A stretch of 64,000 bases of DNA from a virus. The number at the start of each line of letters is the position of its first letter. The stretch's first letter is position 1. Below the pieces are notes generated by a model. That model did not search any database, was not told the DNA's origin, and saw only the letters and a program-made list of their open reading frames with translations. The DNA lies in IMG/VR virus record IMGVR_UViG_3300024308_000016, positions 62,001 to 126,000 of that record; one strand, given 5' to 3'. Position numbers and translations under genes: made by a program. Below, in pieces: positions 1 through 64,000 of the stretch.

Positions 1-61
1 AGATTACGGCGTTCAGTCAGGACCGGTTGATTTCATACCGTCGAGACTCTGTTTACGATAA

Positions 62-307
62 TTCCTCGACCGAAGGATCGAATGCAAACGAATTCCTTCT
101 TCAACACGGAGTCATCACTACGTAGATGGCACCGTCTACGGAAGCATGCGGGATTTTGCTCGTGTGGTTTTCGTTGATCTGGTCACGATGGAATCCTGGA
201 TCGTTCAAAAGTTTCACTTCGGAAAAGGGTACTTTCGTGCTGTGGTCGAACACCATCGAGATCCAAATGTTCCCAGAGATACAGTTCCAATGCCTGTTCT
301 TGTCTGA
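62..307 (+). pseudogene. 3' end of a frameshifted gene, function unknown
   Basis: The frame ending in TGA at 305-307 reads as plausible protein (VDGTVYGSMRDFARVVFVD) from about base 119, but upstream it meets a TAA at 59-61. The neighbouring frame from base 3 reads equally plausible protein (ending NEFLLQHGVITT) and stops with TAG at 123-125. Together they look like one gene interrupted by a missing base near 115-122, or read by a -1 shift, although no classical slippery heptamer is visible. The gene begins before the window. The stretch is more A+T-rich than the genes to its right. No family is recognised. Confidence 0.4.
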
Positions 308-320
308 TAAATAAAGACCT

Positions 321-361
321 AGTCTACTGACCTTGTGGTCAGTAGACTATACCCCTTTTTT
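321..361 (+). terminator. Rho-independent terminator
   Basis: A perfect 12-bp stem (AGTCTACTGACC, 321-332, with 337-348) and TTGT loop are followed by ACCCC and a T-run at 356-361. It closes the gene fragment on its left, just before the next ribosome binding site. Confidence 0.85.
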
Positions 362-377
362 GTCTAAGGAGAACACC

Positions 378-899
378 ATGAACATGGACGCTATCAAGCA
401 ACGCATCAACGACAAGATCCTCGCCCTGATGGCGGATGTGATCACCGAAGAAGAACTCAACGCGATGGTCATCGCTGCCGTCGACAAGTTCTTCGGCCGC
501 ACCAGTAATGGCGATGAATTTGATGTGAATATACGCGAAGACCGCATGGTACGTGGCGCCAAGGTGGCCTTCAAGGTGTCACCATTCGAGCTGATGGTCT
601 GGGAACTTGTCCACCCCATCGCTTATGCGGCCATCAAGCAAGTCTTCGAGAACGGCAAGAACGCTCTCCAGACCCATGCCCAAGAAATCATCGACGCCAA
701 GATCGACTCCGAGCGCCCCAAGATCCTGGCTCTGGCGACCGATCTGCAGCAGCTCCAGTGCCTGGGCGCCATCGGCAACGCTATGCAGCTCATCTCTATG
801 CACTCGATGACTGCGGTCAATGCCATGGCCCGCGGCGACACCAGCGCGGCCATCCACAGCATGGCATCGATCTCCGCTCCCCCGAACCGTCAGTACTAA
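378..899 (+). CDS. hypothetical helical phage protein, 173 aa
   Basis: The start is the ATG at 378, preceded by AAGGAGA (366-372); upstream in-frame codons run through the terminator. The protein opens MNMDAIKQRINDKILALM and looks mainly alpha-helical. Its middle is charged and its C-terminus is rich in Met, Ala and Ser (ISMHSMTAVNAMARGD). No signal peptide, membrane segment or catalytic motif is visible. It lies alone between a terminator and the gene at 961. A virion or assembly role would fit its surroundings but nothing in the sequence shows it. Confidence 0.8.
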   Translation: MNMDAIKQRINDKILALMADVITEEELNAMVIAAVDKFFGRTSNGDEFDVNIREDRMVRGAKVAFKVSPFELMVWELVHPIAYAAIKQVFENGKNALQTHAQEIIDAKIDSERPKILALATDLQQLQCLGAIGNAMQLISMHSMTAVNAMARGDTSAAIHSMASISAPPNRQY

Positions 900-960
900 C
901 TCCTCCTATAGAGTGGGTATCAGGTCTAGCGTGATCTGATCCATTCTTAGGAGGATAGTG

Positions 961-1719
961 ATGTCTTTTGATAAATACTTCAATGAAGCTGCCGTGCCGC
1001 AGGAGCTTCGAGAGCAGGCTACTGCGTCCCTGAACAAGGGCAAGGTGCAAGCTCGCAAAGCCACGCCCTATAAGGCTACGGCTTGGTTGGTGATGTTCAT
1101 CGCCCTGTTCATGTGCTGGTGGCCTCGCAAGGTCAACGGTAAGTGGCGACTGGTGCCCCTGGTTAAGTGGGAGGATGACAAACTCCCCGACTGGCTATGG
1201 AAGTGGGATAACAACATTTCCATGAACGGAGATGCGTATGGGATGATTCTAGCTGATGGAACCCACACGTACAAGTACGTCCGAGATCAGGTCGACGAGT
1301 TTGGCGGAACGCTGAAGGCAATTTCGTACACAGACCCTGCTTACAAAGGTACTGCGTACTATGCCAAGAAGTTCCATCCTCGTAGTCGGATTGCTCGGTA
1401 TGTCTGGCTGGGTTGGAGGAACAAGGCTTCTGCGTATTCAATGTACTTGGGTGAGCATATCAACCTGCACGAAGAGGTTGAAAAGTTTGGAATAACTCCG
1501 ACCAAGGGCTTTCGAACTACTCAATTCCTAAAGTCGGGAAATGTTTGGCAGATGCGCACTCAAAAACCTGTCTTTAAAGGCAAGTTTGACTTCGGCCGCA
1601 ACATCGGCTTCAAGATCAACAACGTGAGCGCCACACACCCCAAGGCGTCAGCCACCTCCGGCTATACCCTGCGCCGGATAAAAGCTGATGAAAAGGGTAA
1701 GACGGACTACGATCAATAG
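961..1719 (+). CDS. membrane-anchored phage protein, DUF7338-like
   Basis: AGGAGG at 949-954 favours the ATG at 961; a GTG at 958 is directly in front and could also serve. One hydrophobic segment (about residues 37-55, TAWLVMFIALFMCWW) is followed by a Trp-rich stretch with LPDWLWKWDN, GDAYG and later ARYVWLGWRNKASAYSMYLG. This order, a membrane helix then a Trp-rich and asparagine-containing soluble part ending in W.WRN.A....LG, recalls the small phage family DUF7338, whose function is unknown. The assignment is from memory of the pattern and is only moderately sure. It converges on leftward block A across a shared hairpin. Confidence 0.75.
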   Translation: MSFDKYFNEAAVPQELREQATASLNKGKVQARKATPYKATAWLVMFIALFMCWWPRKVNGKWRLVPLVKWEDDKLPDWLWKWDNNISMNGDAYGMILADGTHTYKYVRDQVDEFGGTLKAISYTDPAYKGTAYYAKKFHPRSRIARYVWLGWRNKASAYSMYLGEHINLHEEVEKFGITPTKGFRTTQFLKSGNVWQMRTQKPVFKGKFDFGRNIGFKINNVSATHPKASATSGYTLRRIKADEKGKTDYDQ

Positions 1720-1730
1720 TAATCATAGAA

Positions 1731-1766
1731 CCACTATCTTCGCCGCGTATGCGGCGGAGATAGTGG
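1731..1766. terminator. bidirectional terminator between convergent genes
   Basis: A 16-bp stem (1731-1746 with 1751-1766, one G-T pair) and GTAT loop lie between the rightward gene ending at 1719 and the leftward gene ending at 1778. It can serve both strands. Confidence 0.75.
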
Positions 1767-1777
1767 ACTATGTTGCG

Positions 1778-2680
1778 TTACGCTGGACCGACGTATTCAT
1801 AGTAGAGGAACATCAGATTGACGCCTCCTGAGTTTACTTGATTGGACATCGTCGACACCGCCGGAGTGATGTAGTTAACTGTCCACATACAGTTCGTATC
1901 GCCCTGTACGGTCGAACCAACCAGATATCGGCCGGCGAAGTTTGGGAATCCAAAGTTTGCCTGAACCGCTTTTGTCGAAGGGACACTATTGGCGATAGAA
2001 TCACCTAGCGACAAAAACATAGCGTCCGACATTACCCGGATCCGCCACTTATATCCCCCAACAGTAACGATTGCTTCCTCCGGATTTGTCTCCAGGAACT
2101 TGTAGAACGTCTGAAGACGCTGACCGACCCAAGAACCTACCAAATTACCATTGGCAAAAGATGCTTGAGAATTTTTAGCGATTCGGATAATGCGTCCACC
2201 ATGCAGAACTGTAAAGAACTGCATGTCTCGACTTGTATTACCTGTACCAGGAGATACATCTGACAGACCAGCCGCAGTGATCATTGAGGCCATCTTGGCA
2301 TCAGTCAGTTGGGCCTGCGTCGGCAAGGAGATGCCGCTATTTTCCTTCAGAGTCCCAAGCTGCGCTGTTCCCGAAGTTACTAGGGTCCCCATCACCTTTA
2401 GATTGTCAATCATAGCGTCGGTAAACGGACCCCAATCATCACGCCATGGTACTGAGAACTGGATACTGGCTGTCTGAACTGTGTCTTTGACAAAAACTAC
2501 AGTATAGTGCCGGACTCCATAGGTACCGGTCACAAAAGAATCCTCGATCTCATCACCGATCAGGCCGGAGAAGATTTGGGTCCCTGGGAAAACCTGAGGA
2601 TTATCCGAGGCATAGACCATGGCCGAGTCATACAGACCAGGATCACTGACCATGTTCGAAAGTGAAATAACGGGTTTCAT
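1778..2680 (-). CDS. virion/tail-type protein, block A member 5
   Basis: Translation starts at the MKPVISL ATG (2680), overlapping the stop of the upstream gene as ATGA. The 300-aa protein is rich in Thr, Ser, Gly and aromatic residues, typical of beta-rich virion proteins. It has a central VLHGGRIIRIAKN segment, a degenerate form of the family motif W.K..RKGK..YVP. It ends LMFLYYEYVGPA, matching the YVLIALKYIGPA end of the gene at 15819-16697, which also begins MKP and holds the same place in block B. It is the last gene of block A. Role inferred: tail-fibre, baseplate or other receptor-facing structural protein. Confidence 0.8.
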   Translation of the reverse strand: MKPVISLSNMVSDPGLYDSAMVYASDNPQVFPGTQIFSGLIGDEIEDSFVTGTYGVRHYTVVFVKDTVQTASIQFSVPWRDDWGPFTDAMIDNLKVMGTLVTSGTAQLGTLKENSGISLPTQAQLTDAKMASMITAAGLSDVSPGTGNTSRDMQFFTVLHGGRIIRIAKNSQASFANGNLVGSWVGQRLQTFYKFLETNPEEAIVTVGGYKWRIRVMSDAMFLSLGDSIANSVPSTKAVQANFGFPNFAGRYLVGSTVQGDTNCMWTVNYITPAVSTMSNQVNSGGVNLMFLYYEYVGPA

Positions 2681-3576
2681 TTCAGTCCCTTGTACTCTAC
2701 GACTGCAAAAGCGCAACCATTGTTTACTGTAAGCGCCGCCGTAGTGGCGCCCATATTCGGGGTCGCTAAATTAAGACTTGGAAAGGCGACTACAGAAGTC
2801 TTTGCTGAGCTGCTATAGTCAGATGTGATCAATGGGTATGACGCATTGGACGGCGCAGCGTGTCTGGCGAGACTGAAAGGAGTCACCGTCGTTGCACTCA
2901 GTGTCGAGAGCATCATGCGTGAAAAATCCATTGTCTCGGAAATGCCGAAGGGATAGTTATTCGCCGCAGACATATTGTATTTCGTCAAGTCCAGCTCAGC
3001 ATTCGCATAGTCGAACATTTTGGAAATACGAAGGGCAAAGTTGCGGCCCTCGATTGTAATGTTGTTACCTGTATCAGTGGATCCCGAATATGCGGGGATT
3101 ACTCCATTACTCCACAAGCCTCTTTGTTGAAGAGTAGCGACCGTGGCGGCGACCTGATAAAGATAGGCGACGTACATGATTCGACCTTTTCGGATAATCT
3201 TGTACCAAACACCCGTGCTACCAGTATTCCCGCTAGTCCACATATTAGCGGAGATACCAAGAACATAGTCAGGAACCTCTCCGAAGAACCCGAGGTTCAG
3301 ATCTCCCCAGGCAATAGTCTGCGGACCTGGCCCAGTGTCTGGGCGTAATTCGGCCTTAATACTTTTAGAATAGCTGACGTCGGAGCCACGGAACGAAGCA
3401 ACTACGTAGTAACGCTCGGTATCGAACGACGGCCGTGTGTCGAGGTAATAAGTGGCGTCGCCAGCAACTGTGGCCAGCACTGACGTCGAGCTTGGGTCAG
3501 TGATGGGTGAATCCGAAGACAGGATGTCGTTACGATCTGCGTCTTCGGCGCCAGCCCATTTAAGGATAAAAGTCAT
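2677..3576 (-). CDS. virion/tail-type protein with FN3-like N-terminus, block A member 4
   Basis: The first 75 or so residues (MTFILKWAGAEDADRN, then LATV, YYLDTRP, RYYVVASFRG) have the strand pattern of a fibronectin type III-like beta sandwich. Then come DTGPGPQ and a GDLNLGFFGEVPDYVLGI segment, and the central motif WYKIIRKGRIMYVAYL. All three parts recur in the gene at 16704-17591. Length is 299 aa. It overlaps the downstream gene by four bases, so the two are probably translationally coupled. The virion role is inferred from composition and from the clustered paralogues, not from a catalytic feature. Confidence 0.82.
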   Translation of the reverse strand: MTFILKWAGAEDADRNDILSSDSPITDPSSTSVLATVAGDATYYLDTRPSFDTERYYVVASFRGSDVSYSKSIKAELRPDTGPGPQTIAWGDLNLGFFGEVPDYVLGISANMWTSGNTGSTGVWYKIIRKGRIMYVAYLYQVAATVATLQQRGLWSNGVIPAYSGSTDTGNNITIEGRNFALRISKMFDYANAELDLTKYNMSAANNYPFGISETMDFSRMMLSTLSATTVTPFSLARHAAPSNASYPLITSDYSSSAKTSVVAFPSLNLATPNMGATTAALTVNNGCAFAVVEYKGLK

Positions 3577-3614
3577 TTTCTCTCCTGAACTCGGAGGTCT
3601 CCCTCCGAGAATGT

Positions 3615-4652
3615 TTACTTGAATACGATCGAACTAATCGCATTAACCGGTTCTTGCACGGCCGCGATCGCTCGCGGGTAGTGTCGAATAAACCTCGGGT
3701 GGCTAACAAAATCCACTGTTTCCTGGATTGCTCGGGCAGCTGGAGCCTGAGGTGTTGGGCAGTAAGTTGATATTGCAGATTCAGCCAGGCCTGCGCTGTG
3801 AATATACAGCGGGTCGACTAGGCTGTCGCTCTGTGTGTTGAGAACATAAGCGTCATCAGTGCTTGTGCTATCGGTCACTACTGGAGACGGGTCAATTGCA
3901 TACTTCGCCAACTCCGTACTGTTGATGTACTCCAGTACCGGCCACCACCGGAAGACTGTCGCTGGAGAAATGGCGTTGATCCCTCGAAGGGAGGCACCAT
4001 TCAGAGACGACGACGACATCTGGAAATTCCCAGTCGCCGCTTGCTGCATCACGAAGAACGAAGTATTAGGATTTGCGCCAACATTACCCGGAAACAGTAC
4101 CTCGGCTGGGTTACGTTTATATCCGTACGAAGACTCGATCAGTGGGTCATACATTTGACCCAGTAGGTCAAACAACTCTCCCGTAGTCATCGCGTTAATA
4201 TTGCTCGCTGTAGCGGAAGTATCCGATACCGAGAACAAACGAACGATCAAAGCTTTAGAGTTCGACGTGATGATCCTTGGCGATTTCCACATGGGTTTGC
4301 CATTGACTGTGGTCGCGGGAACTTTTGCCGTCCCGTAGTCAGTTGCGTTGAACGATACCTGCATATCGGCAATGGCATTTGCGCTCAACCCTGGAAACTG
4401 AAACAACGGGACGTAGACCGAACGGCTCTTTCTACGAAACTTCAACCAGACTCGACTACCCCATTCTGGCATAGTGTACGGGGAGTACGCTGATGCTAGC
4501 TGGAGAAGTTGTGGTTCGACCATCAACTCACTCTCTTGCACCTCCCCCATGAAACCAAGTTCATTTGTACCTACTGTCAGATACTCTGTACCTGGACCGG
4601 AGTCTGGAACAAACTCTCTGCGACCTTTGGATCGCATCAAAAGTTCAAACAT
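3615..4652 (-). CDS. virion/tail-type protein, block A member 3
   Basis: The start is MFELLMRSKGRRE (ATG at 4652), preceded on the minus strand by TAAGGAGTTAGGC, whose TAA is the stop of the upstream gene. Of the 345 aa, residues 20-50 carry SGPGTEYLTVGTNELGFMGEV, split here as SGPGTEYL and ELGFMGEV. The motif WLKFRRKSRSVYVPLFQ follows. The counterpart at 17645-19639 starts MFEIFMRQSS and has the same opening, but continues about 300 residues further as a kelch propeller. This copy ends without one (AISSIVFK). Either it lost the propeller or block B gained it. Confidence 0.82.
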   Translation of the reverse strand: MFELLMRSKGRREFVPDSGPGTEYLTVGTNELGFMGEVQESELMVEPQLLQLASAYSPYTMPEWGSRVWLKFRRKSRSVYVPLFQFPGLSANAIADMQVSFNATDYGTAKVPATTVNGKPMWKSPRIITSNSKALIVRLFSVSDTSATASNINAMTTGELFDLLGQMYDPLIESSYGYKRNPAEVLFPGNVGANPNTSFFVMQQAATGNFQMSSSSLNGASLRGINAISPATVFRWWPVLEYINSTELAKYAIDPSPVVTDSTSTDDAYVLNTQSDSLVDPLYIHSAGLAESAISTYCPTPQAPAARAIQETVDFVSHPRFIRHYPRAIAAVQEPVNAISSIVFK

Positions 4653-4662
4653 GCCTAACTCC

Positions 4663-5496
4663 TTATTGGGGTTCCAGCACAATCCCCGCAATCATGGAGT
4701 TGCCGTTTGGAGCTGTGCTAGAGTAGTAGAAGTTGCTGGCTGCTGAATCATAAACTGCGAATACCGCAGCTCCTGAATCGTTAAGCATCCAGCTATTGCC
4801 TGGTGTGCGGGTCGATACCTGATTATAGAACCTCAGCTCTTCCGCCATTCCGCCAAAGCACAACTGGTAGGAGATGAATTCTTCCTTCGTCATCGCCCGT
4901 GCTTTAAAATCAAAGACATCGGTCGAGATGGTCTTAGTCGTATCAATCAGATTGGTTTTGAAGTTTCCGATTGCTGTAGCCGACGGCCCAGTCATGTAGA
5001 AATTAGGCTCCTCGTTAAAGAACAGGACATTTCCTTTGAATGCAATCTTACTGATCTTTGGTGGAAAACCGGGGACTGCAAAGTTATCTGTCCGAGATGC
5101 CAGAGTTATGCCCGCAGAAGCCACGTACCGCTCGCTTATGGTGCGCCATATACCGACCAGAGATCCATAAGCTTCGGTATCCAGCCTTTCCATCAATCCG
5201 TCGGAGAAATTACCGGCGATGACCTGCTGAGACCCGGGACCACACTTGGCCACCACGGCTCGTCCGATCTTAGGCACCGAGTAAATCGGCCCAAGCTGAC
5301 TGTTAGCCACAAGACCGTACCAGTAAATAGTATCGTTCTCAGCAGTTTGATCCAGCATCTGTACGGACGAACCATTCAACTGGATCGGTAACTCATTTTC
5401 AACGGAATAAAGCGTCTGAGGATTTGTCGATCGATAGCCTTTGAAGCTATCGATGGTTGCCGATGGGTCATTTTCCCAAGTAACGAGAATAGACAT
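4663..5496 (-). CDS. virion/tail-type protein, block A member 2
   Basis: 277 aa beginning MSILVTWENDPSATIDSFKG. The N-terminal strands (GYRSTN, DTIYWYGLVANS) resemble an FN3-like fold. A CGPGSQQV hinge follows, then ISKIAFKGNVLFFNEEP, the local form of the family motif. It aligns by start (SIxxxW), by GPG hinge and by position with the gene at 19655-20533. It lies three bases after the stop of member 1, and the next gene starts eleven bases after its own stop. The structural role is inferred; no enzyme motif is visible. Confidence 0.82.
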   Translation of the reverse strand: MSILVTWENDPSATIDSFKGYRSTNPQTLYSVENELPIQLNGSSVQMLDQTAENDTIYWYGLVANSQLGPIYSVPKIGRAVVAKCGPGSQQVIAGNFSDGLMERLDTEAYGSLVGIWRTISERYVASAGITLASRTDNFAVPGFPPKISKIAFKGNVLFFNEEPNFYMTGPSATAIGNFKTNLIDTTKTISTDVFDFKARAMTKEEFISYQLCFGGMAEELRFYNQVSTRTPGNSWMLNDSGAAVFAVYDSAASNFYYSSTAPNGNSMIAGIVLEPQ

Positions 5497-5499
5497 AAT

Positions 5500-6510
5500 T
5501 TATTCCTCTACAAGTTCAAGAATAGGCCAGTATTGAGGGCAATTTGGATACATACTGCTATTTACGACCGCGTTTGTCGAATAGATGCTGTATTCACCAT
5601 TGGTCGAGTAAGTTACTCCAGACGCATCCCAAGATGTGTATGGGAGTATGTTGTTAGTCGTCTGCGGCGTAACAAACTGGGCCAATGAAGTACTATCAGC
5701 AAGCGTCTCCGCAGTGAGCATCCTTGCGCGAAAAGCAGTCAGCGGCCGAACTATAGACCCAACCTGATTGGGAAAAGCCATGCCACGGTACATTGGCAGT
5801 ATCAGCTGAGCAAACTCAGTAGAATTCTTATCCCCTTTGTCACCCAGTTTAGTTCCGTCCCAATCATCTGCGAAACCACGGGCTGTCCGAATGTTGAACG
5901 TCCACCCACCGGTCGATACTACTCGGCTCTTGCGAAACGGCGCGTACTCTGGAGCGGACGTATCAAAGTTCCACGGGATTCCAGAGGCGATTCCCTTGTT
6001 CGCCATGACCCATACAGCGGATACATGGTAACCAGTTCGCCCATAGACGGGGCGGTCTGGTACAAAGTAGATTTTATTCTTACGGCAGAATTTATACCAT
6101 ATTGCGTTTGCGGACCAGTCGTTAAGAGCGCCAAGATCAGATGAACTAGCGGCCAACGCTGTCTTCAAATCAGTGATCGGATCAGGAAGATCATAATTGT
6201 TGACTTTACCCAACAGCCCGTATCGAACATCCCCTCGAAGAAAGTCCATCGACCCTGGCCCGCGTTTGCGGAGGTCTAACTGAGTCGATGGCGCGGTCTT
6301 TACGGAATTGTACGCCGTCTTTGCTTCGATCAAGTAGGTGTACTCCATGCCTACATTGGTTGTTGTGTCAGTGTAGGTGTTGACATTTCCAGCCAGAGTA
6401 ACTATCGGTACCCCGGGGGAGTTGACATTGATTGTCTTTCCTTGGTTGCGATAGATAAGTATTTGCGCATCAGCAGTGTTTCCGCCGCGCCACTTCAAAA
6501 TGATTGCCAT
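5500..6510 (-). CDS. virion/tail-type protein with FN3-like N-terminus, block A member 1
   Basis: The start is MAIILKWRGG (ATG at 6510) with AAGGAG eleven bases upstream on the minus strand; an in-frame extension upstream reads poorly and crosses a homopolymer tract. An FN3-like N-terminus (ILIYRNQGK, YTDTTTNVGMEYTYLIEAKT) is followed by KRGPGSMDFLRGDVRYG, then WYKFCRKNKIYFVPDRPV, and ends QYWPILELVEE. The gene at 20537-21535 matches throughout (IYRNEGTTI, RRVGPGGVD, WYKFVRKGKIMYVPSIP, end LWPVLQLIEE). It heads the leftward five-gene block. Role inferred: tail or fibre structure. Confidence 0.85.
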   Translation of the reverse strand: MAIILKWRGGNTADAQILIYRNQGKTINVNSPGVPIVTLAGNVNTYTDTTTNVGMEYTYLIEAKTAYNSVKTAPSTQLDLRKRGPGSMDFLRGDVRYGLLGKVNNYDLPDPITDLKTALAASSSDLGALNDWSANAIWYKFCRKNKIYFVPDRPVYGRTGYHVSAVWVMANKGIASGIPWNFDTSAPEYAPFRKSRVVSTGGWTFNIRTARGFADDWDGTKLGDKGDKNSTEFAQLILPMYRGMAFPNQVGSIVRPLTAFRARMLTAETLADSTSLAQFVTPQTTNNILPYTSWDASGVTYSTNGEYSIYSTNAVVNSSMYPNCPQYWPILELVEE

Positions 6511-6629
6511 ATTGGTTCTCCTTATGGGAAAGTCGGGTAGTACCCAAAAGATCATTGAAAGGCCGGTATCTAGAAAATAACAACGTAGACGAGGCATAAG
6601 GTGCGAGCGCAGGCAGCGCTTGTTCCATT

Positions 6630-6651
6630 CCCCCCCCCCTTTTTTTTTTTT
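6630..6651 (+). repeat. homopolymer tract, C10 followed by T12
   Basis: Ten C (6630-6639) then twelve T (6640-6651) run directly into GGAG (6652-6655) and the ATG at 6661. It lies in the divergent gap between block A and the 6661 gene. Such tracts slip during replication or transcription, and here slippage would alter the leader just upstream of the ribosome binding site without shifting a reading frame. Confidence 0.9.
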
Positions 6652-6660
6652 GGAGTCTAT

Positions 6661-7203
6661 ATGAACGAAACCGTCAACCTCCTGCCCGTCATCACCAACA
6701 GCAATAGCCATCTGTTCATCGAGCAGCTGGCCAGCAACACCGACACTGAGGGCGTGCGCACAGCGCCTCTGGTGATTGGCAAGCCTTTGGACCTGATCGC
6801 TCTGACCACTCCTGGCTGGACGGTACGAGCAGTTAACCAGTATGAAGGCTTCGAAGCCCTGGGTCAGCAGCTGTCCATCAAATCTCTGGTGGTGCAGGCT
6901 GGCGAGAATTTCTACGAGCACGGCCTGAACTACCCCATCGAGCTGCACGCCAGCGGCGAAGGCAATCCTGTCGAACGTGTGTTCGGTGGCTCCGTCTCCA
7001 TCACCCTTCCTGATGGCTCCGATCTGTGGCTGCGTGTGGCTGCACGGGCGAACCTGGAAACTGGCGAAGCCCAAGTGGACATCGTCACCGATGAAGCGGC
7101 CACGTTCCGTTCGCCGGCCAACCGTGACTATCGCTTCGGCGACCTCACTACCTGGGCCCCCGTAGGCTTCACCATTGCCGGCACCATCGTGAAGCCAGAC
7201 TGA
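6661..7203 (+). CDS. putative structural protein, first of a tandem pair
   Basis: The ATG at 6661 follows GGAG (6652-6655) and the C10T12 tract. The 180-aa protein is beta-rich and Gly, Thr and Val rich. Its start (NLLPVITNSNSHLFIEQLAS, then APLVIGKPLDLIAL) parallels the next gene (YPIITKETEHLFLSPDL, then APIEAGRSMNLLKM), and both end in a strand-rich NLE(T/S)G.AQ region. They are tandem paralogues of similar length separated by six bases. No signal peptide or motif is present. A virion or decoration role is inferred from composition and place between two structural blocks. Confidence 0.82.
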   Translation: MNETVNLLPVITNSNSHLFIEQLASNTDTEGVRTAPLVIGKPLDLIALTTPGWTVRAVNQYEGFEALGQQLSIKSLVVQAGENFYEHGLNYPIELHASGEGNPVERVFGGSVSITLPDGSDLWLRVAARANLETGEAQVDIVTDEAATFRSPANRDYRFGDLTTWAPVGFTIAGTIVKPD

Positions 7204-7209
7204 GTAGTC

Positions 7210-7803
7210 ATGCAGATCTACCCTATTATCACCAAAGAGACAGAGCATCTGTTTTTGTCGCCGGATCTGTACGAGCCCTTGATCGTAAACCAGGACATGG
7301 TGAGCAACAACGCCACGGCGCCTATCGAGGCAGGTCGCTCCATGAACCTGCTCAAGATGTCGCTAGACGATGCGCTACTGAGCAACCGGGCTCAGGTCAG
7401 CCGTGTGATCTCGGTCGCTGATGTGGTGCTGCGTGTCGGCAAAGACACGCTGAGTTTTAATGTGCAGGGTCAGCCCGGCGCTGAGTTCACGGCGGAAACC
7501 GTCGACGATGCGGTGCTCAACGTGAACATGCCTCTGGTGCTGTCGGTGCGAGAAGGCACCATCTGCACCAACGAGCAGCCTCTGCGCACGCTCATCATTC
7601 CCAAGGACGGCGCTGTGGTGATCCTGGGCCAGCTCACTGGTTCCGTGAATCTGGAGTCGGGCATCGCTCAATTCCAGATCCAGCTGACAGGCACCCGGGT
7701 GCTGCAAGGCGGCAAGCGCATCGAGTGCGCTGTCACCGAGCGCGATGTGCTCCAGTCCAAGGATCACTACCTGACGCTGATCATGCATACGCTCCATCCC
7801 TGA
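7210..7803 (+). CDS. putative structural protein, second of a tandem pair
   Basis: 197 aa, starting MQIYPIITKETEHLFLSPDL six bases after the stop of its paralogue. It shares the HLF, APIEAGRSMNLL and NLESGIAQFQIQ landmarks with that protein. The composition is beta-rich with few Cys or Trp residues. Slightly longer than its partner because of an insertion around GKDTLSFNVQG. Followed by a hairpin and then the first conserved rightward promoter, so it probably ends the transcription unit that starts near 6661. Function not recognised. Confidence 0.82.
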   Translation: MQIYPIITKETEHLFLSPDLYEPLIVNQDMVSNNATAPIEAGRSMNLLKMSLDDALLSNRAQVSRVISVADVVLRVGKDTLSFNVQGQPGAEFTAETVDDAVLNVNMPLVLSVREGTICTNEQPLRTLIIPKDGAVVILGQLTGSVNLESGIAQFQIQLTGTRVLQGGKRIECAVTERDVLQSKDHYLTLIMHTLHP

Positions 7804-7813
7804 ACCATCTGCC

Positions 7814-7848
7814 CCTCTACTCCCGGACGCAAGTCCAGGAGTAGGGGA
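7814..7848 (+). terminator. hairpin terminator
   Basis: CTACTCC and GGAGTAG arms enclose an inner GGAC-GCAA-GTCC hairpin. There is no strong T-run. It sits just upstream of the promoter at 7855. Confidence 0.6.
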
Positions 7849-7854
7849 GGTCTG

Positions 7855-7892
7855 TTTGTAGATCTTCACGGTCACTTACACTTTACCTGAGG
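7855..7892 (+). promoter_or_regulatory. conserved rightward phage promoter, copy 1
   Basis: TTTGTA (7855-7860), ten variable bases, GTCAC (7871-7875), -10-like TACACT (7877-7882), then TTACCTGAGG. The same array with identical spacing occurs at six other places. It precedes the 7935 operon. Confidence 0.8.
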
Positions 7893-7934
7893 CATCCTGC
7901 TTCATTATCTTGTCAACTCAATAGGAAAGCTCAA

Positions 7935-8258
7935 ATGCTCATCGATTTCACCATCTGCACCCATCATGGAAAAGGTGCGTCCGAGCAAGAGACGCACTCG
8001 GTGCATCAAAACGCCACACTGGCAGAGGCTTTGAACGAGCTGGGCACCGTCTTCTCGACAGTGGCGGACAAGTTCGACAACGAGTTCACCACCAGCGTGG
8101 ACGTGCAAGTGTCGATCACAGTCGACGGCGACAATCATGAAAGCGAGAACATCCGTATCACGGACCGCAATCGCGACAATGCCATCGAAGCTACCCGCGC
8201 ACTCCTGGTGCGCGTGTGGGAGAAGTTCAGCAAGACCCACCTCGAAAAGGCTCAGTAA
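7935..8258 (+). CDS. hypothetical protein, 107 aa, first gene after promoter 1
   Basis: The leader CAATAGGAAAGCTCAA ends at the ATG at 7935. The small acidic protein (MLIDFTICTHHGKGASEQE, then TTSVDVQVSITVDGDNHESENI) has alternating strand and helix and ends in a basic helix. Its stop overlaps the next start as TAATG, so the two genes are coupled. The following protein shares a similar plan (sequence about ...IELFASYGVNGN... and a long central helix), and both could be parts of one complex; that is inference. No known family is recognised. Confidence 0.8.
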   Translation: MLIDFTICTHHGKGASEQETHSVHQNATLAEALNELGTVFSTVADKFDNEFTTSVDVQVSITVDGDNHESENIRITDRNRDNAIEATRALLVRVWEKFSKTHLEKAQ

Positions 8259-8731
8259 TGCAGTTCAACCTTTTGGCACGAGTCACCAACCAAGGTGGTG
8301 ATTCCCGTCAGGCTCACTCCTCCATCGTCTTGCATGGCCCGAAGTCCGTCAACGAGATCGTGCAAAACATCTACGTGACAGCTCAACTCATCGACAAGGA
8401 GCGACGTGACCCGTCAAGCCGTTCCATTGAGCTGTTTGCCTCCTATGGCGTCAACGGCAACGTGGCCAATGATCGCCGCACTGTGGGCTCGCAAGCTGAC
8501 ACCAACACGTTCATGAACGTGGTCGGCTCCATGGTTCGCACAGTGTGGGATCACTGGAATGCCGGTAACAGCGTGAAGTTCAACAACTTTCAAGCGGTGG
8601 AGCTCAATGACTCCGGCGCCTTCCATGCGGACATCCAGCTCATCATGGATGTCCAAAAGGGCTACTACACCCTGGACGAGGCCAACCTGCGCGCTCGTCA
8701 TCACGTCTTCATCGAAACCATCTCGAAATAA
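8258..8731 (+). CDS. hypothetical protein, 157 aa
   Basis: The start is the ATG at 8258, overlapping the previous stop by one base (TAATG). The protein opens MQFNLLARVTNQGGDSRQAH and has a central helix (VNEIVQNIYVTAQLIDKERR) and a C-terminal strand-helix part (ADIQLIMDVQKGYYTLDEANL). No signal peptide, membrane helix or metal-binding motif is visible. It lies in the 7935-9753 operon of small soluble proteins under promoter 1. Function unknown. Confidence 0.8.
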   Translation: MQFNLLARVTNQGGDSRQAHSSIVLHGPKSVNEIVQNIYVTAQLIDKERRDPSSRSIELFASYGVNGNVANDRRTVGSQADTNTFMNVVGSMVRTVWDHWNAGNSVKFNNFQAVELNDSGAFHADIQLIMDVQKGYYTLDEANLRARHHVFIETISK

Positions 8732-8741
8732 GGAACTCATC

Positions 8742-9338
8742 ATGGACTGCATCATCATGCACTGGAGCGTCAAGGAAGGTGTGACTCCTGACCCCATCGT
8801 CGGTATCCGATCGATCGGCTGCCCGTCCCTGTCCAGTCTGCGCAAGGAAGCGCTCCCTTACCTGCACCGTCTGGCCGATGCCACTGATGCCACCTTGTGC
8901 ATGGGTATCAAGACCATCTTCTCCGGGCAGATGGGCACTTGCGTGCGCGAGGCGTTCATGGTGCCGGAGCTGCTGCCTATTCAAAACTTGGCGACAGTCT
9001 CGCATCAGCTGAACTTGACATGGGAAGAAGCCTGGGGCCTGAACAAGATTCCAGCAAACCACCGTGTCAAGCTCGAAGAATCCCTGTATCTGGTCGCCCG
9101 TGACACATTTTGGCGCCAGTTGCGGGAGACTCCCAACAGCATCGCGATGGGGACTCAGTCGTTCTCCCGCCTTCCCAATGAAAGCGACAAGGAGTTCTGG
9201 GCCCGCATCATCGGCATCTGCACCGCTCACCGGCAATGTCTCATGGCGCCCAACGCCCTGAACGAGCTGCAAGCGGGTATCCTGACTCCGGAGGAAGCCA
9301 CCTTCCAGTATCCGGGGTTTTACTTTGAGAAAGTCTGA
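8742..9338 (+). CDS. hypothetical protein, 198 aa
   Basis: The ATG at 8742 follows AAGGAACTCATC, a weak but typical leader for this genome. The soluble protein begins MDCIIMHWSVKEGVTPDP and has several Cys residues (C3, and others in ATLCMGIKT, GTCVREAF and IGICTAHRQCLM), without a regular zinc spacing. The C-terminal half is helical with LTWEEAWGLNKIP and ILTPEEATFQYPG. It is four bases from the next gene. Function unknown. Confidence 0.78.
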   Translation: MDCIIMHWSVKEGVTPDPIVGIRSIGCPSLSSLRKEALPYLHRLADATDATLCMGIKTIFSGQMGTCVREAFMVPELLPIQNLATVSHQLNLTWEEAWGLNKIPANHRVKLEESLYLVARDTFWRQLRETPNSIAMGTQSFSRLPNESDKEFWARIIGICTAHRQCLMAPNALNELQAGILTPEEATFQYPGFYFEKV

Positions 9339-9342
9339 CATC

Positions 9343-9753
9343 ATGACACAGAAATTCGAGACCACCAAGCGTATCGCCGAAGCCATCGAACAAGCCTTCA
9401 CGCTGACGTGCGAAGAAGGCGGCGACGGCGTCGTCATGGCCCAGCGCATGTTCGAAGAACTGGACTCGGCCTGGACGGTGGACGCCTCGTGCGCTCACAG
9501 CCTGATCACCACCACGGAAGACGGCCGCCAACACGTAGCCATGGCCAACCCGCCCGGTGAGCGCAACGGCTTCGTTGTCGTGCAGATCAACGAGATCCAC
9601 ACCCGCAGCCCCGATGGCTATGGCCCCGATCAGCTGATCAGCTCTACCATCCGCACGCGCGAGGCCACTGATGCGGAAGTCGACTACATCGAAGAGGGCA
9701 TCAAACGCGGCAACCAGGACGTGACCAACCAGCGCAACGCCCTGTTCCGCTGA
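9343..9753 (+). CDS. hypothetical protein, 136 aa
   Basis: The start is MTQKFETTKRIAEAIE (ATG at 9343); the frame stays open for six codons upstream, but this ATG lies just after the previous stop. The acidic protein has an N-terminal helix, then a strand-rich centre (GFVVVQINEIHTRS) with a PDGYGPDQLISSTIRTR segment, and ends in a helix (DYIEEGIKRGNQD). No motif is recognised. Last of the small-gene series before the 591-aa gene. Confidence 0.78.
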   Translation: MTQKFETTKRIAEAIEQAFTLTCEEGGDGVVMAQRMFEELDSAWTVDASCAHSLITTTEDGRQHVAMANPPGERNGFVVVQINEIHTRSPDGYGPDQLISSTIRTREATDAEVDYIEEGIKRGNQDVTNQRNALFR

Positions 9754-9795
9754 TCCACGCATAACAGCAACCCCTTTTCTCTGGAAATCATCTCA

Positions 9796-11571
9796 ATGCA
9801 AGAAGCAACTATCGATTTGTCTGCAGTCAAGTCCGGCATCACAGCCGATGAAGTCTACGAACGCCTGCGCGCCGGTATCCGCGGCGCCTTCACCATGCTG
9901 GTGGAAAACAACCGCCCCCTGGTGATGGAACCCCAGATGCTGGCCAGCTACGATGACCTGCTGGACGCGCTGGTGGATCTGGGCGCTGACCGGCAGTACT
10001 ACGAGTGCCAGCAATGCCGCTCGTTCTGGAACTACTACAGCCGCGTCTATGGCGTCAATCCCGACTCCACGCTGACCAGCCCCGTGTACATGGTGCTGCA
10101 AAGCCTGTACGCCGAACACGGCGTGATGGTTCCTCTGCGCCATGAACCCAAGAAGACCATGAGCCGCGCCACCGTGCCGCTGCACAAGCTCAAGTACACG
10201 TTCACCACCTCGGAAGCCGGTGGCTTCACCCACTTCCACGGATGCGACCAGCAAGCCGCCAAGACCTGGACCGAAGCGCGCAAGCCCTTCGTGGACAAGA
10301 AGTTCATCGAAGCGTTCATCATCCGCATGCGTGGCGGCGTGCACTACACGGCGACCAACATCGCCATGCTGCATGCCGAACTCAAGGACAAGGTGCGTCT
10401 GCCCAAAGCCATCGGGCTGCTGACGCCCTACGCCGATCTGCTCAAGACCATCGCGGACATCAAGCCCACCAGCTTGACCACGTTCTTGCAGATCATGCTG
10501 ATGGAAGAAGCCAACAGCTGGATCTACCACCTCGATGGCTCCACTGCCGGCATGGTGCTCGACGAGCTGCGCACAGCGGGCGCCAACGATCTGACACCCC
10601 AGTGGATCGACCGCCTGCTGGGCAAAGTCAATGCGGCGCTGGATGGCGACCAGTACAAAAAGCGCACAGCCCCCACTTCGGTGTCGGCCGTGCAGCAAGC
10701 TACTGCATTCCTCAAGGACGGTGGCTGGGAGAAGGTGATCGAGCGCCGCTATGTGGGCATCGACGAAGTCGAGGGTGTGTGGGCCAAGTCCGATGTGGCC
10801 GTGGCCGAGCAAGTGGTCGAGCAAGTCGACACGCGCAGCGCGCTGGAGAAGGCGGCGGACGAGTTCGTCAACAAGAACTCCAAGCAAGATCAGTCGAGCT
10901 CCCTGGCTGCGGCCATCAGCGCCCGTCGTGAAAACACCCGTTCCATCCAGAGCGTGTCGCTGGCGGCGCTGATCAACATCCTGTCCAAGGACGACTCCAT
11001 CGCCCAGCTCAAGCTCAACATCAACCATCCGTCCGGCCACATCTATTCACTGGTCACCGATGCCATCGACGACACCGTCGACTACTCGGGCCTGCTGAAG
11101 ATCGAAAACCCGGCAACTCCCAACCTGCCGTGGTCCACCTACATTGTCTCCACCTCCCGCGTGACGGGGCAAGACGTGCGATCGGTGATCCGCGCGGAGA
11201 TGGCTCGCGAAGCTAGCGAGACCAACCACCGCGCCACACTGCCGGAGATCCCCGTCTACTTCGATGTCAAGAAGGTAACGGCCATCTTGCGCAATGACGG
11301 CAAGAGCACGCCTGCCCTGATGGCGCTGCTGGAGGAAAACCGCTACCTGCGCACCATGTTCGGCAATGCTGGCACTCTGCTGCTGGGCTCCATGATCGAA
11401 AACCAGCACTATGGCTATAGCCGCGCCATTTGTCAGCTGTCGGAGAAGATCCCGATGGCCAACACAGAAGTGGCAAGTGCTGGTGGTCTGATCATCGACG
11501 TGGGCTCGCAGCTCGACGCCGTCTACAAGGACGGCCGTCGCGTGCAGTACACGATCACTGCTGTGGAGTGA
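9796..11571 (+). CDS. large unknown phage protein with a single CxxC, 591 aa
   Basis: The ATG at 9796 opens MQEATIDLSAVKSGITADEV. Near residues 64-80, ADRQYYECQQCRSFW holds one CxxC (C71, C74) in an aromatic helix. This resembles a Cys-containing N-terminal segment I recall from uncharacterised phage proteins; it may bind a metal with residues elsewhere. The rest is mixed helix and strand. A Q/S-rich linker (NKNSKQDQSSSLAAA) around residue 360 separates it from a C-terminal domain of about 200 residues (LIIDVGSQLDAVYKDGRR near the end). Largest gene between the two leftward blocks, ending in a strong terminator. Function unknown. Confidence 0.82.
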   Translation: MQEATIDLSAVKSGITADEVYERLRAGIRGAFTMLVENNRPLVMEPQMLASYDDLLDALVDLGADRQYYECQQCRSFWNYYSRVYGVNPDSTLTSPVYMVLQSLYAEHGVMVPLRHEPKKTMSRATVPLHKLKYTFTTSEAGGFTHFHGCDQQAAKTWTEARKPFVDKKFIEAFIIRMRGGVHYTATNIAMLHAELKDKVRLPKAIGLLTPYADLLKTIADIKPTSLTTFLQIMLMEEANSWIYHLDGSTAGMVLDELRTAGANDLTPQWIDRLLGKVNAALDGDQYKKRTAPTSVSAVQQATAFLKDGGWEKVIERRYVGIDEVEGVWAKSDVAVAEQVVEQVDTRSALEKAADEFVNKNSKQDQSSSLAAAISARRENTRSIQSVSLAALINILSKDDSIAQLKLNINHPSGHIYSLVTDAIDDTVDYSGLLKIENPATPNLPWSTYIVSTSRVTGQDVRSVIRAEMAREASETNHRATLPEIPVYFDVKKVTAILRNDGKSTPALMALLEENRYLRTMFGNAGTLLLGSMIENQHYGYSRAICQLSEKIPMANTEVASAGGLIIDVGSQLDAVYKDGRRVQYTITAVE

Positions 11572-11589
11572 TCTTCATCTGAGTTGATG

Positions 11590-11636
11590 CCGGGAGCCCT
11601 TCGGGGCTTCCGGTGTCGTGCTTGTCTCCTTTTTTG
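11590..11636 (+). terminator. Rho-independent terminator
   Basis: CCGGGAGCCC-TTCG-GGGCTTCCGG (11590-11613) with a T-run at 11631-11635. It ends the 7935-11571 unit. Confidence 0.85.
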
Positions 11637-11661
11637 TTTTCTCTAATAGAAAGCCTGCATC

Positions 11662-12015
11662 ATGCCGCATATGACTGTTCGTTTCGGAGCCATTGTCCCT
11701 GTACCCGAGGGCGCCAATCCCGTAGAGGTGACTAACAAAGCCACCTTGGCTCTCCGCACCACCATCGTGGGGCACCTTAGAAGTCTGAACAATCCATTGA
11801 CCATGCAGATAGGCCGCAGGTTCGATCCAAGTATTCCAGGCATCTACTTGTCCTTTCTGAGTCTGCAGCACTCCATTGATCGGGTGTCTATCAACGCGCT
11901 GGCCAAGTCCCTGGGGACGTCGGCCATGGTGGCGCATATGCCTGATCTCGATGACTACCTCGTGGCCAGAGGCTCTGATAAGAGTCAGCTGGCATACATA
12001 TTGAAATCGCTATGA
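11662..12015 (+). CDS. hypothetical protein, 117 aa
   Basis: The leader CTAATAGAAAGCCTGCATC precedes the ATG at 11662. A basic, mixed-fold protein (MPHMTVRFGAIVPVPEGANP, then RTTIVGHLRSLNNPLTMQIG) with a C-terminal helix. The stop overlaps the next start by four bases (ATGA), so it is coupled to the 12012 gene. No family recognised. The pair forms a short unit between two terminators. Confidence 0.78.
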   Translation: MPHMTVRFGAIVPVPEGANPVEVTNKATLALRTTIVGHLRSLNNPLTMQIGRRFDPSIPGIYLSFLSLQHSIDRVSINALAKSLGTSAMVAHMPDLDDYLVARGSDKSQLAYILKSL

Positions 12016-12413
12016 TCAACGTCCAAGAAGATCCAGTCCACTTCCTCAAAGGGCTGGCCAACGCCGCATCCGTCAAAGGTGTGGTCCATTACACCAGCGC
12101 CCCGGACAACGAAGTGCTCGTACGCAAGGGAGGCTTTGCACTGTTCAGTGACTATGGCCCTCTCATCGAGTGCAATGAATACCCAGTGGAGCCGCCTACA
12201 GTGGTGTTCATCCGGGAAAATGAGCCCCACTCCTTGTATGGGATCGAAGTGCGTGAAGATGGCTCTATCCATCTGACGGTGCGCTCGTATGGTCTGATGG
12301 TATACCCGGCATCGTTTGATCAGTACGAGCAGATCTTCAACCAATGCAATTCCAAGAAACGCACCAAGATCGAACACATCGCAGCTTTCGAAGCCCCGAT
12401 ACTTTACAAGTAA
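12012..12413 (+). CDS. hypothetical protein, 133 aa
   Basis: Starts at the ATG overlapping the previous stop (12012). The protein begins MINVQEDPVHFLKGLANAAS. The beta-strand-rich middle (EVLVRKGGFALFSDYG, PTVVFIRENEPHSLYGIEV) ends in a tyrosine-containing SYGLMVYPASFDQYEQIF helix. No membrane or signal sequence. Followed at once by a strong terminator, so it ends a two-gene unit. Function unknown. Confidence 0.78.
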   Translation: MINVQEDPVHFLKGLANAASVKGVVHYTSAPDNEVLVRKGGFALFSDYGPLIECNEYPVEPPTVVFIRENEPHSLYGIEVREDGSIHLTVRSYGLMVYPASFDQYEQIFNQCNSKKRTKIEHIAAFEAPILYK

Positions 12414-12416
12414 CTC

Positions 12417-12462
12417 CACTGGTCCAGCTTCGGCTGGACCAGTGAGTGCCCCTTTCTTTTTT
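12417..12462 (+). terminator. Rho-independent terminator
   Basis: CACTGGTCCAGC-TTCG-GCTGGACCAGTG, a perfect 12-bp stem, then CCCCTTTCTTTTTTG. Confidence 0.9.
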
Positions 12463-12587
12463 GTTCTTGATTTCTGGAACTGATCCTATGGCATTCTCGT
12501 AGCCATCTCCTGAAGTTCGGGAGATCTTTATGGAGGGCTCAGTTTTCTTTCTGAGCCTGCCTGCTTCTCAAACTTTCGAGGAAGAAC

Positions 12588-13046
12588 ATGCAGATTTTCA
12601 AAGTCAATGCACTGCCGTCGACTCTCGTGGCCGATGCACTGTACATCGTCAAGTCCGGCACCACCAATGCCCGTATCTACGTCGCCAACCATGATGGCAC
12701 AGGCAAGCTGGACATCACCTCCGATGTCTCCACTGCCTTCCCGCGCTATGACCTGAGCGTGGGCGCCACCACTGGCGCGATGGATCTGGCCGTCTCCCAG
12801 GTCTACACCATCGCCAACACCGCAGGCTCGGGTGTGCATCAGCTGTCGCTGACCAACGCTCCCACGGGCCGCGCTATGTGCGTGGTCGTGAAGGTCAACG
12901 GCAATGGTGGCTCCATCGCCTTCCCTTCTGGCGCCAAGGTGGCCGATGGCGTCGACACGGAACTGGGCACCACGAGCACGATCTTCGTGCTGCTGGTGAT
13001 CGGCACCGACGTCACTGTCACTTCCAACCTGCGCATCAACAACTGA
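12588..13046 (+). CDS. putative virion surface/decoration protein, 152 aa
   Basis: The start is the ATG at 12588 after CGAGGAAGAAC. The protein is poor in charge and rich in Thr, Ser, Gly, Ala and Val, with regular beta strands: ALYIVKSGTTNARIYVANHDG, VYTIANTAGSGVHQLSLTNA, STIFVLLVIGTDVTVTSNL. The LYIVKSG...YV.N.DGT opening is common among phage fibre and capsid-associated proteins. It lies directly before a tail-assembly-like gene and converges with block B, supporting a virion or fibre role. This is inference from composition and context. The 170-base gap before it holds two further hairpins (near 12510-12535 and 12536-12560) but no gene. Confidence 0.8.
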   Translation: MQIFKVNALPSTLVADALYIVKSGTTNARIYVANHDGTGKLDITSDVSTAFPRYDLSVGATTGAMDLAVSQVYTIANTAGSGVHQLSLTNAPTGRAMCVVVKVNGNGGSIAFPSGAKVADGVDTELGTTSTIFVLLVIGTDVTVTSNLRINN

Positions 13047-13083
13047 TCCGCGGCTGACCCCCTCATCTCAAGGAGAATACCCT

Positions 13084-13776
13084 ATGACGCAAGAAAGCGC
13101 AGCAGCTGACGTGATGGTGACCGCGGAAACCCGCCTGATCCATGTCCCCACTCAGGCTTATCCGGTCACGCTGGCCACGGTCAAACTGCCGGTGCTCGTC
13201 AGTTTCGGCAAGGAAGTACCCCTGTCGTACCTGAAGGAGCAAGGCGGCTATGACATCGTGCACCTGGCCGCCGCACCCATGGGTGATGTGGTCACCGAGA
13301 CCCAGCCAGCCATGGACTCCGAAGGCCGCTGGACTCAGCAGTACCATGTACGCGACTTCGATGCCAACGAACTCAAGGATCGCCTGGACGCAGCCAAGGT
13401 CGTGGCCGATTCGGTGCGCCTGAACGAGCAAAACGAGATCCTGGCCAAGGGCGCCGAATTTGACTTCGGCGGCGAGCATGGTGTGCAACACGCGCAGATG
13501 CGCTCCATGGACCGCGTCAATGTCTCGGGTCTGGCCATCAAGGTGCTTCGCAACCCCGAACACACCGACGTGTTTTGCACCTTCGAAAACAAGGTCATCC
13601 CTGTGGACGCAGCTGCCATCACGGCGCTGAGCGACCGCGTGCTGGCCGCCTATACCCGCGTCATGGCCGAAAGCTGGACGCTGCGTGAGCTGATCGAGTC
13701 CGCCACCAAGGTCAGCGACATCCCCACTGCTGCCGACATCAAGGCGATCTTCACCGATGCTGTCAAGCTGAGCTAA
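13084..13776 (+). CDS. putative tail-fibre-associated protein with DUF4376-like C-terminus
   Basis: The leader AAGGAGAATACCCT precedes the ATG at 13084. The 230-aa protein has an N-terminal strand-rich part. Its C-terminal 85 residues run from VSGLAIKVLRNP through ENKVIPVDAAAITALSDRVLAAY to SWTLRELIESATKVSDI. This is the layout of DUF4376-type domains found in phage tail-fibre assembly proteins: a short strand pair with a plain 'value' segment, then a helix bundle. The match is by pattern only. Its place beside block B fits a fibre assembly or chaperone role. Confidence 0.75.
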   Translation: MTQESAAADVMVTAETRLIHVPTQAYPVTLATVKLPVLVSFGKEVPLSYLKEQGGYDIVHLAAAPMGDVVTETQPAMDSEGRWTQQYHVRDFDANELKDRLDAAKVVADSVRLNEQNEILAKGAEFDFGGEHGVQHAQMRSMDRVNVSGLAIKVLRNPEHTDVFCTFENKVIPVDAAAITALSDRVLAAYTRVMAESWTLRELIESATKVSDIPTAADIKAIFTDAVKLS

Positions 13777-13792
13777 TCAGTGTGCATCATAC

Positions 13793-13826
13793 CCCACCAT
13801 CCCGGCCTTGCGGCCGGGATGGTGGG
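13793..13826. terminator. bidirectional terminator between convergent genes
   Basis: CCCACCATCCCGGCC-TTGC-GGCCGGGATGGTGGG, a perfect 15-bp stem, lies between the rightward gene ending at 13776 and leftward block B ending at 13838. Confidence 0.85.
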
Positions 13827-13837
13827 AGTATGTCGAC

Positions 13838-14986
13838 TTATGTACCGTACAGGACTTCGTGATTGACAAAATCACCAATAAACCAATTGTCAGTGGTCCG
13901 GGCCAAAGACAGCGCCCTGTATGCGTCTGGTCGACCGCGTACTTGCGTCCACTTACGTGTAGCAGTCCAGTCGGGGTTGAAGTCATAGCGCAACAGGTAG
14001 CCAGTAGTAGCGCCTGAGACATACGCCGCGATCAACATGTACGACTTATCCGCCGACATCCTGATACCGCCGCCGAAATAGCGAATCTCTCCAACGTCAG
14101 AAGGAGGTAAGATGGTTGCTTTATGTTCGAAGACATCGATGCCGTCGAACACATAAACATAAATTCCACCCGTATAGTTGGACCCGCCGTTTGTCTGGGT
14201 AGGGGCGCCTACCAGGATAACGGTACCGTCATCAGACACCTCAACAGCTGACCCAAAGTTCGACCCCGCTACAACGTTTGGCATTGTCAGCCACCCCACC
14301 AAATGCCAATCCGGATATCCTCGGAAGACTCCGATTCGATTTTGAGACGGCACACCAACGACCATTGTAGAGAGATTGCGGCTGATCTGAATGATGTTCG
14401 CAGATCCAACTGTGCCAGACAGATCAATCCGATTGAACGCAGTCCAGGAGCTGCCTAGATAAGTGAACGTATGGATGCGGCCATTGTTGGAGTTCTCCCC
14501 CGGTGCCAAAACAGCCATGTACGTGCCATCGGGGCTCAGGGCTACAGAGTTACCGAAATAGCCGTTATTGACCGGCGACGGGGAAACGGTCCTGAATTTA
14601 CTCCATGAGCCGTCACCATTTAGCGTGTACGTCATCACGAAGCCCTGGTTACCGTCGTTGTTGTAGCTTGCTCCCCCGGACACAAAGAACGTACAGTCGC
14701 TATTGCTGGCAAACGTCTTCAAGTTACCACTGTTGGCCGCAGTTGAGGAATCGGTCATCACTGACTCCTGAACCATCAGACCATTTTGAGTCTTGAATGT
14801 GTAGATAGACGCCAGAGCCTGGGTGTCGTAGGGCGCACAAAACGCAGCTCGCTGCCCATCCGCCGAGATCAGTGTCTGAGCGGGGAAGAACTGGTAGGTG
14901 CGCTTCGGGTTGAGTGCCGGTACATTGATGATCCGACCTGTTGCACCGGATTCAGCTTTGGCTGCACCTGTGAGAAGTTCCAGCAT
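13838..14986 (-). CDS. FG-GAP/beta-propeller virion-type protein, block B member 7
   Basis: Starts MLELLTGAAKAESGATG (ATG at 14986). The 382-aa protein is almost entirely beta propeller. Repeats of the form SADGQRAAFCAP, FGNSVALSPDGTYMAVLAPG, SRNLSTMVVGVPS, FGSAVEVSDDGTVILVGAP and MSADKSYMLIAAY resemble the F-G-x-S-V-x-x-x-x-D-G-x-x-L-x-V-G-A-P pattern of FG-GAP repeats. The MLEL start matches neighbouring genes. It has no counterpart in block A. Propellers often mediate glycan or protein binding, so a receptor-binding or adhesion role is plausible but inferred. Last gene of the leftward block, ending at a bidirectional terminator. Confidence 0.85.
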   Translation of the reverse strand: MLELLTGAAKAESGATGRIINVPALNPKRTYQFFPAQTLISADGQRAAFCAPYDTQALASIYTFKTQNGLMVQESVMTDSSTAANSGNLKTFASNSDCTFFVSGGASYNNDGNQGFVMTYTLNGDGSWSKFRTVSPSPVNNGYFGNSVALSPDGTYMAVLAPGENSNNGRIHTFTYLGSSWTAFNRIDLSGTVGSANIIQISRNLSTMVVGVPSQNRIGVFRGYPDWHLVGWLTMPNVVAGSNFGSAVEVSDDGTVILVGAPTQTNGGSNYTGGIYVYVFDGIDVFEHKATILPPSDVGEIRYFGGGIRMSADKSYMLIAAYVSGATTGYLLRYDFNPDWTATRKWTQVRGRPDAYRALSLARTTDNWFIGDFVNHEVLYGT

Positions 14987-14993
14987 AGTTGCC

Positions 14994-15758
14994 TCATGTC
15001 GGAAGGTTGGGGACCTCATTAGGAGGTACGAACTGCAGAATTGGCAACCACAGGCACTCCTTGCTGGAGCCGCCGATCAAGTACCGACCACGACTGCCAT
15101 TGGCCGCGGAGACGACCACCGTGATCATCTGGTTGGAATCATGGGAGGGGTGTTGGCAAAACACTTCCGGATTGCGGCCTGCGTAGGCGGGCTCGAAGTC
15201 ACTCAGCGGCAGCTTCCAGGCATTGGCGTATTCGCTGGCTGGGAAATAGGGTCGGTAAATCAGATCGAGAACTTCCCCGTTTTTGACGGGATCATTGCCG
15301 GTGTACTGGATGAACTTGACACCATCTTGATCCAGCAAGTTACGGGCAAACACCGTAGAGCCGTCACTGGTGGTGAACGTTTGATTCATGGTGTATGCGG
15401 TTTTTCCGATCATCGGGAACCTGGGGATCTCCGATGACGGCAGCAGCGCGTTGTAGTACACCTTGGTGTCGAAGTTCCATGCGAACAGTGTCCGACCAAT
15501 GGGGAACTGCGGCACATAGAGCACCTTACCTTTGCGGATAAACTTGCCCCACATATTGGTCGCTGGTGCGTCAGTGAAGTCGCGCTTATTCGAAGGCAGC
15601 AAAGCAGCCAGCTTCGAGCCCATGCCCAACACGGAGTCAGGTACACGGCCAAAGTAGCCATAGTCTTCAGTGCCCAGAGTGAGTACCTTGGTGCCGGGAC
15701 CCGACCAGGGGATTGTGCCGGGGGCTGGCGAGGACTCACGGGTGATTAGTTCAAGCAT
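14994..15758 (-). CDS. virion/tail-type protein, block B member 6
   Basis: 254 aa starting MLELITRESSPAPG. The hallmark parts are SGPGTKVLTLGTEDYGYFG and WGKFIRKGKVLYVPQFPIG, the clearest form of the family motif. It ends with an ECLWLPILQF strand like other members. Its plan matches the N-terminal half of the kelch gene at 17645-19639 and of the block A gene at 3615-4652, so it is probably an additional copy of that type. A ribosome site GATAGGAGAAAC lies before the start on the minus strand. The stop is seven bases from the next start. Structural role inferred. Confidence 0.83.
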   Translation of the reverse strand: MLELITRESSPAPGTIPWSGPGTKVLTLGTEDYGYFGRVPDSVLGMGSKLAALLPSNKRDFTDAPATNMWGKFIRKGKVLYVPQFPIGRTLFAWNFDTKVYYNALLPSSEIPRFPMIGKTAYTMNQTFTTSDGSTVFARNLLDQDGVKFIQYTGNDPVKNGEVLDLIYRPYFPASEYANAWKLPLSDFEPAYAGRNPEVFCQHPSHDSNQMITVVVSAANGSRGRYLIGGSSKECLWLPILQFVPPNEVPNLPT

Positions 15759-15780
15759 AATGTTTCTCCTATCAATTTAT

Positions 15781-15816
15781 CTCTGATCCCTGGGCTATCC
15801 TGCCCAGGGATCAGAG
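15781..15816 (-). terminator. intra-block hairpin
   Basis: A 15-bp perfect stem (CTCTGATCCCTGGGC with its complement) lies between members 5 and 6 of block B. No T-run follows on the minus strand, so it may be a weak terminator or an RNA-processing or stability hairpin within the operon. Confidence 0.6.
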
Positions 15817-15818
15817 CT

Positions 15819-16697
15819 TTACGCAGGCCCGATGTATTTCAGAGCGATAAGGACGTAGACAGCCGAGACCGTCCCCGTGGGTTCATTGAACGTCAGCGTG
15901 GTGCCGGTGTTGTCGATGTTCACTACTTTGCCTTGCTCATTCAAGGCCACGAATGTCGATGTGCGCGACACCGAAGAAGCCGTGTATTGAATAGGCGTGG
16001 TTGCAGGTGGGTTGATCAGCCAGCTATTGCCGATACTGCGTGCCATTGGCTCTGTGATGGCCACAGCCTTGTACTTGTAGCCACCGAACGTGTAGACGTT
16101 AGCCGTGGTGGCTGGGTTGTTCAAGTAAGAGGTCAGAGCCCAGACATTGGTGAGTACATCAGCGGCGGCCATGGATGTATTGCCCACACGGAAGATGTTC
16201 TCCAGATCCCAGGGGATCAGGTAGATCTGGCCTTCGATCACCACAGGCTCCCAAGTCGCAGCAGCTCCATTGGGTGATGGGCTATCGGCTACATTGCAGC
16301 CTGTGGTCACCAGAGCTGGCCAGTTGGTGACCAACGCTTGTGTAGGCTGAGCAGGAGCCGGCAGCATCACACCAACTTGTCCGCATCCGCGCGTGGTGAT
16401 CTTACGCGTGGAGGAGAACGCCGCAGGCATCCCCGGGAAGAAGGGACCGAAGTCCTCGATGTACATGTAGCTGAACGCCTGCAGCGGGATGAAGAACTCC
16501 CCTCCCGCATGCTTGTACTCTACACGGTACCACCACAAGCCTGGGTAGATGACAGACTCATCTGTGTAGGTATCGACATATGCGCCGGTGTATACGGGGG
16601 AGCCCTTGCCAAGATCGGCCCGTGTATCAGCGCGCCAGATACGGATGCTGGTGTCCTGGGTTGCTCCAGGGATATTGAGTTTGAAGCTCGGTTTCAT
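15819..16697 (-). CDS. virion/tail-type protein, block B member 5
   Basis: 292 aa beginning MKPSFKLNIPGATQDTSI. Early strands resemble FN3 (RIWRADTRADL, TDESVIYPGLWWYRVEYKH). The family segment appears as WEPVVIEGQIYLIPWDLE, and the C-terminus is YVLIALKYIGPA. Start, length and the IGPA end match block A member 5 (1778-2680), which holds the same fifth position. Six bases separate it from the upstream gene. A structural or fibre function is inferred from the family. Confidence 0.83.
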   Translation of the reverse strand: MKPSFKLNIPGATQDTSIRIWRADTRADLGKGSPVYTGAYVDTYTDESVIYPGLWWYRVEYKHAGGEFFIPLQAFSYMYIEDFGPFFPGMPAAFSSTRKITTRGCGQVGVMLPAPAQPTQALVTNWPALVTTGCNVADSPSPNGAAATWEPVVIEGQIYLIPWDLENIFRVGNTSMAAADVLTNVWALTSYLNNPATTANVYTFGGYKYKAVAITEPMARSIGNSWLINPPATTPIQYTASSVSRTSTFVALNEQGKVVNIDNTGTTLTFNEPTGTVSAVYVLIALKYIGPA

Positions 16698-16703
16698 ATT
16701 CAG

Positions 16704-17591
16704 TTACTCCTGAAACAGTTCCATGATCGGGATGAAGGAGTTGTTGGCCGAAGTCAACCCCACTGTGACGATCCCCAGTCCCACCGCAGATGCGTTGGGC
16801 ACTGTGGCCCACCCGAGCATGGCCGAACGATTGGCCGCTCCATAATCCGATGTGATGGTCGGTACACTGGAGGCAAAAGTGCTGTGCGCAAACCGGAAAG
16901 GAGCTGCGGAAGAGCGAGCCAAAGCACGCACCATGATCCGGTACAGGTCCAGAAATTCGGACTGGCCGAATGGCATGCCGTCAGCGAAATTCAGGCTGTA
17001 GCTACTGGATTCCACCAGTGTGTTGTTGTAGTCGTACAGCTTGGCGATGCGAGTATAGTACTGGCGAAAGCCGACCACACGCGTGGGAGCTGGTGCCTCC
17101 GGACCATACAAAGGAGTGATGCCGCCGCGCAGCAAGTTGGCTGCTTCCAAGGCAGTGGCGTTCTTGCCGGTATTGATCACAGGCGCACCCACATACAGGA
17201 TGCGTCCGCGATATGCGATCTTGAAGTAGCGAGAGTCAGGAGCGCTGTTGTACCAGTTAGATACGGGAAAGCCCACTTCGTAGTCATTGACCACGCCATA
17301 AAAGCCCAAGAACAAATCGCCCCACAGCAGCTCCTGAGGACCTGGGCCGGTGTCGGGCACGATGCGAACATTCAGTTCACGGGAGAAGGCGCTCTTGCCG
17401 TCAGCCTCCACCTTCAGTAGGTAGTACACCTGACCGCCCAAAGGCGCGGTGGCGTCCAGATAAGACTGCTCATTGCTAGTGAGAGTGACCAGCGGAGCTG
17501 GCAGGTTTTGCTGATCGATCGGAGAGTCGGAGCGATACAGCATCAGTGTCGAAGGGTTGTTCGGATTGACCCAGCTGACAAGTGCGGACAT
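16704..17591 (-). CDS. virion/tail-type protein with FN3-like N-terminus, block B member 4
   Basis: 295 aa starting MSALVSWVNPNNPSTLMLYR. An FN3-like N-terminus runs to about residue 85; PDTGPGPQELLWGDLFLGFYG and YFKIAYRGRILYVGAPV follow. Near residue 215 are MPFGQSEFLDLYRIMVRAL and a C-terminal FIPIMELFQE. Block A member 4 (2677-3576) has the same GPGPQ, GDL.LGF.G, YPFGISETMDFSRMM and TSDY landmarks, showing direct homology. Role inferred: tail or fibre structure. Confidence 0.85.
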   Translation of the reverse strand: MSALVSWVNPNNPSTLMLYRSDSPIDQQNLPAPLVTLTSNEQSYLDATAPLGGQVYYLLKVEADGKSAFSRELNVRIVPDTGPGPQELLWGDLFLGFYGVVNDYEVGFPVSNWYNSAPDSRYFKIAYRGRILYVGAPVINTGKNATALEAANLLRGGITPLYGPEAPAPTRVVGFRQYYTRIAKLYDYNNTLVESSSYSLNFADGMPFGQSEFLDLYRIMVRALARSSAAPFRFAHSTFASSVPTITSDYGAANRSAMLGWATVPNASAVGLGIVTVGLTSANNSFIPIMELFQE

Positions 17592-17612
17592 GTTGTTTCC
17601 TTTTGAATGAAG

Positions 17613-17636
17613 AGGCTGCGCCTTCGGGCGCAGCCT
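17613..17636 (-). terminator. intra-block hairpin
   Basis: AGGCTGCGCC-TTCG-GGCGCAGCCT, ten perfect pairs with a stable TTCG loop, between members 3 and 4. On the minus strand it is followed by TCTTCATTCAAAAGG, so it may attenuate rather than stop transcription. Confidence 0.6.
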
Positions 17637-17644
17637 GTAGGCAG

Positions 17645-19639
17645 TTATGCCACGAGTTTTGTCGGATCAAACACCGACAGCTGATTACGAGGACGATTGT
17701 CGTCGTAGGCGCCGGGTCGATTGGGGTTGGTTCCGGGACCCACCCAGATCTTACCGTCATTTTGCAGACCGCACACTCCAAGCGATTGAGGCGGGATGCC
17801 CAACGCTTTGATGCGAACGCTGTTGTCCGACAGATCCAAAATCACCGCATACGCCACCGATGGGGAAACATCGCTGAAGCCGCCGATGGCCACAACTTTG
17901 TTGTTCACCACTGTCGCTTGTCCGATGGCTTTGAAGCCATACGTCGTGGGCATTGGTAAAGTGCTCCAGGTGTTGGATGCGATATCATAGACCCGGATCA
18001 CGGTGTTCCAGGTATTGGTAGAACCTGTGGTGTTGAGGCCACCGATCAAGTACACCTTGGTAGGAGTCGCGGCCAGGGCTGCATAGTACAGTCCCATCCC
18101 AGGAGGAGCGATGACGGACCAGGTGTTGGTCGCCACATCGTACAAACCCGCTTCGTTGTAAGTCGTTCCAGACAAGTTGTAGCCGCCCACCAACATGATC
18201 TTGTTTTGCGTCGGCAAAGAGCAGACATTGGTGACCACTCGAGTGGAACCCGGAGTGGCGGCATGAGCTGTCGGTGACGAGGGGTTCGCAACAGGCCAAC
18301 TGTACATGTTTTTGGTCTGGCTGCCGGCGATGTAGCCATTCATCATGTAAAAGCGGCCGTTGTGCGTGCATCCTGAGTACCAGGTAAAGCCCGAGGGAGT
18401 TCCTGGAGCGATACGGCGCTTGGTCTTGGTGACAAAGTTGAAGACCGACATGTACGCCGGATACTTATCTTCCCCACCGCCTTGCGTTCCACCCATGCCA
18501 AACGGTGTATACATCTCATTGCCGTTGACCCATCCGGAGCAGCACTGAATCGCGGTGCCTTCATAGACAGCTTCCGGACGCACAACGTCTGGAGAAACCG
18601 GGAAAGATCGGGAGATCTGACCTGGTTCATTAAACGATTGCACGCCCGTGATCATCGGTGCCACAAAGCTCATCTGAGCGTATTCTTCGAACTTGATGAC
18701 CGGACCACGCGCAGAGCGCAGAACCGGGGAACGCAGACCTTCTACAGTCATCGTTGGTAGCACGATCGACTGATCCAAAGGAGCTCGGAAGTTGTACGGC
18801 GGAAGCATAGACTCAGCGATTCCCCAGATCACGGGCTGAGAATTCACCGCATCCGACCAACTCTCCAAATTGCTGATCGGCAGTGCGAGCTTCTTCTTGT
18901 CGTCTGTTGTCAGCAGTTGCACCACCGGAAGCCAGACCGTAGTATTGCCCATGGAGGTCTGAGCAACCTTATTCATGTCCGCATTGGTGGTATCGAGTCG
19001 AAGCACTGAACCCACTGTCGAGGAGATGATCTCTACCCCGCTAGTGTTGGCTTGTTGACCGGCAGTGACGCCGTTGATGTAGCTCGCCGGCAGCCGGATC
19101 CCCTGCGGATTAGTCCAATTGGCACCGAACACAGATACGATCAGGTTGTAGGCTTCAGATTCCGTGCTGAGCACTTCATCATAGACCACTGATGTCGCAT
19201 TGGGCTTGAGGTCGATCAGGCGCGGGAACAGCAAGTCCTTATTAGGGGCTGTATACACAGGGTTCATGTCGTACATGGGGCTGCCATCCGGCAGTGTGGC
19301 TGGGGCATCAGCCGTGCCGCGCTTCAGGCCGCTGTACGTCATCTTGGCCGCTTGCAGCTGGTTATACGTCACCAGCGCCGTCTTGAACGTTGGGATGAAA
19401 ACAACCGAGCCTTTGAAGAAGAACTTCATCCACTGATTGTCCGCGCTAGCGGAGTACAGTCGGGAAGCTTCCGGGATCTGGGCGTCATCCAACATCTTGG
19501 TGAAGAAACCCAGCTCCACTTCTGGAACCAGGCCAAAGAAGCCCAGATCCGTGTTCCCCATCCGCAGGTATTTGGTACCTGGTCCGCTGTCGGAGTAGTA
19601 CGGCAGGTGGGAAGACTGCCGCATGAAGATTTCAAACAT
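17645..19639 (-). CDS. virion/tail-type protein with C-terminal kelch propeller, block B member 3
   Basis: The 664-aa protein starts MFEIFMRQSSHLPYYSD. Residues 1-300 follow the family plan: SGPGTKYLRMGNTDLGFFG, WMKFFFKGSVVFIPTFK, and a WLPVVQLL strand. From about residue 370 to the end are kelch-type repeats with paired Gly and spaced Tyr/Trp: IMLVGGYNLSGTTYNEAG with YDVATNTWSVIAPP, VYLIGGLNTTG with YDIASNTWSTLPMP, KVVAIGGFSDVSP. The block A counterpart (3615-4652) lacks this propeller. A domain-fused receptor-binding or adhesin role is plausible; inference. Confidence 0.87.
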   Translation of the reverse strand: MFEIFMRQSSHLPYYSDSGPGTKYLRMGNTDLGFFGLVPEVELGFFTKMLDDAQIPEASRLYSASADNQWMKFFFKGSVVFIPTFKTALVTYNQLQAAKMTYSGLKRGTADAPATLPDGSPMYDMNPVYTAPNKDLLFPRLIDLKPNATSVVYDEVLSTESEAYNLIVSVFGANWTNPQGIRLPASYINGVTAGQQANTSGVEIISSTVGSVLRLDTTNADMNKVAQTSMGNTTVWLPVVQLLTTDDKKKLALPISNLESWSDAVNSQPVIWGIAESMLPPYNFRAPLDQSIVLPTMTVEGLRSPVLRSARGPVIKFEEYAQMSFVAPMITGVQSFNEPGQISRSFPVSPDVVRPEAVYEGTAIQCCSGWVNGNEMYTPFGMGGTQGGGEDKYPAYMSVFNFVTKTKRRIAPGTPSGFTWYSGCTHNGRFYMMNGYIAGSQTKNMYSWPVANPSSPTAHAATPGSTRVVTNVCSLPTQNKIMLVGGYNLSGTTYNEAGLYDVATNTWSVIAPPGMGLYYAALAATPTKVYLIGGLNTTGSTNTWNTVIRVYDIASNTWSTLPMPTTYGFKAIGQATVVNNKVVAIGGFSDVSPSVAYAVILDLSDNSVRIKALGIPPQSLGVCGLQNDGKIWVGPGTNPNRPGAYDDNRPRNQLSVFDPTKLVA

Positions 19640-19654
19640 ATTGGCTCCTTTGGG

Positions 19655-20533
19655 TCAATCCGCCGGAGTCATCACGTACAGCGGGTAGCAGATGGCGTTG
19701 GTTGCGAATGCGTCCGTCAACGTGGCCTCCACCGCCGTCATGATGTACGGGCGTGCTCCGACAGGCGCTCGCAAGCGGTACAGTTTTCCGTCCTTTTGAG
19801 CCAGCACATAGTGGTTGGCATATGCGGGGATGGGCTGCTCCACCGAACGGATCATCCAGCCATTGAGGTTGGTGGGGCCGCCCGAGTTCTTGCTCCAGTA
19901 CTGCATGGCGTGGTCCAGATCCATCAGCTGGATCCGAAGACGAAATCCCTGGTATTCAAAGAAGACGCCGTCATTCAAGATGGATGCGACCGTTGTATCG
20001 AACGTCTGGCGCTGAGCAGCTGATGTGAATGTTCCGTACGTCATGAAGTCCGCTGGCATGAAGTACACCTTGCCACCGATGGTCAGCTTGGAGACCAGCG
20101 ATCCGTACTGACCGGGCACGATGGAGCTGGTGGTGCGGTTGAGTACAGTCAGTTGGGTGGACAGAGCCGAGAACAGCACCGAGTTCGACGCACCGAACAG
20201 ATCGGGCATGTTGGTAGCAGACGTGGCGTCCAGCATCCCTGACTCCATGGAGCCACGGGTGACATTGATGCCACCAGGACCAGCGGAGTTCACGTACTGG
20301 ATGGCGAGGATGGGCTTGGACTGCATGGTCCCCAGTGGAGTCAGGGACTCCACACCGTAGTAGTACACGGTGTCGGGTTGAATAGTCGTATCCTCGTAGT
20401 CCAGCGTCGTAGTGGCGAACTCCTGCAGCAGGTTGGCTGCGTCGAACAAGTTGGCCTTGGTGGCGCTTCGGTAAACCCGAAAGCCGGAGACGTTGCCGTT
20501 GTAGGCGTTCGCCCATTTGAGTTTGATAGACAT
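19655..20533 (-). CDS. virion/tail-type protein, block B member 2
   Basis: 292 aa starting MSIKLKWANAYNGNVSGFRV. An FN3-like N-terminus contains YRSATKANL and DTVYYYGVESLTPLG. A SAGPGGINVTRGSMESGML hinge and VSKLTIGGKVYFMPADF follow. Block A member 2 (4663-5496) matches in start, in the YYGVES/YWYGLVAN strand, in the GPG hinge and in the KI/KL..GKV.F segment. It ends MTPAD with little space to the next gene. Structural role inferred from the family. Confidence 0.85.
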   Translation of the reverse strand: MSIKLKWANAYNGNVSGFRVYRSATKANLFDAANLLQEFATTTLDYEDTTIQPDTVYYYGVESLTPLGTMQSKPILAIQYVNSAGPGGINVTRGSMESGMLDATSATNMPDLFGASNSVLFSALSTQLTVLNRTTSSIVPGQYGSLVSKLTIGGKVYFMPADFMTYGTFTSAAQRQTFDTTVASILNDGVFFEYQGFRLRIQLMDLDHAMQYWSKNSGGPTNLNGWMIRSVEQPIPAYANHYVLAQKDGKLYRLRAPVGARPYIMTAVEATLTDAFATNAICYPLYVMTPAD

Positions 20534-20536
20534 TGT

Positions 20537-21535
20537 TTATTCCTCGATGAGTTGCAGCACAGGCCACAGAGCTGGAGCGCCACCATTACGCCACTTTGCT
20601 AGGATTTGGTCAGCGCTGCTCGAATTGTAGGTATTGACGATGTAGTAACCCTTCACCCAGTCGGCGACGATGGCGTAATTATGGTCGTAGACACCATACT
20701 CACACATCAGTGTCTCATTGGACTGAGGAAGGGCCTCAGCAGCAATGTACCTCATGAAGGTTACACCTTGAGCCCAGATCTGAGGAGTGACCGAACCCAC
20801 CTGGTTGCCAATGATGCAGCCTTGCATCATAGACTGGATGAGCTGGTTCATCTCGGTGTCGCGCTGCAGCGTCAGGGCCGCATTGTGTACACCGTTCCAG
20901 TTGTCTGGATATGCTCGGGGAGCACGCAAGTGAAAGCGGTCTATTCCCGCTGTCAAGATCTTGGTCTTGCGATAGGGGTTGTATTTGGCCGCCGAGATGT
21001 CGAAGTTCCAGTCCAGGCCAGAAGCAATACCAGGCACATTGGCCGCCCAGATGCCACCCAACCACGGATCGTAGTCGTTGTACGTGGTGGTCATGGGGAT
21101 AGAAGGCACATACATTATCTTGCCCTTGCGTACAAACTTGTACCACTTGAGCACAGCCATTGCGGCATTAGTCTTTCCACGCTCAAAGCCCAGAGCTGTC
21201 CACACATCAGGCAGCTCATAGCTGGGAACTTGGCCCATATAACCGAACTCGCTGTCGCCGGTGAGAATGTCTACGCCACCGGGACCTACACGGCGCAGGT
21301 TGGCTGTTACCGTTGGTCGCGAGAAGCTCGAGCCCAAAGGAGCGCGGATCTCCACCAAGTAGGCATACGTTTTGCCAGGTTCAGTGGTGTTGTCGACATA
21401 GGCGACGGCGTTAGAGTCCAGAGTAGCGATCGCTGTGCCTTTGCTGGCTTCAGTGATGGTGGTGCCCTCGTTACGGTAGATATACAGGGAGTTGCCAGGA
21501 GTGTTCTGGTTGCTCCATTTCAGATGGATAGCCAT
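20537..21535 (-). CDS. virion/tail-type protein, block B member 1
   Basis: 332 aa starting MAIHLKWSNQNTPGNSLYIY. FN3-like strands run to about residue 85 (YVDNTTEPGKTYAYLVEIRA). RRVGPGGVDILTGDSEFGY and WYKFVRKGKIMYVPSIPM follow, and the protein ends LWPVLQLIEE. It is the direct counterpart of block A member 1 (5500-6510). It heads block B; AAGAGGTACGAC lies before its ATG on the minus strand. Likely virion structure, from family features only. Confidence 0.87.
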   Translation of the reverse strand: MAIHLKWSNQNTPGNSLYIYRNEGTTITEASKGTAIATLDSNAVAYVDNTTEPGKTYAYLVEIRAPLGSSFSRPTVTANLRRVGPGGVDILTGDSEFGYMGQVPSYELPDVWTALGFERGKTNAAMAVLKWYKFVRKGKIMYVPSIPMTTTYNDYDPWLGGIWAANVPGIASGLDWNFDISAAKYNPYRKTKILTAGIDRFHLRAPRAYPDNWNGVHNAALTLQRDTEMNQLIQSMMQGCIIGNQVGSVTPQIWAQGVTFMRYIAAEALPQSNETLMCEYGVYDHNYAIVADWVKGYYIVNTYNSSSADQILAKWRNGGAPALWPVLQLIEE

Positions 21536-21592
21536 GTCGTACCTCTTTATTCATTGCCGACGAAGATGCCGACCACATGATTCCGACCATAA

Positions 21593-21634
21593 CCCTCTGA
21601 CCGCTCCCCGTAAAAGGAGCAGGCAGAGGTCAGG
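21593..21634 (-). terminator. imperfect hairpin upstream of block B
   Basis: CTCTG.CC.GCTCC and its imperfect complement surround a TTTTAC loop. It lies directly after the stop at 21637 of the leftward remnant, and before block B, on the minus strand. Confidence 0.5.
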
Positions 21635-21636
21635 TA

Positions 21637-21795
21637 TTATGCAGTATCCATGTCCTGATAAATGAAGGGTACAAACACCCCGCTGTCAGATAAATTTGGT
21701 AGCACGCGACTCTTAACTATGTTTCGGACCACAGTTGCAGAAGACAGGCTCAAGTCATCACTCCCGGGAATTTCGATATACAGCACTACTCTAAT
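21637..21795 (-). pseudogene. possible C-terminal remnant of a leftward virion gene
   Basis: On the minus strand this stretch reads VLYIEIPGSDDLSLSSATVV, then RNIVKSRVLPNLSDSG and VFVPFIYQDMDTA to a stop. It is beta-rich and, like members of block B (for example NSFIPIMELFQE), ends in a hydrophobic strand. No credible start codon or upstream domain follows; further upstream the frame becomes Cys- and Phe-rich and overlaps the 21809 gene. The hairpin at 21593-21634 lies right after it. It could be the tail of a deleted family member. Chance coding is the alternative. Confidence 0.3.
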
Positions 21796-21808
21796 GAATG
21801 GAGGATTT

Positions 21809-22942
21809 ATGCAACTGTGGAACCGACATACGAGACCCAAGGACATCCAGGCGACCTATATCGGGCGCGGCACTCCTTGGGGCAACCCCTTCAAAGTAAC
21901 AGAGGAGCTCCCCCGAGGAGAGGCCGCCGCCGCTTATAAGAAAATGATCGCTGACAAGCTGGCAGTCGGTGATCGAGTGACTCGTCAGTTGGTCAGCGAT
22001 CTGGCAGGTGTGGACCACATCGAATGCTCGTGCGCACCCAAGCCCTGCCATGGGGATACCTTTGTGGAGATCTGGAACAATATCCGAGATCTGGGAAGTG
22101 ATGTGAAAGCCGGTATCCGTAAGTTCGTCAAAGAAAACGGCTACCCATATGGCCCAGATACCGATGGCTCGGACCATATCAACATCTACTCCAAGGCAGC
22201 CACCAGCCTAGGGAGGGCACTCACCAACATGAGCGCGATCCCTGTGGAGATCCCAGACCACGGCAAGTTCCCCAGTATGGAGAACTACTGGCACTGGCTG
22301 GCCACAGGCTGTCAGCATGAGCAGTTTCGTACGATCGGGCCCTTCGATGCCAAAAAGCTCTCCAAGACGCTCACTCGTGTTCCCCGAGATGACTTCCAAG
22401 AGTTGATCAAACAGGCTCTCATCCAGCGCTTTTACCAGGGCCCTCCGGCCCTTATCCGGGCATTTGTCAGATCTGAAAAGCCCCTGACCCACTACTACCA
22501 CTACGGCTCCGACGCTACTGTGATGTACACCTCCCATAACTGGTTGGTTGACTTCTTGACCGAGTACCGGGAGCAAAGAAAGAAGACCTGGTACAAGGTG
22601 GTCATCGCGGGCACTCGCAGGTTCACGGACTACTCATTGTTGCAGCAAGTGATTCAGGACTCCATGTATCCGATCACAGAAGTGGTCTCTGGTGCTGAGA
22701 AATCAGGAGTGGATGCCTTAGGCGAGCGCTATGCGGCGGACAACAACCTGCCTGTGCAAAGAGCGCCTGCCGACTGGGACACCCATGGGAGGGCAGCCGG
22801 CCATATCCGAAACGCCGAGATGGCCAAGTACGCAGACGCCGCTATTGTGATCTGCGTGAACCAGTCACCTGGATCTATGAACATGATCCAACAAATGAAA
22901 AAGCTCGGCAAACCGGTGCATGAGCATCACATCACGATGTGA
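21809..22942 (+). CDS. DUF4326 + NADAR-like + SLOG (DUF2493) fusion protein
   Basis: GGAGG at 21800-21804 fixes the start at the ATG at 21809; earlier in-frame ATGs lack a binding site. The 377-aa protein has three parts. Residues 1-95 are DUF4326: YIGRGTPWGNPF (17-28) and CSCAPKPCHGD (73-83). Residues 120-258 are NADAR/YbiA-like: INIYSKA, then SMENYWHWLATG (156-167), matching the S.E.Y helix of that family. Residues 261-377 are a SLOG domain of the DUF2493 type: VVIAGTRRFTDY, VVSGAEKSGVDALGERYA, ADWDTHGRAAGHIRNAEMAK. SLOG folds bind nucleotides or derivatives, and NADAR proteins act on ADP-ribose N-glycosidic bonds. A role in nucleotide-based defence or counter-defence is inferred. Ends at a hairpin. 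Confidence 0.88.
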   Translation: MQLWNRHTRPKDIQATYIGRGTPWGNPFKVTEELPRGEAAAAYKKMIADKLAVGDRVTRQLVSDLAGVDHIECSCAPKPCHGDTFVEIWNNIRDLGSDVKAGIRKFVKENGYPYGPDTDGSDHINIYSKAATSLGRALTNMSAIPVEIPDHGKFPSMENYWHWLATGCQHEQFRTIGPFDAKKLSKTLTRVPRDDFQELIKQALIQRFYQGPPALIRAFVRSEKPLTHYYHYGSDATVMYTSHNWLVDFLTEYREQRKKTWYKVVIAGTRRFTDYSLLQQVIQDSMYPITEVVSGAEKSGVDALGERYAADNNLPVQRAPADWDTHGRAAGHIRNAEMAKYADAAIVICVNQSPGSMNMIQQMKKLGKPVHEHHITM

Positions 22943-22945
22943 CCA

Positions 22946-22969
22946 CCAGCGACCCTTATGGGTCGCTGG
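22946..22969 (+). terminator. hairpin terminator
   Basis: CCAGCGACCC-TTAT-GGGTCGCTGG, ten perfect pairs, then GGTTC. It directly precedes promoter copy 2. Confidence 0.7.
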
Positions 22970-22979
22970 GGTTCATCTG

Positions 22980-23017
22980 TTTGTAAAGATTTTTGGTCAC
23001 ATATACTCTACTTGAAG
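22980..23017 (+). promoter_or_regulatory. conserved rightward phage promoter, copy 2
   Basis: TTTGTA (22980-22985), ten bases, GTCAC (22996-23000), TATACT (23002-23007), then CTACTTGAAG. It drives the 23063-28701 operon of small membrane and secreted proteins. Confidence 0.82.
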
Positions 23018-23062
23018 CAAAGCGCTTCAGTTTGTTTGTTTCAAATAGAAAGGTATCCAAAC

Positions 23063-23413
23063 ATGAACCGTATATTCGACTTTCTGGTGCTCCCGCTTTT
23101 GGCCATCGCTGTGCTGGTTGGCATCTTCCTGTTGAGTGTGCAGTCACACGAATCATTCACCATCACTCCGGAGTGCGATGTCTATGCCAGCACGTACTTC
23201 AATGAGTATGCAGTTGACTTCTCGGCTGTTCGCACTGTCACGCGCTGGAACCACACAGCGCCGAACATGACAGGTGCCGATATCACGGCCCGCGTGCTGA
23301 TCGATGGCCGTATCAAGCAGTTCAAGGAAACCTACGCCCGTGAGGAAGCCGATGAACTGATGGCCCACTTTGCTGCTTGTCGTCTGAAGCAACAAGCCAA
23401 ACTTCTGAAGTAA
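23063..23413 (+). CDS. secreted or membrane-anchored two-cysteine protein, copy 1
   Basis: The leader AAATAGAAAGG lies at 23043-23053; the ATG at 23063 gives 116 aa. Residues 5-26 (FDFLVLPLLAIAVLVGIFLL) form a signal anchor or signal peptide. Then come FTITPECDVYAS, a basic strand region, and a helix ending LMAHFAACRLKQQ. The layout (N-terminal hydrophobic segment, one Cys soon after, a second Cys in a C-terminal helix) recurs in three genes of this operon. A periplasmic disulfide between the two Cys is a reasonable guess. First gene after promoter copy 2. Function unknown. Confidence 0.82.
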   Translation: MNRIFDFLVLPLLAIAVLVGIFLLSVQSHESFTITPECDVYASTYFNEYAVDFSAVRTVTRWNHTAPNMTGADITARVLIDGRIKQFKETYAREEADELMAHFAACRLKQQAKLLK

Positions 23414-23431
23414 ATAGAAAGGGATTCCAAA

Positions 23432-23833
23432 ATGAAGACTGCAGCTCAACTCATCCAAGAGTACATCGCCTCCAAGATCATGGCCAGCGAGAACCCGGAC
23501 ATCGAGATCATCGAGCGTCTACGTTTGTTTGCTCCGGATGACGGCATCACCGTGACCCAAGCCTGGGGTCAGGAAAGTCTCCGGCCATTCCTCGAAAAGG
23601 AAAAGCACTGGGTGGTGATGCTCTCTCCAACGCTCTCGCCTTACATGTTCGCTTACCGCAAGCTGCCCATAAACGCGCTCGCGATCTTCAGTGAGCGGGA
23701 CTTCACCCGTGTTGCCACCGACGGCCGCAACTTCGTGCGCAAAGCTATGGTGATTGGTCCGTCGATGGAAGGATTGAACCTGATCAACACGCTGGTTCGG
23801 ATGGGCAACCCTATCGCGAACCCCAAGCCCTAA
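23432..23833 (+). CDS. hypothetical protein, 133 aa
   Basis: The AAATAGAAAGG leader precedes the ATG at 23432. A soluble protein opening MKTAAQLIQEYIASKIMASE, with a strand-rich centre (HWVVMLSPTLSPYMFAYRK, NALAIFSERDF) and a proline-containing end (NPIANPKP). No signal peptide or catalytic motif. Second gene of the promoter-2 operon, with 18 and 19 bases to its neighbours, each gap carrying its own TAGAAAG leader. Function unknown. Confidence 0.8.
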   Translation: MKTAAQLIQEYIASKIMASENPDIEIIERLRLFAPDDGITVTQAWGQESLRPFLEKEKHWVVMLSPTLSPYMFAYRKLPINALAIFSERDFTRVATDGRNFVRKAMVIGPSMEGLNLINTLVRMGNPIANPKP

Positions 23834-23852
23834 ATAGAAAGCCCTCGTTATC

Positions 23853-24530
23853 ATGACTAAGATCGAAGAACTGCGAAAGGTATTTGCGAGCCGTCTGTTG
23901 ACCGCTCCTATCACCACGACCCCTCATGTCCTGCTCACATTGGACGAAGACAACAAGAACTACATGTTTATCCGTCGCGCTACTCCTAATAGTGCCAGGA
24001 GCTCATGCGGTAACGTTCGGATGCAGCAGCACTCAGTGCAGCTGATGGAGTTTCTCAAGCGTACGGGCAAAAAGCTCAACGACCCGAGTATCTCCGTTCG
24101 CATGGACATCGGCGTGACGTTTGAGGACCTTTTGCCGTACCTGACCGGGTATGGACGGTTCGCGACGTACCGTAGCTCCAAGGTCAAGGGGTCACCAGCT
24201 TCGATCGAGTCGACGATGACGATCTTTCAGCTTACCCACAAGAGCACCCAGCTGAGGTACTACTTGGGGCGCAATGACCGCATCAAGGAGCGCACGATGA
24301 GTCGCATCATCGGCCCAATGAAGCAAAACATCCTGGGCCGTATCAAAACGGCCGACCTATCACTGCATGCGGTGGCCTACGAGATCCTCAAAGGTCAGGG
24401 GGTCGACGCCTGGGACATCAAGATCTACGACAAGGACGTCCCTGCTGAGGACTCCTTGTGCACGGTCAGTGAACTCAACGGCGAGGCCAACTGTCACAAC
24501 CTCGCTATCTTGCAACTGTTTCATACTTAA
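23853..24530 (+). CDS. hypothetical protein, 225 aa
   Basis: The AAATAGAAAG leader precedes the ATG at 23853. The basic protein begins MTKIEELRKVFASRLLTAPI. It holds KNYMFIRRATPNSARSSCG, a basic LGRNDRIKERTMSRIIGPM segment and a C-terminal part with YEILKGQGVDAWDIKIYDKD. The high Arg and Lys content would allow nucleic-acid binding, but no motif supports it. It is the largest soluble product of the promoter-2 operon. Function unknown. Confidence 0.8.
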   Translation: MTKIEELRKVFASRLLTAPITTTPHVLLTLDEDNKNYMFIRRATPNSARSSCGNVRMQQHSVQLMEFLKRTGKKLNDPSISVRMDIGVTFEDLLPYLTGYGRFATYRSSKVKGSPASIESTMTIFQLTHKSTQLRYYLGRNDRIKERTMSRIIGPMKQNILGRIKTADLSLHAVAYEILKGQGVDAWDIKIYDKDVPAEDSLCTVSELNGEANCHNLAILQLFHT

Positions 24531-24539
24531 AGATCCTCC

Positions 24540-24782
24540 ATGAACGCTATCTCCTTGCCAGTGAGCGATGATTTCATCCTCCTGATAATCCCTCTGGTGC
24601 TAGTGACTGCACTTATCTATGTCTGGGTCTTCGACAGTGACCAAGAGGCCGAGTACCCGGATGTACCCATCTACGTGCAGATGGTCGATGGCATGCTGCG
24701 CATCTTCACCTCTTTGGCCACAGCCGGCTGGATCGCCATCATGATCGTACTCGCTGGCAAGGTTATCAAGTACGTCCTCTAA
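24540..24782 (+). CDS. small two-helix membrane protein, 80 aa
   Basis: The ATG at 24540 follows TTAAAGATCCTCC. Two hydrophobic helices (about residues 12-30, FILLIIPLVLVTALIYVWV, and 56-76, TSLATAGWIAIMIVLAGKV) flank an acidic loop (FDSDQEAEYPDVP). It is followed in the operon by the 24800 gene with a TAGAAAG leader. Possible envelope-directed early protein; inference from topology only. Confidence 0.78.
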   Translation: MNAISLPVSDDFILLIIPLVLVTALIYVWVFDSDQEAEYPDVPIYVQMVDGMLRIFTSLATAGWIAIMIVLAGKVIKYVL

Positions 24783-24799
24783 TAGAAAGGTTTCTTATC

Positions 24800-25291
24800 A
24801 TGAACCGCCGTATCAAGCGCGCAGCTGCCATGGGCCGTCGTATCTACAACGCTTATGTTGCTCGCGACAAGGCCAGCTGGGATCACTTTGACTCGCTCAT
24901 CGAAGCGCGCAAGCGTATTATAGGCTATATCCTTGTCAACACAGGTGACACCCAGATGTGGGGCTACAGCTGGGGCCTGTGGGAGACCCATGGCTTTGAA
25001 GTGTTTTGCCCGGAGATGCCGCCCGTGTTCGGGGCCTTCGTCAACCACGCCATCGCGCAGATCAAAGATCGCAGGCTGACCGAGGATCCCAACATGATCC
25101 CCAGGAACCCAGAAGAAAAACGCGCCATCTGTCTGCTCACCAAGAGCCAAGGCCACGAGTTGCCGGTCAATGTGCATCTGCTGCGTGGTGACGACCGAGG
25201 CCGCGCGATGAGTCAGATGAACGTCTTCAAGCGCAACACCAATCGCAAGCAGCGCCAAGGCGTCAAGATCTTCATGATCACACCCGCATAA
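24800..25291 (+). CDS. hypothetical basic protein, 163 aa
   Basis: The AATAGAAAGG leader (24782-24791) precedes the ATG at 24800. The N-terminal 40 residues are basic and helical (MNRRIKRAAAMGRRIYNAYV). A Trp-rich segment (QMWGYSWGLWETHGFEVF) and a basic C-terminus (FKRNTNRKQRQGVKIFM) follow. No transmembrane segment or catalytic motif. Function unknown. About 90 non-coding bases follow, with no strong hairpin seen. Confidence 0.8.
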   Translation: MNRRIKRAAAMGRRIYNAYVARDKASWDHFDSLIEARKRIIGYILVNTGDTQMWGYSWGLWETHGFEVFCPEMPPVFGAFVNHAIAQIKDRRLTEDPNMIPRNPEEKRAICLLTKSQGHELPVNVHLLRGDDRGRAMSQMNVFKRNTNRKQRQGVKIFMITPA

Positions 25292-25380
25292 GGTCACCTG
25301 ACCCAAGCCCCCGCAACTATGGAGGCTTGACTCAGGACTCTTAACTCCTGAAACCCGCCCCTACACACCGAGAAATTACC

Positions 25381-25608
25381 ATGATCACTATTACTATCGT
25401 TACCCTGGTCATCGCGACTGCCCTTGCCTTTACTTATGTCCTCATCACCAACAAGGAACTCATCAACCAAATCTACGATACTACGGACTTCTCTGACTCG
25501 GCATCTCTGGGCAAGTTTGCCTTGGTGTCAGTGGGCGCTGCCTCGTCTATCACTACGTACGCAGTGATCGCGATCATCGCCATCTTCCAAATCTCGCGTT
25601 GGATCTAA
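25381..25608 (+). CDS. small two-helix membrane protein, 75 aa
   Basis: The ATG at 25381 opens MITITIVTLVIATALAFTYV, a first hydrophobic helix. A polar acidic loop (TTDFSDSASLGK) precedes a second helix near the C-terminus (SITTYAVIAIIAIFQIS). Same general topology as the product of 24540. The next gene starts two bases after its stop. Function unknown. Confidence 0.78.
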   Translation: MITITIVTLVIATALAFTYVLITNKELINQIYDTTDFSDSASLGKFALVSVGAASSITTYAVIAIIAIFQISRWI

Positions 25609-25609
25609 T

Positions 25610-26011
25610 ATGAAAGTTCAAAAGCTCATGGACGTCTTCTTGTGGACGTTCATAGCCGTTATGATGACGGCTGGCCCATTTTTACCGCTTCTTTTTGTGT
25701 TCTACATCTTCAGCGAAGAGACCGCGATAGTGGGCCCCAGGCTTGCTATCGCGTATCTGGGTCCTTTCTTTTTTATGGTGATGGCAGGGTACTTGTACTT
25801 TGACATCACAAAGAAGTTCGACGAGATAGGTCCATTATTTGCCTACGTGAGATCTTTGCCCTCAGCGTGTGCTGTCGCTGGAATCATCTTCTTGAGCACC
25901 TTCAGCTATAACCTATCTCAATATGTAAGGAGTTCGAATGTCAGCAGCGTTTATCATCCTCCAGATGCAACGCGAACGCCGGCGCCGCCAGCGCGAGGAG
26001 GAAGAGGCTGA
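25610..26011 (+). CDS. multi-helix membrane protein, 133 aa
   Basis: Three or four hydrophobic segments are visible: FLWTFIAVMMTAGPFLPLLF, LAIAYLGPFFFMVMAGYLYF, and AVAGIIFLSTFSYNL. The first ATG is at 25610. AATATGAAAG (25607-25616) resembles this genome's ribosome leader, so a start at the ATG at 25628 is also possible. The last 24 or so residues are proline- and basic-rich and overlap the start of the next gene by 74 bases, an unusually long overlap here. Function unknown. Confidence 0.75.
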   Translation: MKVQKLMDVFLWTFIAVMMTAGPFLPLLFVFYIFSEETAIVGPRLAIAYLGPFFFMVMAGYLYFDITKKFDEIGPLFAYVRSLPSACAVAGIIFLSTFSYNLSQYVRSSNVSSVYHPPDATRTPAPPARGGRG

Positions 26012-26603
26012 GGAGCGAGCCCGTAAAAGCCGTCAACGGCCCGCGGACGAGTGCGCAAGGCGCTCGACAGCATCAGAGCCATCTGTTCCATCGATGGAAT
26101 ACCCCATAGGCGGAGGCGGTGAGTGCTCCTTCGGCATGGCGACTCAGCGTCCAGAGTGGTTGATCGAGACTGCTCGGGAATCCATCTTGGCCTCGACGGG
26201 ATTGCTCGAGGCCTATTATCGTGAACTGTTTGAAGAACGTGAAAAGGAGAAAGAAAGAATGAAGCGACGTGTTACCAACTTTTGGCGCAGCCTGATAGCT
26301 GGTGCCATGTGCCTGGGGATCGTGGGAGCGCATGCCGCGTCCTCATCTGCCACCATCAGCGATAACTGCGCTGTTCACTGGAAGGACGGTAAGGGCACGG
26401 AGTTCGTGTTCATGACCGGGATGCTGGAGGCGGTGAAGATCGAGAAACCCAACCTCCAAGGCTGGCAGACGGTCACGCTCATCGTGCCTCAGCACTCCCA
26501 GATGACGACGTCCGCTGTGGGCATGTGGCCCGAAGACGCCGTCGCTTTCCGCAACCGTTACATGGCCTGCTCCGGCATGGCCCTTCCGAAAGGTTTCAAA
26601 TGA
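25938..26603 (+). CDS. two-start gene ending in a secreted two-cysteine domain, copy 2
   Basis: AAGGAG (25929-25934) serves the ATG at 25938. The first 105 residues are cytosolic in character: MSAAFIILQMQRERRRRQRE, then a Glu/Arg-rich stretch and a Gly-rich linker. A second, in-frame ATG at 26259 has its own AAGGAG (26244-26249) and would give a 114-aa protein starting MKRRVTNFWRSLIAGAMCLG with a classic signal peptide ending AHA-A. The mature part has SDNCAVHW and RYMACSGMALPK, the two conserved Cys of the operon's secreted family. The upstream part may be a separate in-frame gene or an N-terminal extension used by the longer product. Confidence 0.75.
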   Translation: MSAAFIILQMQRERRRRQREEEEAEERARKSRQRPADECARRSTASEPSVPSMEYPIGGGGECSFGMATQRPEWLIETARESILASTGLLEAYYRELFEEREKEKERMKRRVTNFWRSLIAGAMCLGIVGAHAASSSATISDNCAVHWKDGKGTEFVFMTGMLEAVKIEKPNLQGWQTVTLIVPQHSQMTTSAVGMWPEDAVAFRNRYMACSGMALPKGFK

Positions 26604-26950
26604 AAGCAGTTCCTAACTGGGTCATCATCGTGCTAGCGATGGTGCTGGGCCTGATGATCGCAAATACGGCCGAGGCCTTCGAGCGTACGCAGTTTCGGGC
26701 AGCTTCGGTGGAGATCACCAAAAACTGTATGCTGCGCATCTTCTACGAGGACAACCTCGATGTGCGCACCACCAACGTCACCTGGATCGAGTCTATCCGC
26801 ACCGTCCCCATGAAGTCAGGGATGTTGAAGGTGGAAGTGGACTTTGTGGCGGCGTCTACCTTCCAAAGTCCGGTCGCCGTGATGCCAGCAGTCGATGTTC
26901 AGCGGCTGGTGGAACGCTTTAGCCGCTGCTCTGGACTGGAACTCAAATAG
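26600..26950 (+). CDS. secreted two-cysteine protein, copy 3
   Basis: Starts at the ATG at 26600, overlapping the previous stop (ATGA). A signal peptide (residues 1-25, NWVIIVLAMVLGLMIANTAEA) is followed by a 90-residue mature part. Its first Cys is in ITKNCMLRIF and its last in RFSRCSGLELK. Between them are strands (SIRTVPMKSGMLKVEVDFVA). It matches copies 2 and 4 in spacing and in the C-S-G-[LM]-x-L end. The AAATAGAAAG leader of the next gene overlaps its stop. Confidence 0.85.
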   Translation: MKAVPNWVIIVLAMVLGLMIANTAEAFERTQFRAASVEITKNCMLRIFYEDNLDVRTTNVTWIESIRTVPMKSGMLKVEVDFVAASTFQSPVAVMPAVDVQRLVERFSRCSGLELK

Positions 26951-26960
26951 AAAGCCTTCA

Positions 26961-27512
26961 ATGTCTCAATCTTTCCAAGATCAAATCTATACGCTTCATA
27001 CGGACTACTTCCTGGTCCGGATCGTCGAACATCCGTCGATCTCTGCTGGACAGACATTTCTGGACAGCATTGCCGATGGGTTTAGTCGGCGCTTCACTGT
27101 ACCACCGGTGAAGGTGTCCGGGAACTTCGACAAGTTTGAAGTGCGGATGGACATCGGCAAGTCAATCATCGTCATGCTCCATGGTGACGTCAACACCAAT
27201 ACCCTGAAAGTGGTCGTGTTCGCTAAAAAGAGCGACCCGATCGCCCATTATGCTGGCTTTCTGGGGTATGTCTACGAAGGTATTCGTGGTGTGGTGGGAC
27301 CATCCTTCTTCATCCTGGCTGATATCGTCGACAATAACAGCTACGTCCGGCATGTCCGTAACCAAAACGAGATGATCGATCTGTGCGGCTTTTGGTCCAT
27401 CTCAGACTTCGGGGACGTCGAGCGTCACGTATATCCCTGCTATGCGGTGTATGCGCCGAGCGTGGAGGAGTCACCGATCATCGTCTTCTCGCCTCACAGG
27501 CCGAACCTTTAA
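26961..27512 (+). CDS. hypothetical protein, 183 aa
   Basis: The AAATAGAAAG leader precedes the ATG at 26961. A soluble alpha/beta protein (MSQSFQDQIYTLHTDYFLVR, SIIVMLHGDVNTNTLKVVVF, GVVGPSFFILADIVDNNSYV). Two Cys (in LCGFWSIS and VYPCYAVYA) are not in a zinc pattern. No signal peptide, unlike its neighbours on both sides. Sits between two secreted two-Cys genes, so it may act with them on the inner side of the membrane; that is speculation from context. Confidence 0.8.
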   Translation: MSQSFQDQIYTLHTDYFLVRIVEHPSISAGQTFLDSIADGFSRRFTVPPVKVSGNFDKFEVRMDIGKSIIVMLHGDVNTNTLKVVVFAKKSDPIAHYAGFLGYVYEGIRGVVGPSFFILADIVDNNSYVRHVRNQNEMIDLCGFWSISDFGDVERHVYPCYAVYAPSVEESPIIVFSPHRPNL

Positions 27513-27521
27513 AGAGTTTTT

Positions 27522-27869
27522 ATGCACCCCTCTCTGAACATCCTGCGACGCGCAGTGATCGCCTCCATCGCGGCGGCGGTAGTATGTACCGGCTCTCTTG
27601 TCTCAGCCGCTGGCAACGTCGAAGACATCGAAGTCAACCGCAACTGCTTCGTGCTGTACCACAACGGCACGGACACGTACATCTACGGCGCCGGTACGTT
27701 CAACTATGTGAACGTCTACCCTGGCCGTGCCACGGATACGTACGTGATGAAGTTTTCCCATCACGCTCGTGACATCTCCCTGACGGTGTCGCGGCAAAAG
27801 GCCAAGGAAGTGCTGGACCGCTACTACGCGTGCTCCGGGATGGAGCTGGACAAGAAGGTTTTCCCATGA
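27522..27869 (+). CDS. secreted two-cysteine protein, copy 4
   Basis: 115 aa from the ATG at 27522. A signal peptide (residues 1-29, RRAVIASIAAAVVCTGSLVSAAG) precedes a mature domain with VNRNCFVLYH, beta strands (DTYIYGAGTFNYVNVYPG) and RYYACSGMELDKK. It shows the same N-C...C-S-G-M-x-L pattern as copies 2 and 3. It overlaps the next gene as ATGA. A periplasmic location is predicted; the function is unknown. Confidence 0.85.
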   Translation: MHPSLNILRRAVIASIAAAVVCTGSLVSAAGNVEDIEVNRNCFVLYHNGTDTYIYGAGTFNYVNVYPGRATDTYVMKFSHHARDISLTVSRQKAKEVLDRYYACSGMELDKKVFP

Positions 27870-28300
27870 ACCGAGCTGACATCCATCTCAACGGCGTAGA
27901 CCTCGTGGAATTCGCCTCCGACGATCCCGCTACTCCGGCGTGCGTGGTCAAATGCCGCAAGCTCATTGCTCGCCATCTGAAGACCTTCAACAAGGTGGTA
28001 GTCAGCGAGCCCTCCGTTCGCTTTGCCTGGGTCGGCCGCAACTGCATTGGCTTTACGGTCGTCGCTGATATCGAGTACTTCGACGTCACACTCAACTACG
28101 ATCTGTCGGGCATGATCGTATTCGAGGGCGAATGGAAGATCATTGCGGGGCCTCAGGTCAATCCCGAGACGTTTGAGCCCTATCCAGGTCAACCCCTGCT
28201 TCGCCCCTCGGTTGAGGACGTGCGAGCGGTGGCTGAGACCTACCAAAAGCTGTTCGAGCGCCAGCTGCGCAAAGAGCGCACCATCGTTGCAAGGAGGTAG
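27866..28300 (+). CDS. hypothetical protein, first of a paralogous pair, 144 aa
   Basis: The ATG at 27866 overlaps the previous stop. Key segments are CRKLIARHLKTF, VRFAWVGRNCIGFTVVADIE and TYQKLFERQLRKE. The next gene has IKELIVRHILTND, LRLTWMGHKMLGFAYLHED and LYNALFAAELHDR at the same relative positions, so the two are tandem paralogues. No signal peptide. The end is basic (RKERTIVARR). Function unknown; part of the promoter-2 operon. Confidence 0.8.
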   Translation: MNRADIHLNGVDLVEFASDDPATPACVVKCRKLIARHLKTFNKVVVSEPSVRFAWVGRNCIGFTVVADIEYFDVTLNYDLSGMIVFEGEWKIIAGPQVNPETFEPYPGQPLLRPSVEDVRAVAETYQKLFERQLRKERTIVARR

Positions 28301-28302
28301 CT

Positions 28303-28701
28303 ATGAGCTTTATGGCCAATGGGCCGATCTATATCTATGAAAAGCCTGATCCTCCCGGAGACCTGAGCTCCACAGTGGAACGGATCAAGGAGTTGATCGT
28401 TCGCCACATTCTTACCAACGATGTGGATCTGAACCCTCAGCACCTGCGCCTGACTTGGATGGGGCACAAGATGCTGGGGTTTGCTTACCTTCACGAAGAC
28501 CAATTGCAGGTGGCGTACAGTGGCTACTTGGTGCATACGCCGACAGGCTGGAAGATGAATGAAGGTAAGCCCTGCTCTCGGTTCAGCTTTGAGCCTCCCC
28601 AGGACATGCACACGGAAGCCTCTGACGAAGCCGACTTGGGCAAGCTTTACAACGCGCTGTTCGCAGCTGAGCTGCACGACCGCCTCGATAAGGCCATCTG
28701 A
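28303..28701 (+). CDS. hypothetical protein, second of a paralogous pair, 132 aa
   Basis: AAGGAGG (28291-28297) precedes the ATG at 28303. It shares the helix-strand-helix landmarks of the 27866 product: a RHILTND helix, LTWMGHKMLGF strands and a C-terminal LYNALFAAEL helix. It lies three bases after its paralogue. It is the last gene of the long rightward operon and converges on the leftward gene at 28762 across a bidirectional hairpin. Function unknown. Confidence 0.8.
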   Translation: MSFMANGPIYIYEKPDPPGDLSSTVERIKELIVRHILTNDVDLNPQHLRLTWMGHKMLGFAYLHEDQLQVAYSGYLVHTPTGWKMNEGKPCSRFSFEPPQDMHTEASDEADLGKLYNALFAAELHDRLDKAI

Positions 28702-28716
28702 CTGGCCGCATAGATA

Positions 28717-28754
28717 CCACTATCCTCGATGCCTTTGGGCATCGAGGATAGTGG
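28717..28754. terminator. bidirectional terminator between convergent genes
   Basis: A 17-bp perfect stem (CCACTATCCTCGATGCC with its complement) and TTT loop lie between the genes ending at 28701 (+) and 28762 (-). Confidence 0.85.
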
Positions 28755-28761
28755 AGTTTGC

Positions 28762-29403
28762 TTAGCCTGGAGTGATGCTGAACCGCTTTATCCAGCCCTT
28801 CATGTTACCTCCGTGGCCGTTGGCCATAGAGAACAGAGCGCAAAGCTGATCGGATAGGTACGTCGAACCGATAGACTGTGTGTCTGTGATGTTTGATTCG
28901 AGCTCTCGGATTGTCATTGCCGACCCATCCCTGGTTATTCTCAACCGAACCAGTTTATTGGTTGGCGCGGCTCCCGGGAAGAACGATGTGGCGTGTCCTC
29001 CGCCGGCAAACGTCGCAAAGAATGCCCATAGCCATTTACCACCTTGGGTAATCTCGTACATGTTCCAGCCTAGTTTTGATTCGGATTGACTTCCAAAATC
29101 GAACAGTTGGGCATAGGTATTCTCTGTGACGTAGTCTATCTCCATGGAGAATTTACTCAGCATGAGAAGATTGAAGCGTTTGGTTGGTTCGAGAAATCGG
29201 ACGTTTCCATCCAAACGGTAACACTTTCCGTACGTGGGGTGATCGACGACACCGTCAGTGGGAGTGTTTTGGACAATTCGCTGAAAATTCCAAGTTTCCT
29301 TGGACTGAATATTCAATCCCAGTGTTCCGACGGGTACATCCTCGAATTGGATCAGGAAGTACGGGTTGGGATTGACATTCGTGGAAGAAAGGAGTTCGAT
29401 CAT
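28762..29403 (-). CDS. LamG/concanavalin-like virion-type protein, 213 aa
   Basis: The leftward gene starts MIELLSSTNVNPNPYFLIQF, with the same M-[IL]-E-L-L start as virion genes in block B (MLELLT, MLELIT). Its body has the strand pattern of a LamG or concanavalin-A-like jelly roll: LLMLSKFSMEIDYVTEN, QLFDFGSQSESKLGWNMYEI, NKLVRLRITRDGSAMTIREL, then GGNMKGWIKRFSITPG. Such folds bind sugars. It stands alone between rightward operons and is more A+T-rich than they are. A tail or receptor-facing lectin is a fair inference. Confidence 0.78.
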   Translation of the reverse strand: MIELLSSTNVNPNPYFLIQFEDVPVGTLGLNIQSKETWNFQRIVQNTPTDGVVDHPTYGKCYRLDGNVRFLEPTKRFNLLMLSKFSMEIDYVTENTYAQLFDFGSQSESKLGWNMYEITQGGKWLWAFFATFAGGGHATSFFPGAAPTNKLVRLRITRDGSAMTIRELESNITDTQSIGSTYLSDQLCALFSMANGHGGNMKGWIKRFSITPG

Positions 29404-29550
29404 GATGTAGCCTTAGAGTATGGTCCACAGGATCAATAGTCCGGCCCAATAAATGCGACTTGTCTAAGGGCCGTGACGTCATACTAACTATTTTTACGAC
29501 CCTCTACTCGTATGGGTTGAGGACTTTAGCCTCTACTTTGGAGAACATCA

Positions 29551-30462
29551 ATGGAATACACCAAAACAACAGCGATGGTGATGGTGGCCGCGATGGCCAT
29601 GACGGGATGCGGGCCTTCGGACAACGGCCCCACCTACGACCCCAGCGCTGCGGCGCGCAACATCACTAGCCAGATGGCTCACCAGCAAACCCAGGAAACT
29701 GCTCAGCTGCTCAAGGAACTGCAAAAGCTCGACCCCACGGTGCGTTCGGTGGACTTTGTGCTGGAAGACGGCCAAAAGACCATCCAGGTGGGTCGCGAGG
29801 CCGCTGATGGCAAACTGACCATCTGGGTGATGCCGCCGGCTGACTATGCCAAGATGGCCTCGGAGACCAACAGCAAGATGGTCGCTTCCGGTCAAGGTGG
29901 CGGCAACCCGGCCAGCCCCAACTCCCCGGCTTCGGGCGGCTATAGTGGCGGCGAGATGCTGATGAGTGCGGGAGCCGGCCTGCTCGCAGGTGCACTGATG
30001 GGTTCCATGCTCAGCAACTCCTCGGGCCGCACGGCATCGTTCACCAGCCCGCAGACCTACAACAGCTATCGCCAAGCGTCCACCAGCAGCTACCGCTCGG
30101 ACCAGCACCGCCAGAGCCTTCGTCGCGAGGATGAAGAGCGCCGCCGCAGCTCCCCGGCCGTAGGCTCCAACACCGCAGCCATGATGGCTGCGCAGCAAGC
30201 GAACATGTCCGGCGCCTCCAGCGCTGCAACAGCGGCCAACCGCTCCTCGGCCGCGACTTCGTCGTTCGCCAACAGCGCTCGTTCCATCTCCGGTGCTCCG
30301 TCTCCGGCAGCGGCGGCCACCAGCGTCAACCGCTCGGCCGCGTTCTCCTCGCCCAGCAGCTCGTACGCGAGCCGTTCGGCGTCGACTAGCCAAGCATTCA
30401 GCTCCTCTTCGGTGGGACGCTCTTCGGCAGGCGGCTTCTCCGGCGGTGCTAGCGCATCCTGA
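29551..30462 (+). CDS. lipoprotein with Ser/Ala-rich tail, YgiB (DUF1190)-like
   Basis: GGAG at 29540-29543 precedes the ATG at 29551. Residues 1-19 form a lipoprotein signal (AMVMVAAMAMTG) with the lipobox Cys at residue 20. A helical, Gln-rich domain follows, with a Gly-rich MLMSAGAGLLAGALMGSML turn. The last 150 residues are low-complexity Ser, Ala and Arg, ending SSVGRSSAGGFSGG. This order (lipobox, Gly-rich hydrophobic turn, Ser-rich tail ending near G-G-F) resembles cellular YgiB proteins. The next gene is a YgiC-like ligase, as in the bacterial ygiB-ygiC operon. The assignment rests on layout plus neighbourhood. Confidence 0.72.
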   Translation: MEYTKTTAMVMVAAMAMTGCGPSDNGPTYDPSAAARNITSQMAHQQTQETAQLLKELQKLDPTVRSVDFVLEDGQKTIQVGREAADGKLTIWVMPPADYAKMASETNSKMVASGQGGGNPASPNSPASGGYSGGEMLMSAGAGLLAGALMGSMLSNSSGRTASFTSPQTYNSYRQASTSSYRSDQHRQSLRREDEERRRSSPAVGSNTAAMMAAQQANMSGASSAATAANRSSAATSSFANSARSISGAPSPAAAATSVNRSAAFSSPSSSYASRSASTSQAFSSSSVGRSSAGGFSGGASAS

Positions 30463-30498
30463 TTCCTCCTTCCCTTTTCTCTTCAATAGAAAGCACAC

Positions 30499-31788
30499 AT
30501 GCAAGCTCCATTCATCAAGAAAGCCATCCTGCAGGTTCCTTTCCTGACGGTCGACGAGATCTTCGACCGCGAGATGCCGTTCATTGCGGCATTCAGCCAA
30601 GACCCGGTGTTCCGCAGCAACATCCACACCTGGATGGAGTTCTACGGCCGCAAGCAAGACGCACTGCCCTTCTACCAAGTCGACGCCCAGTGGGGCGAGC
30701 GGCTGCGTCAAGGTTTGACGCTGTTCATGGGCCAGATGCGTGGGGCACTGCAAAACCTCTTCGACACCAGCACGGACGAAGAACTCATGGCGATGTTCCC
30801 GATGCCGGGCGTGGAGCCAGCAGTGAACCTGGCGTTCGTGCAATACGCCCGTTACACGTTCGCCAAGGACCATCCCGCGTTTGGCGGCCGCTTCGATCTG
30901 CAGGTGGACCCCAACACGGGCAAGGCGTTCATCTACGAATTCAACGGCGACACGCCCGCGATGCTGTTCGAGTCGATGAACCTGCAAAACCTCTTTGCCG
31001 TGGTCAATGAAGACGAAGAAGCGCAGCTCAACGACATGTGGGTCAAGACCGAAGAGCGCGGCCTGGTGGACAGCTCCTCCAAGGTGGCCGTGGTGGTCAA
31101 CACCAACTGGCCTGAGGATCTGGGCACCAGCGAAGCCATCGCGCAACTGCTGGAGCAGTCGGGTGCTCAGGTCTTCCTGGCCGACATGACCATGTTCCAG
31201 TTCGACAGCGCAGGCGATCCGGACCGCAATCCCTTCTTCCTGACGTCGGTGCCGTCCACGGACCTGACACACGTGCACATTATGCTGCCGTGGGAGGAAA
31301 TGGTGCAGTCCAACCCGCAGGCCATCTCCCGTTGGCGTGAATGGGGTGACAAGGTCCGTTTCTTCGAACCGGCGTGGCGCTGGTTCATGAGCCACAAGAA
31401 GTTCCTGACGCTGCCTGAGCTGCAGACCTACGGCCTGGCGCGCAGCCATGCCAACTGGGCCGACTACCAGCTCGAGCACGTCACGTTGATCGAGACACCC
31501 AGTGTGGCCGAGGGCGGCTATGTGGCCAAGCCCCAGCTGGGTCGCCAGTCGGCGTCGGTCGTGGTTCATCGTCCGGGGCAGGCGCCTGTGACCAGCCGCA
31601 ACGACAACTACGTCGACTACCCGGTCGTGTACCAGCCCTACAAGGCTCCTGGCCAGATCGAAGGCGCCAACTTCATCGCCTGCATGTGGATGGCAGGTGA
31701 AGAAGCGGCGTCGCTGGCTTTCCGTGAGTTCGACGGCCAGATCCTGGATCTGGAAAATGAACGCGTGATCTTGCACGAACTCGTGTAA
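30499..31788 (+). CDS. ATP-grasp ligase of the glutathionylspermidine synthase/YgiC family
   Basis: The CAATAGAAAG leader precedes the ATG at 30499. The 429 aa (cellular YgiC is about 390) carry the family landmarks: a Q.GERL-like WGERLRQGLTLFM region, GRFDLQVD, AFIYEFNGDTPAMLFES (the YE.N.DTPT..LE motif), DKVRFFEPAWRWFMSHKKFL (the W..L.SNK...L motif) and VAKPQLGRQSASVVVH (the KP..GREGANV motif). The family forms an amide between a peptide carboxylate and an amine using ATP. The substrate here is unknown; with the lipoprotein at 29551 it is probably envelope-linked. A cellular gene pair acquired by the phage is likely. Confidence 0.88.
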   Translation: MQAPFIKKAILQVPFLTVDEIFDREMPFIAAFSQDPVFRSNIHTWMEFYGRKQDALPFYQVDAQWGERLRQGLTLFMGQMRGALQNLFDTSTDEELMAMFPMPGVEPAVNLAFVQYARYTFAKDHPAFGGRFDLQVDPNTGKAFIYEFNGDTPAMLFESMNLQNLFAVVNEDEEAQLNDMWVKTEERGLVDSSSKVAVVVNTNWPEDLGTSEAIAQLLEQSGAQVFLADMTMFQFDSAGDPDRNPFFLTSVPSTDLTHVHIMLPWEEMVQSNPQAISRWREWGDKVRFFEPAWRWFMSHKKFLTLPELQTYGLARSHANWADYQLEHVTLIETPSVAEGGYVAKPQLGRQSASVVVHRPGQAPVTSRNDNYVDYPVVYQPYKAPGQIEGANFIACMWMAGEEAASLAFREFDGQILDLENERVILHELV

Positions 31789-31805
31789 GCATCATACCCT
31801 CTCGT

Positions 31806-31831
31806 CCCCTGAGCCCGCAAAGGCTCGGGGG
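31806..31831 (+). terminator. hairpin terminator
   Basis: CCCCTGAGCC-CGCAAA-GGCTCGGGG, then ATATCTCTTTG. It ends the ygiBC-like unit. Confidence 0.65.
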
Positions 31832-31867
31832 ATATCTCTTTGTGTTTCGCAATAGAAAGAACGTATC

Positions 31868-33193
31868 ATGGAAAAGATCGGCGACATCGTCAACAAGACA
31901 GAACAAGAAACTCAAGGCACTCCCGAGCAGCCGGTGCTGGGCGACATCCTCGAAAAGCTCGAACCTCTGGACGAGACCTTCCGTTTGGTAGGCGTTCAAG
32001 ATGCCGGCAGCTTCGATGGCTTTCAGCCGTCCAGTAGCGGCGACGAGTGCCTGACCGAACAGATCTTGGACGACCGCATCAAACGCCTGGAAGGCCTGGT
32101 GATGACTCCGATCCAGACGGCGTTTGCCACACAAAACTCCGCACTGGCCATGGAAGTGCGCAATCAGATCAAGCGTGCCGTGCAAAACTGCTTGATAAGT
32201 GGTCAGTACGGATCCGTCAGCGCCTTCAACAGCATCGAACAAGAGCTGAAAAGCGCTTTGGCTGTGCGTGGTGATGACGTGCAGCGGCGCACCACGCTGA
32301 TGGTGCAGTCCAAGAAGGGCATCAAACAGCTGCTGGTGAGCCAAAGCTACACCATCGCTGACGTCTACTCCAAGGACGGCCACTACCTGGCTACCCGGGA
32401 CATGAACGACACGATGACCACGCTGGTGGCTGTCCGTATCCCCCGGGTGTTCGACCACCAGCACGGCTCGGCCATTGAAGACGAGTTCACCCAGTGGGGC
32501 GAGCGGCTGTACCTGCTGCTGGAAGTGTCCATCCCGCTGAAGGAAGGCAATGCCGGCGTGTTCCTGGAATACATCGAGTCCAAGGACGACATCATCACCA
32601 ACCGCCTGCATCATCTTGCGGCTTTGATGATCAAGATCCTGCCCGATGAAGCTCTCCGGGGTTTCTTCAACCGCCACAACTTCAGCGCCGGCCTGTCCGA
32701 GTACGACAATCCCCGCGTGACCATCCACACCAAGCCGCATGTCTCCGGCTCGTGCACGGATACAGAGACCAAGCTCGTGGTGACTGCTGACCAGTTCAAG
32801 AAGGCCATCGAGGACCGCCTGTCCGGGATACCGGGCGTCAAGGTCAACGATATGTACTCCTGCGGGAAATCGTTGGTCTACCACTTCGTCAACAATAACG
32901 ACGATGTGCTGGCGCGTGCGTTCATCCGGGTGGACGACTCCATCACGGTCGCCACGGTATCTCACCGCGACACATCGGTGGAGTTGATCCATCGGTACCT
33001 GCGTGAGATGCTGGACCGGCTGCTGGCGGAGAACACTGGTAAGCTCAAGGATGTCGCCAACAAGAGCCGCGCACACGCCGTCGACACGCTGACGAAGTAC
33101 TACGCACTCACCAACCCCCGATGGCGTAAGATGCTGGGGCTGAAGCCCGTTATCACGGACAAGGACGACCGCCGTCTGCTGGGTTTGGACTGA
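31868..33193 (+). CDS. hypothetical protein, 441 aa
   Basis: The AATAGAAAG leader precedes the ATG at 31868. The N-terminal 60 residues are acidic and linker-like (EKIGDIVNKTEQETQGTPEQ). A mixed fold follows with GIKQLLVSQSYTIADVYSK, RIPRVFDHQHGSAIED and VSIPLKEGNAGVFLEYIESK. No catalytic or membrane motif. The next gene is of similar length and also begins with short helical repeats; they form two separate units divided by a terminator. Function unknown. Confidence 0.8.
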   Translation: MEKIGDIVNKTEQETQGTPEQPVLGDILEKLEPLDETFRLVGVQDAGSFDGFQPSSSGDECLTEQILDDRIKRLEGLVMTPIQTAFATQNSALAMEVRNQIKRAVQNCLISGQYGSVSAFNSIEQELKSALAVRGDDVQRRTTLMVQSKKGIKQLLVSQSYTIADVYSKDGHYLATRDMNDTMTTLVAVRIPRVFDHQHGSAIEDEFTQWGERLYLLLEVSIPLKEGNAGVFLEYIESKDDIITNRLHHLAALMIKILPDEALRGFFNRHNFSAGLSEYDNPRVTIHTKPHVSGSCTDTETKLVVTADQFKKAIEDRLSGIPGVKVNDMYSCGKSLVYHFVNNNDDVLARAFIRVDDSITVATVSHRDTSVELIHRYLREMLDRLLAENTGKLKDVANKSRAHAVDTLTKYYALTNPRWRKMLGLKPVITDKDDRRLLGLD

Positions 33194-33197
33194 TCGA

Positions 33198-33221
33198 TCA
33201 GGGGCCCTTCAGGGCCCCTGA
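33198..33221 (+). terminator. hairpin terminator
   Basis: TCAGGGGCCC-TTCA-GGGCCCCTGA, ten perfect pairs, followed by a C/T-rich tract ending CTTTTTA. Confidence 0.75.
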
Positions 33222-33257
33222 CTCTCCCCTCTTCTCTTTTTACCTGAAAGTATTCAC

Positions 33258-34517
33258 ATGCTTCCCATCATCTACAAGCCCGAAATCCCCAGCAAAGACT
33301 ATAAGGTCTCCGACAACATCGCCCTCACCTCCTTGGCGCGTGCCCAGATCCTCGTGGGTAGCGTTGAAGACTCCCTGCGTATGGTGCTGTCGCTGCGCAA
33401 CGCCGGTATATCAAGCGACCGTGAGCCGTTGTGGAATCACGAAGTCGGCATCTCTATCGTCAACCGTGAAACGCTGGTCTCCGACCTTAAAGACAAGGGC
33501 CTGGAGCTGATCCGACGCAGTGCCGACGACTGCAGCGCTTTGTTCGCTACAAGCTCTCCTGGCGTTTTCGTGACGCTGTTCGTAAGCGCTGCGAACTCGC
33601 TGGTCCACAATCTCGACGACGGGCTGTCCAAGTTCATAGGCGCGCAAGTTCAGGTATTCGAGTTCACCGACTCGGGCGTGGGTATCAGCCACTACATCGA
33701 TATTGTCAGGAGCTTCAGTGACAACCCCACCAACAAGGTCCATGGCTGGCTCAGTGCGCTTGAAGCCCAGGCGGGTCAGCTTATCGACTCGCACTACGGA
33801 CACTACTACCCCATCCACAACGCACACCTGAATCCGATCATCTACGAGACGCACGTCCAGGAAAATCCCGTGGGCCTGATAGATTCGCTGAGGATGATGG
33901 AGCGGGTAAATGCCATGCAGGTCTTTACGGACGACTCTACCAAGTATCCGGACACGATCTCAAAAGCCGTGCTGGAAGCTGTGCCGGGCGCTGTGGCCTG
34001 CGTCACCAGCGACGAGCTTCGCATCTTTTCCACCAATGGCGACCGCACCTTCATTGTCGTGCGTCGTGAGCAGCCGGATCCGTTCACCAGTGATGACCGC
34101 ATGCAATACGTGATGGACAGGGCTGTGACTGCCGTATCTCGGGTGTTGAAGGTCTCGGTCTACTCGTCCATCGAGCATACTCCGGAGCTGCTTATCAAAG
34201 TGCTCTTCATGGCCCTGGACAAGGTCGCTCGGGACTATACCAAATGGTACGTCCATGACAATGCGGAAGTTTTAGCGGATCGCAAGAGAAAGGAGAAGAT
34301 CCAAGAACTGGCAACTGGAAAGATCACCAGCACTACAGCGTCCACAGTGCCGGAAGTCGATTATACGCCGTCCGAGCTCATGGAAGATCCCGCCTGTATC
34401 GCCGGGGATCTGGAGAACACCGATATCCTGGACTTGCCAGGCTCCTCGGTCAAGGACAATCCCATTCCTGCTCCTGACCCTCAGGACCTGCACCGACCCT
34501 GGTGGAAGATCTGGTAA
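33258..34517 (+). CDS. hypothetical protein, 419 aa
   Basis: CTGAAAGTATTCAC, the TGAAAG variant of the leader, precedes the ATG at 33258. Landmarks are a helical N-terminus (SLARAQILVGSVEDSLRMVL), FVTLFVSAANSLVHNLDDG, an aromatic stretch (HYGHYYPIHNAHLNPIIYET) and a long acidic proline-containing tail (DLPGSSVKDNPIPAPDPQ) ending RPWWKIW. The Trp end may dock on a partner. Function unknown. Confidence 0.8.
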   Translation: MLPIIYKPEIPSKDYKVSDNIALTSLARAQILVGSVEDSLRMVLSLRNAGISSDREPLWNHEVGISIVNRETLVSDLKDKGLELIRRSADDCSALFATSSPGVFVTLFVSAANSLVHNLDDGLSKFIGAQVQVFEFTDSGVGISHYIDIVRSFSDNPTNKVHGWLSALEAQAGQLIDSHYGHYYPIHNAHLNPIIYETHVQENPVGLIDSLRMMERVNAMQVFTDDSTKYPDTISKAVLEAVPGAVACVTSDELRIFSTNGDRTFIVVRREQPDPFTSDDRMQYVMDRAVTAVSRVLKVSVYSSIEHTPELLIKVLFMALDKVARDYTKWYVHDNAEVLADRKRKEKIQELATGKITSTTASTVPEVDYTPSELMEDPACIAGDLENTDILDLPGSSVKDNPIPAPDPQDLHRPWWKIW

Positions 34518-34555
34518 CTGCTGGCGCCTGATTGAGGCAAAAGAAAAGGCAATAT

Positions 34556-34595
34556 ACATCCCCACCTAGAGCCGCAAGGGTCTAGGTGGGGATGT
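34556..34595 (+). terminator. hairpin terminator
   Basis: ACATCCCCACCTAGA paired with TCTAGGTGGGGATGT around GCCGCAAGGG. It lies right before promoter copy 3. Confidence 0.75.
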
Positions 34596-34601
34596 ATGCC
34601 G

Positions 34602-34639
34602 TATCTAGAAACTTTCAGTCACATATACTCTACTTGAGG
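34602..34639 (+). promoter_or_regulatory. conserved rightward phage promoter, copy 3
   Basis: TATCTA (34602-34607) takes the TTTGTA place, ten bases, GTCAC (34618-34622), TATACT (34624-34629), CTACTTGAGG. From here to about 34660 it is almost identical to copy 6 (50163-50219), including the downstream GCACACCG and TTCAATATCTTT. Confidence 0.82.
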
Positions 34640-34683
34640 CACACCGTTTCAATATCTTTTAACCTTCAAATAGAAAGTTTCAA

Positions 34684-35232
34684 ATGTCCAACGCCAAGAT
34701 CACCTATACCCTGCACCGCATCGTCTCCCTGGATCGCGAAAGCGCGTTCCGTCTTCTGACGCTGATCGACCACACTCCCGATGTGGACTCCCGCGGCACC
34801 ATCAAGTTCCATGGCCCCGTCAAGTGGACCAGCGCCTCTAAGCTGGTGCAGATCGAGGCAGTCGAAGAAACCAACGGCCGCATCCGCTTCACGGTGCGCC
34901 TGCGCGAAAGCGATCAGCGCAACGCCATCTACGAGTGGCTGAACCTGGTCAACCGTGCTGACAACGGCGTCAAGGGTACTGTGCGTAAATCGCTGGTGCC
35001 ACTGGCCTCGATGGTTCGCAGCCTGGGTACCAGCCCCTACTACCGTGTGCGTTCGCATGTGGAGTTCCAGGACCTGCTGAGTTTCTTCGCGATGGAAAGC
35101 CAGGATGACCCCACGTTCCCATGCCTGATCTCCTGTGCTCACCTGGAGATCAAGCGCGTGACCACTATCACTGAGTGCGACTTGTTGGCGGCTTTGTCCA
35201 TGCTGACTGGCTCTGAGTACTCCGCTCAGTAA
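34684..35232 (+). CDS. hypothetical protein, 182 aa, first gene after promoter 3
   Basis: The AAATAGAAAG leader precedes the ATG at 34684. The protein (MSNAKITYTLHRIVSLDRES) is basic and mixed-fold, with strands (SASKLVQIEAVEETNGRIRF) and the helical GTVRKSLVPLASMVRSLG. It ends in a helix (ECDLLAALSMLTGSEYSAQ). No catalytic or nucleic-acid motif. It stands immediately upstream of a nucleotidyltransferase gene, 31 bases away. Function unknown. Confidence 0.8.
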   Translation: MSNAKITYTLHRIVSLDRESAFRLLTLIDHTPDVDSRGTIKFHGPVKWTSASKLVQIEAVEETNGRIRFTVRLRESDQRNAIYEWLNLVNRADNGVKGTVRKSLVPLASMVRSLGTSPYYRVRSHVEFQDLLSFFAMESQDDPTFPCLISCAHLEIKRVTTITECDLLAALSMLTGSEYSAQ

Positions 35233-35263
35233 GTTCTCCCCTAAATAGAAAGGAACTCGTCCC

Positions 35264-36157
35264 ATGACAACCAATGCGAAATACCGCGAGATCATCTATC
35301 AGCATCTGCTGCATTTTGACAACAGCTGCGCTGGTGATGCAGAAACATGCATGATCTTGATGACCGGCTCCCGGGGCCGGGGAGACTACCGGATGGACAG
35401 CGATGCAGATGTGGTCTTCGTGTATGACTGCCCAATGTCGGACTCGGTCAAGCTGCGCGATCGCATCCGCTTCCGTTCCAGAGAGCACAACATCGACTAC
35501 CAGGGGTTCGAGCTGAAGGTGTTCCTGCGCCTGGTCGCTGAACTCGACCCCCATATCTGGGAGTCGCTGATCAACAGCCTCCCGATCAAGGGGGTCATGA
35601 CGCGAAACATCTTCATCGACCAAATGGATAGCGACGCGTTCTTCAGGCTGATGCATCGCTTTACCAGTGCGCACAACGGTATCCGGGAAAAGGAGTGCTT
35701 GGCGATCACCGAGTACCAGCGTCAGCGCCAGGTGGCTCGGGTGAAGATGGCGATCAACTACGCGGAGATGGCGGAAATCCTGTTTTCTTTCATCAACACC
35801 AACTTTGACGAAGTCAAAGGCGAGCTGCAGACACAGGGCCGCAAGATCTTGCGTATGCGCCTGGCCAACGAAGCCGTGTACGAGAAGGCCCGCAATTTGC
35901 TGATCGCTGCAGCTCGGCCCGGCGAGCGCAAGTCGCTGGCTATGTGCAAGGTGGCTTTCGATATGATTGCCGAGTCGGTGGACAATGTTCATCGGTGTGT
36001 GGAAGGATGCATCAAGCAGATCCGTGAGCGTGAGGGCCAAGCGCATAGCCGGTTCACAGAAGACTTCAACCCCGACAATCCGGAGCTGCAGTCACTCATC
36101 ATGCTTGATGGCATCCACACCACGTACCAGTCGACGTTGTTCACTCAGACGTTCTGA
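35264..36157 (+). CDS. nucleotidyltransferase-superfamily protein
   Basis: The AAATAGAAAGG leader precedes the ATG at 35264; 297 aa. Residues 35-52 show the polymerase-beta-type signature G-S-x..D-x-D: MTGSRGRGDYRMDSDADVVF with G35-S36 and D47/D49 as likely metal ligands. A third acidic residue may lie in the strand around NIDYQGFELKVFL (E or D). The C-terminal half is helical with ARVKMAINYAEM and AARPGERKSLAM. These proteins transfer nucleoside monophosphates to RNA, proteins or small molecules; the target here is unknown. Similar short nucleotidyltransferases occur in other large phages. Confidence 0.82.
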   Translation: MTTNAKYREIIYQHLLHFDNSCAGDAETCMILMTGSRGRGDYRMDSDADVVFVYDCPMSDSVKLRDRIRFRSREHNIDYQGFELKVFLRLVAELDPHIWESLINSLPIKGVMTRNIFIDQMDSDAFFRLMHRFTSAHNGIREKECLAITEYQRQRQVARVKMAINYAEMAEILFSFINTNFDEVKGELQTQGRKILRMRLANEAVYEKARNLLIAAARPGERKSLAMCKVAFDMIAESVDNVHRCVEGCIKQIREREGQAHSRFTEDFNPDNPELQSLIMLDGIHTTYQSTLFTQTF

Positions 36158-36227
36158 CGAGACAGGCTGGAGATCTTATGGAGCTAAGATCTTCTCCTTT
36201 CATCAACTACCTGTCCCATCTCCCCAC

Positions 36228-36452
36228 ATGTCTTCTGTGTTGAACGCATTTCAGCGAGTCCCTCCCAAGTCCGAGCCAAAACCACTGCAAGTGGTGATCC
36301 CCAAGGGCTACGTATTGGACTCCAACGGCCGACCCATCGTGCCCGTTGGTGCCCGCAAGTCGGAGGGCTACTACTCGGACCCGGCTGCTCGCTACTCCTG
36401 TCGCGACACCGCCCGTGAACGGTACTTTGCGATCGCCAAAGGCGGCATATAA
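36228..36452 (+). CDS. small hypothetical protein, 74 aa
   Basis: The ATG at 36228 lies in a frame that runs on from shadows of the previous gene, but the protein from here is coherent: MSSVLNAFQRVPPKSEPKPL, then a beta hairpin PKGYVLDSNGRPIVPVGA and ARERYFAIAKGGI. The leader is weak (no TAGAAAG). It ends before a strong terminator. Function unknown. Confidence 0.65.
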   Translation: MSSVLNAFQRVPPKSEPKPLQVVIPKGYVLDSNGRPIVPVGARKSEGYYSDPAARYSCRDTARERYFAIAKGGI

Positions 36453-36467
36453 GAATATCTTCCCCTG

Positions 36468-36507
36468 GAGTCCACTCAGCCTCACGGCTGGGTGGGTCTC
36501 CTTTTTT
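36468..36507 (+). terminator. Rho-independent terminator
   Basis: GAGTCCACTCAGCC-TCAC-GGCTGGGTGGGTCTC followed by a T-run at 36502-36507. Confidence 0.85.
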
Positions 36508-36535
36508 GTTTCTTCCCTAAATAGAAAGTTTTCCA

Positions 36536-37507
36536 ATGAACCTCACTCTGTCCACATTTCCGTCTTGGCACGCTGCGTTTGGCGAGCTCATCGAGTCCAG
36601 CAGCTCTGAGTCTCAGGCGGTCAACAAGATCGCTCGGGAGCTGGGCAATAGTACTGAGGCGATGGTGCGCGCACTGCTGCTGAGCTTTCAGTTCTATCAC
36701 GGAGTGACCAAACACCGCCTCAAGCACTGGAGCTCCCAAGGTTTTAAGCTCAGCCAAGGGGAAGTAGCGCTGATCAAAAAGGCCGGCGTGTCGGCTCTGC
36801 AAAAGCTCGGTGCCAGCGTAGCCAACTTCACCACCGTAGTGCCTCGGCATAATCGAGATAGCTACTCAGACAACGACGAGCTGATGCTGCGCACTACGTT
36901 CTCGTTCAACATCTTCAAAGCCCTGGACAAAGGCGTGTTAATGGAGCTCGCTGACCTGTCGCCGCTTCACAATACGCTGGTGACAAGTGAAAAGGCTCTG
37001 GGGTTGGACACCTTGTTCAAGCCCACTAGCGAGCTGATAGCTCAAATAGCTCCCGAAAACCAGGAGATGTTCAATGAGGCAAGCACTGCAATCACCTCGC
37101 ATCTTACTTGTTTTATGCAAGGCACCTATCAGGTGCGACTCAGACATATCCGAGCTATGCTGGCTGACTCGGTCCTCAGCGACCGCCGAGCTCAGTGCCT
37201 GTATATGACTGACTCCGATCTGGCTGTGCGTGTAATGCACCTGATCGGCTACATCGATTCCACGATCGATGCCCTCAATGACCGCACCAGCTCGGTCAAG
37301 TCCTTGATGGGGCGAAACCCCACCGCCAAGGATATCCGTTCCATCATCCGTGGCAATTGCGCCACCGCACGCTCTCATCTTACTGTGATCCGCAGTGAGC
37401 TCAAGGACATGATGCTGATCTATCATGCCCAGATGAACGTGCGTCGGCGCTTCCCGGAATTCTTCAAGACAATCACGGAGATCCGCACTGCCGGTCCCGA
37501 CAAATGA
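36536..37507 (+). CDS. hypothetical helical protein, 323 aa
   Basis: The AAATAGAAAG leader precedes the ATG at 36536. Almost entirely helical: MNLTLSTFPSWHAAFGELIE, then KIARELGNSTEAMVRALLLS, and MTDSDLAVRVMHLIGYIDST. It overlaps the next gene by four bases (ATGA), and that gene is also helical and of similar size, so they may form one complex. A role in the virion interior or in assembly is possible but not shown. Function unknown. Confidence 0.8.
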   Translation: MNLTLSTFPSWHAAFGELIESSSSESQAVNKIARELGNSTEAMVRALLLSFQFYHGVTKHRLKHWSSQGFKLSQGEVALIKKAGVSALQKLGASVANFTTVVPRHNRDSYSDNDELMLRTTFSFNIFKALDKGVLMELADLSPLHNTLVTSEKALGLDTLFKPTSELIAQIAPENQEMFNEASTAITSHLTCFMQGTYQVRLRHIRAMLADSVLSDRRAQCLYMTDSDLAVRVMHLIGYIDSTIDALNDRTSSVKSLMGRNPTAKDIRSIIRGNCATARSHLTVIRSELKDMMLIYHAQMNVRRRFPEFFKTITEIRTAGPDK

Positions 37508-38664
37508 AAGGCTCCCCTGTGTCCAAACATTACATCACCTCCGAGCTGCTGACCATTGCAGCTAACGAACTCCTGGGTAGCCAGGTATTCGCGCGCTTCA
37601 TGCGCGACTGCGACAACTCCAGTTACGGCAAGCCGCCAGCGCACATCACTGAAGGTGACCTCGCGCAGGTCAGCTACATCGTCAACAGTTCGTTCGATAC
37701 AGTCCTTGGCAGGGACCGTGCGCCCAACACACCTAGCGTGCTGTCAAACTACTCCAACGCTGCCATCCTCGATGGTTTGTGCCGCTGGAACTACCGTAAC
37801 AGCGAGGGCATCGCTCGCATTGTGTACTTTGCGATCTCCCTGATCACGAGCCCTATCGTGTTCGAGGCCCGCAAACGCGGAGTCGACCACGCAGTCAGCC
37901 TGCACAACTCGGTGGACTTGACCAACATCCGAGCAGCGATGCTCAAAGACGATCCGGTCTTCTTGGCTCAGGTGTTCCGGGAAGCTTTGATCTCCCAGCC
38001 CCTGATGGCCAAACTGCCGTTGGCCAGAGCCGGTGATGTCTACAACCAACTGACAGCGGTCTCCTCGGCCGCCAACCAGCTGATGGCTGACGGGCAGCTC
38101 GTCGAAGAATCGATGACGTTGCTCAGTCGCACGAGCTCCACCAGCGTGGTGCCCATCCGGCTCGATGGAGCAGAAGCGCGGGAGTCGGCTATCCGACGAC
38201 TGTTCCAGACGGTGCATGCGATCGCTGAGTACAAGACCGAAAAGAGTCACTCGGAGCTTCGCAGCTTCCTGAACACGGCAAGTACCGTTACCAGTTTGGT
38301 ACGCTTCATGAGCGCGGACTACAATGAAGCGGTCAGCGATGTGCTCAGCACACTGCTGCCCGTGGAAAAGCTGATCCAGAACTACTCGTTCACCGCCGGT
38401 GTGCTGCTGCAGCGCGCCCACGCCGGACAGCTGGTGTACGCCGAGATGCTCAACCTGTGCACCCAGTGGTACAGTTTGATCAACGCCGATCTGATGCTCG
38501 TGTTCAAGGTGTTCGCTCACCTGCTGGTCCATGTTGAAGAAGAACTGCCCTCCACTGGAAGTGACGTCACCCGTGACATCTATCGAGTCACTACCGAGTC
38601 GATGCTCAAGCGCGCAGATCTGCCCAAGGTCTACGCGACGACGCACATGCAGCAGTTCCACTGA
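37504..38664 (+). CDS. hypothetical helical protein, 386 aa
   Basis: The ATG at 37504 overlaps the previous stop. Helical throughout, with SDNSSYGKPPAHITEG-like loops early and long amphipathic helices: NQLTAVSSAANQLMADGQLV, AIRRLFQTVHAIAEYKTEK, INADLMLVFKVFAHLLVHVE. One moderately hydrophobic stretch (IARIVYFAISLITSPIVF) could be a buried helix rather than a membrane span. Ends at a strong terminator before promoter copy 4. Function unknown. Confidence 0.8.
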   Translation: MKGSPVSKHYITSELLTIAANELLGSQVFARFMRDCDNSSYGKPPAHITEGDLAQVSYIVNSSFDTVLGRDRAPNTPSVLSNYSNAAILDGLCRWNYRNSEGIARIVYFAISLITSPIVFEARKRGVDHAVSLHNSVDLTNIRAAMLKDDPVFLAQVFREALISQPLMAKLPLARAGDVYNQLTAVSSAANQLMADGQLVEESMTLLSRTSSTSVVPIRLDGAEARESAIRRLFQTVHAIAEYKTEKSHSELRSFLNTASTVTSLVRFMSADYNEAVSDVLSTLLPVEKLIQNYSFTAGVLLQRAHAGQLVYAEMLNLCTQWYSLINADLMLVFKVFAHLLVHVEEELPSTGSDVTRDIYRVTTESMLKRADLPKVYATTHMQQFH

Positions 38665-38666
38665 CA

Positions 38667-38718
38667 CACCACTGGCCGGGCTCCTTCGGGAGTCCGGCTG
38701 GTGAGTGCTTTATTTTTT
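38667..38718 (+). terminator. Rho-independent terminator
   Basis: CACCACTGGCCGGGCTCC-TTCG-GGAGTCCGGCTGGTG, then TTTATTTTTTG. Confidence 0.88.
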
Positions 38719-38723
38719 GCCTC

Positions 38724-38761
38724 TTTGTAAACCGATAAGGTCACTTACACCTTACTTGAGA
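38724..38761 (+). promoter_or_regulatory. conserved rightward phage promoter, copy 4
   Basis: TTTGTA (38724-38729), ten bases, GTCAC (38740-38744), TACACC (38746-38751), TTACTTGAGA. It precedes the 38831 gene by about 70 bases. Confidence 0.8.
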
Positions 38762-38830
38762 TAGACCTGTGTTCTATTTATAGCATGCCGGTTTATCGGG
38801 TGTAGAGTACGCTAAATTGAAAGGAGTCCA

Positions 38831-39484
38831 ATGCAAATTGAGATGCAGTCCGTCGCTTCTATCCGATCGATGGACCACGAGTTCTCTCCTGTAGACGATA
38901 CCCGGTATCGGGGGTATCTGAGGGAGAGGTTCAACAAGACGATGGAACACCTGAGCCGGGCTACGGGCCGTGTGGCTACGGAATTCATGGAGCGCTCCAG
39001 TCGGCTGTTTGAGAAAGTCAACAGCCATGAAGCACTTCGCAAGGTGCGCGCGATCTCTCGCAACGTCAAAGGCTCTCGCCGGGGTAACATCATCCACTAT
39101 GTGCGGGATCTGGAAGACTGCAGAAGTGCTGGCTTTGCGATGCAGCGGTGGTTGATGACTTCCGTGGCACTACGGGAAGCATTCCTCAAACAGCGCATTG
39201 ACGGCTATCACGCCACGTATGACAACCTGCATGGCGAGGACATCGGTGAAAAGCACTATGACTTCCGCCGAGCTACTAACGGCATGCTGCGCAGCGCGCT
39301 CAATGAAAATGGTGAGCGGGAGTATTTCGTGATGGAGTACTTTGAACATCTTCTGGAAGGCGACCGAGAGCTGGAGATCGACGAAAAGGAAACTATCGCC
39401 GATGCCGTCTGGATCGCCGAGATGATGCTTGCGGCGGGCTTTGACCCGACCGACGCTGGAGCAGGCCGCGAGACCATCCAGTAA
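38831..39484 (+). CDS. hypothetical protein, 217 aa, first gene after promoter 4
   Basis: TTGAAAGGAGTCCA precedes the ATG at 38831. The protein is charged and helical: MQIEMQSVASIRSMDHEFSP, then GYLRERFNKTMEHLSRATGR, a basic patch AISRNVKGSRRGNIIHYVR, and an acidic C-terminal helix (GDRELEIDEKETIADAVW). The two-faced charge is compatible with nucleic-acid or protein contacts, but no domain is recognised. Function unknown. Confidence 0.8.
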   Translation: MQIEMQSVASIRSMDHEFSPVDDTRYRGYLRERFNKTMEHLSRATGRVATEFMERSSRLFEKVNSHEALRKVRAISRNVKGSRRGNIIHYVRDLEDCRSAGFAMQRWLMTSVALREAFLKQRIDGYHATYDNLHGEDIGEKHYDFRRATNGMLRSALNENGEREYFVMEYFEHLLEGDRELEIDEKETIADAVWIAEMMLAAGFDPTDAGAGRETIQ

Positions 39485-39513
39485 CCTTCAACCTTTATTA
39501 CCGAGATACAGAT

Positions 39514-39732
39514 ATGGCCACCTCCACTTCCTTCAAGATACAGCACCGCTGGTTTTGCAAGAAATGCGACGCCCTGGTGCGTGAAGGCGACACAACGGAA
39601 CACACCTTTCCTGAAAAGGAAATGCAAGCGTCGTCTGCGCGGCTCGACGGCCTGGAGGTGTTCACCACCAAGGAAGGCCCTGACTTGGTGACGGTGATCG
39701 GGCACTCGGACGAGTCCTGCCGTACCTGCTGA
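39514..39732 (+). CDS. small zinc-ribbon-like protein, 72 aa
   Basis: The ATG at 39514 gives MATSTSFKIQHRWFCKKCDA. The CxxC in FCKKC (C15, C18) and a second CxxC at the C-terminal end (SCRTC, C69 and C72) are separated by an acidic, strand-rich core (GLEVFTTKEGPDLVTVIGHS). The four Cys are spaced as in short zinc ribbons. Zinc binding is a prediction from spacing; the function is unknown. The terminator follows at once. Confidence 0.78.
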   Translation: MATSTSFKIQHRWFCKKCDALVREGDTTEHTFPEKEMQASSARLDGLEVFTTKEGPDLVTVIGHSDESCRTC

Positions 39733-39739
39733 TGCACTC

Positions 39740-39783
39740 ACTCCCGCTGGCCTTCGGGCTGGCGGGAGTAGAGTCCTTTTTTT
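39740..39783 (+). terminator. Rho-independent terminator
   Basis: ACTCCCGCTGGCC-TTCG-GGCTGGCGGGAGT, 13 paired bases, then AGAGTCCTTTTTTT (T-run 39777-39783). Confidence 0.9.
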
Positions 39784-39826
39784 GTCCTCGATGCTATGGC
39801 GCGTATAGCAGTATGAGGATTGAACA

Positions 39827-40225
39827 ATGGCTAAAGTGATATACTACCCGTCCATCGACTTGGACGGTTGGGTAGCGGAAGTGGGCAAAAAGCTCGATTC
39901 CCTGCTATCGGACTTTTACTGTGCTGAGTACTCTCAGGACTACGTCTTTTATGGCTCTATCTCTTCATTGCCCTGGATCATCCAGCAAAACAACGGACAA
40001 ATGACGGAAACTGCGGACAAGATCCGCTCGTCACTCCAGCAGTACCTCATGAAGTACTTCGAGAACGTCTACGTTGAATGCTCGGAAGTGCCCAGTGACA
40101 ATGAAGTGCAAGGTATCCTGAACCTCTATTTAGAGGTCTCGGATAATGGAGAAACGATGAAGTTGCGTAACCTTTTGAAGGTGGACGGCACTTACCTTTC
40201 TGAAGTCATGAAAATCTTAGCCTAG
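39827..40225 (+). CDS. hypothetical protein, 132 aa
   Basis: The ATG at 39827 follows GAGGATTGAACA. The protein MAKVIYYPSIDLDGWVAEVG has helices around ETADKIRSSLQQYLMKYFEN and strands in VYVECSEVPSDN and LYLEVSDNGETMK. Size and the order helix, ETA..I...L...L...F..V, then paired strands, recall gp25/gpW-type baseplate proteins, but I cannot confirm this. The alternative is an unrelated small alpha/beta protein. Confidence 0.72.
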   Translation: MAKVIYYPSIDLDGWVAEVGKKLDSLLSDFYCAEYSQDYVFYGSISSLPWIIQQNNGQMTETADKIRSSLQQYLMKYFENVYVECSEVPSDNEVQGILNLYLEVSDNGETMKLRNLLKVDGTYLSEVMKILA

Positions 40226-40236
40226 GAGCACTCATC

Positions 40237-40932
40237 ATGAGACCCCCCGCATCCCGTCCCACGGACGACCCCAGCGTGACCATCAAGCGCATGAAGACCC
40301 ATGAGCTGGGCAAAGCCAAGCGCGACATCCTGGAGGAAAACGAGAAGCGCCTGATCACCCAGGCCATCCTCAAGGATCAAGAAGCGATCAGCGCTTTGAT
40401 CGACGATCCGGAAAACGATCCCACCCGCATCCGGTTTCCCGAACGCATCTTCCGCGAGAACTTCCTGCCGGTGATCACGGGCGAGGCGCAAACGAAGCTG
40501 CCGCCCGGTGTCACCAGCGAAGCCATCGAACAGCAGGCTCGCCAAAAGTGGCTGGCTGTGTCTCGCGGCAACCTCAACGAAGTCGATGTGGTGGACGACG
40601 ACAACAAAGTCGTCTTCACGATGCCGGCGTTGTTTCCCACCGGCAACTTCCATACCCTGCAAGACCGGGAAGGCGGCTCTGCGCCCCTGAAGGTCTACGC
40701 CAAGGACTACCGCGACCATCTGCAAACGCTGCCCACTGTGGGCATGCAAAAGCTCAAGTTCGGGCTGGACCAACACCTGGAGCGGATGTTCGCCAATGGC
40801 GAAGACAACACCGTCAAAGAGAAGATCAACAAGATGCTGGACTACTATGGGATTGACCTCGGCAACAAGCCTGCACAAGGAGCACAAGCTCAAGCCGACG
40901 ACGGCGGCCTGGGAGAGATGTTCTACGATTGA
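40237..40932 (+). CDS. hypothetical protein, 231 aa
   Basis: CTAGGAGCACTCATC precedes the ATG at 40237. The N-terminus is basic (SRPTDDPSVTIKRMKTHELG). A central region has FPERIFRENFLPVITGEAQT, a VVDDDNKVVFTMPALFPTG strand pair and helices (LKVYAKDYRDHLQTL). The acidic end is ADDGGLGEMFYD. Its TGA overlaps the predicted start of the metallophosphoesterase, suggesting translational coupling. The neighbourhood (nuclease-like enzyme, SSB-like protein) suggests DNA metabolism, but the protein itself is not recognised. Confidence 0.78.
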   Translation: MRPPASRPTDDPSVTIKRMKTHELGKAKRDILEENEKRLITQAILKDQEAISALIDDPENDPTRIRFPERIFRENFLPVITGEAQTKLPPGVTSEAIEQQARQKWLAVSRGNLNEVDVVDDDNKVVFTMPALFPTGNFHTLQDREGGSAPLKVYAKDYRDHLQTLPTVGMQKLKFGLDQHLERMFANGEDNTVKEKINKMLDYYGIDLGNKPAQGAQAQADDGGLGEMFYD

Positions 40933-42076
40933 GTTCGCTAAGAACATCTCGTATCTGGTCATCTCCGATATCCACCTGTTTCATACCCAAAACCCCACAG
41001 AGTCGATAGTACGCAACCTGTCGATCTTCTTCGATGACTTCGCGCCCAGCTCCCGGTTCGCCAAGTTGGACATCATCTTCATCGCAGGAGACATCTTCGA
41101 GACGCTGCTGTACTTCAAGCACCCGGCGGTGGTATGTGTGATCGAGTTCTTCAGGCGCTTGATGAAGTTTTGTGCTGTGCACGGCATCATCTTGCGGATA
41201 CTGGAGGGCACACCCAGCCACGACTACAAGCAAGCAGTGAATTTCCAGCCTTTGGCCGATGCATTTGGCCCAGAGCTGGACTACCGGTATGTGCAGTCCC
41301 TGAGCATTGAGCGCATCTCACGGCTGAATCTCTCGGTGCTGTATGTTCCCGATGAATGGGGAGGCTCAGCTGAAGAATGCCACCGCCAACTGGAGATCAT
41401 GCTCCAGGAAGAAGGTATGGAGCAGGTGGATATCGCCATCATGCACGGGATGTTCGAGCACCAGCTCCCAGAAGTGGGCAATGACCCGCTGGTGCACTCG
41501 AGTGCTTACTATCTTGGCATCGTCAAGTACTTCATCAACATAGGCCATGTGCACACGGCCTCTGTGATGCTGCGAATACTGGCACAGGGCTCCTTTGACC
41601 GTACCGCCCACGGTCAGGAGGAGAAAAAGGGCGCCTTCTTGGTGCACCTGCGCCTCAATGGACAGCACAGCTTTGAGTTTGTCGAGAACAAACATGCGAT
41701 GGTCTTCAAAACGTTCGACATCCCGGACCAAGACCTTGACAAAGCTGTCGCTAAGCTGCGATCGAATCTGGAGTCGGTGCCCGACAACAGTCATGTACGA
41801 GTGAGGGCTCCTCGGGGCTCTCCGATCTTCAGTGTCTTCGATACCTTCAAGCGTGACTACATCCGTATCACGTTCAAAAAGGAGATAGAAGATGAGAAAG
41901 ACCACAAGAAGGATCAGCTCCAGGAGTTGATCAGTCTTGAAAGCGAGTTCACTCCAGTGTACCTACCCAAGGAAGCCATCGTTGGCATGATCTTGAAGGA
42001 AGTCACCTCTGTTCACGTCCTGAGTCCTCAGGAACTGGAGGAGCTGACCGGGGAGCTGGACAGTCTTCACGTTTAA
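40928..42076 (+). CDS. SbcD/Mre11-like metallophosphoesterase
   Basis: Calcineurin-like motifs from the proposed start: SDIHLF (D14, H16), GDIFE (D55), EGTPSHD in the GNHD place, MHGMFEH and GHVHT. These are the landmarks of SbcD/Mre11/T4 gp47 nucleases, which process DNA ends. No ATG, GTG or TTG lies near the natural N-terminus. The best start is an ATT at 40928, overlapping the previous TGA as ATTGA, with GGGAGAG at 40911-40917. ATGs at 40847 and 40796 would add N-terminal residues unlike the family and overlap the previous gene deeply. The Asn of GNHD is replaced (TPSHD), which is odd. No SbcC partner gene was recognised in this window. Confidence 0.82.
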   Translation: MEFAKNISYLVISDIHLFHTQNPTESIVRNLSIFFDDFAPSSRFAKLDIIFIAGDIFETLLYFKHPAVVCVIEFFRRLMKFCAVHGIILRILEGTPSHDYKQAVNFQPLADAFGPELDYRYVQSLSIERISRLNLSVLYVPDEWGGSAEECHRQLEIMLQEEGMEQVDIAIMHGMFEHQLPEVGNDPLVHSSAYYLGIVKYFINIGHVHTASVMLRILAQGSFDRTAHGQEEKKGAFLVHLRLNGQHSFEFVENKHAMVFKTFDIPDQDLDKAVAKLRSNLESVPDNSHVRVRAPRGSPIFSVFDTFKRDYIRITFKKEIEDEKDHKKDQLQELISLESEFTPVYLPKEAIVGMILKEVTSVHVLSPQELEELTGELDSLHV

Positions 42077-42091
42077 AAGAGAGCTTACACC

Positions 42092-42946
42092 ATGGCAGCC
42101 ACACTTGTGGACAGAACTGTCTCTGGTTTTCCGCTCAGTATCTCTACGGGACTTGCGTTTGAGTCGTTGTTTCCGCCCAGACAGGCGGTCTACGATGATA
42201 GTCGCAAGATCCCGCAGAAGATCGCCCTGGCTGAGTACAACCAGATATGGATCAACGTCGATACGTTGTTTCGCAACATGATTCAGTCCTCGTCCAAGGA
42301 GATCATCCACTCGACCAGCTACCAAGAAGCTGCCATCGTGCTGGACGGAGAGATGGAAACTATCCGAAGCATCCTCAAAAACGAAGGTCGGGGCCGTACG
42401 GCTCCGATCTTCTATTTGTGTGATTATCAAAAAGCTTTGGAGAAGAGACACAAAGCAATCGATCTGAGGCGCGACAACAGTCCCACTCAGACCTACATCG
42501 AGACGATGCGCCGGGAGACCATGAAGATCCTCATCGAGGAAGTCGAGGGTCTACACAACTTCAAGGGTGCTATCGAGAGCATCGGAGTACCCACCTCCGC
42601 ATTGATGCTCACCCATTACCCGTATGACTTGCTGTCTCGAAAGCTGTTCACCAAGCTGGACTTGCTGGAGAGCAATACTGGTAAGCTGAAGACGCCCCGG
42701 CAGTGGAACAGCAAATACTACCCGCTTCCGGGAAAAGACATGAGTATATTGCCGTGGTATCGGTTCATGCTCATGACGTTTGGTGATAAGGTGCTCATCG
42801 TGCCTCAGCCCAAGAAGCTACGCGACTCAATCTACGAGACCGCCGTCAAGCGCCAATGGACACCACTGACTACCATGGACAAATGCATGCTGGATCTGTC
42901 GATAGACCTGAACCCGTATGACTATGCCGTGATCCGGACGTTCTAA
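42092..42946 (+). CDS. hypothetical protein, 284 aa
   Basis: AGAGAGCTTACACC precedes the ATG at 42092. A charged alpha/beta protein: ATLVDRTVSGFPLSISTGLA, an early AEYNQIWINVDTLFRNMIQS segment, RGRTAPIFYLCDYQKALEKR, and MLTHYPYDLLSRKLFTKLDL. One Cys in YLCDY. The C-terminal part ends LDLNPYDYAVIRTF. It sits between a DNA-end nuclease homologue and an SSB-like protein, so a DNA replication or recombination role is possible; no motif shows it. Function unknown. Confidence 0.78.
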   Translation: MAATLVDRTVSGFPLSISTGLAFESLFPPRQAVYDDSRKIPQKIALAEYNQIWINVDTLFRNMIQSSSKEIIHSTSYQEAAIVLDGEMETIRSILKNEGRGRTAPIFYLCDYQKALEKRHKAIDLRRDNSPTQTYIETMRRETMKILIEEVEGLHNFKGAIESIGVPTSALMLTHYPYDLLSRKLFTKLDLLESNTGKLKTPRQWNSKYYPLPGKDMSILPWYRFMLMTFGDKVLIVPQPKKLRDSIYETAVKRQWTPLTTMDKCMLDLSIDLNPYDYAVIRTF

Positions 42947-42970
42947 AAAGACGTCGTAAAGTCATAAAGT

Positions 42971-43022
42971 GCTGAAGCAGTGGGGCTTTAAGGAGTCAGC
43001 TTCAGCGCTGTGGCTCCTTTTG
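42971..43022 (+). terminator. possible terminator hairpin
   Basis: GCTGAAGC (42971-42978) pairs with GCTTCAGC (42999-43006) across a 20-base loop; a CTCCTTTTGG tract follows. Weaker than other terminators here. Confidence 0.45.
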
Positions 43023-43069
43023 GTCCTTTTCACAAACCCAAATCTCATCTGTACAGAAAGCAACCCCCA

Positions 43070-43774
43070 ATGTCCAATCAGAACAACTTCGCCAATCGCG
43101 GGCCACTGGACGTCCTTGAATTCCCGATGGCGGCTTTGTACACACAAGCCCCCGGCAGCGACCGCGATCGTGCCTCCTTCAACGTCTCCATCCTGAATGG
43201 AAACCCGCGATTTGGCGTCTGGACGCGCGTGCAGGGCGAGAAGTCCCCCATCCAGGGCGGCATCGGTGGTGTGGCCATGGAGGCGCTGCTCGACGACATG
43301 GAAGACTGCTTCCAGGGCAATGGTGTCAGTGCCCGCAAATTCGCGGTGATGACCCGTCCCAAGACCGATGACGGCTCCACCACGGGCGACTACCGCAAAG
43401 TGCTGGGCGCCACCGTCAAGTACGGCATCGACCAAGAAGACAACCACCGCTGGGTGATGCTGGAGTCGGCTGACGAATCGCGCGCCAAGATCGTCTTCAA
43501 GTTCCGGGCCTTCGAATGGCACCCGATGGCTACGGCCGAAGGCTCGTACACCGACGAGCAAGCTTCCAAGATCCATGCGCTGGCCTGGGTGCGCTATCTG
43601 CGCAAGATCTTCATCCAACACAGCAAGGGCCAGACCGTGGAAGAACGCAAGGCACGTGCTGAACAGTTCAAGAAGGGCAAGAGCGGCGGCCAAGGTGGCG
43701 GGCAGCGTCCCGCACAGCGCTCGTCTGACCCGATGGGTAACTTCAGCTTCGACGACGACGTCGGCGGCTTCTAA
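43070..43774 (+). CDS. single-stranded DNA-binding-like protein, 234 aa
   Basis: The leader ACAGAAAGCAACCCCCA precedes the ATG at 43070. Residues 30-150 are strand-rich with aromatic strands (FNVSILNGNPRFGVWTRV, KFAVMTRPKTDDG, FKFRAFEWHPMATAEG), in keeping with an OB-fold core. A Gly/Gln-rich linker (KKGKSGGQGGGQRPAQ) leads to an acidic, aromatic tip (NFSFDDDVGGF), the usual layout of SSB proteins. The tip recruits partners in cellular SSBs. Without a sequence search this is inference; a different OB-fold protein is the alternative. The leader and terminator set it apart as its own unit. Confidence 0.62.
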   Translation: MSNQNNFANRGPLDVLEFPMAALYTQAPGSDRDRASFNVSILNGNPRFGVWTRVQGEKSPIQGGIGGVAMEALLDDMEDCFQGNGVSARKFAVMTRPKTDDGSTTGDYRKVLGATVKYGIDQEDNHRWVMLESADESRAKIVFKFRAFEWHPMATAEGSYTDEQASKIHALAWVRYLRKIFIQHSKGQTVEERKARAEQFKKGKSGGQGGGQRPAQRSSDPMGNFSFDDDVGGF

Positions 43775-43790
43775 GCACAAGAAACCCCAA

Positions 43791-43814
43791 GTCCCCGGGG
43801 GTGTTATCGGGGAC
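43791..43814 (+). terminator. hairpin terminator
   Basis: GTCCCCG-N10-CGGGGAC, then ACTACTTCG. Modest stem, no clear T-run. Confidence 0.5.
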
Positions 43815-43843
43815 ACTACTTCGTCATCATGAAAGACTGAGAC

Positions 43844-44359
43844 ATGCCTGCTTTGTATTCCGCCCAAGCCAAGTTCCTCTCGGACAAGGCCATCGACCTG
43901 ATCACCCACCGCAAGACCGGCGCTTTGATTGCTGGCTGTCGGTTCATCCTGAGCCGTCACCATGAGCATGAAAGTGCGGTCGACGGATCGCCTGAAACCG
44001 TCAAGCGAGCGATGGACAAGCTGGGGTTCGTGAAGATGTCTGAATCCGCGGATCCATTCGTCGACAGCATCTACGACCGCTGGCTGTATACGCGCCCCAT
44101 CACTGATGGAGACAACTACATAGGGATCCGGCTGGTATCGATCCTGGGCCCCCGTGTGGATGGCCGACTGACAGTGGCTCGGCCCAACCTGATCACAGTG
44201 GTGGACTACACTATCACCGACGGCACGAACATGGAAACTGAAGTCATGGCCGCTCAGCTCGCCCGTGTCGAACACGGTATCGTGGAACGCCAGTATGGCT
44301 TTACTGCGGCAGAAACCCGTGAAACGTTCCAACGCGCCATTGCCAACGCTCGCCTGTAA
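43844..44359 (+). CDS. hypothetical protein, 171 aa
   Basis: The leader ATGAAAGACTGAGAC (a TGAAAG variant) precedes the ATG at 43844. The protein MPALYSAQAKFLSDKAIDLI has strands around LIAGCRFILSRHHEHES, NYIGIRLVSILGPRVDGRL and NLITVVDYTITDGTNMETEV. A C-terminal helical segment (VEHGIVERQYGFTAAETRE) follows. No signal peptide. Unknown function; it lies between the SSB-like gene and two small genes. Confidence 0.78.
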   Translation: MPALYSAQAKFLSDKAIDLITHRKTGALIAGCRFILSRHHEHESAVDGSPETVKRAMDKLGFVKMSESADPFVDSIYDRWLYTRPITDGDNYIGIRLVSILGPRVDGRLTVARPNLITVVDYTITDGTNMETEVMAAQLARVEHGIVERQYGFTAAETRETFQRAIANARL

Positions 44360-44373
44360 CAGGTAACCCACTA

Positions 44374-44406
44374 CCCCAGCTCCAGCCTTTGTGCTGGGGT
44401 TGGGGG
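44374..44406 (+). terminator. hairpin terminator
   Basis: CCCACTACCCCAGC paired with GTGCTGGGGTTGGGGG around a short loop, directly before the TATGAAAG leader of the next gene. Confidence 0.65.
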
Positions 44407-44422
44407 CTATGAAAGCATCCAT

Positions 44423-44785
44423 ATGTTCGAAGCAGATATAGAGTTACCCCAGGGCTTCACAGAGCAGCAAGCGGCTGCTCGCCAGATCGCTCTCCAGTAT
44501 CTGGGGGTCGTCAGCAAGGTCACCGCCAACACTGACGGAGAGATCATTGCTCCCGAGCTATTGTGTCGCCTAGAGTCCGAGCTTGCCAAGGAAGTAGCCA
44601 TGCTATCCCTGCGGTACGGTGCCCAATCCTGGATGAATGACTTCGGTCATCGGTTCCGGTTCTCCGTCACATCCAACATGGATGCCATCGTGATCGATGA
44701 GACCAGCGGTCGTCTGTTCAGTATGTACCGCGGCCACGAGAGTGTCCTCAAGCATCACCAGTTCACCCCTATAACCGAGTCCTAA
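44423..44785 (+). CDS. hypothetical protein, 120 aa
   Basis: The leader TATGAAAGCATCCAT shows that the ATG inside TATGAAAG is the binding site and the ATG at 44423 the start. The acidic protein MFEADIELPQGFTEQQAAAR has a long helix (RLESELAKEVAMLSLRYG) and C-terminal strands (RFRFSVTSNMDAIVIDETSG). Next gene follows with an AAGTAGAAAG leader. Function unknown. Confidence 0.78.
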   Translation: MFEADIELPQGFTEQQAAARQIALQYLGVVSKVTANTDGEIIAPELLCRLESELAKEVAMLSLRYGAQSWMNDFGHRFRFSVTSNMDAIVIDETSGRLFSMYRGHESVLKHHQFTPITES

Positions 44786-44799
44786 GTAGAAAGCCTGTC

Positions 44800-45399
44800 A
44801 TGAATCTGGAAACCATAGCCGTATCCCGCCAGTACGTGGAAACCCAAGCACTGGAGATGATCAACAAAGCCGTCACCTCCAATAACAACAAGGATCTGAA
44901 CCTGGAGGAGTCGATCCGTCTGTTTTGGCCTTCGGTCACGCGGATGCCGTCAGCATTCATTGTTTTGAAGGACGGCGCCTTCCAGTATTGCAGCGATCAT
45001 CCTACCACCACTCGGCGCCTGATGAGCGAGGAGGGGTTCTCCGAGTACAGTGCAGGTCACGATTACTGGAACCGGGAAAACCGTCAACGCTATTTGAAGC
45101 TACTGTACTCTACGTATCCGTCGGGGACGCAGTATTTAGCGGGTGTGGGCATCGTGACGATCGATCATGACTCCAATTTCGGAATCAGTGATCACGATAT
45201 CCGCTCGATCACTGTCCAATCGCGTGTTTACACCTTCAGCGAGAAGGCCGAGATGATGGTGCCCTACAAGGCGCTGCAAACTCTGGGCACTCCGGACCCA
45301 GAAGCCTATATCCGGGAGAGGCTCAAAGAAAAGGATGAAGTCATGATCGAATCGGTGATCAATAACTATCGCCATATGCGGTGCGAGTTCGCGACATAA
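44800..45399 (+). CDS. hypothetical protein, 199 aa
   Basis: The AAGTAGAAAG leader precedes the ATG at 44800. MNLETIAVSRQYVETQALEM opens a helical N-terminus. A strand-rich middle (SAFIVLKDGAFQYCSDHPTT, YLAGVGIVTIDHDSNFGIS) and helices to the end follow. Cys residues are few and not patterned. Last gene before promoter copy 5. Function unknown. Confidence 0.78.
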   Translation: MNLETIAVSRQYVETQALEMINKAVTSNNNKDLNLEESIRLFWPSVTRMPSAFIVLKDGAFQYCSDHPTTTRRLMSEEGFSEYSAGHDYWNRENRQRYLKLLYSTYPSGTQYLAGVGIVTIDHDSNFGISDHDIRSITVQSRVYTFSEKAEMMVPYKALQTLGTPDPEAYIRERLKEKDEVMIESVINNYRHMRCEFAT

Positions 45400-45409
45400 A
45401 GCTCCGCTG

Positions 45410-45434
45410 TCTCAGCCCCTTGTAGGGGCTGAGA
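45410..45434 (+). terminator. hairpin terminator
   Basis: TCTCAGCCCCT-TGT-AGGGGCTGAGA, eleven perfect pairs, directly before promoter copy 5. Confidence 0.75.
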
Positions 45435-45443
45435 TGGAGGGTC

Positions 45444-45482
45444 TTTGTAGATTACTGAGGTCACTTACACTTTACTTGAGGA
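45444..45482 (+). promoter_or_regulatory. conserved rightward phage promoter, copy 5
   Basis: TTTGTA (45444-45449), ten bases, GTCAC (45460-45464), TACACT (45466-45471), TTACTTGAGG. It drives the paralogue array from 45532. Confidence 0.82.
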
Positions 45483-45531
45483 TGGCGTTTACGACCGATC
45501 CATATTTTATCGTTCAAATAGAAAGCTCTAT

Positions 45532-46074
45532 ATGTCAGGCATGTACGGGAAGATGAATATATCGAGTTGGCCGAGAATGGGGATATATGCGATCATTCCG
45601 ATGGGTGATGGTCGGATGTGGTGCAAGAAGGACTATAGCGTCAGCTGTCACGACTACTCTGAGAGATACGTAGCAACGAACCACTCTGCTGGATTGCTAG
45701 CTTCAAAAGCTGTACACACAGCGGCAATATGTAAGAAGATGGTCCACTCACAGGAGATACTTCGAGACATGGTCCAGGGTTCGACTGAGGTGCTGGATAT
45801 TCCCAGAAACCGAGCAGCCTTTGATGCCGTCGGTAACCTGCAGATGTTCATCGGGCTTTATTGTGAGTTGCCCGATGGCGATGAGCCGATCTACTCGACG
45901 TTCACTACTATGAGTCGAGGAGAAGTGTACAACCCCCTGTATGGTTGCCGAAACTCCGATGTGACACTGGCGCAGTTCCATCATCAGCTCGACCTCATCA
46001 TCAAGCTTGGCTTGTTTCGGTATGTCGACCATTTGCTCAACATATACATGAACGCACGCAAACGACTGGGGTAA
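45532..46074 (+). CDS. NP-[LIY]-YGK family paralogue 1, 180 aa
   Basis: The AAATAGAAAG leader precedes the ATG at 45532. It starts MSGMYGKMNI and has a family hallmark near the C-terminus: VYNPLYGCRNSDVTLAQFHH, then a helix (LDLIIKLGLFRYVDHLLNIY) and a basic end (NARKRLG). Shared with the next genes are the M-S-x-x-Y-G start, a central segment of two helices, the N-P-[LI]-[YF]-G motif and a closing basic helix. No membrane or catalytic motif. First of seven tandem relatives. Function unknown. Confidence 0.85.
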   Translation: MSGMYGKMNISSWPRMGIYAIIPMGDGRMWCKKDYSVSCHDYSERYVATNHSAGLLASKAVHTAAICKKMVHSQEILRDMVQGSTEVLDIPRNRAAFDAVGNLQMFIGLYCELPDGDEPIYSTFTTMSRGEVYNPLYGCRNSDVTLAQFHHQLDLIIKLGLFRYVDHLLNIYMNARKRLG

Positions 46075-46077
46075 CGG

Positions 46078-46701
46078 ATGTCAAAAGTATACGGAGAAGT
46101 GGATCTGGCTGACGGGATCATGACAATAGGAGAGGAGACGGATGCGGGAGCTCAGATCTATCTGACCCACAAGCCAACGTATCGCTTTGAACAAGTCAAC
46201 GAGTATGACAGCCAGCATCACGACAATTCTAAGAGAGACGTCGAGAAAAGCGTCTGGACCGACAACAACGATGTTGAGGATAGTGTCTCTGTGACGCTGT
46301 CTGCATCAGTGGACCGCATGGTCAAAGCTTTGAAGAGTGGCACGCACATGCTGCTGTTTCAGGCCAGTGGCTGGGAGTTGATGAATCTGGTCAAGGAACC
46401 CGACTGGGCGTGGCCGGACGATGTGTTCTCAGTTATCCCTAGGCGTGATATGGGAGAATTCATTAACGCTCGCCGTCAGCTGTACCTGAGCCTGGAGGCT
46501 AGCGAGGTATACAGACTCGCTGAGATGATCACGTTTCGGGGTATGGACATCGACGACTATAGTCCAATCTTCGGCAAGAAGTACTATGCTGTCGATCTCG
46601 ATGAGTACGTAGGGTTATTGCGCCAAGCCCAGAGCCGGGGCATATGGTGGCTGCAAGACTACGTTAGACACAAACTAAGACAGGGACGCAAAAATGAGTA
46701 A
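46078..46701 (+). CDS. NP-[LIY]-YGK family paralogue 2, 207 aa
   Basis: Starts at the ATG at 46078, three bases after the previous stop (MSKVYGEVDLADGIMTIG). It has SVTLSASVDRMVKALKSGTH, matching VVTLTASIDMMVKALKTPAY in paralogue 3, the motif YSPIFGKKYYAVDLDEYVGL, then LRQAQSRGIWWLQDYVRHKL and a basic tail. It overlaps paralogue 3 by eight bases. It is the closest relative of paralogue 3, from these matches. Function unknown. Confidence 0.85.
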   Translation: MSKVYGEVDLADGIMTIGEETDAGAQIYLTHKPTYRFEQVNEYDSQHHDNSKRDVEKSVWTDNNDVEDSVSVTLSASVDRMVKALKSGTHMLLFQASGWELMNLVKEPDWAWPDDVFSVIPRRDMGEFINARRQLYLSLEASEVYRLAEMITFRGMDIDDYSPIFGKKYYAVDLDEYVGLLRQAQSRGIWWLQDYVRHKLRQGRKNE

Positions 46702-47275
46702 GCGATACGGAGAGATCAACTACAACAATGGTGATTATGGATTCTACACGAACCGACCTGTATGCGACTTCAAGGAGATCAATGCCCGAGAAGATATGTA
46801 CGGTGATAGCGGCCGCAGTAGACGCAATATAAAAGGAATAGCTACGTTCAGGGGATCTGTCGTCACACTGACTGCATCAATCGACATGATGGTCAAGGCA
46901 CTTAAGACTCCTGCGTATATGGGAATGATCGGCATGAGCTCCTGGGAGCTTGTGGCTGCTTCCTCCGTGGACAGGGGTTGGTTCAGCGATGACGACCCGA
47001 TGGCATGCATCCCCTCTGAGGACATCCGCCGCTACAATGACGCGATCGACTGGTTTACCTCGTGTCTGCGGGGGGTGTGTTGGCCAGTTATCATACCGCT
47101 GCTGACGTTCGAGGATCTCGACCGCAATGAGCACAATCCCCTGTTTGGCAAACGGATCTTCGAGATCACGCACGTCGAGTACATCGCTCTGTTGCGTCAG
47201 ATCCAAGCCAAAGGTCCTTACTGGCTCAATGACCATGTCAGGGCCACTCTAAGAAAGGCAAGAAAAAGTGAGTAA
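46694..47275 (+). CDS. NP-[LIY]-YGK family paralogue 3, 193 aa
   Basis: The start is the ATG at 46694, eight bases inside the previous gene (MSKRYGEINYNNGDYGFYTN). VVTLTASIDMMVKALKTP, EHNPLFGKRIFEITHVEYIA and LLRQIQAKGPYWLNDHVRAT are the counterparts of paralogue 2. The tail is KARKSE, and the next gene again starts eight bases inside. The conserved eight-base overlap implies that the three genes arose by tandem duplication of one unit. Function unknown. Confidence 0.86.
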   Translation: MSKRYGEINYNNGDYGFYTNRPVCDFKEINAREDMYGDSGRSRRNIKGIATFRGSVVTLTASIDMMVKALKTPAYMGMIGMSSWELVAASSVDRGWFSDDDPMACIPSEDIRRYNDAIDWFTSCLRGVCWPVIIPLLTFEDLDRNEHNPLFGKRIFEITHVEYIALLRQIQAKGPYWLNDHVRATLRKARKSE

Positions 47276-47822
47276 GCGATATGGAGAAGTGGAGCACGGA
47301 GTCATACGAAGTGGGGCATGCGAGGACATAACGCATATGCGTATCAAAAGAAATATTCGTGTGCTCCAAAATCGACGTAAGGAAGGTGCTCATAAGACGC
47401 GCCTACGCTCAGAAGAAAGTCACCTGCAGTACGAGGGCACCATCTACTGTCATATCTCCCGGCTAATTAAGTTACTGGCTACTGACCTTGACTTCAAGAT
47501 CGCTATGCAGGGAAATGCACTCGAAGAAGGTGACTTTCGAGCAGCTGACTATTCGAATGAACGCATGTCTGCTATCGAAGAAACTGCTGAAGAGATATAC
47601 ACGCACATATACGCCTTTAGCTATTTTTATGCTTTTGATTTATATGCGCGCCTGGCTCTCCTGTATGCTGACACAATGGATTATAATCCGATATTCCAAA
47701 AGCGCAATTGCGAGATTACTCGATTGGAATATATCGCGTTTTTAAAGCAATTGCAAAGGGAGGGTATTCAGTCATATATTAACCGGGCAATTAAACTGAT
47801 AATGAATTCGAGAAAGGGGTAG
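47268..47822 (+). CDS. NP-[LIY]-YGK family paralogue 4, 184 aa
   Basis: Eight-base overlap with paralogue 3; starts MSKRYGEVEHGVIRSG. The middle diverges (basic HMRIKRNIRVLQNRRKEGA), but the end is typical: DYNPIFQKRNCEITRLEYIA, FLKQLQREGIQSYINRAIKL, then NSRKG. The G of the NP.YG motif is replaced here (FQK). The second half is distinctly A+T-rich, unlike paralogues 1-3, which suggests a different history or relaxed constraint. Function unknown. Confidence 0.83.
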   Translation: MSKRYGEVEHGVIRSGACEDITHMRIKRNIRVLQNRRKEGAHKTRLRSEESHLQYEGTIYCHISRLIKLLATDLDFKIAMQGNALEEGDFRAADYSNERMSAIEETAEEIYTHIYAFSYFYAFDLYARLALLYADTMDYNPIFQKRNCEITRLEYIAFLKQLQREGIQSYINRAIKLIMNSRKG

Positions 47823-47826
47823 GTTT

Positions 47827-48255
47827 ATGGGACTTATGTTTTCTGATCTGCCAGACCATCCGAATGACATCTCCTTAAAAACCGATCGGCGACTGTCTCG
47901 CTTATTTTGGCGTCTGTGCAATATCCTCGACACCGAGCAAGCGTTTGCACGCTATGTACGATACTGGGGCCATAAGAACAGCGGGCTTTACCGGATAGCA
48001 AGTCAGTTCTATGACCCATGCTACCTGACTGGGAACTGGATAACTAACGCCATGACTGTATCCGGCGCTGATGCCAGAGTAGTCAACTCTGTCTTGATGC
48101 GCGATAACCGAGGCGGTATTAATCCGCTATACGGTCGCAACTCCCGTCTGGTGACTCGCCAGATGCACCATACGCTGATGCTGGACCTGGCCAAGCTCAG
48201 TGACGGGGAGATCATCCGAGAGCTCACTAGGCGAGTTTTAGGGAGCACACCATGA
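47827..48255 (+). CDS. NP-[LIY]-YGK family paralogue 5, 142 aa
   Basis: GAAAGGGGTAGGTTT precedes the ATG at 47827; shorter than the others (142 aa), lacking the M-S-K-x-Y-G start. DRRLSRLFWRLCNILDTEQA and INPLYGRNSRLVTRQMHHTL are family features; the Q-M-H-H-x-L part recalls QFHHQL in paralogue 1. The stop overlaps the next start (ATGA). Function unknown. Confidence 0.8.
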   Translation: MGLMFSDLPDHPNDISLKTDRRLSRLFWRLCNILDTEQAFARYVRYWGHKNSGLYRIASQFYDPCYLTGNWITNAMTVSGADARVVNSVLMRDNRGGINPLYGRNSRLVTRQMHHTLMLDLAKLSDGEIIRELTRRVLGSTP

Positions 48256-48752
48256 GTGGACGTGGAGCAAGGATCGCATTACTGGAGTACGATGATGACG
48301 CACATGGCTTTACGCGCCGTCGTTATGACTACCTGACGCTGGAGCGCACGCTCGATCGGCTGCTGAGCAAGCCCGAGGCTGTGAAGTTCATGCTCAACAG
48401 TGCTCTTCTCAAAATCGGGGAGTATCGGGATAGGTCTCTTTCCTGGGACCAGATCACTCGCCCTGATCAATCTTTGGCCATCAAGGGCTATCGGGAAAAG
48501 CAGCGAGCGGTCTATTCTGACATGGACCGATTATGTCGCATATTCAACGATATAGTCGGTTATAATAAGGCCGGGTATTGGATTTTAGGAGTATTGAATT
48601 CCAAAGATTTTAATCCTTATTACGGAAAGGCAAATATATCAGTAAAACCAATTGAAATAATCGAAGAGTTACAGTTAATGCGCTCAATAGGTGGTAAAGC
48701 CTCTATTAACCGTATTCGAGCAAATCCCGCTATCGTTAGTTTATTCAAGTAA
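48252..48752 (+). CDS. NP-[LIY]-YGK family paralogue 6, 166 aa
   Basis: The ATG at 48252 overlaps the previous stop. MSGRGARIALLEYDDDAHGF opens a protein with a TLERTLDRLLSKPEAVKFML helix (compare DRRLSRLFWRLCNILDTEQA in paralogue 5), then KDFNPYYGKANISVKPIEII and LQLMRSIGGKASINRIRANP. The 3' third (from about 48560) is strikingly A+T-rich compared with its 5' part. Function unknown. Confidence 0.8.
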   Translation: MSGRGARIALLEYDDDAHGFTRRRYDYLTLERTLDRLLSKPEAVKFMLNSALLKIGEYRDRSLSWDQITRPDQSLAIKGYREKQRAVYSDMDRLCRIFNDIVGYNKAGYWILGVLNSKDFNPYYGKANISVKPIEIIEELQLMRSIGGKASINRIRANPAIVSLFK

Positions 48753-48767
48753 GAAAGCTTTATTGTC

Positions 48768-49139
48768 ATGACAGAACAAATCTCCTCTCCCCTGGACAAC
48801 TTCCACGCTGAGCTCAACAAGCTCAAGAGCAGTGTGGGTTCCTCCAAAGACCACCCCATCCGCAACCTGTCAGCCAAAACCGCTGACCCCAGCTTGTCTC
48901 AGCACTACCGCCAGATGGCTGCTGTGGTGCGTACGGGCACTGCCGCCGAGGTGCTGCCTGGCGTATGCCTGGCACTGATGGCGGTGAAGATGGACGATAT
49001 CCCCGTCAATCCCATCTACGGCAAGGTCACCGCACTGATCACTCACACGGAGGTGCTCGCCAAGATCGATGAGTTCCTGCGCTCCACCCCCAAACAGCTC
49101 AATGCCAAGTACGGCAAAGACCTCACCATCAAGGCGTAA
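48768..49139 (+). CDS. NP-[LIY]-YGK family paralogue 7, 123 aa
   Basis: The leader CAAGTAAGAAAGCTTT precedes the ATG at 48768. The shortest member: MTEQISSPLDNFHAELNKLK, a helix (AEVLPGVCLALMAVKMDDIP), then VNPIYGKVTALITHTEVLAK and a basic end. G+C content returns to the genome's usual level. The NP-IYGK core and a following ITH.E.LAKI helix (compare ITHVEYIALL in paralogue 3) place it in the family. It closes the seven-gene array. Function unknown. Confidence 0.78.
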   Translation: MTEQISSPLDNFHAELNKLKSSVGSSKDHPIRNLSAKTADPSLSQHYRQMAAVVRTGTAAEVLPGVCLALMAVKMDDIPVNPIYGKVTALITHTEVLAKIDEFLRSTPKQLNAKYGKDLTIKA

Positions 49140-49145
49140 TTCATC

Positions 49146-49757
49146 ATGACTCACTATTACAAACTGGCCGATCTCCAGGAGATCGCCAAGCACAATGCAG
49201 GGGGTTACTTCACTGGCGAGTGTGTCCAAGTCTGGACGGGTCTGAGTGTGATGTTGTCGGGCTATCCAGAGGTGCAGTCTCTGTCTACGGAAAACGGGCT
49301 GCTCGTGCGTCCCAAAGGTCGGACTGCTTACCGCATCATGGTGCTGAACGTTCGCTACTACGCCGATGGCGAATGGCACACCAAGGAGATCCGTTACAAC
49401 CGCTACCGTCCCATCGACGGAGGCTTTCCAGCCAGTGGGGAAGATACCGTCGTGCCGCTGCGGATACTGGACTACCTGCAAGGCCAGGGCGTGGGAAAGC
49501 CCGGTGAGTACGATGAGCTCAGGTTGTTCTTCAAGCGATTCATGGGCCGGGAGTACAGACTGGGGGACTTCCGTGCTCTGATGGAAGTATGGTGGGGCTG
49601 CAAGTACTTCGACCACCACTACTGGGCGATCGATGGCAGCAGCTACTCCTTTCACCGGGATCGTCATGTCCGCATGATGCAGATGGCCAAGACCAATCCC
49701 GTTGCCAAGGAGATGATGCTGCACCACAAAGTACCCATCACGGAGGAACGCAAGTGA
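49146..49757 (+). CDS. hypothetical protein, 203 aa
   Basis: The ATG at 49146 follows GCGTAATTCATC closely after paralogue 7. The protein MTHYYKLADLQEIAKHNAGG is aromatic-rich, with strands (YRIMVLNVRYYADGEWHTKE) and helical LRLFFKRFMGREYRLGDFRA, then WWGCKYFDHHYWAIDGSSYS. His-rich patches (DHHYW, LHHKV) could bind a metal; not a known pattern. The next gene overlaps its stop (GTGA). Function unknown. Confidence 0.78.
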   Translation: MTHYYKLADLQEIAKHNAGGYFTGECVQVWTGLSVMLSGYPEVQSLSTENGLLVRPKGRTAYRIMVLNVRYYADGEWHTKEIRYNRYRPIDGGFPASGEDTVVPLRILDYLQGQGVGKPGEYDELRLFFKRFMGREYRLGDFRALMEVWWGCKYFDHHYWAIDGSSYSFHRDRHVRMMQMAKTNPVAKEMMLHHKVPITEERK

Positions 49758-50005
49758 AAGATGTGCTCCTAAAGCGTATGAGCCTGCGGGCTGCTGCTAA
49801 TGCGGTTCTCATCGCGTACGACCCCGAGTCTGATGCGCCAGATGCTCCCATCCAGGGAGTATCCCGGCAGCTCGACCGCAAGATCAAGGAAGCATTCGGG
49901 GAGACGCCTCAAGTAGAGGCTGACCCACTGCCTCCGCCTATCCGACCCAAGCGCGGAATCCCGTTGTCGGGACGAGAGCCTTGGTATCACAGCTACCGTC
50001 GATAG
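49754..50005 (+). CDS. small hypothetical protein with GTG start, 83 aa
   Basis: GGAGG (49742-49746) sits seven bases before a GTG at 49754, overlapping the previous stop as GTGA; no ATG lies better. The product starts (V/M)KDVLLKRMSLRAAANAVL and is basic and proline-rich in the middle (DPLPPPIRPKRGIPLSGREP), ending PWYHSYRR. No motif recognised. It ends before a strong terminator. Confidence 0.72.
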   Translation: MKDVLLKRMSLRAAANAVLIAYDPESDAPDAPIQGVSRQLDRKIKEAFGETPQVEADPLPPPIRPKRGIPLSGREPWYHSYRR

Positions 50006-50034
50006 TTGTGTCATAAGCCAGACAAAGCACATCC

Positions 50035-50070
50035 CCTACACTCCCAGACCGCGAGGTCTGGGAGTGTAGG
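50035..50070 (+). terminator. hairpin terminator
   Basis: CCTACACTCCCAGACC-GCGA-GGTCTGGGAGTGTAGG, a perfect 16-bp stem. Two further small hairpins (GCGTGT-TTCC-ACACGC and GCCAGTG-AC-CACTGGC) and TTATTTTTTG follow before promoter copy 6. Confidence 0.85.
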
Positions 50071-50162
50071 TTTGGATTGGATGCGTAGGTAAGCGTGTTT
50101 CCACACGCCCACCCCGCCAGTGACCACTGGCTAAAGTTGCTTGTACTTTATTTTTTGTCCCC

Positions 50163-50200
50163 TTTGTGGAAGTTTTCAGTCACATATACTCTACTTGAGG
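50163..50200 (+). promoter_or_regulatory. conserved rightward phage promoter, copy 6
   Basis: TTTGTG (50163-50168), ten bases, GTCAC (50179-50183), TATACT (50185-50190), CTACTTGAGG. Near identical to copy 3 over about 50 bases, and followed by the AACTGAAAG leader of the 50243 gene. Confidence 0.82.
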
Positions 50201-50242
50201 CACACCGCTTCAATATCTTTGTTCGCTAACTGAAAGACTCAA

Positions 50243-50851
50243 ATGACCAGCAAGCCCCTGAACATCGCAGCTGCCCAGATTCCTGCCCCTGATACGACTC
50301 CCACTCGTTCGCGCTTTAACTTCCCGCGGGTGGCCGAGGACGCCCGCTACGATGACCGCGACTACTGTGGCCGTGACCATGAACGTGAAGAGCGTACCCG
50401 TGAACGCGAAGACCTGGCCCGTGAACGTGACCTCGAACGCGCTGACCGCGATCGTGAACGCGCAGACCGTGCTCGTGCTCGTGACGACCGCCGCCGCGAA
50501 CGTGACTACGGCCGCTCCAGCGACGCCTATCGCTGTGCCCGCATCTCGGCACCCAGTCGCCATACGCCCGTGCTCAACGGCGTAGACTTGAGTATCGCTG
50601 AGCAGCGCTTCCTCAACGATCGCGTCCAGGCCATGAGCGAAGAGATCCTGGACCTGATGGCCTATGCCGAGAACACCCGTGAGCGCATTGCCCGTGAGCA
50701 GCGTCTGCTGGCTGATCGTCTGGTTGAGATCAAGGAGTTGACTGTGCTTCGTGACGCCGGACTGGAGCGCCTGAGCGCGATGCTGACCAAGCCGGCTCCC
50801 GCTCCTGCTCCTGCTGCTCCGCTTGAAGTCCCGACGTCCGATACACCTTGA
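50243..50851 (+). CDS. Arg/Asp/Glu repeat-rich protein, 202 aa
   Basis: The AACTGAAAG leader precedes the ATG at 50243. After a 30-residue lead-in, residues 35-100 are almost only R, D, E and A, as short repeats such as RERADRARARDDRRRERDYG. A helical segment follows (AEQRFLNDRVQAMSEEILDL) with a coiled-coil look, then a Pro/Ala linker (KPAPAPAPAAPLEVP). The charged repeat resembles the disordered tail of the gene at 60213-62003. Such tracts are usually disordered and bind RNA or form condensates; inference. It is the first gene after promoter copy 6. Confidence 0.82.
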   Translation: MTSKPLNIAAAQIPAPDTTPTRSRFNFPRVAEDARYDDRDYCGRDHEREERTREREDLARERDLERADRDRERADRARARDDRRRERDYGRSSDAYRCARISAPSRHTPVLNGVDLSIAEQRFLNDRVQAMSEEILDLMAYAENTRERIAREQRLLADRLVEIKELTVLRDAGLERLSAMLTKPAPAPAPAAPLEVPTSDTP

Positions 50852-50891
50852 TAGTGGCCGATATCCGATGGCCTAGTACAAAGGAGTAGTT

Positions 50892-51089
50892 ATGCCATCG
50901 ACTTCGAAGAAGCAAGAGAACTTCATGCGGGCTGTGGCCCACAACAAGGAGTTCGCTGACAAAGTGGGAGTTGACCAAAAGGTCGGCGAAGACTTTGAAG
51001 CCGCCGATAAGGCGCAATCGCCCCAAAAGCGGGCAGCCAAGCCTGAAAAGGCCAAGAGCTCCAACGAGAGCTTCCTCAAACGCTGGTGA
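50892..51089 (+). CDS. DUF3008 family small protein
   Basis: AAAGGAG (50880-50886) precedes the ATG at 50892. The 65 aa start MPSTSKKQENFMRAVAHNKE with EFADKVGVDQKVGEDFEAAD. This matches the DUF3008 signature, M-P-[SA]-[TV]-S-[KR]-[KR]-Q-x-x-F-M-x-A-V-A-H-N, then F-A-x-x-V-G-x-x-x-x-V-G-x-D-F-x-x-A-D. It is common in tailed phages and its function is unknown. A Lys-rich tail (KRAAKPEKAKSSNES) follows. Strong recognition by sequence pattern. Confidence 0.85.
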   Translation: MPSTSKKQENFMRAVAHNKEFADKVGVDQKVGEDFEAADKAQSPQKRAAKPEKAKSSNESFLKRW

Positions 51090-51104
51090 TCCCAGCTCCC
51101 TCAT

Positions 51105-51142
51105 CTCCGGCAGCCTTCGGGCTGTCGGAGGTATTGTTTTTT
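51105..51142 (+). terminator. Rho-independent terminator
   Basis: CTCCGGCAGCC-TTCG-GGCTGTCGGAG, then GTATTGTTTTTTG. Confidence 0.88.
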
Positions 51143-51170
51143 GTCGTCCTCTAATAGAAAGTCCCTGATC

Positions 51171-51422
51171 ATGTCCGCTGCTGACAACAAGACCTCCATC
51201 TCCAAGATCGAACCCAACACCTACACGCTGTACTGGCTCGACGGCGTGCGCGAAGTGATCCGCGGCGATGACATCGCCCAGGCCTTCGTGAATGCAGGCT
51301 ATGGCGACGGCTCCCTGCGCGCTGTGGATATGTGGCGCTGGGGCAATGATACCGAATATGTCTGGGACAAGGCCAAGCGCGTCTGGGTGCGTGACATCAA
51401 CTCCTTGGTGGGTGCCGAATGA
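51171..51422 (+). CDS. small hypothetical protein, 83 aa
   Basis: The AATAGAAAG leader (51154-51162) precedes the ATG at 51171. A small alpha/beta protein: MSAADNKTSISKIEPNTYTL, TLYWLDGVREVIRGDDIAQA, and MWRWGNDTEYVWDKAKRVWV. The Trp-rich beta-sheet half recalls small DNA-mimic or packing proteins, with no specific match. It overlaps the next gene by four bases (ATGA). Function unknown. Confidence 0.78.
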   Translation: MSAADNKTSISKIEPNTYTLYWLDGVREVIRGDDIAQAFVNAGYGDGSLRAVDMWRWGNDTEYVWDKAKRVWVRDINSLVGAE

Positions 51423-51697
51423 TGGAACGCAAGACAGCCAAGCAAATGCGCGAAGAACTTCACCAGCTGGAGGACTTTTACTCAGACGCATTCTTCACCG
51501 TGATGTCGGTGATTTTTCTCGGATTCATCGCCTTCATGGGGGCGATGATCTGGTTCGGTATCCAAGAAGTCCAGGAAAAAGGCATGCGCTCTGGACTTCT
51601 GGTAGTGTTCGTCCTTGGTCCGATCACGATCAGCGCATGCCTGAAAGCTTTATGGGACCATTGGCGCGTGGTCTTCCGTCGTCTCTTTACCCGTTAA
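51419..51697 (+). CDS. small two-helix membrane protein, 92 aa
   Basis: The ATG at 51419 overlaps the previous stop. An N-terminal amphipathic segment (ERKTAKQMREELHQLEDFYS) precedes a helix (VMSVIFLGFIAFMGAMIWF), a short basic loop (QEVQEKGMRS) and a second helix (LLVVFVLGPITISACL). A basic tail (WRVVFRRLFTR) suggests it remains on the cytoplasmic side. Function unknown; topology resembles the trio at 54630-55474. Confidence 0.78.
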   Translation: MMERKTAKQMREELHQLEDFYSDAFFTVMSVIFLGFIAFMGAMIWFGIQEVQEKGMRSGLLVVFVLGPITISACLKALWDHWRVVFRRLFTR

Positions 51698-51730
51698 CTT
51701 CTCATCTCTATATAGAAAGGTCTATCCACC

Positions 51731-52948
51731 ATGGTCAATCCCGCTACCGCCATCCCCCGCAGCCAATGGAAGTTCCCCATCGGTCCTGATCGCGACACGA
51801 ATGCGTTCTTCTTGTTTCACTCTGTGCGGTCCGTGACTGCCGACGAGAACCGCGCCGCAGAAGTGGTGCTGCTCGACGCGCTGGTGCAGCACGCTAAAAA
51901 TGAGCTCAAGGAGGCTGAGGCCGTCGCTACTTTGCGCATCATCCAGACCTACGGCACCACGGAGCTGTGGGCGGGCGAGTCCGTCCGCAGCCTGGTGCTC
52001 CTCGTGCGGGAATACATGGACGCCAAAGTAAATGCTGCGCCTGCGAACTCCGAGTTCGACCGATACAAAACGCGGGTCATCGCCATGGCGCGCATCAAGA
52101 GCCCTCAGGACGTCCTGCATGAGATGCGCAAGTGGAGTGCTCGCCACATCGCGGTCGCCAGTGTAACGATCCAGCATCTGAAGGTGGTACGTGACGCCTT
52201 TTGCCTGACGGTGGGATTTTCCCAGTACCTGGAGGCGTTCAACGAGGAGATGGAGCGCATCTGCAAAGACGCCGGCATCGTCAACCGCGCTCCGGCCCTG
52301 TTCAAGACCGAGGACAAGGAGTTCCACGCGAGCTACAAGAATATCGATCACCTCTTGACGGTCGACTTCCTGACTAAGGTGCCCCTGGTTCTGCAAAAGC
52401 TCAGCCATTCTACCGATCCCCAGTTCTCGGACATCATGGTGCTGGTCGATTCGTTCAAGCGCACGATAGGCTACCAGGAGCTGCAAGGCAGTCTGCTGCC
52501 CCTGATCATCGGGCACGTCGATTACCTCAAGAGTCAGGGCGCCTGGATCGACAATGACCGTGGCGTGCCTGGCCCTCCTGTGGAAATCCCTGAACGCCTG
52601 GCCAAACAGCTGTACGCGTTCAACGAAGCGCTGGTCACCAAAAAGCCAGCCTGGGCGCTGAGTGTGTTTCGGATCATCAGCAAGTCCATCGCTGAGCAGC
52701 CGGCAGATGTTCAGGCGGCTGCGTTCACCAAGCTCAAGGCTCTGAGTGTGGACTTCCCCACGTTCACACGCCTGAACCTGGCTATGGCGCGCCGTCGCGC
52801 TACAGGTGAGCTCTTCAAGGCCATCGACACCATGAGTCGCACGCTGGGCCTGGATCCTCACCTGAGTGATGCTGAGGCCGGTATGGGGCTGGATCGGGAG
52901 ATCGAAGCGACTGTGGAGTTCATCATCGAGACCTTCAACCGCCGTTGA
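51731..52948 (+). CDS. hypothetical helical protein, 405 aa
   Basis: The ATATAGAAAGG leader precedes the ATG at 51731. Long helices throughout (LLDALVQHAKNELKEAEAVA, QFSDIMVLVDSFKRTIGYQE, ALSVFRIISKSIAEQPADVQ). Residues 36-60 hold the sequence VRSVTADENRAAEVVLLDAL. The next gene is also helical and a similar size, with its own TAGAAAG leader. They could be paralogous or interacting, like the pair at 36536 and 37504, but no clear conserved motif links them. Function unknown. Confidence 0.8.
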   Translation: MVNPATAIPRSQWKFPIGPDRDTNAFFLFHSVRSVTADENRAAEVVLLDALVQHAKNELKEAEAVATLRIIQTYGTTELWAGESVRSLVLLVREYMDAKVNAAPANSEFDRYKTRVIAMARIKSPQDVLHEMRKWSARHIAVASVTIQHLKVVRDAFCLTVGFSQYLEAFNEEMERICKDAGIVNRAPALFKTEDKEFHASYKNIDHLLTVDFLTKVPLVLQKLSHSTDPQFSDIMVLVDSFKRTIGYQELQGSLLPLIIGHVDYLKSQGAWIDNDRGVPGPPVEIPERLAKQLYAFNEALVTKKPAWALSVFRIISKSIAEQPADVQAAAFTKLKALSVDFPTFTRLNLAMARRRATGELFKAIDTMSRTLGLDPHLSDAEAGMGLDREIEATVEFIIETFNRR

Positions 52949-53010
52949 TCGGCTTCATGCCTGGGGCACCTGCTCCAGGCACTTCCCAACCCTCTAATAG
53001 AAAGTTCGAT

Positions 53011-54048
53011 ATGTCCAAAGACCGCAAGACCGCCATCAGTGAGATGATCGCTCGCTTCGATCTCTATAAGACCGAGGCGGGGATTATCCCTGTCCATCTG
53101 TCGCTGTTGATCATCTCCACGGCCTCGATACGTGGGCAGCTGCGCCGTTGGGTCGACAGCCAAGAGCCCTCCCAGGCTTTCCTGGCTGCCGTCGAAGCAT
53201 TCAAGGTCGAAGCCAACAATCTGAGCGACGGCTTTCGCAAAATCGTCGAGACGGCTATCTCAGCTCGGGCTAATCCCTCGGTTGATTCCCTGGAATACCT
53301 GCAGCGGGACCTGCAGGCTTTGGCCTCGGATGTCTATCACTTCAAGTGGACGATCCCTCACCTGCTGATCACGGCTTTGGGGATCAACTACACCGTGCTT
53401 GAGTCTGTGACTCAGGTCAGCAATGACATCAACTGCTGTGTGCGGGCGATCGAGACTGAAGGTGTGACAGGGTGCTCGTTCATGGAGGACGCTAGCTTCG
53501 GTGCTAAGCGTCTGAGCCAAGAGCGCGAAAAGCTGCGTATCATCATCTCTGGCATCATCGACCACCTCAATCGCTACCTGACCAACAAGTCCGAGGGCTA
53601 CAGCGGCACTCCCAGGCAGCGTACGGACGCACTGCTCGCCCGTATCCATCAGCTGCCGACGGAGCAAGGCAAGTTCGTCAAGGAGTACCTTCGATGGGCA
53701 GCTACGGGCTTTCACACGTTCCATGGAAGGATCGAAGATGTATTGCGGGCTCTGAACCCAGGCCGTGAGCACTATCGCCAGGACTTCACTGCGTTGACGG
53801 GAATAACCACCCAGCAGCTGGGGTTGCTGAAGGAGCGTTACAGCCAAAGGGAAAAGGCTGCCGATGAGCTCGAAGCCTTCAGCCAGTTGGGTGGAGTGCG
53901 GGCTCCTGGTCTGACGGGCATTGAAGCTCGCTACTGGCGCGATCAGATCAACCAGCTCAGTGCACTCATCCAGGCCCAGGTGTCTGACTCTTTGCTGTGG
54001 GCTCAAAGCCAGCCCATGTACCAGGGATTGGATCCGACCGCTCTGTAG
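53011..54048 (+). CDS. hypothetical helical protein, 345 aa
   Basis: The AATAGAAAG leader precedes the ATG at 53011 (MSKDRKTAISEMIARFDLYK). Helical, with ISARANPSVDSLEYLQRDLQ, EREKLRIIISGIIDHLNRYL and TTQQLGLLKERYSQREKAAD. One Cys pair in NDINCCVRAIE and another Cys in EGVTGCSF. No motif recognised. It is followed by a 340-base stretch without a gene. Function unknown. Confidence 0.8.
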   Translation: MSKDRKTAISEMIARFDLYKTEAGIIPVHLSLLIISTASIRGQLRRWVDSQEPSQAFLAAVEAFKVEANNLSDGFRKIVETAISARANPSVDSLEYLQRDLQALASDVYHFKWTIPHLLITALGINYTVLESVTQVSNDINCCVRAIETEGVTGCSFMEDASFGAKRLSQEREKLRIIISGIIDHLNRYLTNKSEGYSGTPRQRTDALLARIHQLPTEQGKFVKEYLRWAATGFHTFHGRIEDVLRALNPGREHYRQDFTALTGITTQQLGLLKERYSQREKAADELEAFSQLGGVRAPGLTGIEARYWRDQINQLSALIQAQVSDSLLWAQSQPMYQGLDPTAL

Positions 54049-54059
54049 ACCGAAGGTGT

Positions 54060-54340
54060 AAACTAAAGATACACTTTTGTATATAGAGTGGCGGTGATAG
54101 CACCTGACCAAAAGACCCGGGCACCCGAAAGGGAGCTCGGGCCCCCACTCCCAGCAGCACTCGAAGAACACTCCGAACACTCCAGCTCACTCCAGTCACT
54201 CCAATCCTAGCGTAGCTTTACTCTGTAAAGCGAAGCTCTGATTAGCTAGAGCAGGGAACCATGCTCTAGCAACTGTGGTGTGCTCGCTAGTGAGCGTAGA
54301 TCTCAAGAGTACACACTACAGCCTGAGGATCAACTTTGAG
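54060..54340 (+). ncRNA. structured non-coding stretch, candidate RNA
   Basis: No plausible gene lies in 54049-54394. It contains a run of hairpins: CCCGGGC.CCC-GAAA-GGG.GCTCGGG with a GNRA loop (54116-54141), GCTTTAC-TCT-GTAAAGC (54215-54231), GCTAGAGCA-N8-TGCTCTAGC (54245-54270) and GCTC-N6-GAGC (54282-54295). Between them is a degenerate CACTCC tandem repeat (54146-54206). A D-arm-like element (GCTCTGATTAGCTAGAGC) was checked but no tRNA cloverleaf forms. It may be a small RNA, a processed leader or a protein-binding site. Confidence 0.35.
54146..54206 (+). repeat. degenerate CACTCC tandem repeat
   Basis: Six copies of a 9-10 base unit around CACTC(C/G)(A/G) (CACTCCC, CACTCGA, ACACTCCG, ACACTCCA, CACTCCAG, CACTCCAA) in the non-coding stretch. 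Such iterons can bind a protein or arise by slippage. Confidence 0.5.
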
Positions 54341-54394
54341 CTGTAATAGCTGATGAGCAAAGGACTCAACCTACAACACAAGGAACTCGTACCC

Positions 54395-54508
54395 ATGACT
54401 CGTATCCTGCAGATCGCCGATGCGATCTTCTCCCCTATCTGCCTGATCATCGTAGCTGGCGCTGGCTTGGCCATGTGCTACGCTTTGGGACAGCTCATGC
54501 GTTTGTAA
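54395..54508 (+). CDS. single-helix membrane peptide, 37 aa
   Basis: AAGGAACTCGTACCC precedes the ATG at 54395. The 37 aa (MTRILQIADAIFSPICLIIV and AGAGLAMCYALGQLMRL) form one membrane helix with Cys and small residues and a basic end. Short for a gene, but it has a good leader, clean end and typical codons, and lies among other tiny membrane genes. Function unknown. Confidence 0.6.
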   Translation: MTRILQIADAIFSPICLIIVAGAGLAMCYALGQLMRL

Positions 54509-54551
54509 GCGCCTAGGCCATCGACTTGCCGTATACACTACGGCAGTACCT

Positions 54552-54587
54552 CCACCACAGTCCCCTACTAAGAGGGGACTGTGGTGG
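54552..54587 (+). terminator. hairpin terminator
   Basis: CCACCACAGTCCCCT-N6-AGGGGACTGTGGTGG, a perfect 15-bp stem. No T-run, but the layout matches other unit ends here. Confidence 0.7.
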
Positions 54588-54629
54588 GTGTATGTTGTGT
54601 ACTTAAATAGAAAGGTAAGGTAGAGTGTT

Positions 54630-54899
54630 ATGCAGGCAATTATAATCGCTGTATGTGCGGCGGTGGGACTTATGGTCTCTGTGGGGTGTGCGTTTATGCC
54701 CGCTTACAGCAAAGCTGCTGGTCTGATGATCGATGGCAAGATAAGCCACGAGCAGTTCGATCGGGTGATACTGAAGTACAAAGTACTGTACTCTGCGCTG
54801 GGCTGGCCTGTATATACAGGTGTGGTGGGTTCATTGGTGCTGGCTTTTCTGTATATCGCTGACTTGTTTGATCAAGTCGGTATGTTGATTGGAGGATAA
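54630..54899 (+). CDS. two-helix membrane protein, trio member 1, 89 aa
   Basis: The AAATAGAAAGG leader (54605-54615) lies somewhat upstream of the ATG at 54630. Helix one is IIIAVCAAVGLMVSVGCAFM, then a charged loop (DGKISHEQFDRVILKYKVLY) and helix two (VYTGVVGSLVLAFLYIADLF). It ends QVGMLIGG. The two following genes have the same size, topology and a Gly-ending tail. Function unknown. Confidence 0.8.
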   Translation: MQAIIIAVCAAVGLMVSVGCAFMPAYSKAAGLMIDGKISHEQFDRVILKYKVLYSALGWPVYTGVVGSLVLAFLYIADLFDQVGMLIGG

Positions 54900-54903
54900 G
54901 AAA

Positions 54904-55182
54904 ATGGCTGTACATGTGTTTTGGGTGCTTATAAGCATCGTAGGCGCTATAGTGGCAGTGATGGGTGTATGGATGGGGTATATGCAGGCTGGGCACTATC
55001 GGCGTGACCTGAGCCTGCAGTACGGTCACTGGCACGTATTGAGCCGTGAGCAAGAGCGCAGGGCTTTGTGGATATGGATCAAAGGCACTATCGGCGGGGG
55101 CGTGGTGATAGCGTTGATGGCTGCGGTGACTCTGTGGCCTATACTGCTGACTGAATATAACCGCATGGTAACTGGGGGATAA
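54904..55182 (+). CDS. two-helix membrane protein, trio member 2, 92 aa
   Basis: GGAGGATAAGAAA (54891-54903) precedes the ATG at 54904. Helix one is FWVLISIVGAIVAVMGVWMG; the loop is basic (HVLSREQERRALWIWIKG); helix two is GGGVVIALMAAVTLWPILL. It ends YNRMVTGG. The GGAGGATAAGAA leader recurs in the next gene, so the unit duplicated with its leader. Function unknown. Confidence 0.8.
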   Translation: MAVHVFWVLISIVGAIVAVMGVWMGYMQAGHYRRDLSLQYGHWHVLSREQERRALWIWIKGTIGGGVVIALMAAVTLWPILLTEYNRMVTGG

Positions 55183-55186
55183 GAAG

Positions 55187-55474
55187 ATGACTGATTACGA
55201 CAAGGCGATAGTATTGGTGGTGATGTGGTGCACGGGAGTGACGGTGCTCGCCTTCATGATAGCCTATATGGTCAATGGCTCGGCGTATGTGGAGCGCTGC
55301 AAACGTCGCGATGGCGGGGGCTACTTCTACGAGATGCATGAGCGCGACCAGCCGGGCAAGCTGCTGTACTGCGCCAAGTGGGTGCCGGTATGGTGGGTGG
55401 CGATCGCTGTCATCTACATCGGTCTGTTTGCCAGTGAGGCGATGTTTGTATACCGGACACTGACCGCTGGATAA
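55187..55474 (+). CDS. two-helix membrane protein, trio member 3, 95 aa
   Basis: GGGGGATAAGAAG precedes the ATG at 55187. Helix one is AIVLVVMWCTGVTVLAFMIA; the loop has two Cys (ERCKRRDGG and LLYCAKWV); helix two is VWWVAIAVIYIGLFASEAMF. It ends YRTLTAG. Same plan as the two upstream genes. Function unknown. Confidence 0.8.
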   Translation: MTDYDKAIVLVVMWCTGVTVLAFMIAYMVNGSAYVERCKRRDGGGYFYEMHERDQPGKLLYCAKWVPVWWVAIAVIYIGLFASEAMFVYRTLTAG

Positions 55475-55519
55475 AGGCAGCTAGACAAGCTCCTCCTAAA
55501 TAGAAAGGACTAAGTGTAT

Positions 55520-55939
55520 ATGGTATCGGTCTATGTGCCGCTCTCAGTGGAGCGTAATGATCGCACATGTATGCATGTGCAGATACTGGAGCATGACTGC
55601 AAAAGCGAGAAGCTTATCGGTCTGACCGTACAGGAGAAGGGCCCAGTGGCAGGGAGATGGTTCAAACTTCCCACTACTGGACGGATGTACAGGTTCAATG
55701 AGGAAGATCGGGAAACATACATGGGTCAGAAACTCATGTTCCGCTCTCCCATGACGTGCTCGACTGAAGGAGGCTTTTGCACAGTGTGCACAGGCGCTCC
55801 TATGGGCGTGATCGAGAGATCGGTCGAGCCCAACCGCTGGGACCAGCGCTACAGTAGCATACGGCAAGAACGCCTGCAGATGCTCGAATCCAACCGCAAA
55901 TTCAAACGTGTAATCAAGAAAGACAGGAAACAATCATGA
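55520..55939 (+). CDS. RNA polymerase beta'-type zinc-site protein, 139 aa
   Basis: The AAATAGAAAGG leader (55498-55508) fits the ATG at 55520; a GTG at 55514 is an in-frame alternative. The Cys set C27, C80, C87, C90 stands in EHDCKSEKLIG and RSPMTCSTEGGFCTVCTG. Bacterial beta' has the same spacing at its second zinc site: DCGT, then VRSVVSCDTDFGVCAHCYG (E. coli Cys814, 888, 895, 898). The 53 residues between C27 and C80 are shorter than in E. coli beta'. It looks like a stand-alone beta' fragment. As the window also holds a split beta subunit, it may belong to a fragmented phage polymerase; this is inference. Confidence 0.7.
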   Translation: MVSVYVPLSVERNDRTCMHVQILEHDCKSEKLIGLTVQEKGPVAGRWFKLPTTGRMYRFNEEDRETYMGQKLMFRSPMTCSTEGGFCTVCTGAPMGVIERSVEPNRWDQRYSSIRQERLQMLESNRKFKRVIKKDRKQS

Positions 55940-56487
55940 AGAAGATCCATCGCACCATCGCTCAACTGCAAGCATCGGCCATCTTGCGTGGCCTCAAATA
56001 CCGGGACCGTAAGCGTCAAGCGCCGGTATACCGTGATGAGCACGGCAAGCGCTTCATACCGCAGAAGATCGTCTCGCCTGCGTTCATCAACAAGCAAGAC
56101 AACGCGTGGAACCAGATGCGTGATATGGCCAAGCATGCCAGTATCTACCAGCTCGCCCGCATGTTCCGCTACCTGTATAATAGCGACCGGAGCATGATGG
56201 CCTTGTGCAGCTACACGCCGGATCCGGAGACTGCGTATTGCTATCACCGCAAGGGCGCACTGATGCGGGTTCCGGGCAAGAGCGTGCTGGACAGCGTGTT
56301 CTTTTCCAACTGCAAGGATGCCATGGCCATTGCAATGCTGGGTACGGGCTGGTACGACAAGGTACAAATGCTGCGCCGAGAGAACTGGGAGAGCTATGAC
56401 ATACTAGTCACAGATGACTCTCCTGATGTCGACTGGTCCGAGATCAGCGTAAAGAAGGCCGCTATCGCGGCTCAAGAGCAGGCATAA
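55936..56487 (+). CDS. hypothetical basic protein, 183 aa
   Basis: The ATG at 55936 overlaps the previous stop (ATGA). The N-terminus is basic (MKKIHRTIAQLQASAILRGL, KYRDRKRQAPVYRDEHGKR). Four or five Cys are scattered (MALCSYTP, TAYCYHRKG, FFSNCKDA). The C-terminus is acidic then Ala-rich. No zinc spacing or domain recognised. Coupled to the beta'-like zinc-site gene, so a transcription-linked role is conceivable. Function unknown. Confidence 0.75.
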   Translation: MKKIHRTIAQLQASAILRGLKYRDRKRQAPVYRDEHGKRFIPQKIVSPAFINKQDNAWNQMRDMAKHASIYQLARMFRYLYNSDRSMMALCSYTPDPETAYCYHRKGALMRVPGKSVLDSVFFSNCKDAMAIAMLGTGWYDKVQMLRRENWESYDILVTDDSPDVDWSEISVKKAAIAAQEQA

Positions 56488-56493
56488 CTGACC

Positions 56494-56538
56494 CTCCCAG
56501 ACCCTCACGGGTCTGGGAGTGGTGTACCTTCTTTTTTT
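56494..56538 (+). terminator. Rho-independent terminator
   Basis: CTCCCAGACCC-TCAC-GGGTCTGGGAG, followed by a T-run at 56532-56538. Confidence 0.9.
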
Positions 56539-56593
56539 GTCTGCAATAGGATATACAAAAACAAACACACAACTTTATAGATTGTGCGGGGCC

Positions 56594-56632
56594 TTTGTAA
56601 CGCGCCATGGTCACTTAAACCTTACTTGAGGA
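56594..56632 (+). promoter_or_regulatory. conserved rightward phage promoter, copy 7
   Basis: TTTGTA (56594-56599), ten bases, GTCAC (56610-56614), TAAACC at the -10 place (56616-56621), TTACTTGAGG. The weaker -10 suggests a weaker promoter than copies 2, 3 and 6. Confidence 0.75.
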
Positions 56633-56660
56633 AAGACCCTCGGTTTAAATGAAAGCTGTT

Positions 56661-57098
56661 ATGAACCGCAACAAGATTTCGGAAGTTGAAGTGACTGTTT
56701 TGACCCAGTTGTTGACAACTGCCATGCAAGACGCCATCGATAACACGACGTCCATGGGGTATGCCCATCTTCGCTGTGTGGAGGAAGACATCGAGAAAGC
56801 GTGGGTGCGCCGCCAGGCATTTGCTATCGATGTGTTTCGCAAGATGCGGCAAGCCGAGGGTTTGAGCGCAACCATCGAGATTGCGCAAGACAACATCTCC
56901 GGCGTTCGCATCAACGTCTTGGAGACGGAAAGCGGGGAGTTCTACTATGAGGTCGTCTATCTTCTCGACGGAGCTAAGAACGTCCTCAAGCCTCCTTCGT
57001 ATTGGGAGATGAACGAGACGGTGAATATGGCGGACTTGCTGCATGACGCCCAACTCGACATCCAGCAAAGAGCAAGCAACGAGAAAGGAAAGACATGA
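56661..57098 (+). CDS. hypothetical protein, 145 aa
   Basis: AAATGAAAGCTGTT is the TGAAAG leader, so the ATG at 56661 is the likely start and the ATG at 56649 is part of the leader. The 145 aa are acidic with a long N-terminal helix (VEVTVLTQLLTTAMQDAIDN) and strands (SGVRINVLETESGEFYYEVV). The last four bases overlap the next gene (ATGA). Function unknown. Confidence 0.78.
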   Translation: MNRNKISEVEVTVLTQLLTTAMQDAIDNTTSMGYAHLRCVEEDIEKAWVRRQAFAIDVFRKMRQAEGLSATIEIAQDNISGVRINVLETESGEFYYEVVYLLDGAKNVLKPPSYWEMNETVNMADLLHDAQLDIQQRASNEKGKT

Positions 57099-58651
57099 AG
57101 ATTGAGTCGGATTCTGGCACTATCTTGAGCCAGGATAAAAGTGTGCGTATCTCGCACACCGAGGATGGCGTCAAGCGTGGGGTGACTTTTCCGATCACCC
57201 TGTACAAGCAAGACTACTTCAAAAGCGACGAGACGTTCTCCAGCATCAACAGCTATTGGGCCCAGCTGCCCCAGGCTGACCAAGATGAGATCTTCCGGAT
57301 CTACGAGAACATCCGTGAGCTGTTTGACTCGGTCAATGGGATCAAGGAGCTCAATGACGAACTGAAGGTGTATGTGGCCAACCTCATGGCTTTCCACAGC
57401 GCCCCAGATGTCGAGCGATGGATCCGCACTACCTCTGGGCTGGAAGTGCCCAAGAGCGTGCAGCAAGAGTACAGCTTTGACGTGGACAAGAACACGACGC
57501 GGGACCAGACCTACATCTACTCCGACTACCTGGGGTTGATGAGCCTGTCGGTGATCCTGCGTGCGATGATCCCGATCTGGGCCGTCTACAACAAGACCAT
57601 ACGCAGTGACAGCGGCAAGTCCTCCAAGGACACGCACTCGTTCCAATTGCTGGAGAAGTCCAGCATCTACAAGTGCGAGCCTATGGAGCGGCTGCGCCGG
57701 TATATCCAGGCCAACCTCAATAAGAGCTCCCACACCGGCAACCACACGCTGGAGTTGCTGTGCTCGGACGACATGCCCGAGATCAACCTGGCGCTGGTAT
57801 GCGTGAGAAAGCTGTGCCTGGGAGAGCTCAGGGTCGATGATCCCAAGCAAAACCTGGCGGCGCTGGTGTACAACTACATCGTGGACAGACCTCCTCCACA
57901 GGGCCAGGACTTCTCCAAGCGCGTGCTGGAGAAGAAGATCCCCACTGAAGGTGGCGGGGAATCCGGGGAAAACAATGGATCGACCCTGGAACTGTACAAG
58001 GCCCGTTCGACCGTCACCGTCGGTCGGATCGCCGAAATGGAGTACGCGTGGAAGGATCCCCACAACCTGGCCAGGTATCTGTGCCCTGAATACGTACCCA
58101 GTCATCTGGATCGAGCACTGGAGACGACCCAAGAGCTGTACACGCATACCGTGCATCCGTGCATGTTGACGCTGGCTCAGTGGGTACTGGCTCCGGTATT
58201 CCCACCGATGGGTCTGTTCTATATGGACACCAACCTGATCCTGCGGGCATTCGCAGTGACCGAGACCGTGTTGCGCGGACGAGGTTTCAAGTCTTTGGCT
58301 CTGCTGTCGTCGGCGTATTCGCTCGATGACGAGGACGAAGGCATGCGAGTGACACCTGTGGGCTCCAAGAGCCATATCGGAGCAGAGATTCAGGAGCGGA
58401 TGCTGGGACCCTTCCCCTACGCCCGTGAACAAAGAAAGCGCACGGCTACTCCTGTGCGCACCTGCTTTGTCACGGAAGACATCAAGGACTTGTCGTCGAA
58501 GTTCTTGGAGCACACCTGGCGCGCTACTGCAGACATCGAGTTGGTCACTGAGGTGCTGCGCACCTCCAGCGTTCGACGGATCCCCATCCCTCCGAACTTG
58601 AGAAGTGAACTGGCTCTGATGCTGCTGGACGCTGAAGAGCGGTTCGAGTAA
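57095..58651 (+). CDS. hypothetical protein, 518 aa
   Basis: GAGAAAGGAAAGAC precedes the ATG at 57095. A large soluble, mainly helical protein. Segments include HTEDGVKRGVTFPITLYKQD, SDYLGLMSLSVILRAMIPIW and WVLAPVFPPMGLFYMDTNLI; several Cys are scattered. A Pro- and Gly-rich linker (KKIPTEGGGESGENNGSTLE) near residue 290 separates two domains. With the next two genes it forms a set of larger genes before the RNA polymerase gene. Virion or replication roles are both possible. Function unknown. Confidence 0.8.
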   Translation: MKIESDSGTILSQDKSVRISHTEDGVKRGVTFPITLYKQDYFKSDETFSSINSYWAQLPQADQDEIFRIYENIRELFDSVNGIKELNDELKVYVANLMAFHSAPDVERWIRTTSGLEVPKSVQQEYSFDVDKNTTRDQTYIYSDYLGLMSLSVILRAMIPIWAVYNKTIRSDSGKSSKDTHSFQLLEKSSIYKCEPMERLRRYIQANLNKSSHTGNHTLELLCSDDMPEINLALVCVRKLCLGELRVDDPKQNLAALVYNYIVDRPPPQGQDFSKRVLEKKIPTEGGGESGENNGSTLELYKARSTVTVGRIAEMEYAWKDPHNLARYLCPEYVPSHLDRALETTQELYTHTVHPCMLTLAQWVLAPVFPPMGLFYMDTNLILRAFAVTETVLRGRGFKSLALLSSAYSLDDEDEGMRVTPVGSKSHIGAEIQERMLGPFPYAREQRKRTATPVRTCFVTEDIKDLSSKFLEHTWRATADIELVTEVLRTSSVRRIPIPPNLRSELALMLLDAEERFE

Positions 58652-58700
58652 TCGAACACTACTACCCTTTCCTCCAACCTCTATAAGAAAGCAATTGAAC

Positions 58701-60155
58701 ATGTCCCAATCTCGCGAAAAGATCGAAGTGCGTCGCCTGATGTTCCAGGAAACCGGCATCTTCCGTGATGTCTATTCCCGGCCGCTGGAACTGATGATGA
58801 GCGACAATGCCGACGAGAAGATCCGCAATCGCCTGATGAATGCGCACCGTGACGGCAAGCTCAATGCGTCTGCTTTCAAGGGCGTGGCCTCCCGTATCCT
58901 GACACCTTCTATGAACGTGTCCGAGCGTGACCGCATCATCGTTCCCAATGGCTGGGACCGCCCACGGTGCCGCTTCTCGATGGAGCTTGGTATCACCAAT
59001 CGCATCGGTGGCGAGGAGACCATGTTTGTCCAGGGCTTCACGGACCACCTGGGCTTGTCGGGCGCCAACAGCGTCGACCCGGACATGCGGCTGTATATCA
59101 ACGGCTTCATCCGGGTGGGCTATGGCGTTCGCCACACATCGTTCGGCCGTGAGCAAGTACCGCTGATCAAAGAAATGGCCCAGGTCATCTCCGGGCGCCT
59201 GGTCTACGACCGCGACTACGACACCCATGCCATCCGGCCGGTCGATATGTTCTCGCGCATCCAGACCAACTTCTACGACCTGGGCTCTTCGGAGCCGCTG
59301 CGTGATACGCGGTCCATGGTGTCGTCGCCAGCCACTGCTTTGTTCTCGCGGCGCAAGCACGTGCTGCCAGCGGAGTATCTGGCCAACACCTTGCAGTCGT
59401 TCAGGTCTGCGTCCGACACCGCGGACTTCGCTCAAGGCGCTACCGACATCATCGGCCATGCCCAGCAAGACCTGAGCGCGGACATCGAGATGATGCGCGA
59501 CAACCCGTTCGTGCGTCGAATCAGCGCCATCCAAGGCGTGATCGAGTCTGTGGAGTTCACCATCAAGGACTTGTTGGAAGTTGATCCAGACGCAGGTCGC
59601 CCTGGCCGCATCCGTGGCTCGGTGCTGGAAACCTCGGCTCGTCGAGAGCTGGCCACGATCGAGAACTGCTCTCGCTGGGACGATCGTACTGCCCAGGCGC
59701 AGTGGGCCGTGCAGATGAGCAACGGCATAGCCGCGATCATGATGAAGTACTACCACCGGGAGCTGCAGTTCACAGCGACCAACATGACCACCGGTGGCGT
59801 GGTGGTCAGTATTATCGAGACCACACCGGTGGCCGACGGTATGCCACTGTCGTTCATCGACTCCATGGTCGACGAGATCGAGGACTTGCTCCTGGACCTG
59901 AGCAACAACAACGAGATCCTCTTCGACACCATCGTCGAGGCAAACCTCTATGATCAGACCCGTATCGAGGTCGGCCTGGAAAGCGACCCCATGGAGCTGT
60001 TCTATGTGCCGAGTTTCGCAGACTCGCTCATGAATTCCATGTACACGCGAGATCGCGATGCTGTCGACGATATCGTTTCCGATTTCCAGTCCATCATCAA
60101 CGACATGACGGGTGAGCTGTCGGGCAGCGCTCACGATCTGGGCAACGCTCTGTAA
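58701..60155 (+). CDS. hypothetical protein, 484 aa
   Basis: ATAAGAAAGCAATTGAAC precedes the ATG at 58701; an in-frame TTG at 58695 is unlikely. Landmarks are a basic N-terminus (SQSREKIEVRRLMFQETGIF), TNRIGGEETMFVQGFTDHLG, an aromatic GYGVRHTSFGREQVPLIKEM part and an acidic C-terminus (SMVDEIEDLLLDLSNNNEIL). Well-spaced strands in its middle and the size suggest a virion structural protein, but nothing decides it. Function unknown. Confidence 0.8.
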   Translation: MSQSREKIEVRRLMFQETGIFRDVYSRPLELMMSDNADEKIRNRLMNAHRDGKLNASAFKGVASRILTPSMNVSERDRIIVPNGWDRPRCRFSMELGITNRIGGEETMFVQGFTDHLGLSGANSVDPDMRLYINGFIRVGYGVRHTSFGREQVPLIKEMAQVISGRLVYDRDYDTHAIRPVDMFSRIQTNFYDLGSSEPLRDTRSMVSSPATALFSRRKHVLPAEYLANTLQSFRSASDTADFAQGATDIIGHAQQDLSADIEMMRDNPFVRRISAIQGVIESVEFTIKDLLEVDPDAGRPGRIRGSVLETSARRELATIENCSRWDDRTAQAQWAVQMSNGIAAIMMKYYHRELQFTATNMTTGGVVVSIIETTPVADGMPLSFIDSMVDEIEDLLLDLSNNNEILFDTIVEANLYDQTRIEVGLESDPMELFYVPSFADSLMNSMYTRDRDAVDDIVSDFQSIINDMTGELSGSAHDLGNAL

Positions 60156-60169
60156 GCAAAAGGACCACA

Positions 60170-60197
60170 CCCAGGACTCCCATCAAGGGGTCCTGGG
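60170..60197 (+). terminator. hairpin
   Basis: CCCAGGACTCC-CATCAA-GGGGTCCTGGG, directly before the CATAGAAAGG leader of the next gene. Weak terminator. Confidence 0.5.
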
Positions 60198-60212
60198 CAT
60201 AGAAAGGTATAG

Positions 60213-62003
60213 ATGACACAAGAAACTATTGACGACTTCTACAAGTCGCTCATCCGCTCCACGGGGTGTGACGTAAACGAAGACGGCGTGATGACCGTCA
60301 CCACCAAGGGAAAGACCGAGGACGTCACACTCAACACCAATGGCACCGAGCGTGTGGTGATGCTGCCGACATATGAGAACTTGCGCGACCCCAGGCCCGA
60401 GACGCACATGTTCTTTCACCCGCTGGCCGAGAACTTGGAGCGAGGCAAGTCCGAAGTCTTCGACATGTTCCATCGACGCATGATGAGCAAGCTCAACAGC
60501 GTCATCACCATCGCTGGCGTGGGACTGCTGACGCTTCAGCTCAGCCCCAATCTGCACTCCAAGTTCAACAAGGAGCAAATGGAGATCATGCGCATGATCT
60601 CCGAGTCCAATGACAAGAGCGCCGTCAACTGGACTATGATCGCCATGCATCCGGTGCTCAAGATGTCCGACCGCCTCGATCGCTGGGGTGTGAACGTCTT
60701 CATCAAGAAGAAGGGCAAGTACAAAGGCCAGGAGTACAAGCGCGTGGGTGTGACGGGATTCCCGGCATACGAGGAGATCGTCAAGGGCGAACGCTACTAC
60801 AAGACCGAAGGCAAGGATGCCAAGATGGTCGGCCGTCATGGGGACTACAAGACCTACACACAGGTCATGGAAGCCCTGTTTCCGGACATCAAGGAGCTGG
60901 GCGCTTATGATGCTGGGTTTGACGGCGGCATCGCTCCGAACCTGATCGCCTTCCTCAAAGCGGTGCAAAAGATCGCTGAGCGCATCAACTTCGTGACCGA
61001 CACGATGGCGGAGTTCTTCCAGCAAGTGGGGGTTGATCCGGCTTTGAGTCGCATCGATCTGAGCTGGAGCAAGTTCATCGACGATGACCACGCTTCGACC
61101 CTGAGCGCATGGCTGCGCAAGATCCCATCCCTGGAAGGCAATGCTGGTCGTCCCGATCTGCGTGGCCTCAAAGAAGACCGGGAACCCGAGCGTCGGGAAG
61201 AGCGCAGGGAAGAAAGGCGTGAAGAGCGCCGAGAACCCGAGCGCGCCAAGGACGCCCTTCCCTGGGAAGACGAAGAAGCGCCTACCAACAAGTATGGCCT
61301 GAAGGTCTCCTGGGCCAAGAAGGGTGGCGGCAACTTCAAGGATCTGGACGCTGAGCGTCGGGCCCGTGAAGACGCCGAGATCGAGGAGGAAGAGCGCCGC
61401 CGCGCTCGTATCCGCCGAGAGCGTGAGGAAGAAGAGCGCGATCGTGAGGCTCGCCGCCAACGCCTGCGCAATGACGATCGTGATGACGAAGAAGCGCGCC
61501 GCAAGGAGCGCCAACGTCTGCGCGATGAAGAAGAGCGTGCAGCTCGGGGTGACTCCCGAGATCCGGAACCCACTCGCAGTGTGACTACGGAAAACGGCAA
61601 GCTCAACTTCGCAGAAGCTCTGCGCCAAAAGCCCGAGATCGCCAGGGGCACCCGCACTGAAGAAGAAGCGCGTGAGCGTGACCGCGGCCGCCGTGGACGT
61701 GGGCGCTATCGGGACGACTACGATGATGACTATGACGACGACCGTGACTATCGCCGTCGTGACCGTTATCGCGACGATCGCGATGACCGGGACTATCGGG
61801 ATCGTTATCGTGATGACCGCGACGATCGTGACTATCGCAGCCGTTATCGCGACGATGACCGTGACTACCGGGATCGCTACCGCGATGATCGGGATCGGGA
61901 CTACCGTGACCGCGATCGCGACCGCTATCGTGATGACGACCGTGACTACCGCGGTCGTGATCGGGGCCGTGGCTCTGGCGCTCGCCGACTGGGCTGGGGT
62001 TAA
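60213..62003 (+). CDS. protein with long charged Arg-Asp repeat tail, 596 aa
   Basis: The CATAGAAAGG leader precedes the ATG at 60213. Residues 1-330 look folded, with NSVITIAGVGLLTLQLSPNL and strands around MVGRHGDYKTYTQVMEALFP. From residue 331 the chain is disordered: RREERREERREERREPERAK, then Glu/Arg-rich coiled or helical stretches, then a tail (from about residue 490) of RDYRDRYRDDRDDR-type repeats, ending GSGARRLGWG. The folded domain is not recognised. A condensate, nucleoid or RNA-binding role is possible for the tail; speculation. Confidence 0.82.
   Translation: MTQETIDDFYKSLIRSTGCDVNEDGVMTVTTKGKTEDVTLNTNGTERVVMLPTYENLRDPRPETHMFFHPLAENLERGKSEVFDMFHRRMMSKLNSVITIAGVGLLTLQLSPNLHSKFNKEQMEIMRMISESNDKSAVNWTMIAMHPVLKMSDRLDRWGVNVFIKKKGKYKGQEYKRVGVTGFPAYEEIVKGERYYKTEGKDAKMVGRHGDYKTYTQVMEALFPDIKELGAYDAGFDGGIAPNLIAFLKAVQKIAERINFVTDTMAEFFQQVGVDPALSRIDLSWSKFIDDDHASTLSAWLRKIPSLEGNAGRPDLRGLKEDREPERREERREERREERREPERAKDALPWEDEEAPTNKYGLKVSWAKKGGGNFKDLDAERRAREDAEIEEEERRRARIRREREEEERDREARRQRLRNDDRDDEEARRKERQRLRDEEERAARGDSRDPEPTRSVTTENGKLNFAEALRQKPEIARGTRTEEEARERDRGRRGRGRYRDDYDDDYDDDRDYRRRDRYRDDRDDRDYRDRYRDDRDDRDYRSRYRDDDRDYRDRYRDDRDRDYRDRDRDRYRDDDRDYRGRDRGRGSGARRLGWG
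61680..61980 (+). repeat. internal Arg-Asp coding repeat
   Basis: Degenerate direct repeats of about 15-30 bases based on CGTGACTATCGC and GATCGTTATCGT encode RDYR and DRYR units. The wobble positions vary freely between copies, so the repeat is protein-selected or old rather than a recent slippage product. Confidence 0.75.
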
Positions 62004-62022
62004 CAGCCTGGCATAGGGACCT

Positions 62023-62064
62023 GTCCCGAGCTCCCGGCGGGGAGCTCAGGATGGGACTCTTTTT
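62023..62064. terminator. terminator, possibly bidirectional, between convergent genes
   Basis: GTCCCGAGCTCCC-GGCG-GGGAGCTC.GGA.GGGAC then a T-run (62060-62064), between the genes ending at 62003 (+) and 62068 (-). Confidence 0.78.
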
Positions 62065-62067
62065 CTT

Positions 62068-62436
62068 TTACCTTTGGGTATCAGGCAGGCGCAGCTTGTT
62101 GCGGGCAGTCATGTACACGGAGGTAATAGCCTCCAGCACCTGGATATCGGGCAGCAGCACGTCCATGGACTGCCCCGAGTAGTCCGCTGGAGACTTCAGT
62201 CCGTTCAACAGCATGATCACCCGGTGATACTTCGGAGGGATGGAGAAATGGGTCAGCACCGCGAAGAAGTCACCCCTGGCATTGTCGAGAATGCTGTCAG
62301 GGATAGGCCGATACTCGGGGCGGCCGGCTCGCTTGAACCATTCCAGGTGAGAGTCCTGCACCTGGATCAGGTCTTTGTCAAAGTACAGCGTCGCATCTGT
62401 ATTGAAGATGGAGCCTTGGAAGATTTTCATAGCCAT
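62068..62436 (-). CDS. small leftward hypothetical protein, 122 aa
   Basis: The start is MAMKIFQGSIFNTDATLYFD (ATG at 62436), although ATG at 62430 and TTG at 62451 are possible and no strong binding site is seen. It has a strand-rich first half and SIPPKYHRVIMLLNGLKSPA, then DVLLPDIQVLEAITSVYMTA. It is leftward between convergent and divergent rightward genes, so it is its own unit. Function unknown; the divergent gap to 62526 carries promoter copy 8 for the polymerase gene. Confidence 0.65.
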   Translation of the reverse strand: MAMKIFQGSIFNTDATLYFDKDLIQVQDSHLEWFKRAGRPEYRPIPDSILDNARGDFFAVLTHFSIPPKYHRVIMLLNGLKSPADYSGQSMDVLLPDIQVLEAITSVYMTARNKLRLPDTQR

Positions 62437-62460
62437 AAGAGCTGTTCCCAATAATAAATA

Positions 62461-62481
62461 GGCACTTACACTTTACTTGGA
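62461..62481 (+). promoter_or_regulatory. partial copy of the phage promoter, copy 8
   Basis: GGCACT (for GGTCACT), TACACT (62467-62472), TTACTTGG. The TTTGTA element is not recognisable at the expected place. It precedes the RNA polymerase beta C-half gene, so that gene may be weakly or differently expressed from the others. Confidence 0.55.
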
Positions 62482-62525
62482 AACCACGTCAAAGGTTTTC
62501 GAGTTTCACTTGAAAGGAAGAAGGT

Positions 62526-64000
62526 ATGGAGAATCTGGCAGCACAGATTATGCGTGGGGAGTTGCCGCCTCACCTGATCAATGAGCTGCGTCCTGAGTTC
62601 GTGGGCGTACACGCCCTGAATCCGGGACTCGCCAGTAACAGCCCATCTCGCTCGACGATGATGAGCTCGCACATCTCTCAGCATTTGGTGACCGAGCACA
62701 TGGATATTCCGCTGACCATAGCGGGACCCGAGGTGGAGTACAGCAAATACACCACTGCCAGCCGCATACCCTGCGACTGTACTGTGTTCGACACCATCGA
62801 CCGCTATCCGCGCGGCATGAGCGAGAACTCTCTGAAGTTCAATCCGGAAACCCTGGTGTTTTACTGCGATGAAAACACCGGCGAGTACAACTTCATCAGT
62901 GTGCCCTACCACGTCAGCCTGCATCAGTATTTCGGCTATAAGAATGTCAAAACTGATGCCATCAACCGATTGACGCCAGGCGCCTTCCTCAAAGAAGGCA
63001 CCGTGTTGGCCGATACACCCGGTAATGTGGGTAAGTTCTATACCGCGACGACCAACCTGAACGTGATGCTGGCCTCGGACGCCGGTGTGGCTGAGGACGG
63101 CATCATCGCATGTCGGGAGTCGTTGGACAAGCTCGCCTACAAGGTGTACGAAAAGCGAACAGCCTCCGTGGGTCTGAAGAAGTTCCCTGTGAACATCGGC
63201 GGGCCCGACGAGTACAAGTGCTTTTACGACATCGGTGACGAAGTTCCCATCTCCGGGGAATTGATGTACCTGCGCGAATATGTGCCGGGCTTGTCGCCCG
63301 TCATGATGAGTCGCAGGGCCACCCGAGAGGTGGACTATACGTTCGACGAAATTGTCTATGCGCGCCAAGGTGCCGTGGGCAAGGTCGTCGACATCCAAGT
63401 CATCGGCAATGCGGACACCATCCGCGCACTGCCGACGGAAATGACTGCGCAGTTCGAGAAGTATCGGCAAGCCGGTATTCGCTTCAATAAAGCGATCCTC
63501 GAGTTGGAAAAGCGCATGATCCGGGACAGTCGCCAACGCTTTGGCACTGAGTATCCCAAGATCAACTCTGCCTTGCAGCGCCTGTTGGTAGACGCTCGTG
63601 CGTTGACTAACCATGACGAAGCTCGCATGGGTAAGAGCCTGCAGCTTCTGATGAACCGAAATGTGCTCGACGAGTATCAAATCGAGTTCACGATCGAGTA
63701 CACCATTGTTCCCGATATCGGGTTCAAACTGACCAGTATTTCGGGCGATAAGGGAGTGATCACCTCGATCCTTCCCAAAAGCCAAATGCCTCGTGATGCC
63801 GACGGAAACATCGCCGATCTCGTCATGGCCCCAGATGGCACTGTAGCGCGGACCAACTATGCGCGCGGCTACCTCATGTATCTGGGTGGCGCTGCCCGCG
63901 ACATGAGCAAGAGACTGTACACGATGACCGGGCTTGATGCGCGCTGCTCGCCTGATGACGTCGAGTACATGGATGACGGACGCTTCAACCACGTGTGGTC
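62526..64000 (+). CDS. RNA polymerase beta subunit, C-terminal half (split beta), runs off the window
   Basis: AAGGAAGAAGGT precedes the ATG at 62526. The protein runs at least 491 residues and beyond the edge. Landmarks of bacterial beta appear in order. [20 protein letters not shown] matches the region of E. coli [31 protein letters not shown] and [20 protein letters not shown] match [40 protein letters not shown], then [20 protein letters not shown], matches the GDK..GRHGNKGVISK..P.EDMP and DIVLNPLGVPSRMN regions. K401 and K409 align with E. coli K1065 and K1073, eight residues apart as there. The gene starts in mid-beta, so the N-terminal half must be a separate gene. It is one subunit of a phage multisubunit polymerase. 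Confidence 0.9.
   Translation, partial: [491 protein letters not shown]

Follow-up and report, generated by a model that had tools for sequence, protein, structure and literature searches.

A single 377-aa protein, in which a DUF4326 domain, a divergent phage-type NADAR domain and a YAcAr SLOG domain are joined in that order, was found to be encoded in the window, a 64,000-nucleotide stretch from the 272,393-base record of a giant bacterial virus. As predicted, all three domains are present in the one chain; DUF4326 and SLOG were recognised by Pfam, and NADAR was recognised by hhalign, by a profile search of the PDB and by a structural model. Our tentative reading, held with somewhat less than even confidence, is that the protein may be a phage ADP-ribosyl eraser used in counter-defence, by de-ADP-ribosylation of bases, against DarT-like toxins; in this reading the substrate, the counter-defence and what SLOG and DUF4326 contribute are predicted. 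It is based on the three domains, a conserved catalytic pair, the recurrence of the fusion and a DarG-type alternative partner. The features of the gene and its product are listed below.

21800-21804, + strand: GGAGG ribosome-binding site of the fusion gene
21809-22942, + strand: DUF4326-NADAR-SLOG triple-fusion gene (P0001), 377 aa, translation free of stops
21845-22066, + strand: DUF4326 domain (PF14216), aa 13-86, Pfam E=4.7e-16
22025-22054, + strand: CSCAPKPCHG motif, aa 73-82, where the functional centre of DUF4326 is presumed to lie
22067-22153, + strand: helical linker that joins DUF4326 to NADAR, aa 87-115, from the AlphaFold2 secondary structure, partly conserved in L016
22154-22582, + strand: phage-type NADAR domain, aa 116-258
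22280-22282, + strand: E158 (in SMENYW), equivalent of NADAR E43/E88 (Pn E43 / C7 E88), present in 64/64 relatives
22301-22303, + strand: A165, at the K50/K95 position of NADAR (phosphate-binding Lys)
22490-22492, + strand: H228 (in LTHYYHYG), at the catalytic E125/D171 position by motif, present in 64/64 relatives
22592-22933, + strand: YAcAr SLOG domain (PF10686), aa 262-375
22941-22973, + strand: strong hairpin (-27.3 kcal/mol, z=-5.67), from the stop codon onwards

The middle domain is as divergent as had been proposed. The Pfam NADAR model (PF08719) matched neither the fusion protein nor any of 10 phage records, and in a panel of 64 viral relatives it gave weak matches to 4/64, while Phage_30_3 matched 5/64. 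The region was covered by phrog_11222 (aa 116-365, 1.1e-43) and phrog_652 (aa 114-285, 8.1e-33). A NADAR profile was built from 64 aligned phage and IMG/VR relatives and compared by hhalign with known families. The YbiA family was matched with a probability of 95.8% (E=6.8e-9, 130 columns) and T4 gp30.3 with 87.4%, compared with 0.2% for SLOG as the negative control. When the profile was compared with all PDB sequences, only YbiA 2b3w (E=0.009) and NADAR 8bau (E=0.010) came near significance, with the catalytic Glu in register, and the next match was a collagen chain (E=1.6). The AlphaFold2 model (pLDDT 94.5) was matched by Foldseek to 8bau, an ADP-ribose-bound NADAR, with a probability of 1.00, an rmsd of 3.0 A over 112 columns and a modest E value of 0.017; for the full-length model there was no PDB match at E<=0.001. 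From the YbiA comparison, the PDB profile search and the model match to 8bau, it is therefore concluded that the middle domain is a divergent phage-type NADAR. T4 gp61.2, known as the anti-DarT factor AdfA, was also considered as a NADAR and was rejected, as the NADAR profile gave no match to it, even with filters off.

Only G135, E158 and H228 were invariant in all 64 NADAR relatives, which argues that selection holds the catalytic pair. The SMENYW segment, singled out in the original prediction as the place to look for active-site residues, was confirmed to carry the catalytic Glu, with E158 and H228 kept and the Lys replaced by Ala. H228 was placed by motif only (LTHYY vs KLVEH), hhalign having left those two columns unpaired. 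The NADAR Glu (E43/E88) has been tested experimentally, and the third catalytic position can be Glu, Asp or, in phages, His (PMC11543638). In the E. coli C7 NADAR, K50/K95 is essential for guanine-ADPr hydrolysis (PMC11543638). The corresponding position, A165 here, is K in 21/64, R in 4/64 (K or R in 25/64) and A in 13/64 of the relatives. With Ala in place of the phosphate-binding Lys, a residue that the clade does not conserve, the enzyme may have another substrate or another rate. K182, which the alignment to 8bau places at Pn K75, is retained and is K or R in all relatives. Judged from its residues, the active site is neither destroyed nor canonical. The same virus encodes a second NADAR-like domain within a 520-aa protein (L007, G000:C1:224598-224999), in which the catalytic Glu is replaced by Lys and the His by Asn, and which is probably inactive.

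The SLOG domain was detected by Pfam at aa 263-326 (E=2.8e-12; 46.7 bits vs a cut-off of 28.2). Its core (GxR...GxxxGxD) is retained (G268, R270, G295, G300, D302, A330, G331, R334 and N335), and the near-invariant WDG loop, which the SLOG of L106 keeps, is changed to CVN (aa 349-351). DprA, a single-stranded DNA-binding protein, and ThsA are both among the Foldseek PDB matches of this domain, so the ligand could be DNA or a small nucleotide.

DUF4326, a domain often seen in phages, is not known to have any activity. It scored 59.6 bits with Pfam against a cut-off of 25, and it keeps all seven residues (R20, N26, C73, C75, C80, H81 and G82) that do not vary among 77 viral DUF4326 sequences. 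Modelled alone, it reached a pLDDT of 93, and Foldseek detected no fold match in the PDB, rhodanese-like or other (best E=1.9), although a match can be missed for so small a domain. DUF4326 has been proposed to be a rhodanese-phosphatase acting on ADPr phosphates (PMC9503650). Because the model had no PDB relative, this proposal is not supported here, with the same reservation about domain size; in addition, the residue at +6 from C75 is H81, whereas a CX5R loop needs Arg. DUF4326 was also seen inside long proteins of 388-858 aa (L099, L107, L128 and L146), the other parts of which were unmatched.

The fusion gene is real. The program-made open reading frame was longer, with its start at 21662, and the ATG at 21809 was favoured on account of the GGAGG at 21800-21804 and of the closest homologue, L016, which starts at the same residue. 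Neighbouring genes have a different leader, AATAGAAAG. This sequence was found at 16 sites in the window, from 11645 to 55507 and all on the + strand (0.18 expected), 5-11 nt upstream of gene starts at the sites checked; it is likely a phage-specific translation leader, and the fusion gene lacks it. The hairpin at the stop codon is likely the 3' end of a single-gene transcript, so that the gene probably has a transcript to itself. A sigma-70 promoter scan around the gene found none above chance. Neighbouring genes on the - strand include members of virion structural families and Kelch-repeat tail-like proteins, and small unknown genes lie downstream. A run of - strand genes occupies 13838-21535, several of which (16704-21535) match phrog_1062/phrog_3589, and one of the run (17645-19639) has a Kelch beta-propeller. 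A glutathionylspermidine synthase-like protein (phrog_6215, 4.4e-67) is encoded at 30499-31788 on the + strand. The fusion protein carries the sole DUF4326 and the sole YAcAr SLOG of its genome, where searches for Macro, Nudix and NAPRTase found none.

The same three-domain order was present in two other virus contigs, L016 (375 aa, 50% identity) and L106 (399 aa, 35% identity). As these contigs are independent, the order reflects neither chance nor an assembly join. Upstream of the fusion, L016 and L106 share homologues of the window genes at 12.6-13.8 kb, and the three viruses are therefore distantly related. Two-domain combinations were also found: DUF4326-NADAR in L047, L050, L065 and L105, and DUF4326-SLOG in L110, L144 and L147. 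A search around 80 stand-alone phage SLOG loci for the separate domains, as suggested by the original prediction, found DUF4326 within 2.5 kb in 8 and Macro in 2. Of 50,697 phage genomes, none covered 80% of the fusion protein in one place, and none of the BFVD matches listed had a query TM-score above 0.38. A single-sequence scan of IMG/VR with the protein found nothing, and alignment-based scans did find relatives. A common ancestor of the NADAR-SLOG forms is not seen on the NADAR tree (4 changes), and a single origin was not rejected (p=0.12). Several independent DUF4326-NADAR fusions are not claimed: the most parsimonious tree has 4 changes, and one origin was not rejected (AU p=0.125). 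For the forms fused to SLOG and for those fused to DUF4326, the tree is compatible with one origin and does not demonstrate it. Adjacent pairs of NADAR genes were observed in L011 (2004-2937) and in L072 and L079 (near 5000-5940), and in Pseudanabaena phage Pam2 such a pair lies between ribonucleotide reductase and thymidylate synthase.

In a clade of jumbo phages (Erwinia, Salmonella and environmental relatives), a macrodomain precedes NADAR-SLOG, either fused to it (L012, L017, L019, L024 and L028) or encoded by the gene next to it (L001, L020, L022, L023 and L031). The best match of this partner macrodomain was DarG, with PADLOC (1.5e-43 to 8.6e-41) and with NCBIfam (2.3e-40, the generic model giving 0.039). 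It retains the catalytic FPTK Lys (DarG K80) and the VNT/VNC Asn, the importance of which has been demonstrated (PMC5179494), and its plasmid relatives adjoin DUF4433/DarT. On this sequence evidence the partner was assigned to the DarG type, which replaces the annotation in Ea35-70 as a Poa1p-like ADPr-1''-phosphatase. Two antitoxin domains of DarT are known, the DarG macrodomain and NADAR. As the related proteins combine both, the pairing makes removal of ADP-ribose from nucleic-acid bases more likely for the family than an action on soluble signals; this is unproven for the DUF4326 version, whose equivalence to the Macro version is an analogy of position. Co-occurrence of Macro and DUF4326 above the cut-off was seen in 0/10 and 1/6 records, which are few, related and partly fragmentary; strict mutual exclusion is therefore suggestive and not claimed. 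The virus of L106 has DUF4326 plus a separate Macro. A tandem duplication was observed in Salmonella phage vB_SalM_SA002 (L013, 1952-3828), where a Macro-NADAR gene is followed by a truncated Macro-NADAR-SLOG gene.

Under the preferred reading, NADAR would use E158 and H228 to detach ADP-ribose from a nucleobase by cutting the N-glycosidic bond that joins them. The base would most likely be guanine, in DNA or RNA that a DarT-like toxin of the host has modified. SLOG would bind a nucleotide or nucleic-acid ligand and position or gate the enzyme, and DUF4326 might perform a second chemistry on ADP-ribose, in place of the DarG-type macrodomain of the Macro-NADAR-SLOG relatives. The phage NADAR T4 gp30.3 takes ADP-ribose off guanosine in DNA (PMC11125620) and in RNA (PMC11833690). 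Also counted in favour were the NADAR homology (profile, PDB profile and fold), DprA among the SLOG matches, and a genome with a sole DUF4326 and YAcAr SLOG in which no Macro, Nudix or NAPRTase was found. Counted against it were A165 at K50/K95, the positional nature of the DUF4326/Macro equivalence, a NADAR tree that shows no common NADAR-SLOG ancestor, the L106 virus with both, and the failure of the T4 NADAR to rescue cells from DarT1 (PMC11125620). The link to ADP-ribose chemistry made in the original prediction is well supported by homology, and with E158 and H228 retained neither a missing NADAR relationship nor a destroyed active site speaks against it; neutralisation of an NAD- or ADP-ribose-based defence, however, is what we infer, and the idea was already present in PMC7824862 and PMC9503650. 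In a bolder version, which we consider doubtful, DUF4326 would be interchangeable with the DarG macrodomain as a third, structurally unrelated ADP-ribosyl eraser that acts on nucleic-acid damage, and the fusions would be multi-substrate anti-toxins reversing several ADP-ribosylations (guanine by NADAR, thymine by Macro and another by DUF4326).

Base de-ADP-ribosylation is the best supported explanation, slightly ahead of degradation of soluble signals, which is possible and the less probable of the two. The protein would then counter soluble ADP-ribose derivatives, with SLOG sensing or cleaving cADPR-like signals, NADAR cutting N-glycosidic linkages and DUF4326 stripping terminal phosphates. 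Fusions of this sort have already been explained in this way in print: phage Macro, NADAR and SLOG co-occur and fuse, viral SLOGs belong mostly to a YpsA-like clade that includes cADPR sensors, and DUF4326 is the proposed phosphatase (PMC9503650). ThsA among the Foldseek matches is consistent with it, and a NADAR lacking K50 and retaining the basic K182 would allow a different substrate. The DarG type of the macrodomain partner argues against it, as do the lost WDG loop and a DUF4326 with H81 for Arg and no PDB match. A housekeeping or RNA-repair enzyme, clearing damaged nucleotides or ADPr by-products of the phage's own NAD-using reactions and not directed at host defence, seems unlikely: YbiA/NADAR proteins are also N-glycosidases on riboflavin intermediates with a proposed RNA-repair link (PMC9503650), and the NADAR genes of L009 and L011 have genes for RNA ligase, ribonucleotide reductase or thymidylate synthase nearby, but the gene studied here stands alone beside tail and virion genes with its own hairpin, in a genome where Nudix and NAPRTase were not found. 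Least probable is a non-catalytic sponge or toxin-binding decoy, in which at least one domain would do no more than bind an ART or ADP-ribose compounds. The changes of K50 to Ala and of WDG to CVN would fit such a binder, the phage anti-DarT factor AdfB works by direct interaction (PMC11481870), and the second NADAR of this genome has lost both catalytic residues; unlike that degenerate paralogue, however, the fusion protein retains E158, H228 and all DUF4326 invariants.

DUF4326 is joined repeatedly to NADAR/SLOG, in the position of a DarG-type macrodomain, which makes it a testable question which ADP-ribose linkage it cuts. The DarG-type Macro together with NADAR in related phages suggests single proteins able to counter both DarTG classes.

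Jumbo-phage fusions that join DUF4326 to SLOG, Macro and NADAR, and the same counter-defence idea, have been published (PMC7824862, 2021; PMC9503650, 2022), and are like the present protein in domains, in occurrence in large DNA viruses and in the class of role proposed. The exact three-domain order is not stated in the available parts of their text, and the present case differs from what is given there by a divergent phage NADAR missed by Pfam, with its catalytic residues mapped. The domain combination is thus rare and the kind of protein had been predicted before; new are the negative fold result for DUF4326, the DUF4326-NADAR-SLOG chain in three viruses, the identification of its Pfam-invisible middle as a NADAR whose partial active site has been mapped, and the assignment of the alternative N-terminal domain to DarG. 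Vibrio phage Vp_R1 encodes a SLOG-DUF4326 protein with two of the three domains, in reverse order and with no NADAR. T4 gp30.3 (PF08010) has the NADAR fold, the catalytic Glu and, by motif, the His in common with the fusion protein, and differs in standing alone, in keeping the K50 equivalent and in its measured activity. The DarT1-linked NADAR antitoxin of DarTG1 shares the superfamily and the catalytic Glu, but has Asp for the His, a conserved Lys and no DUF4326 or SLOG, and is encoded with DarT; the fusion protein was not classed with it, as it has His at the D171 position and no DarT was matched among the searched neighbours of its gene. Close counterparts are also the Macro-NADAR-SLOG proteins (e.g. 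Erwinia phage pEa_SNUABM_37 QXO10117.1; phrog_11222), the group to which the NADAR-SLOG proteins of Ea35-70 and RAY also belong; their NADAR-SLOG part aligns end to end with that of the fusion protein at about 35% identity, and their DarG-type macrodomain, N-terminal or encoded by a separate gene, contrasts with the DUF4326 found here.
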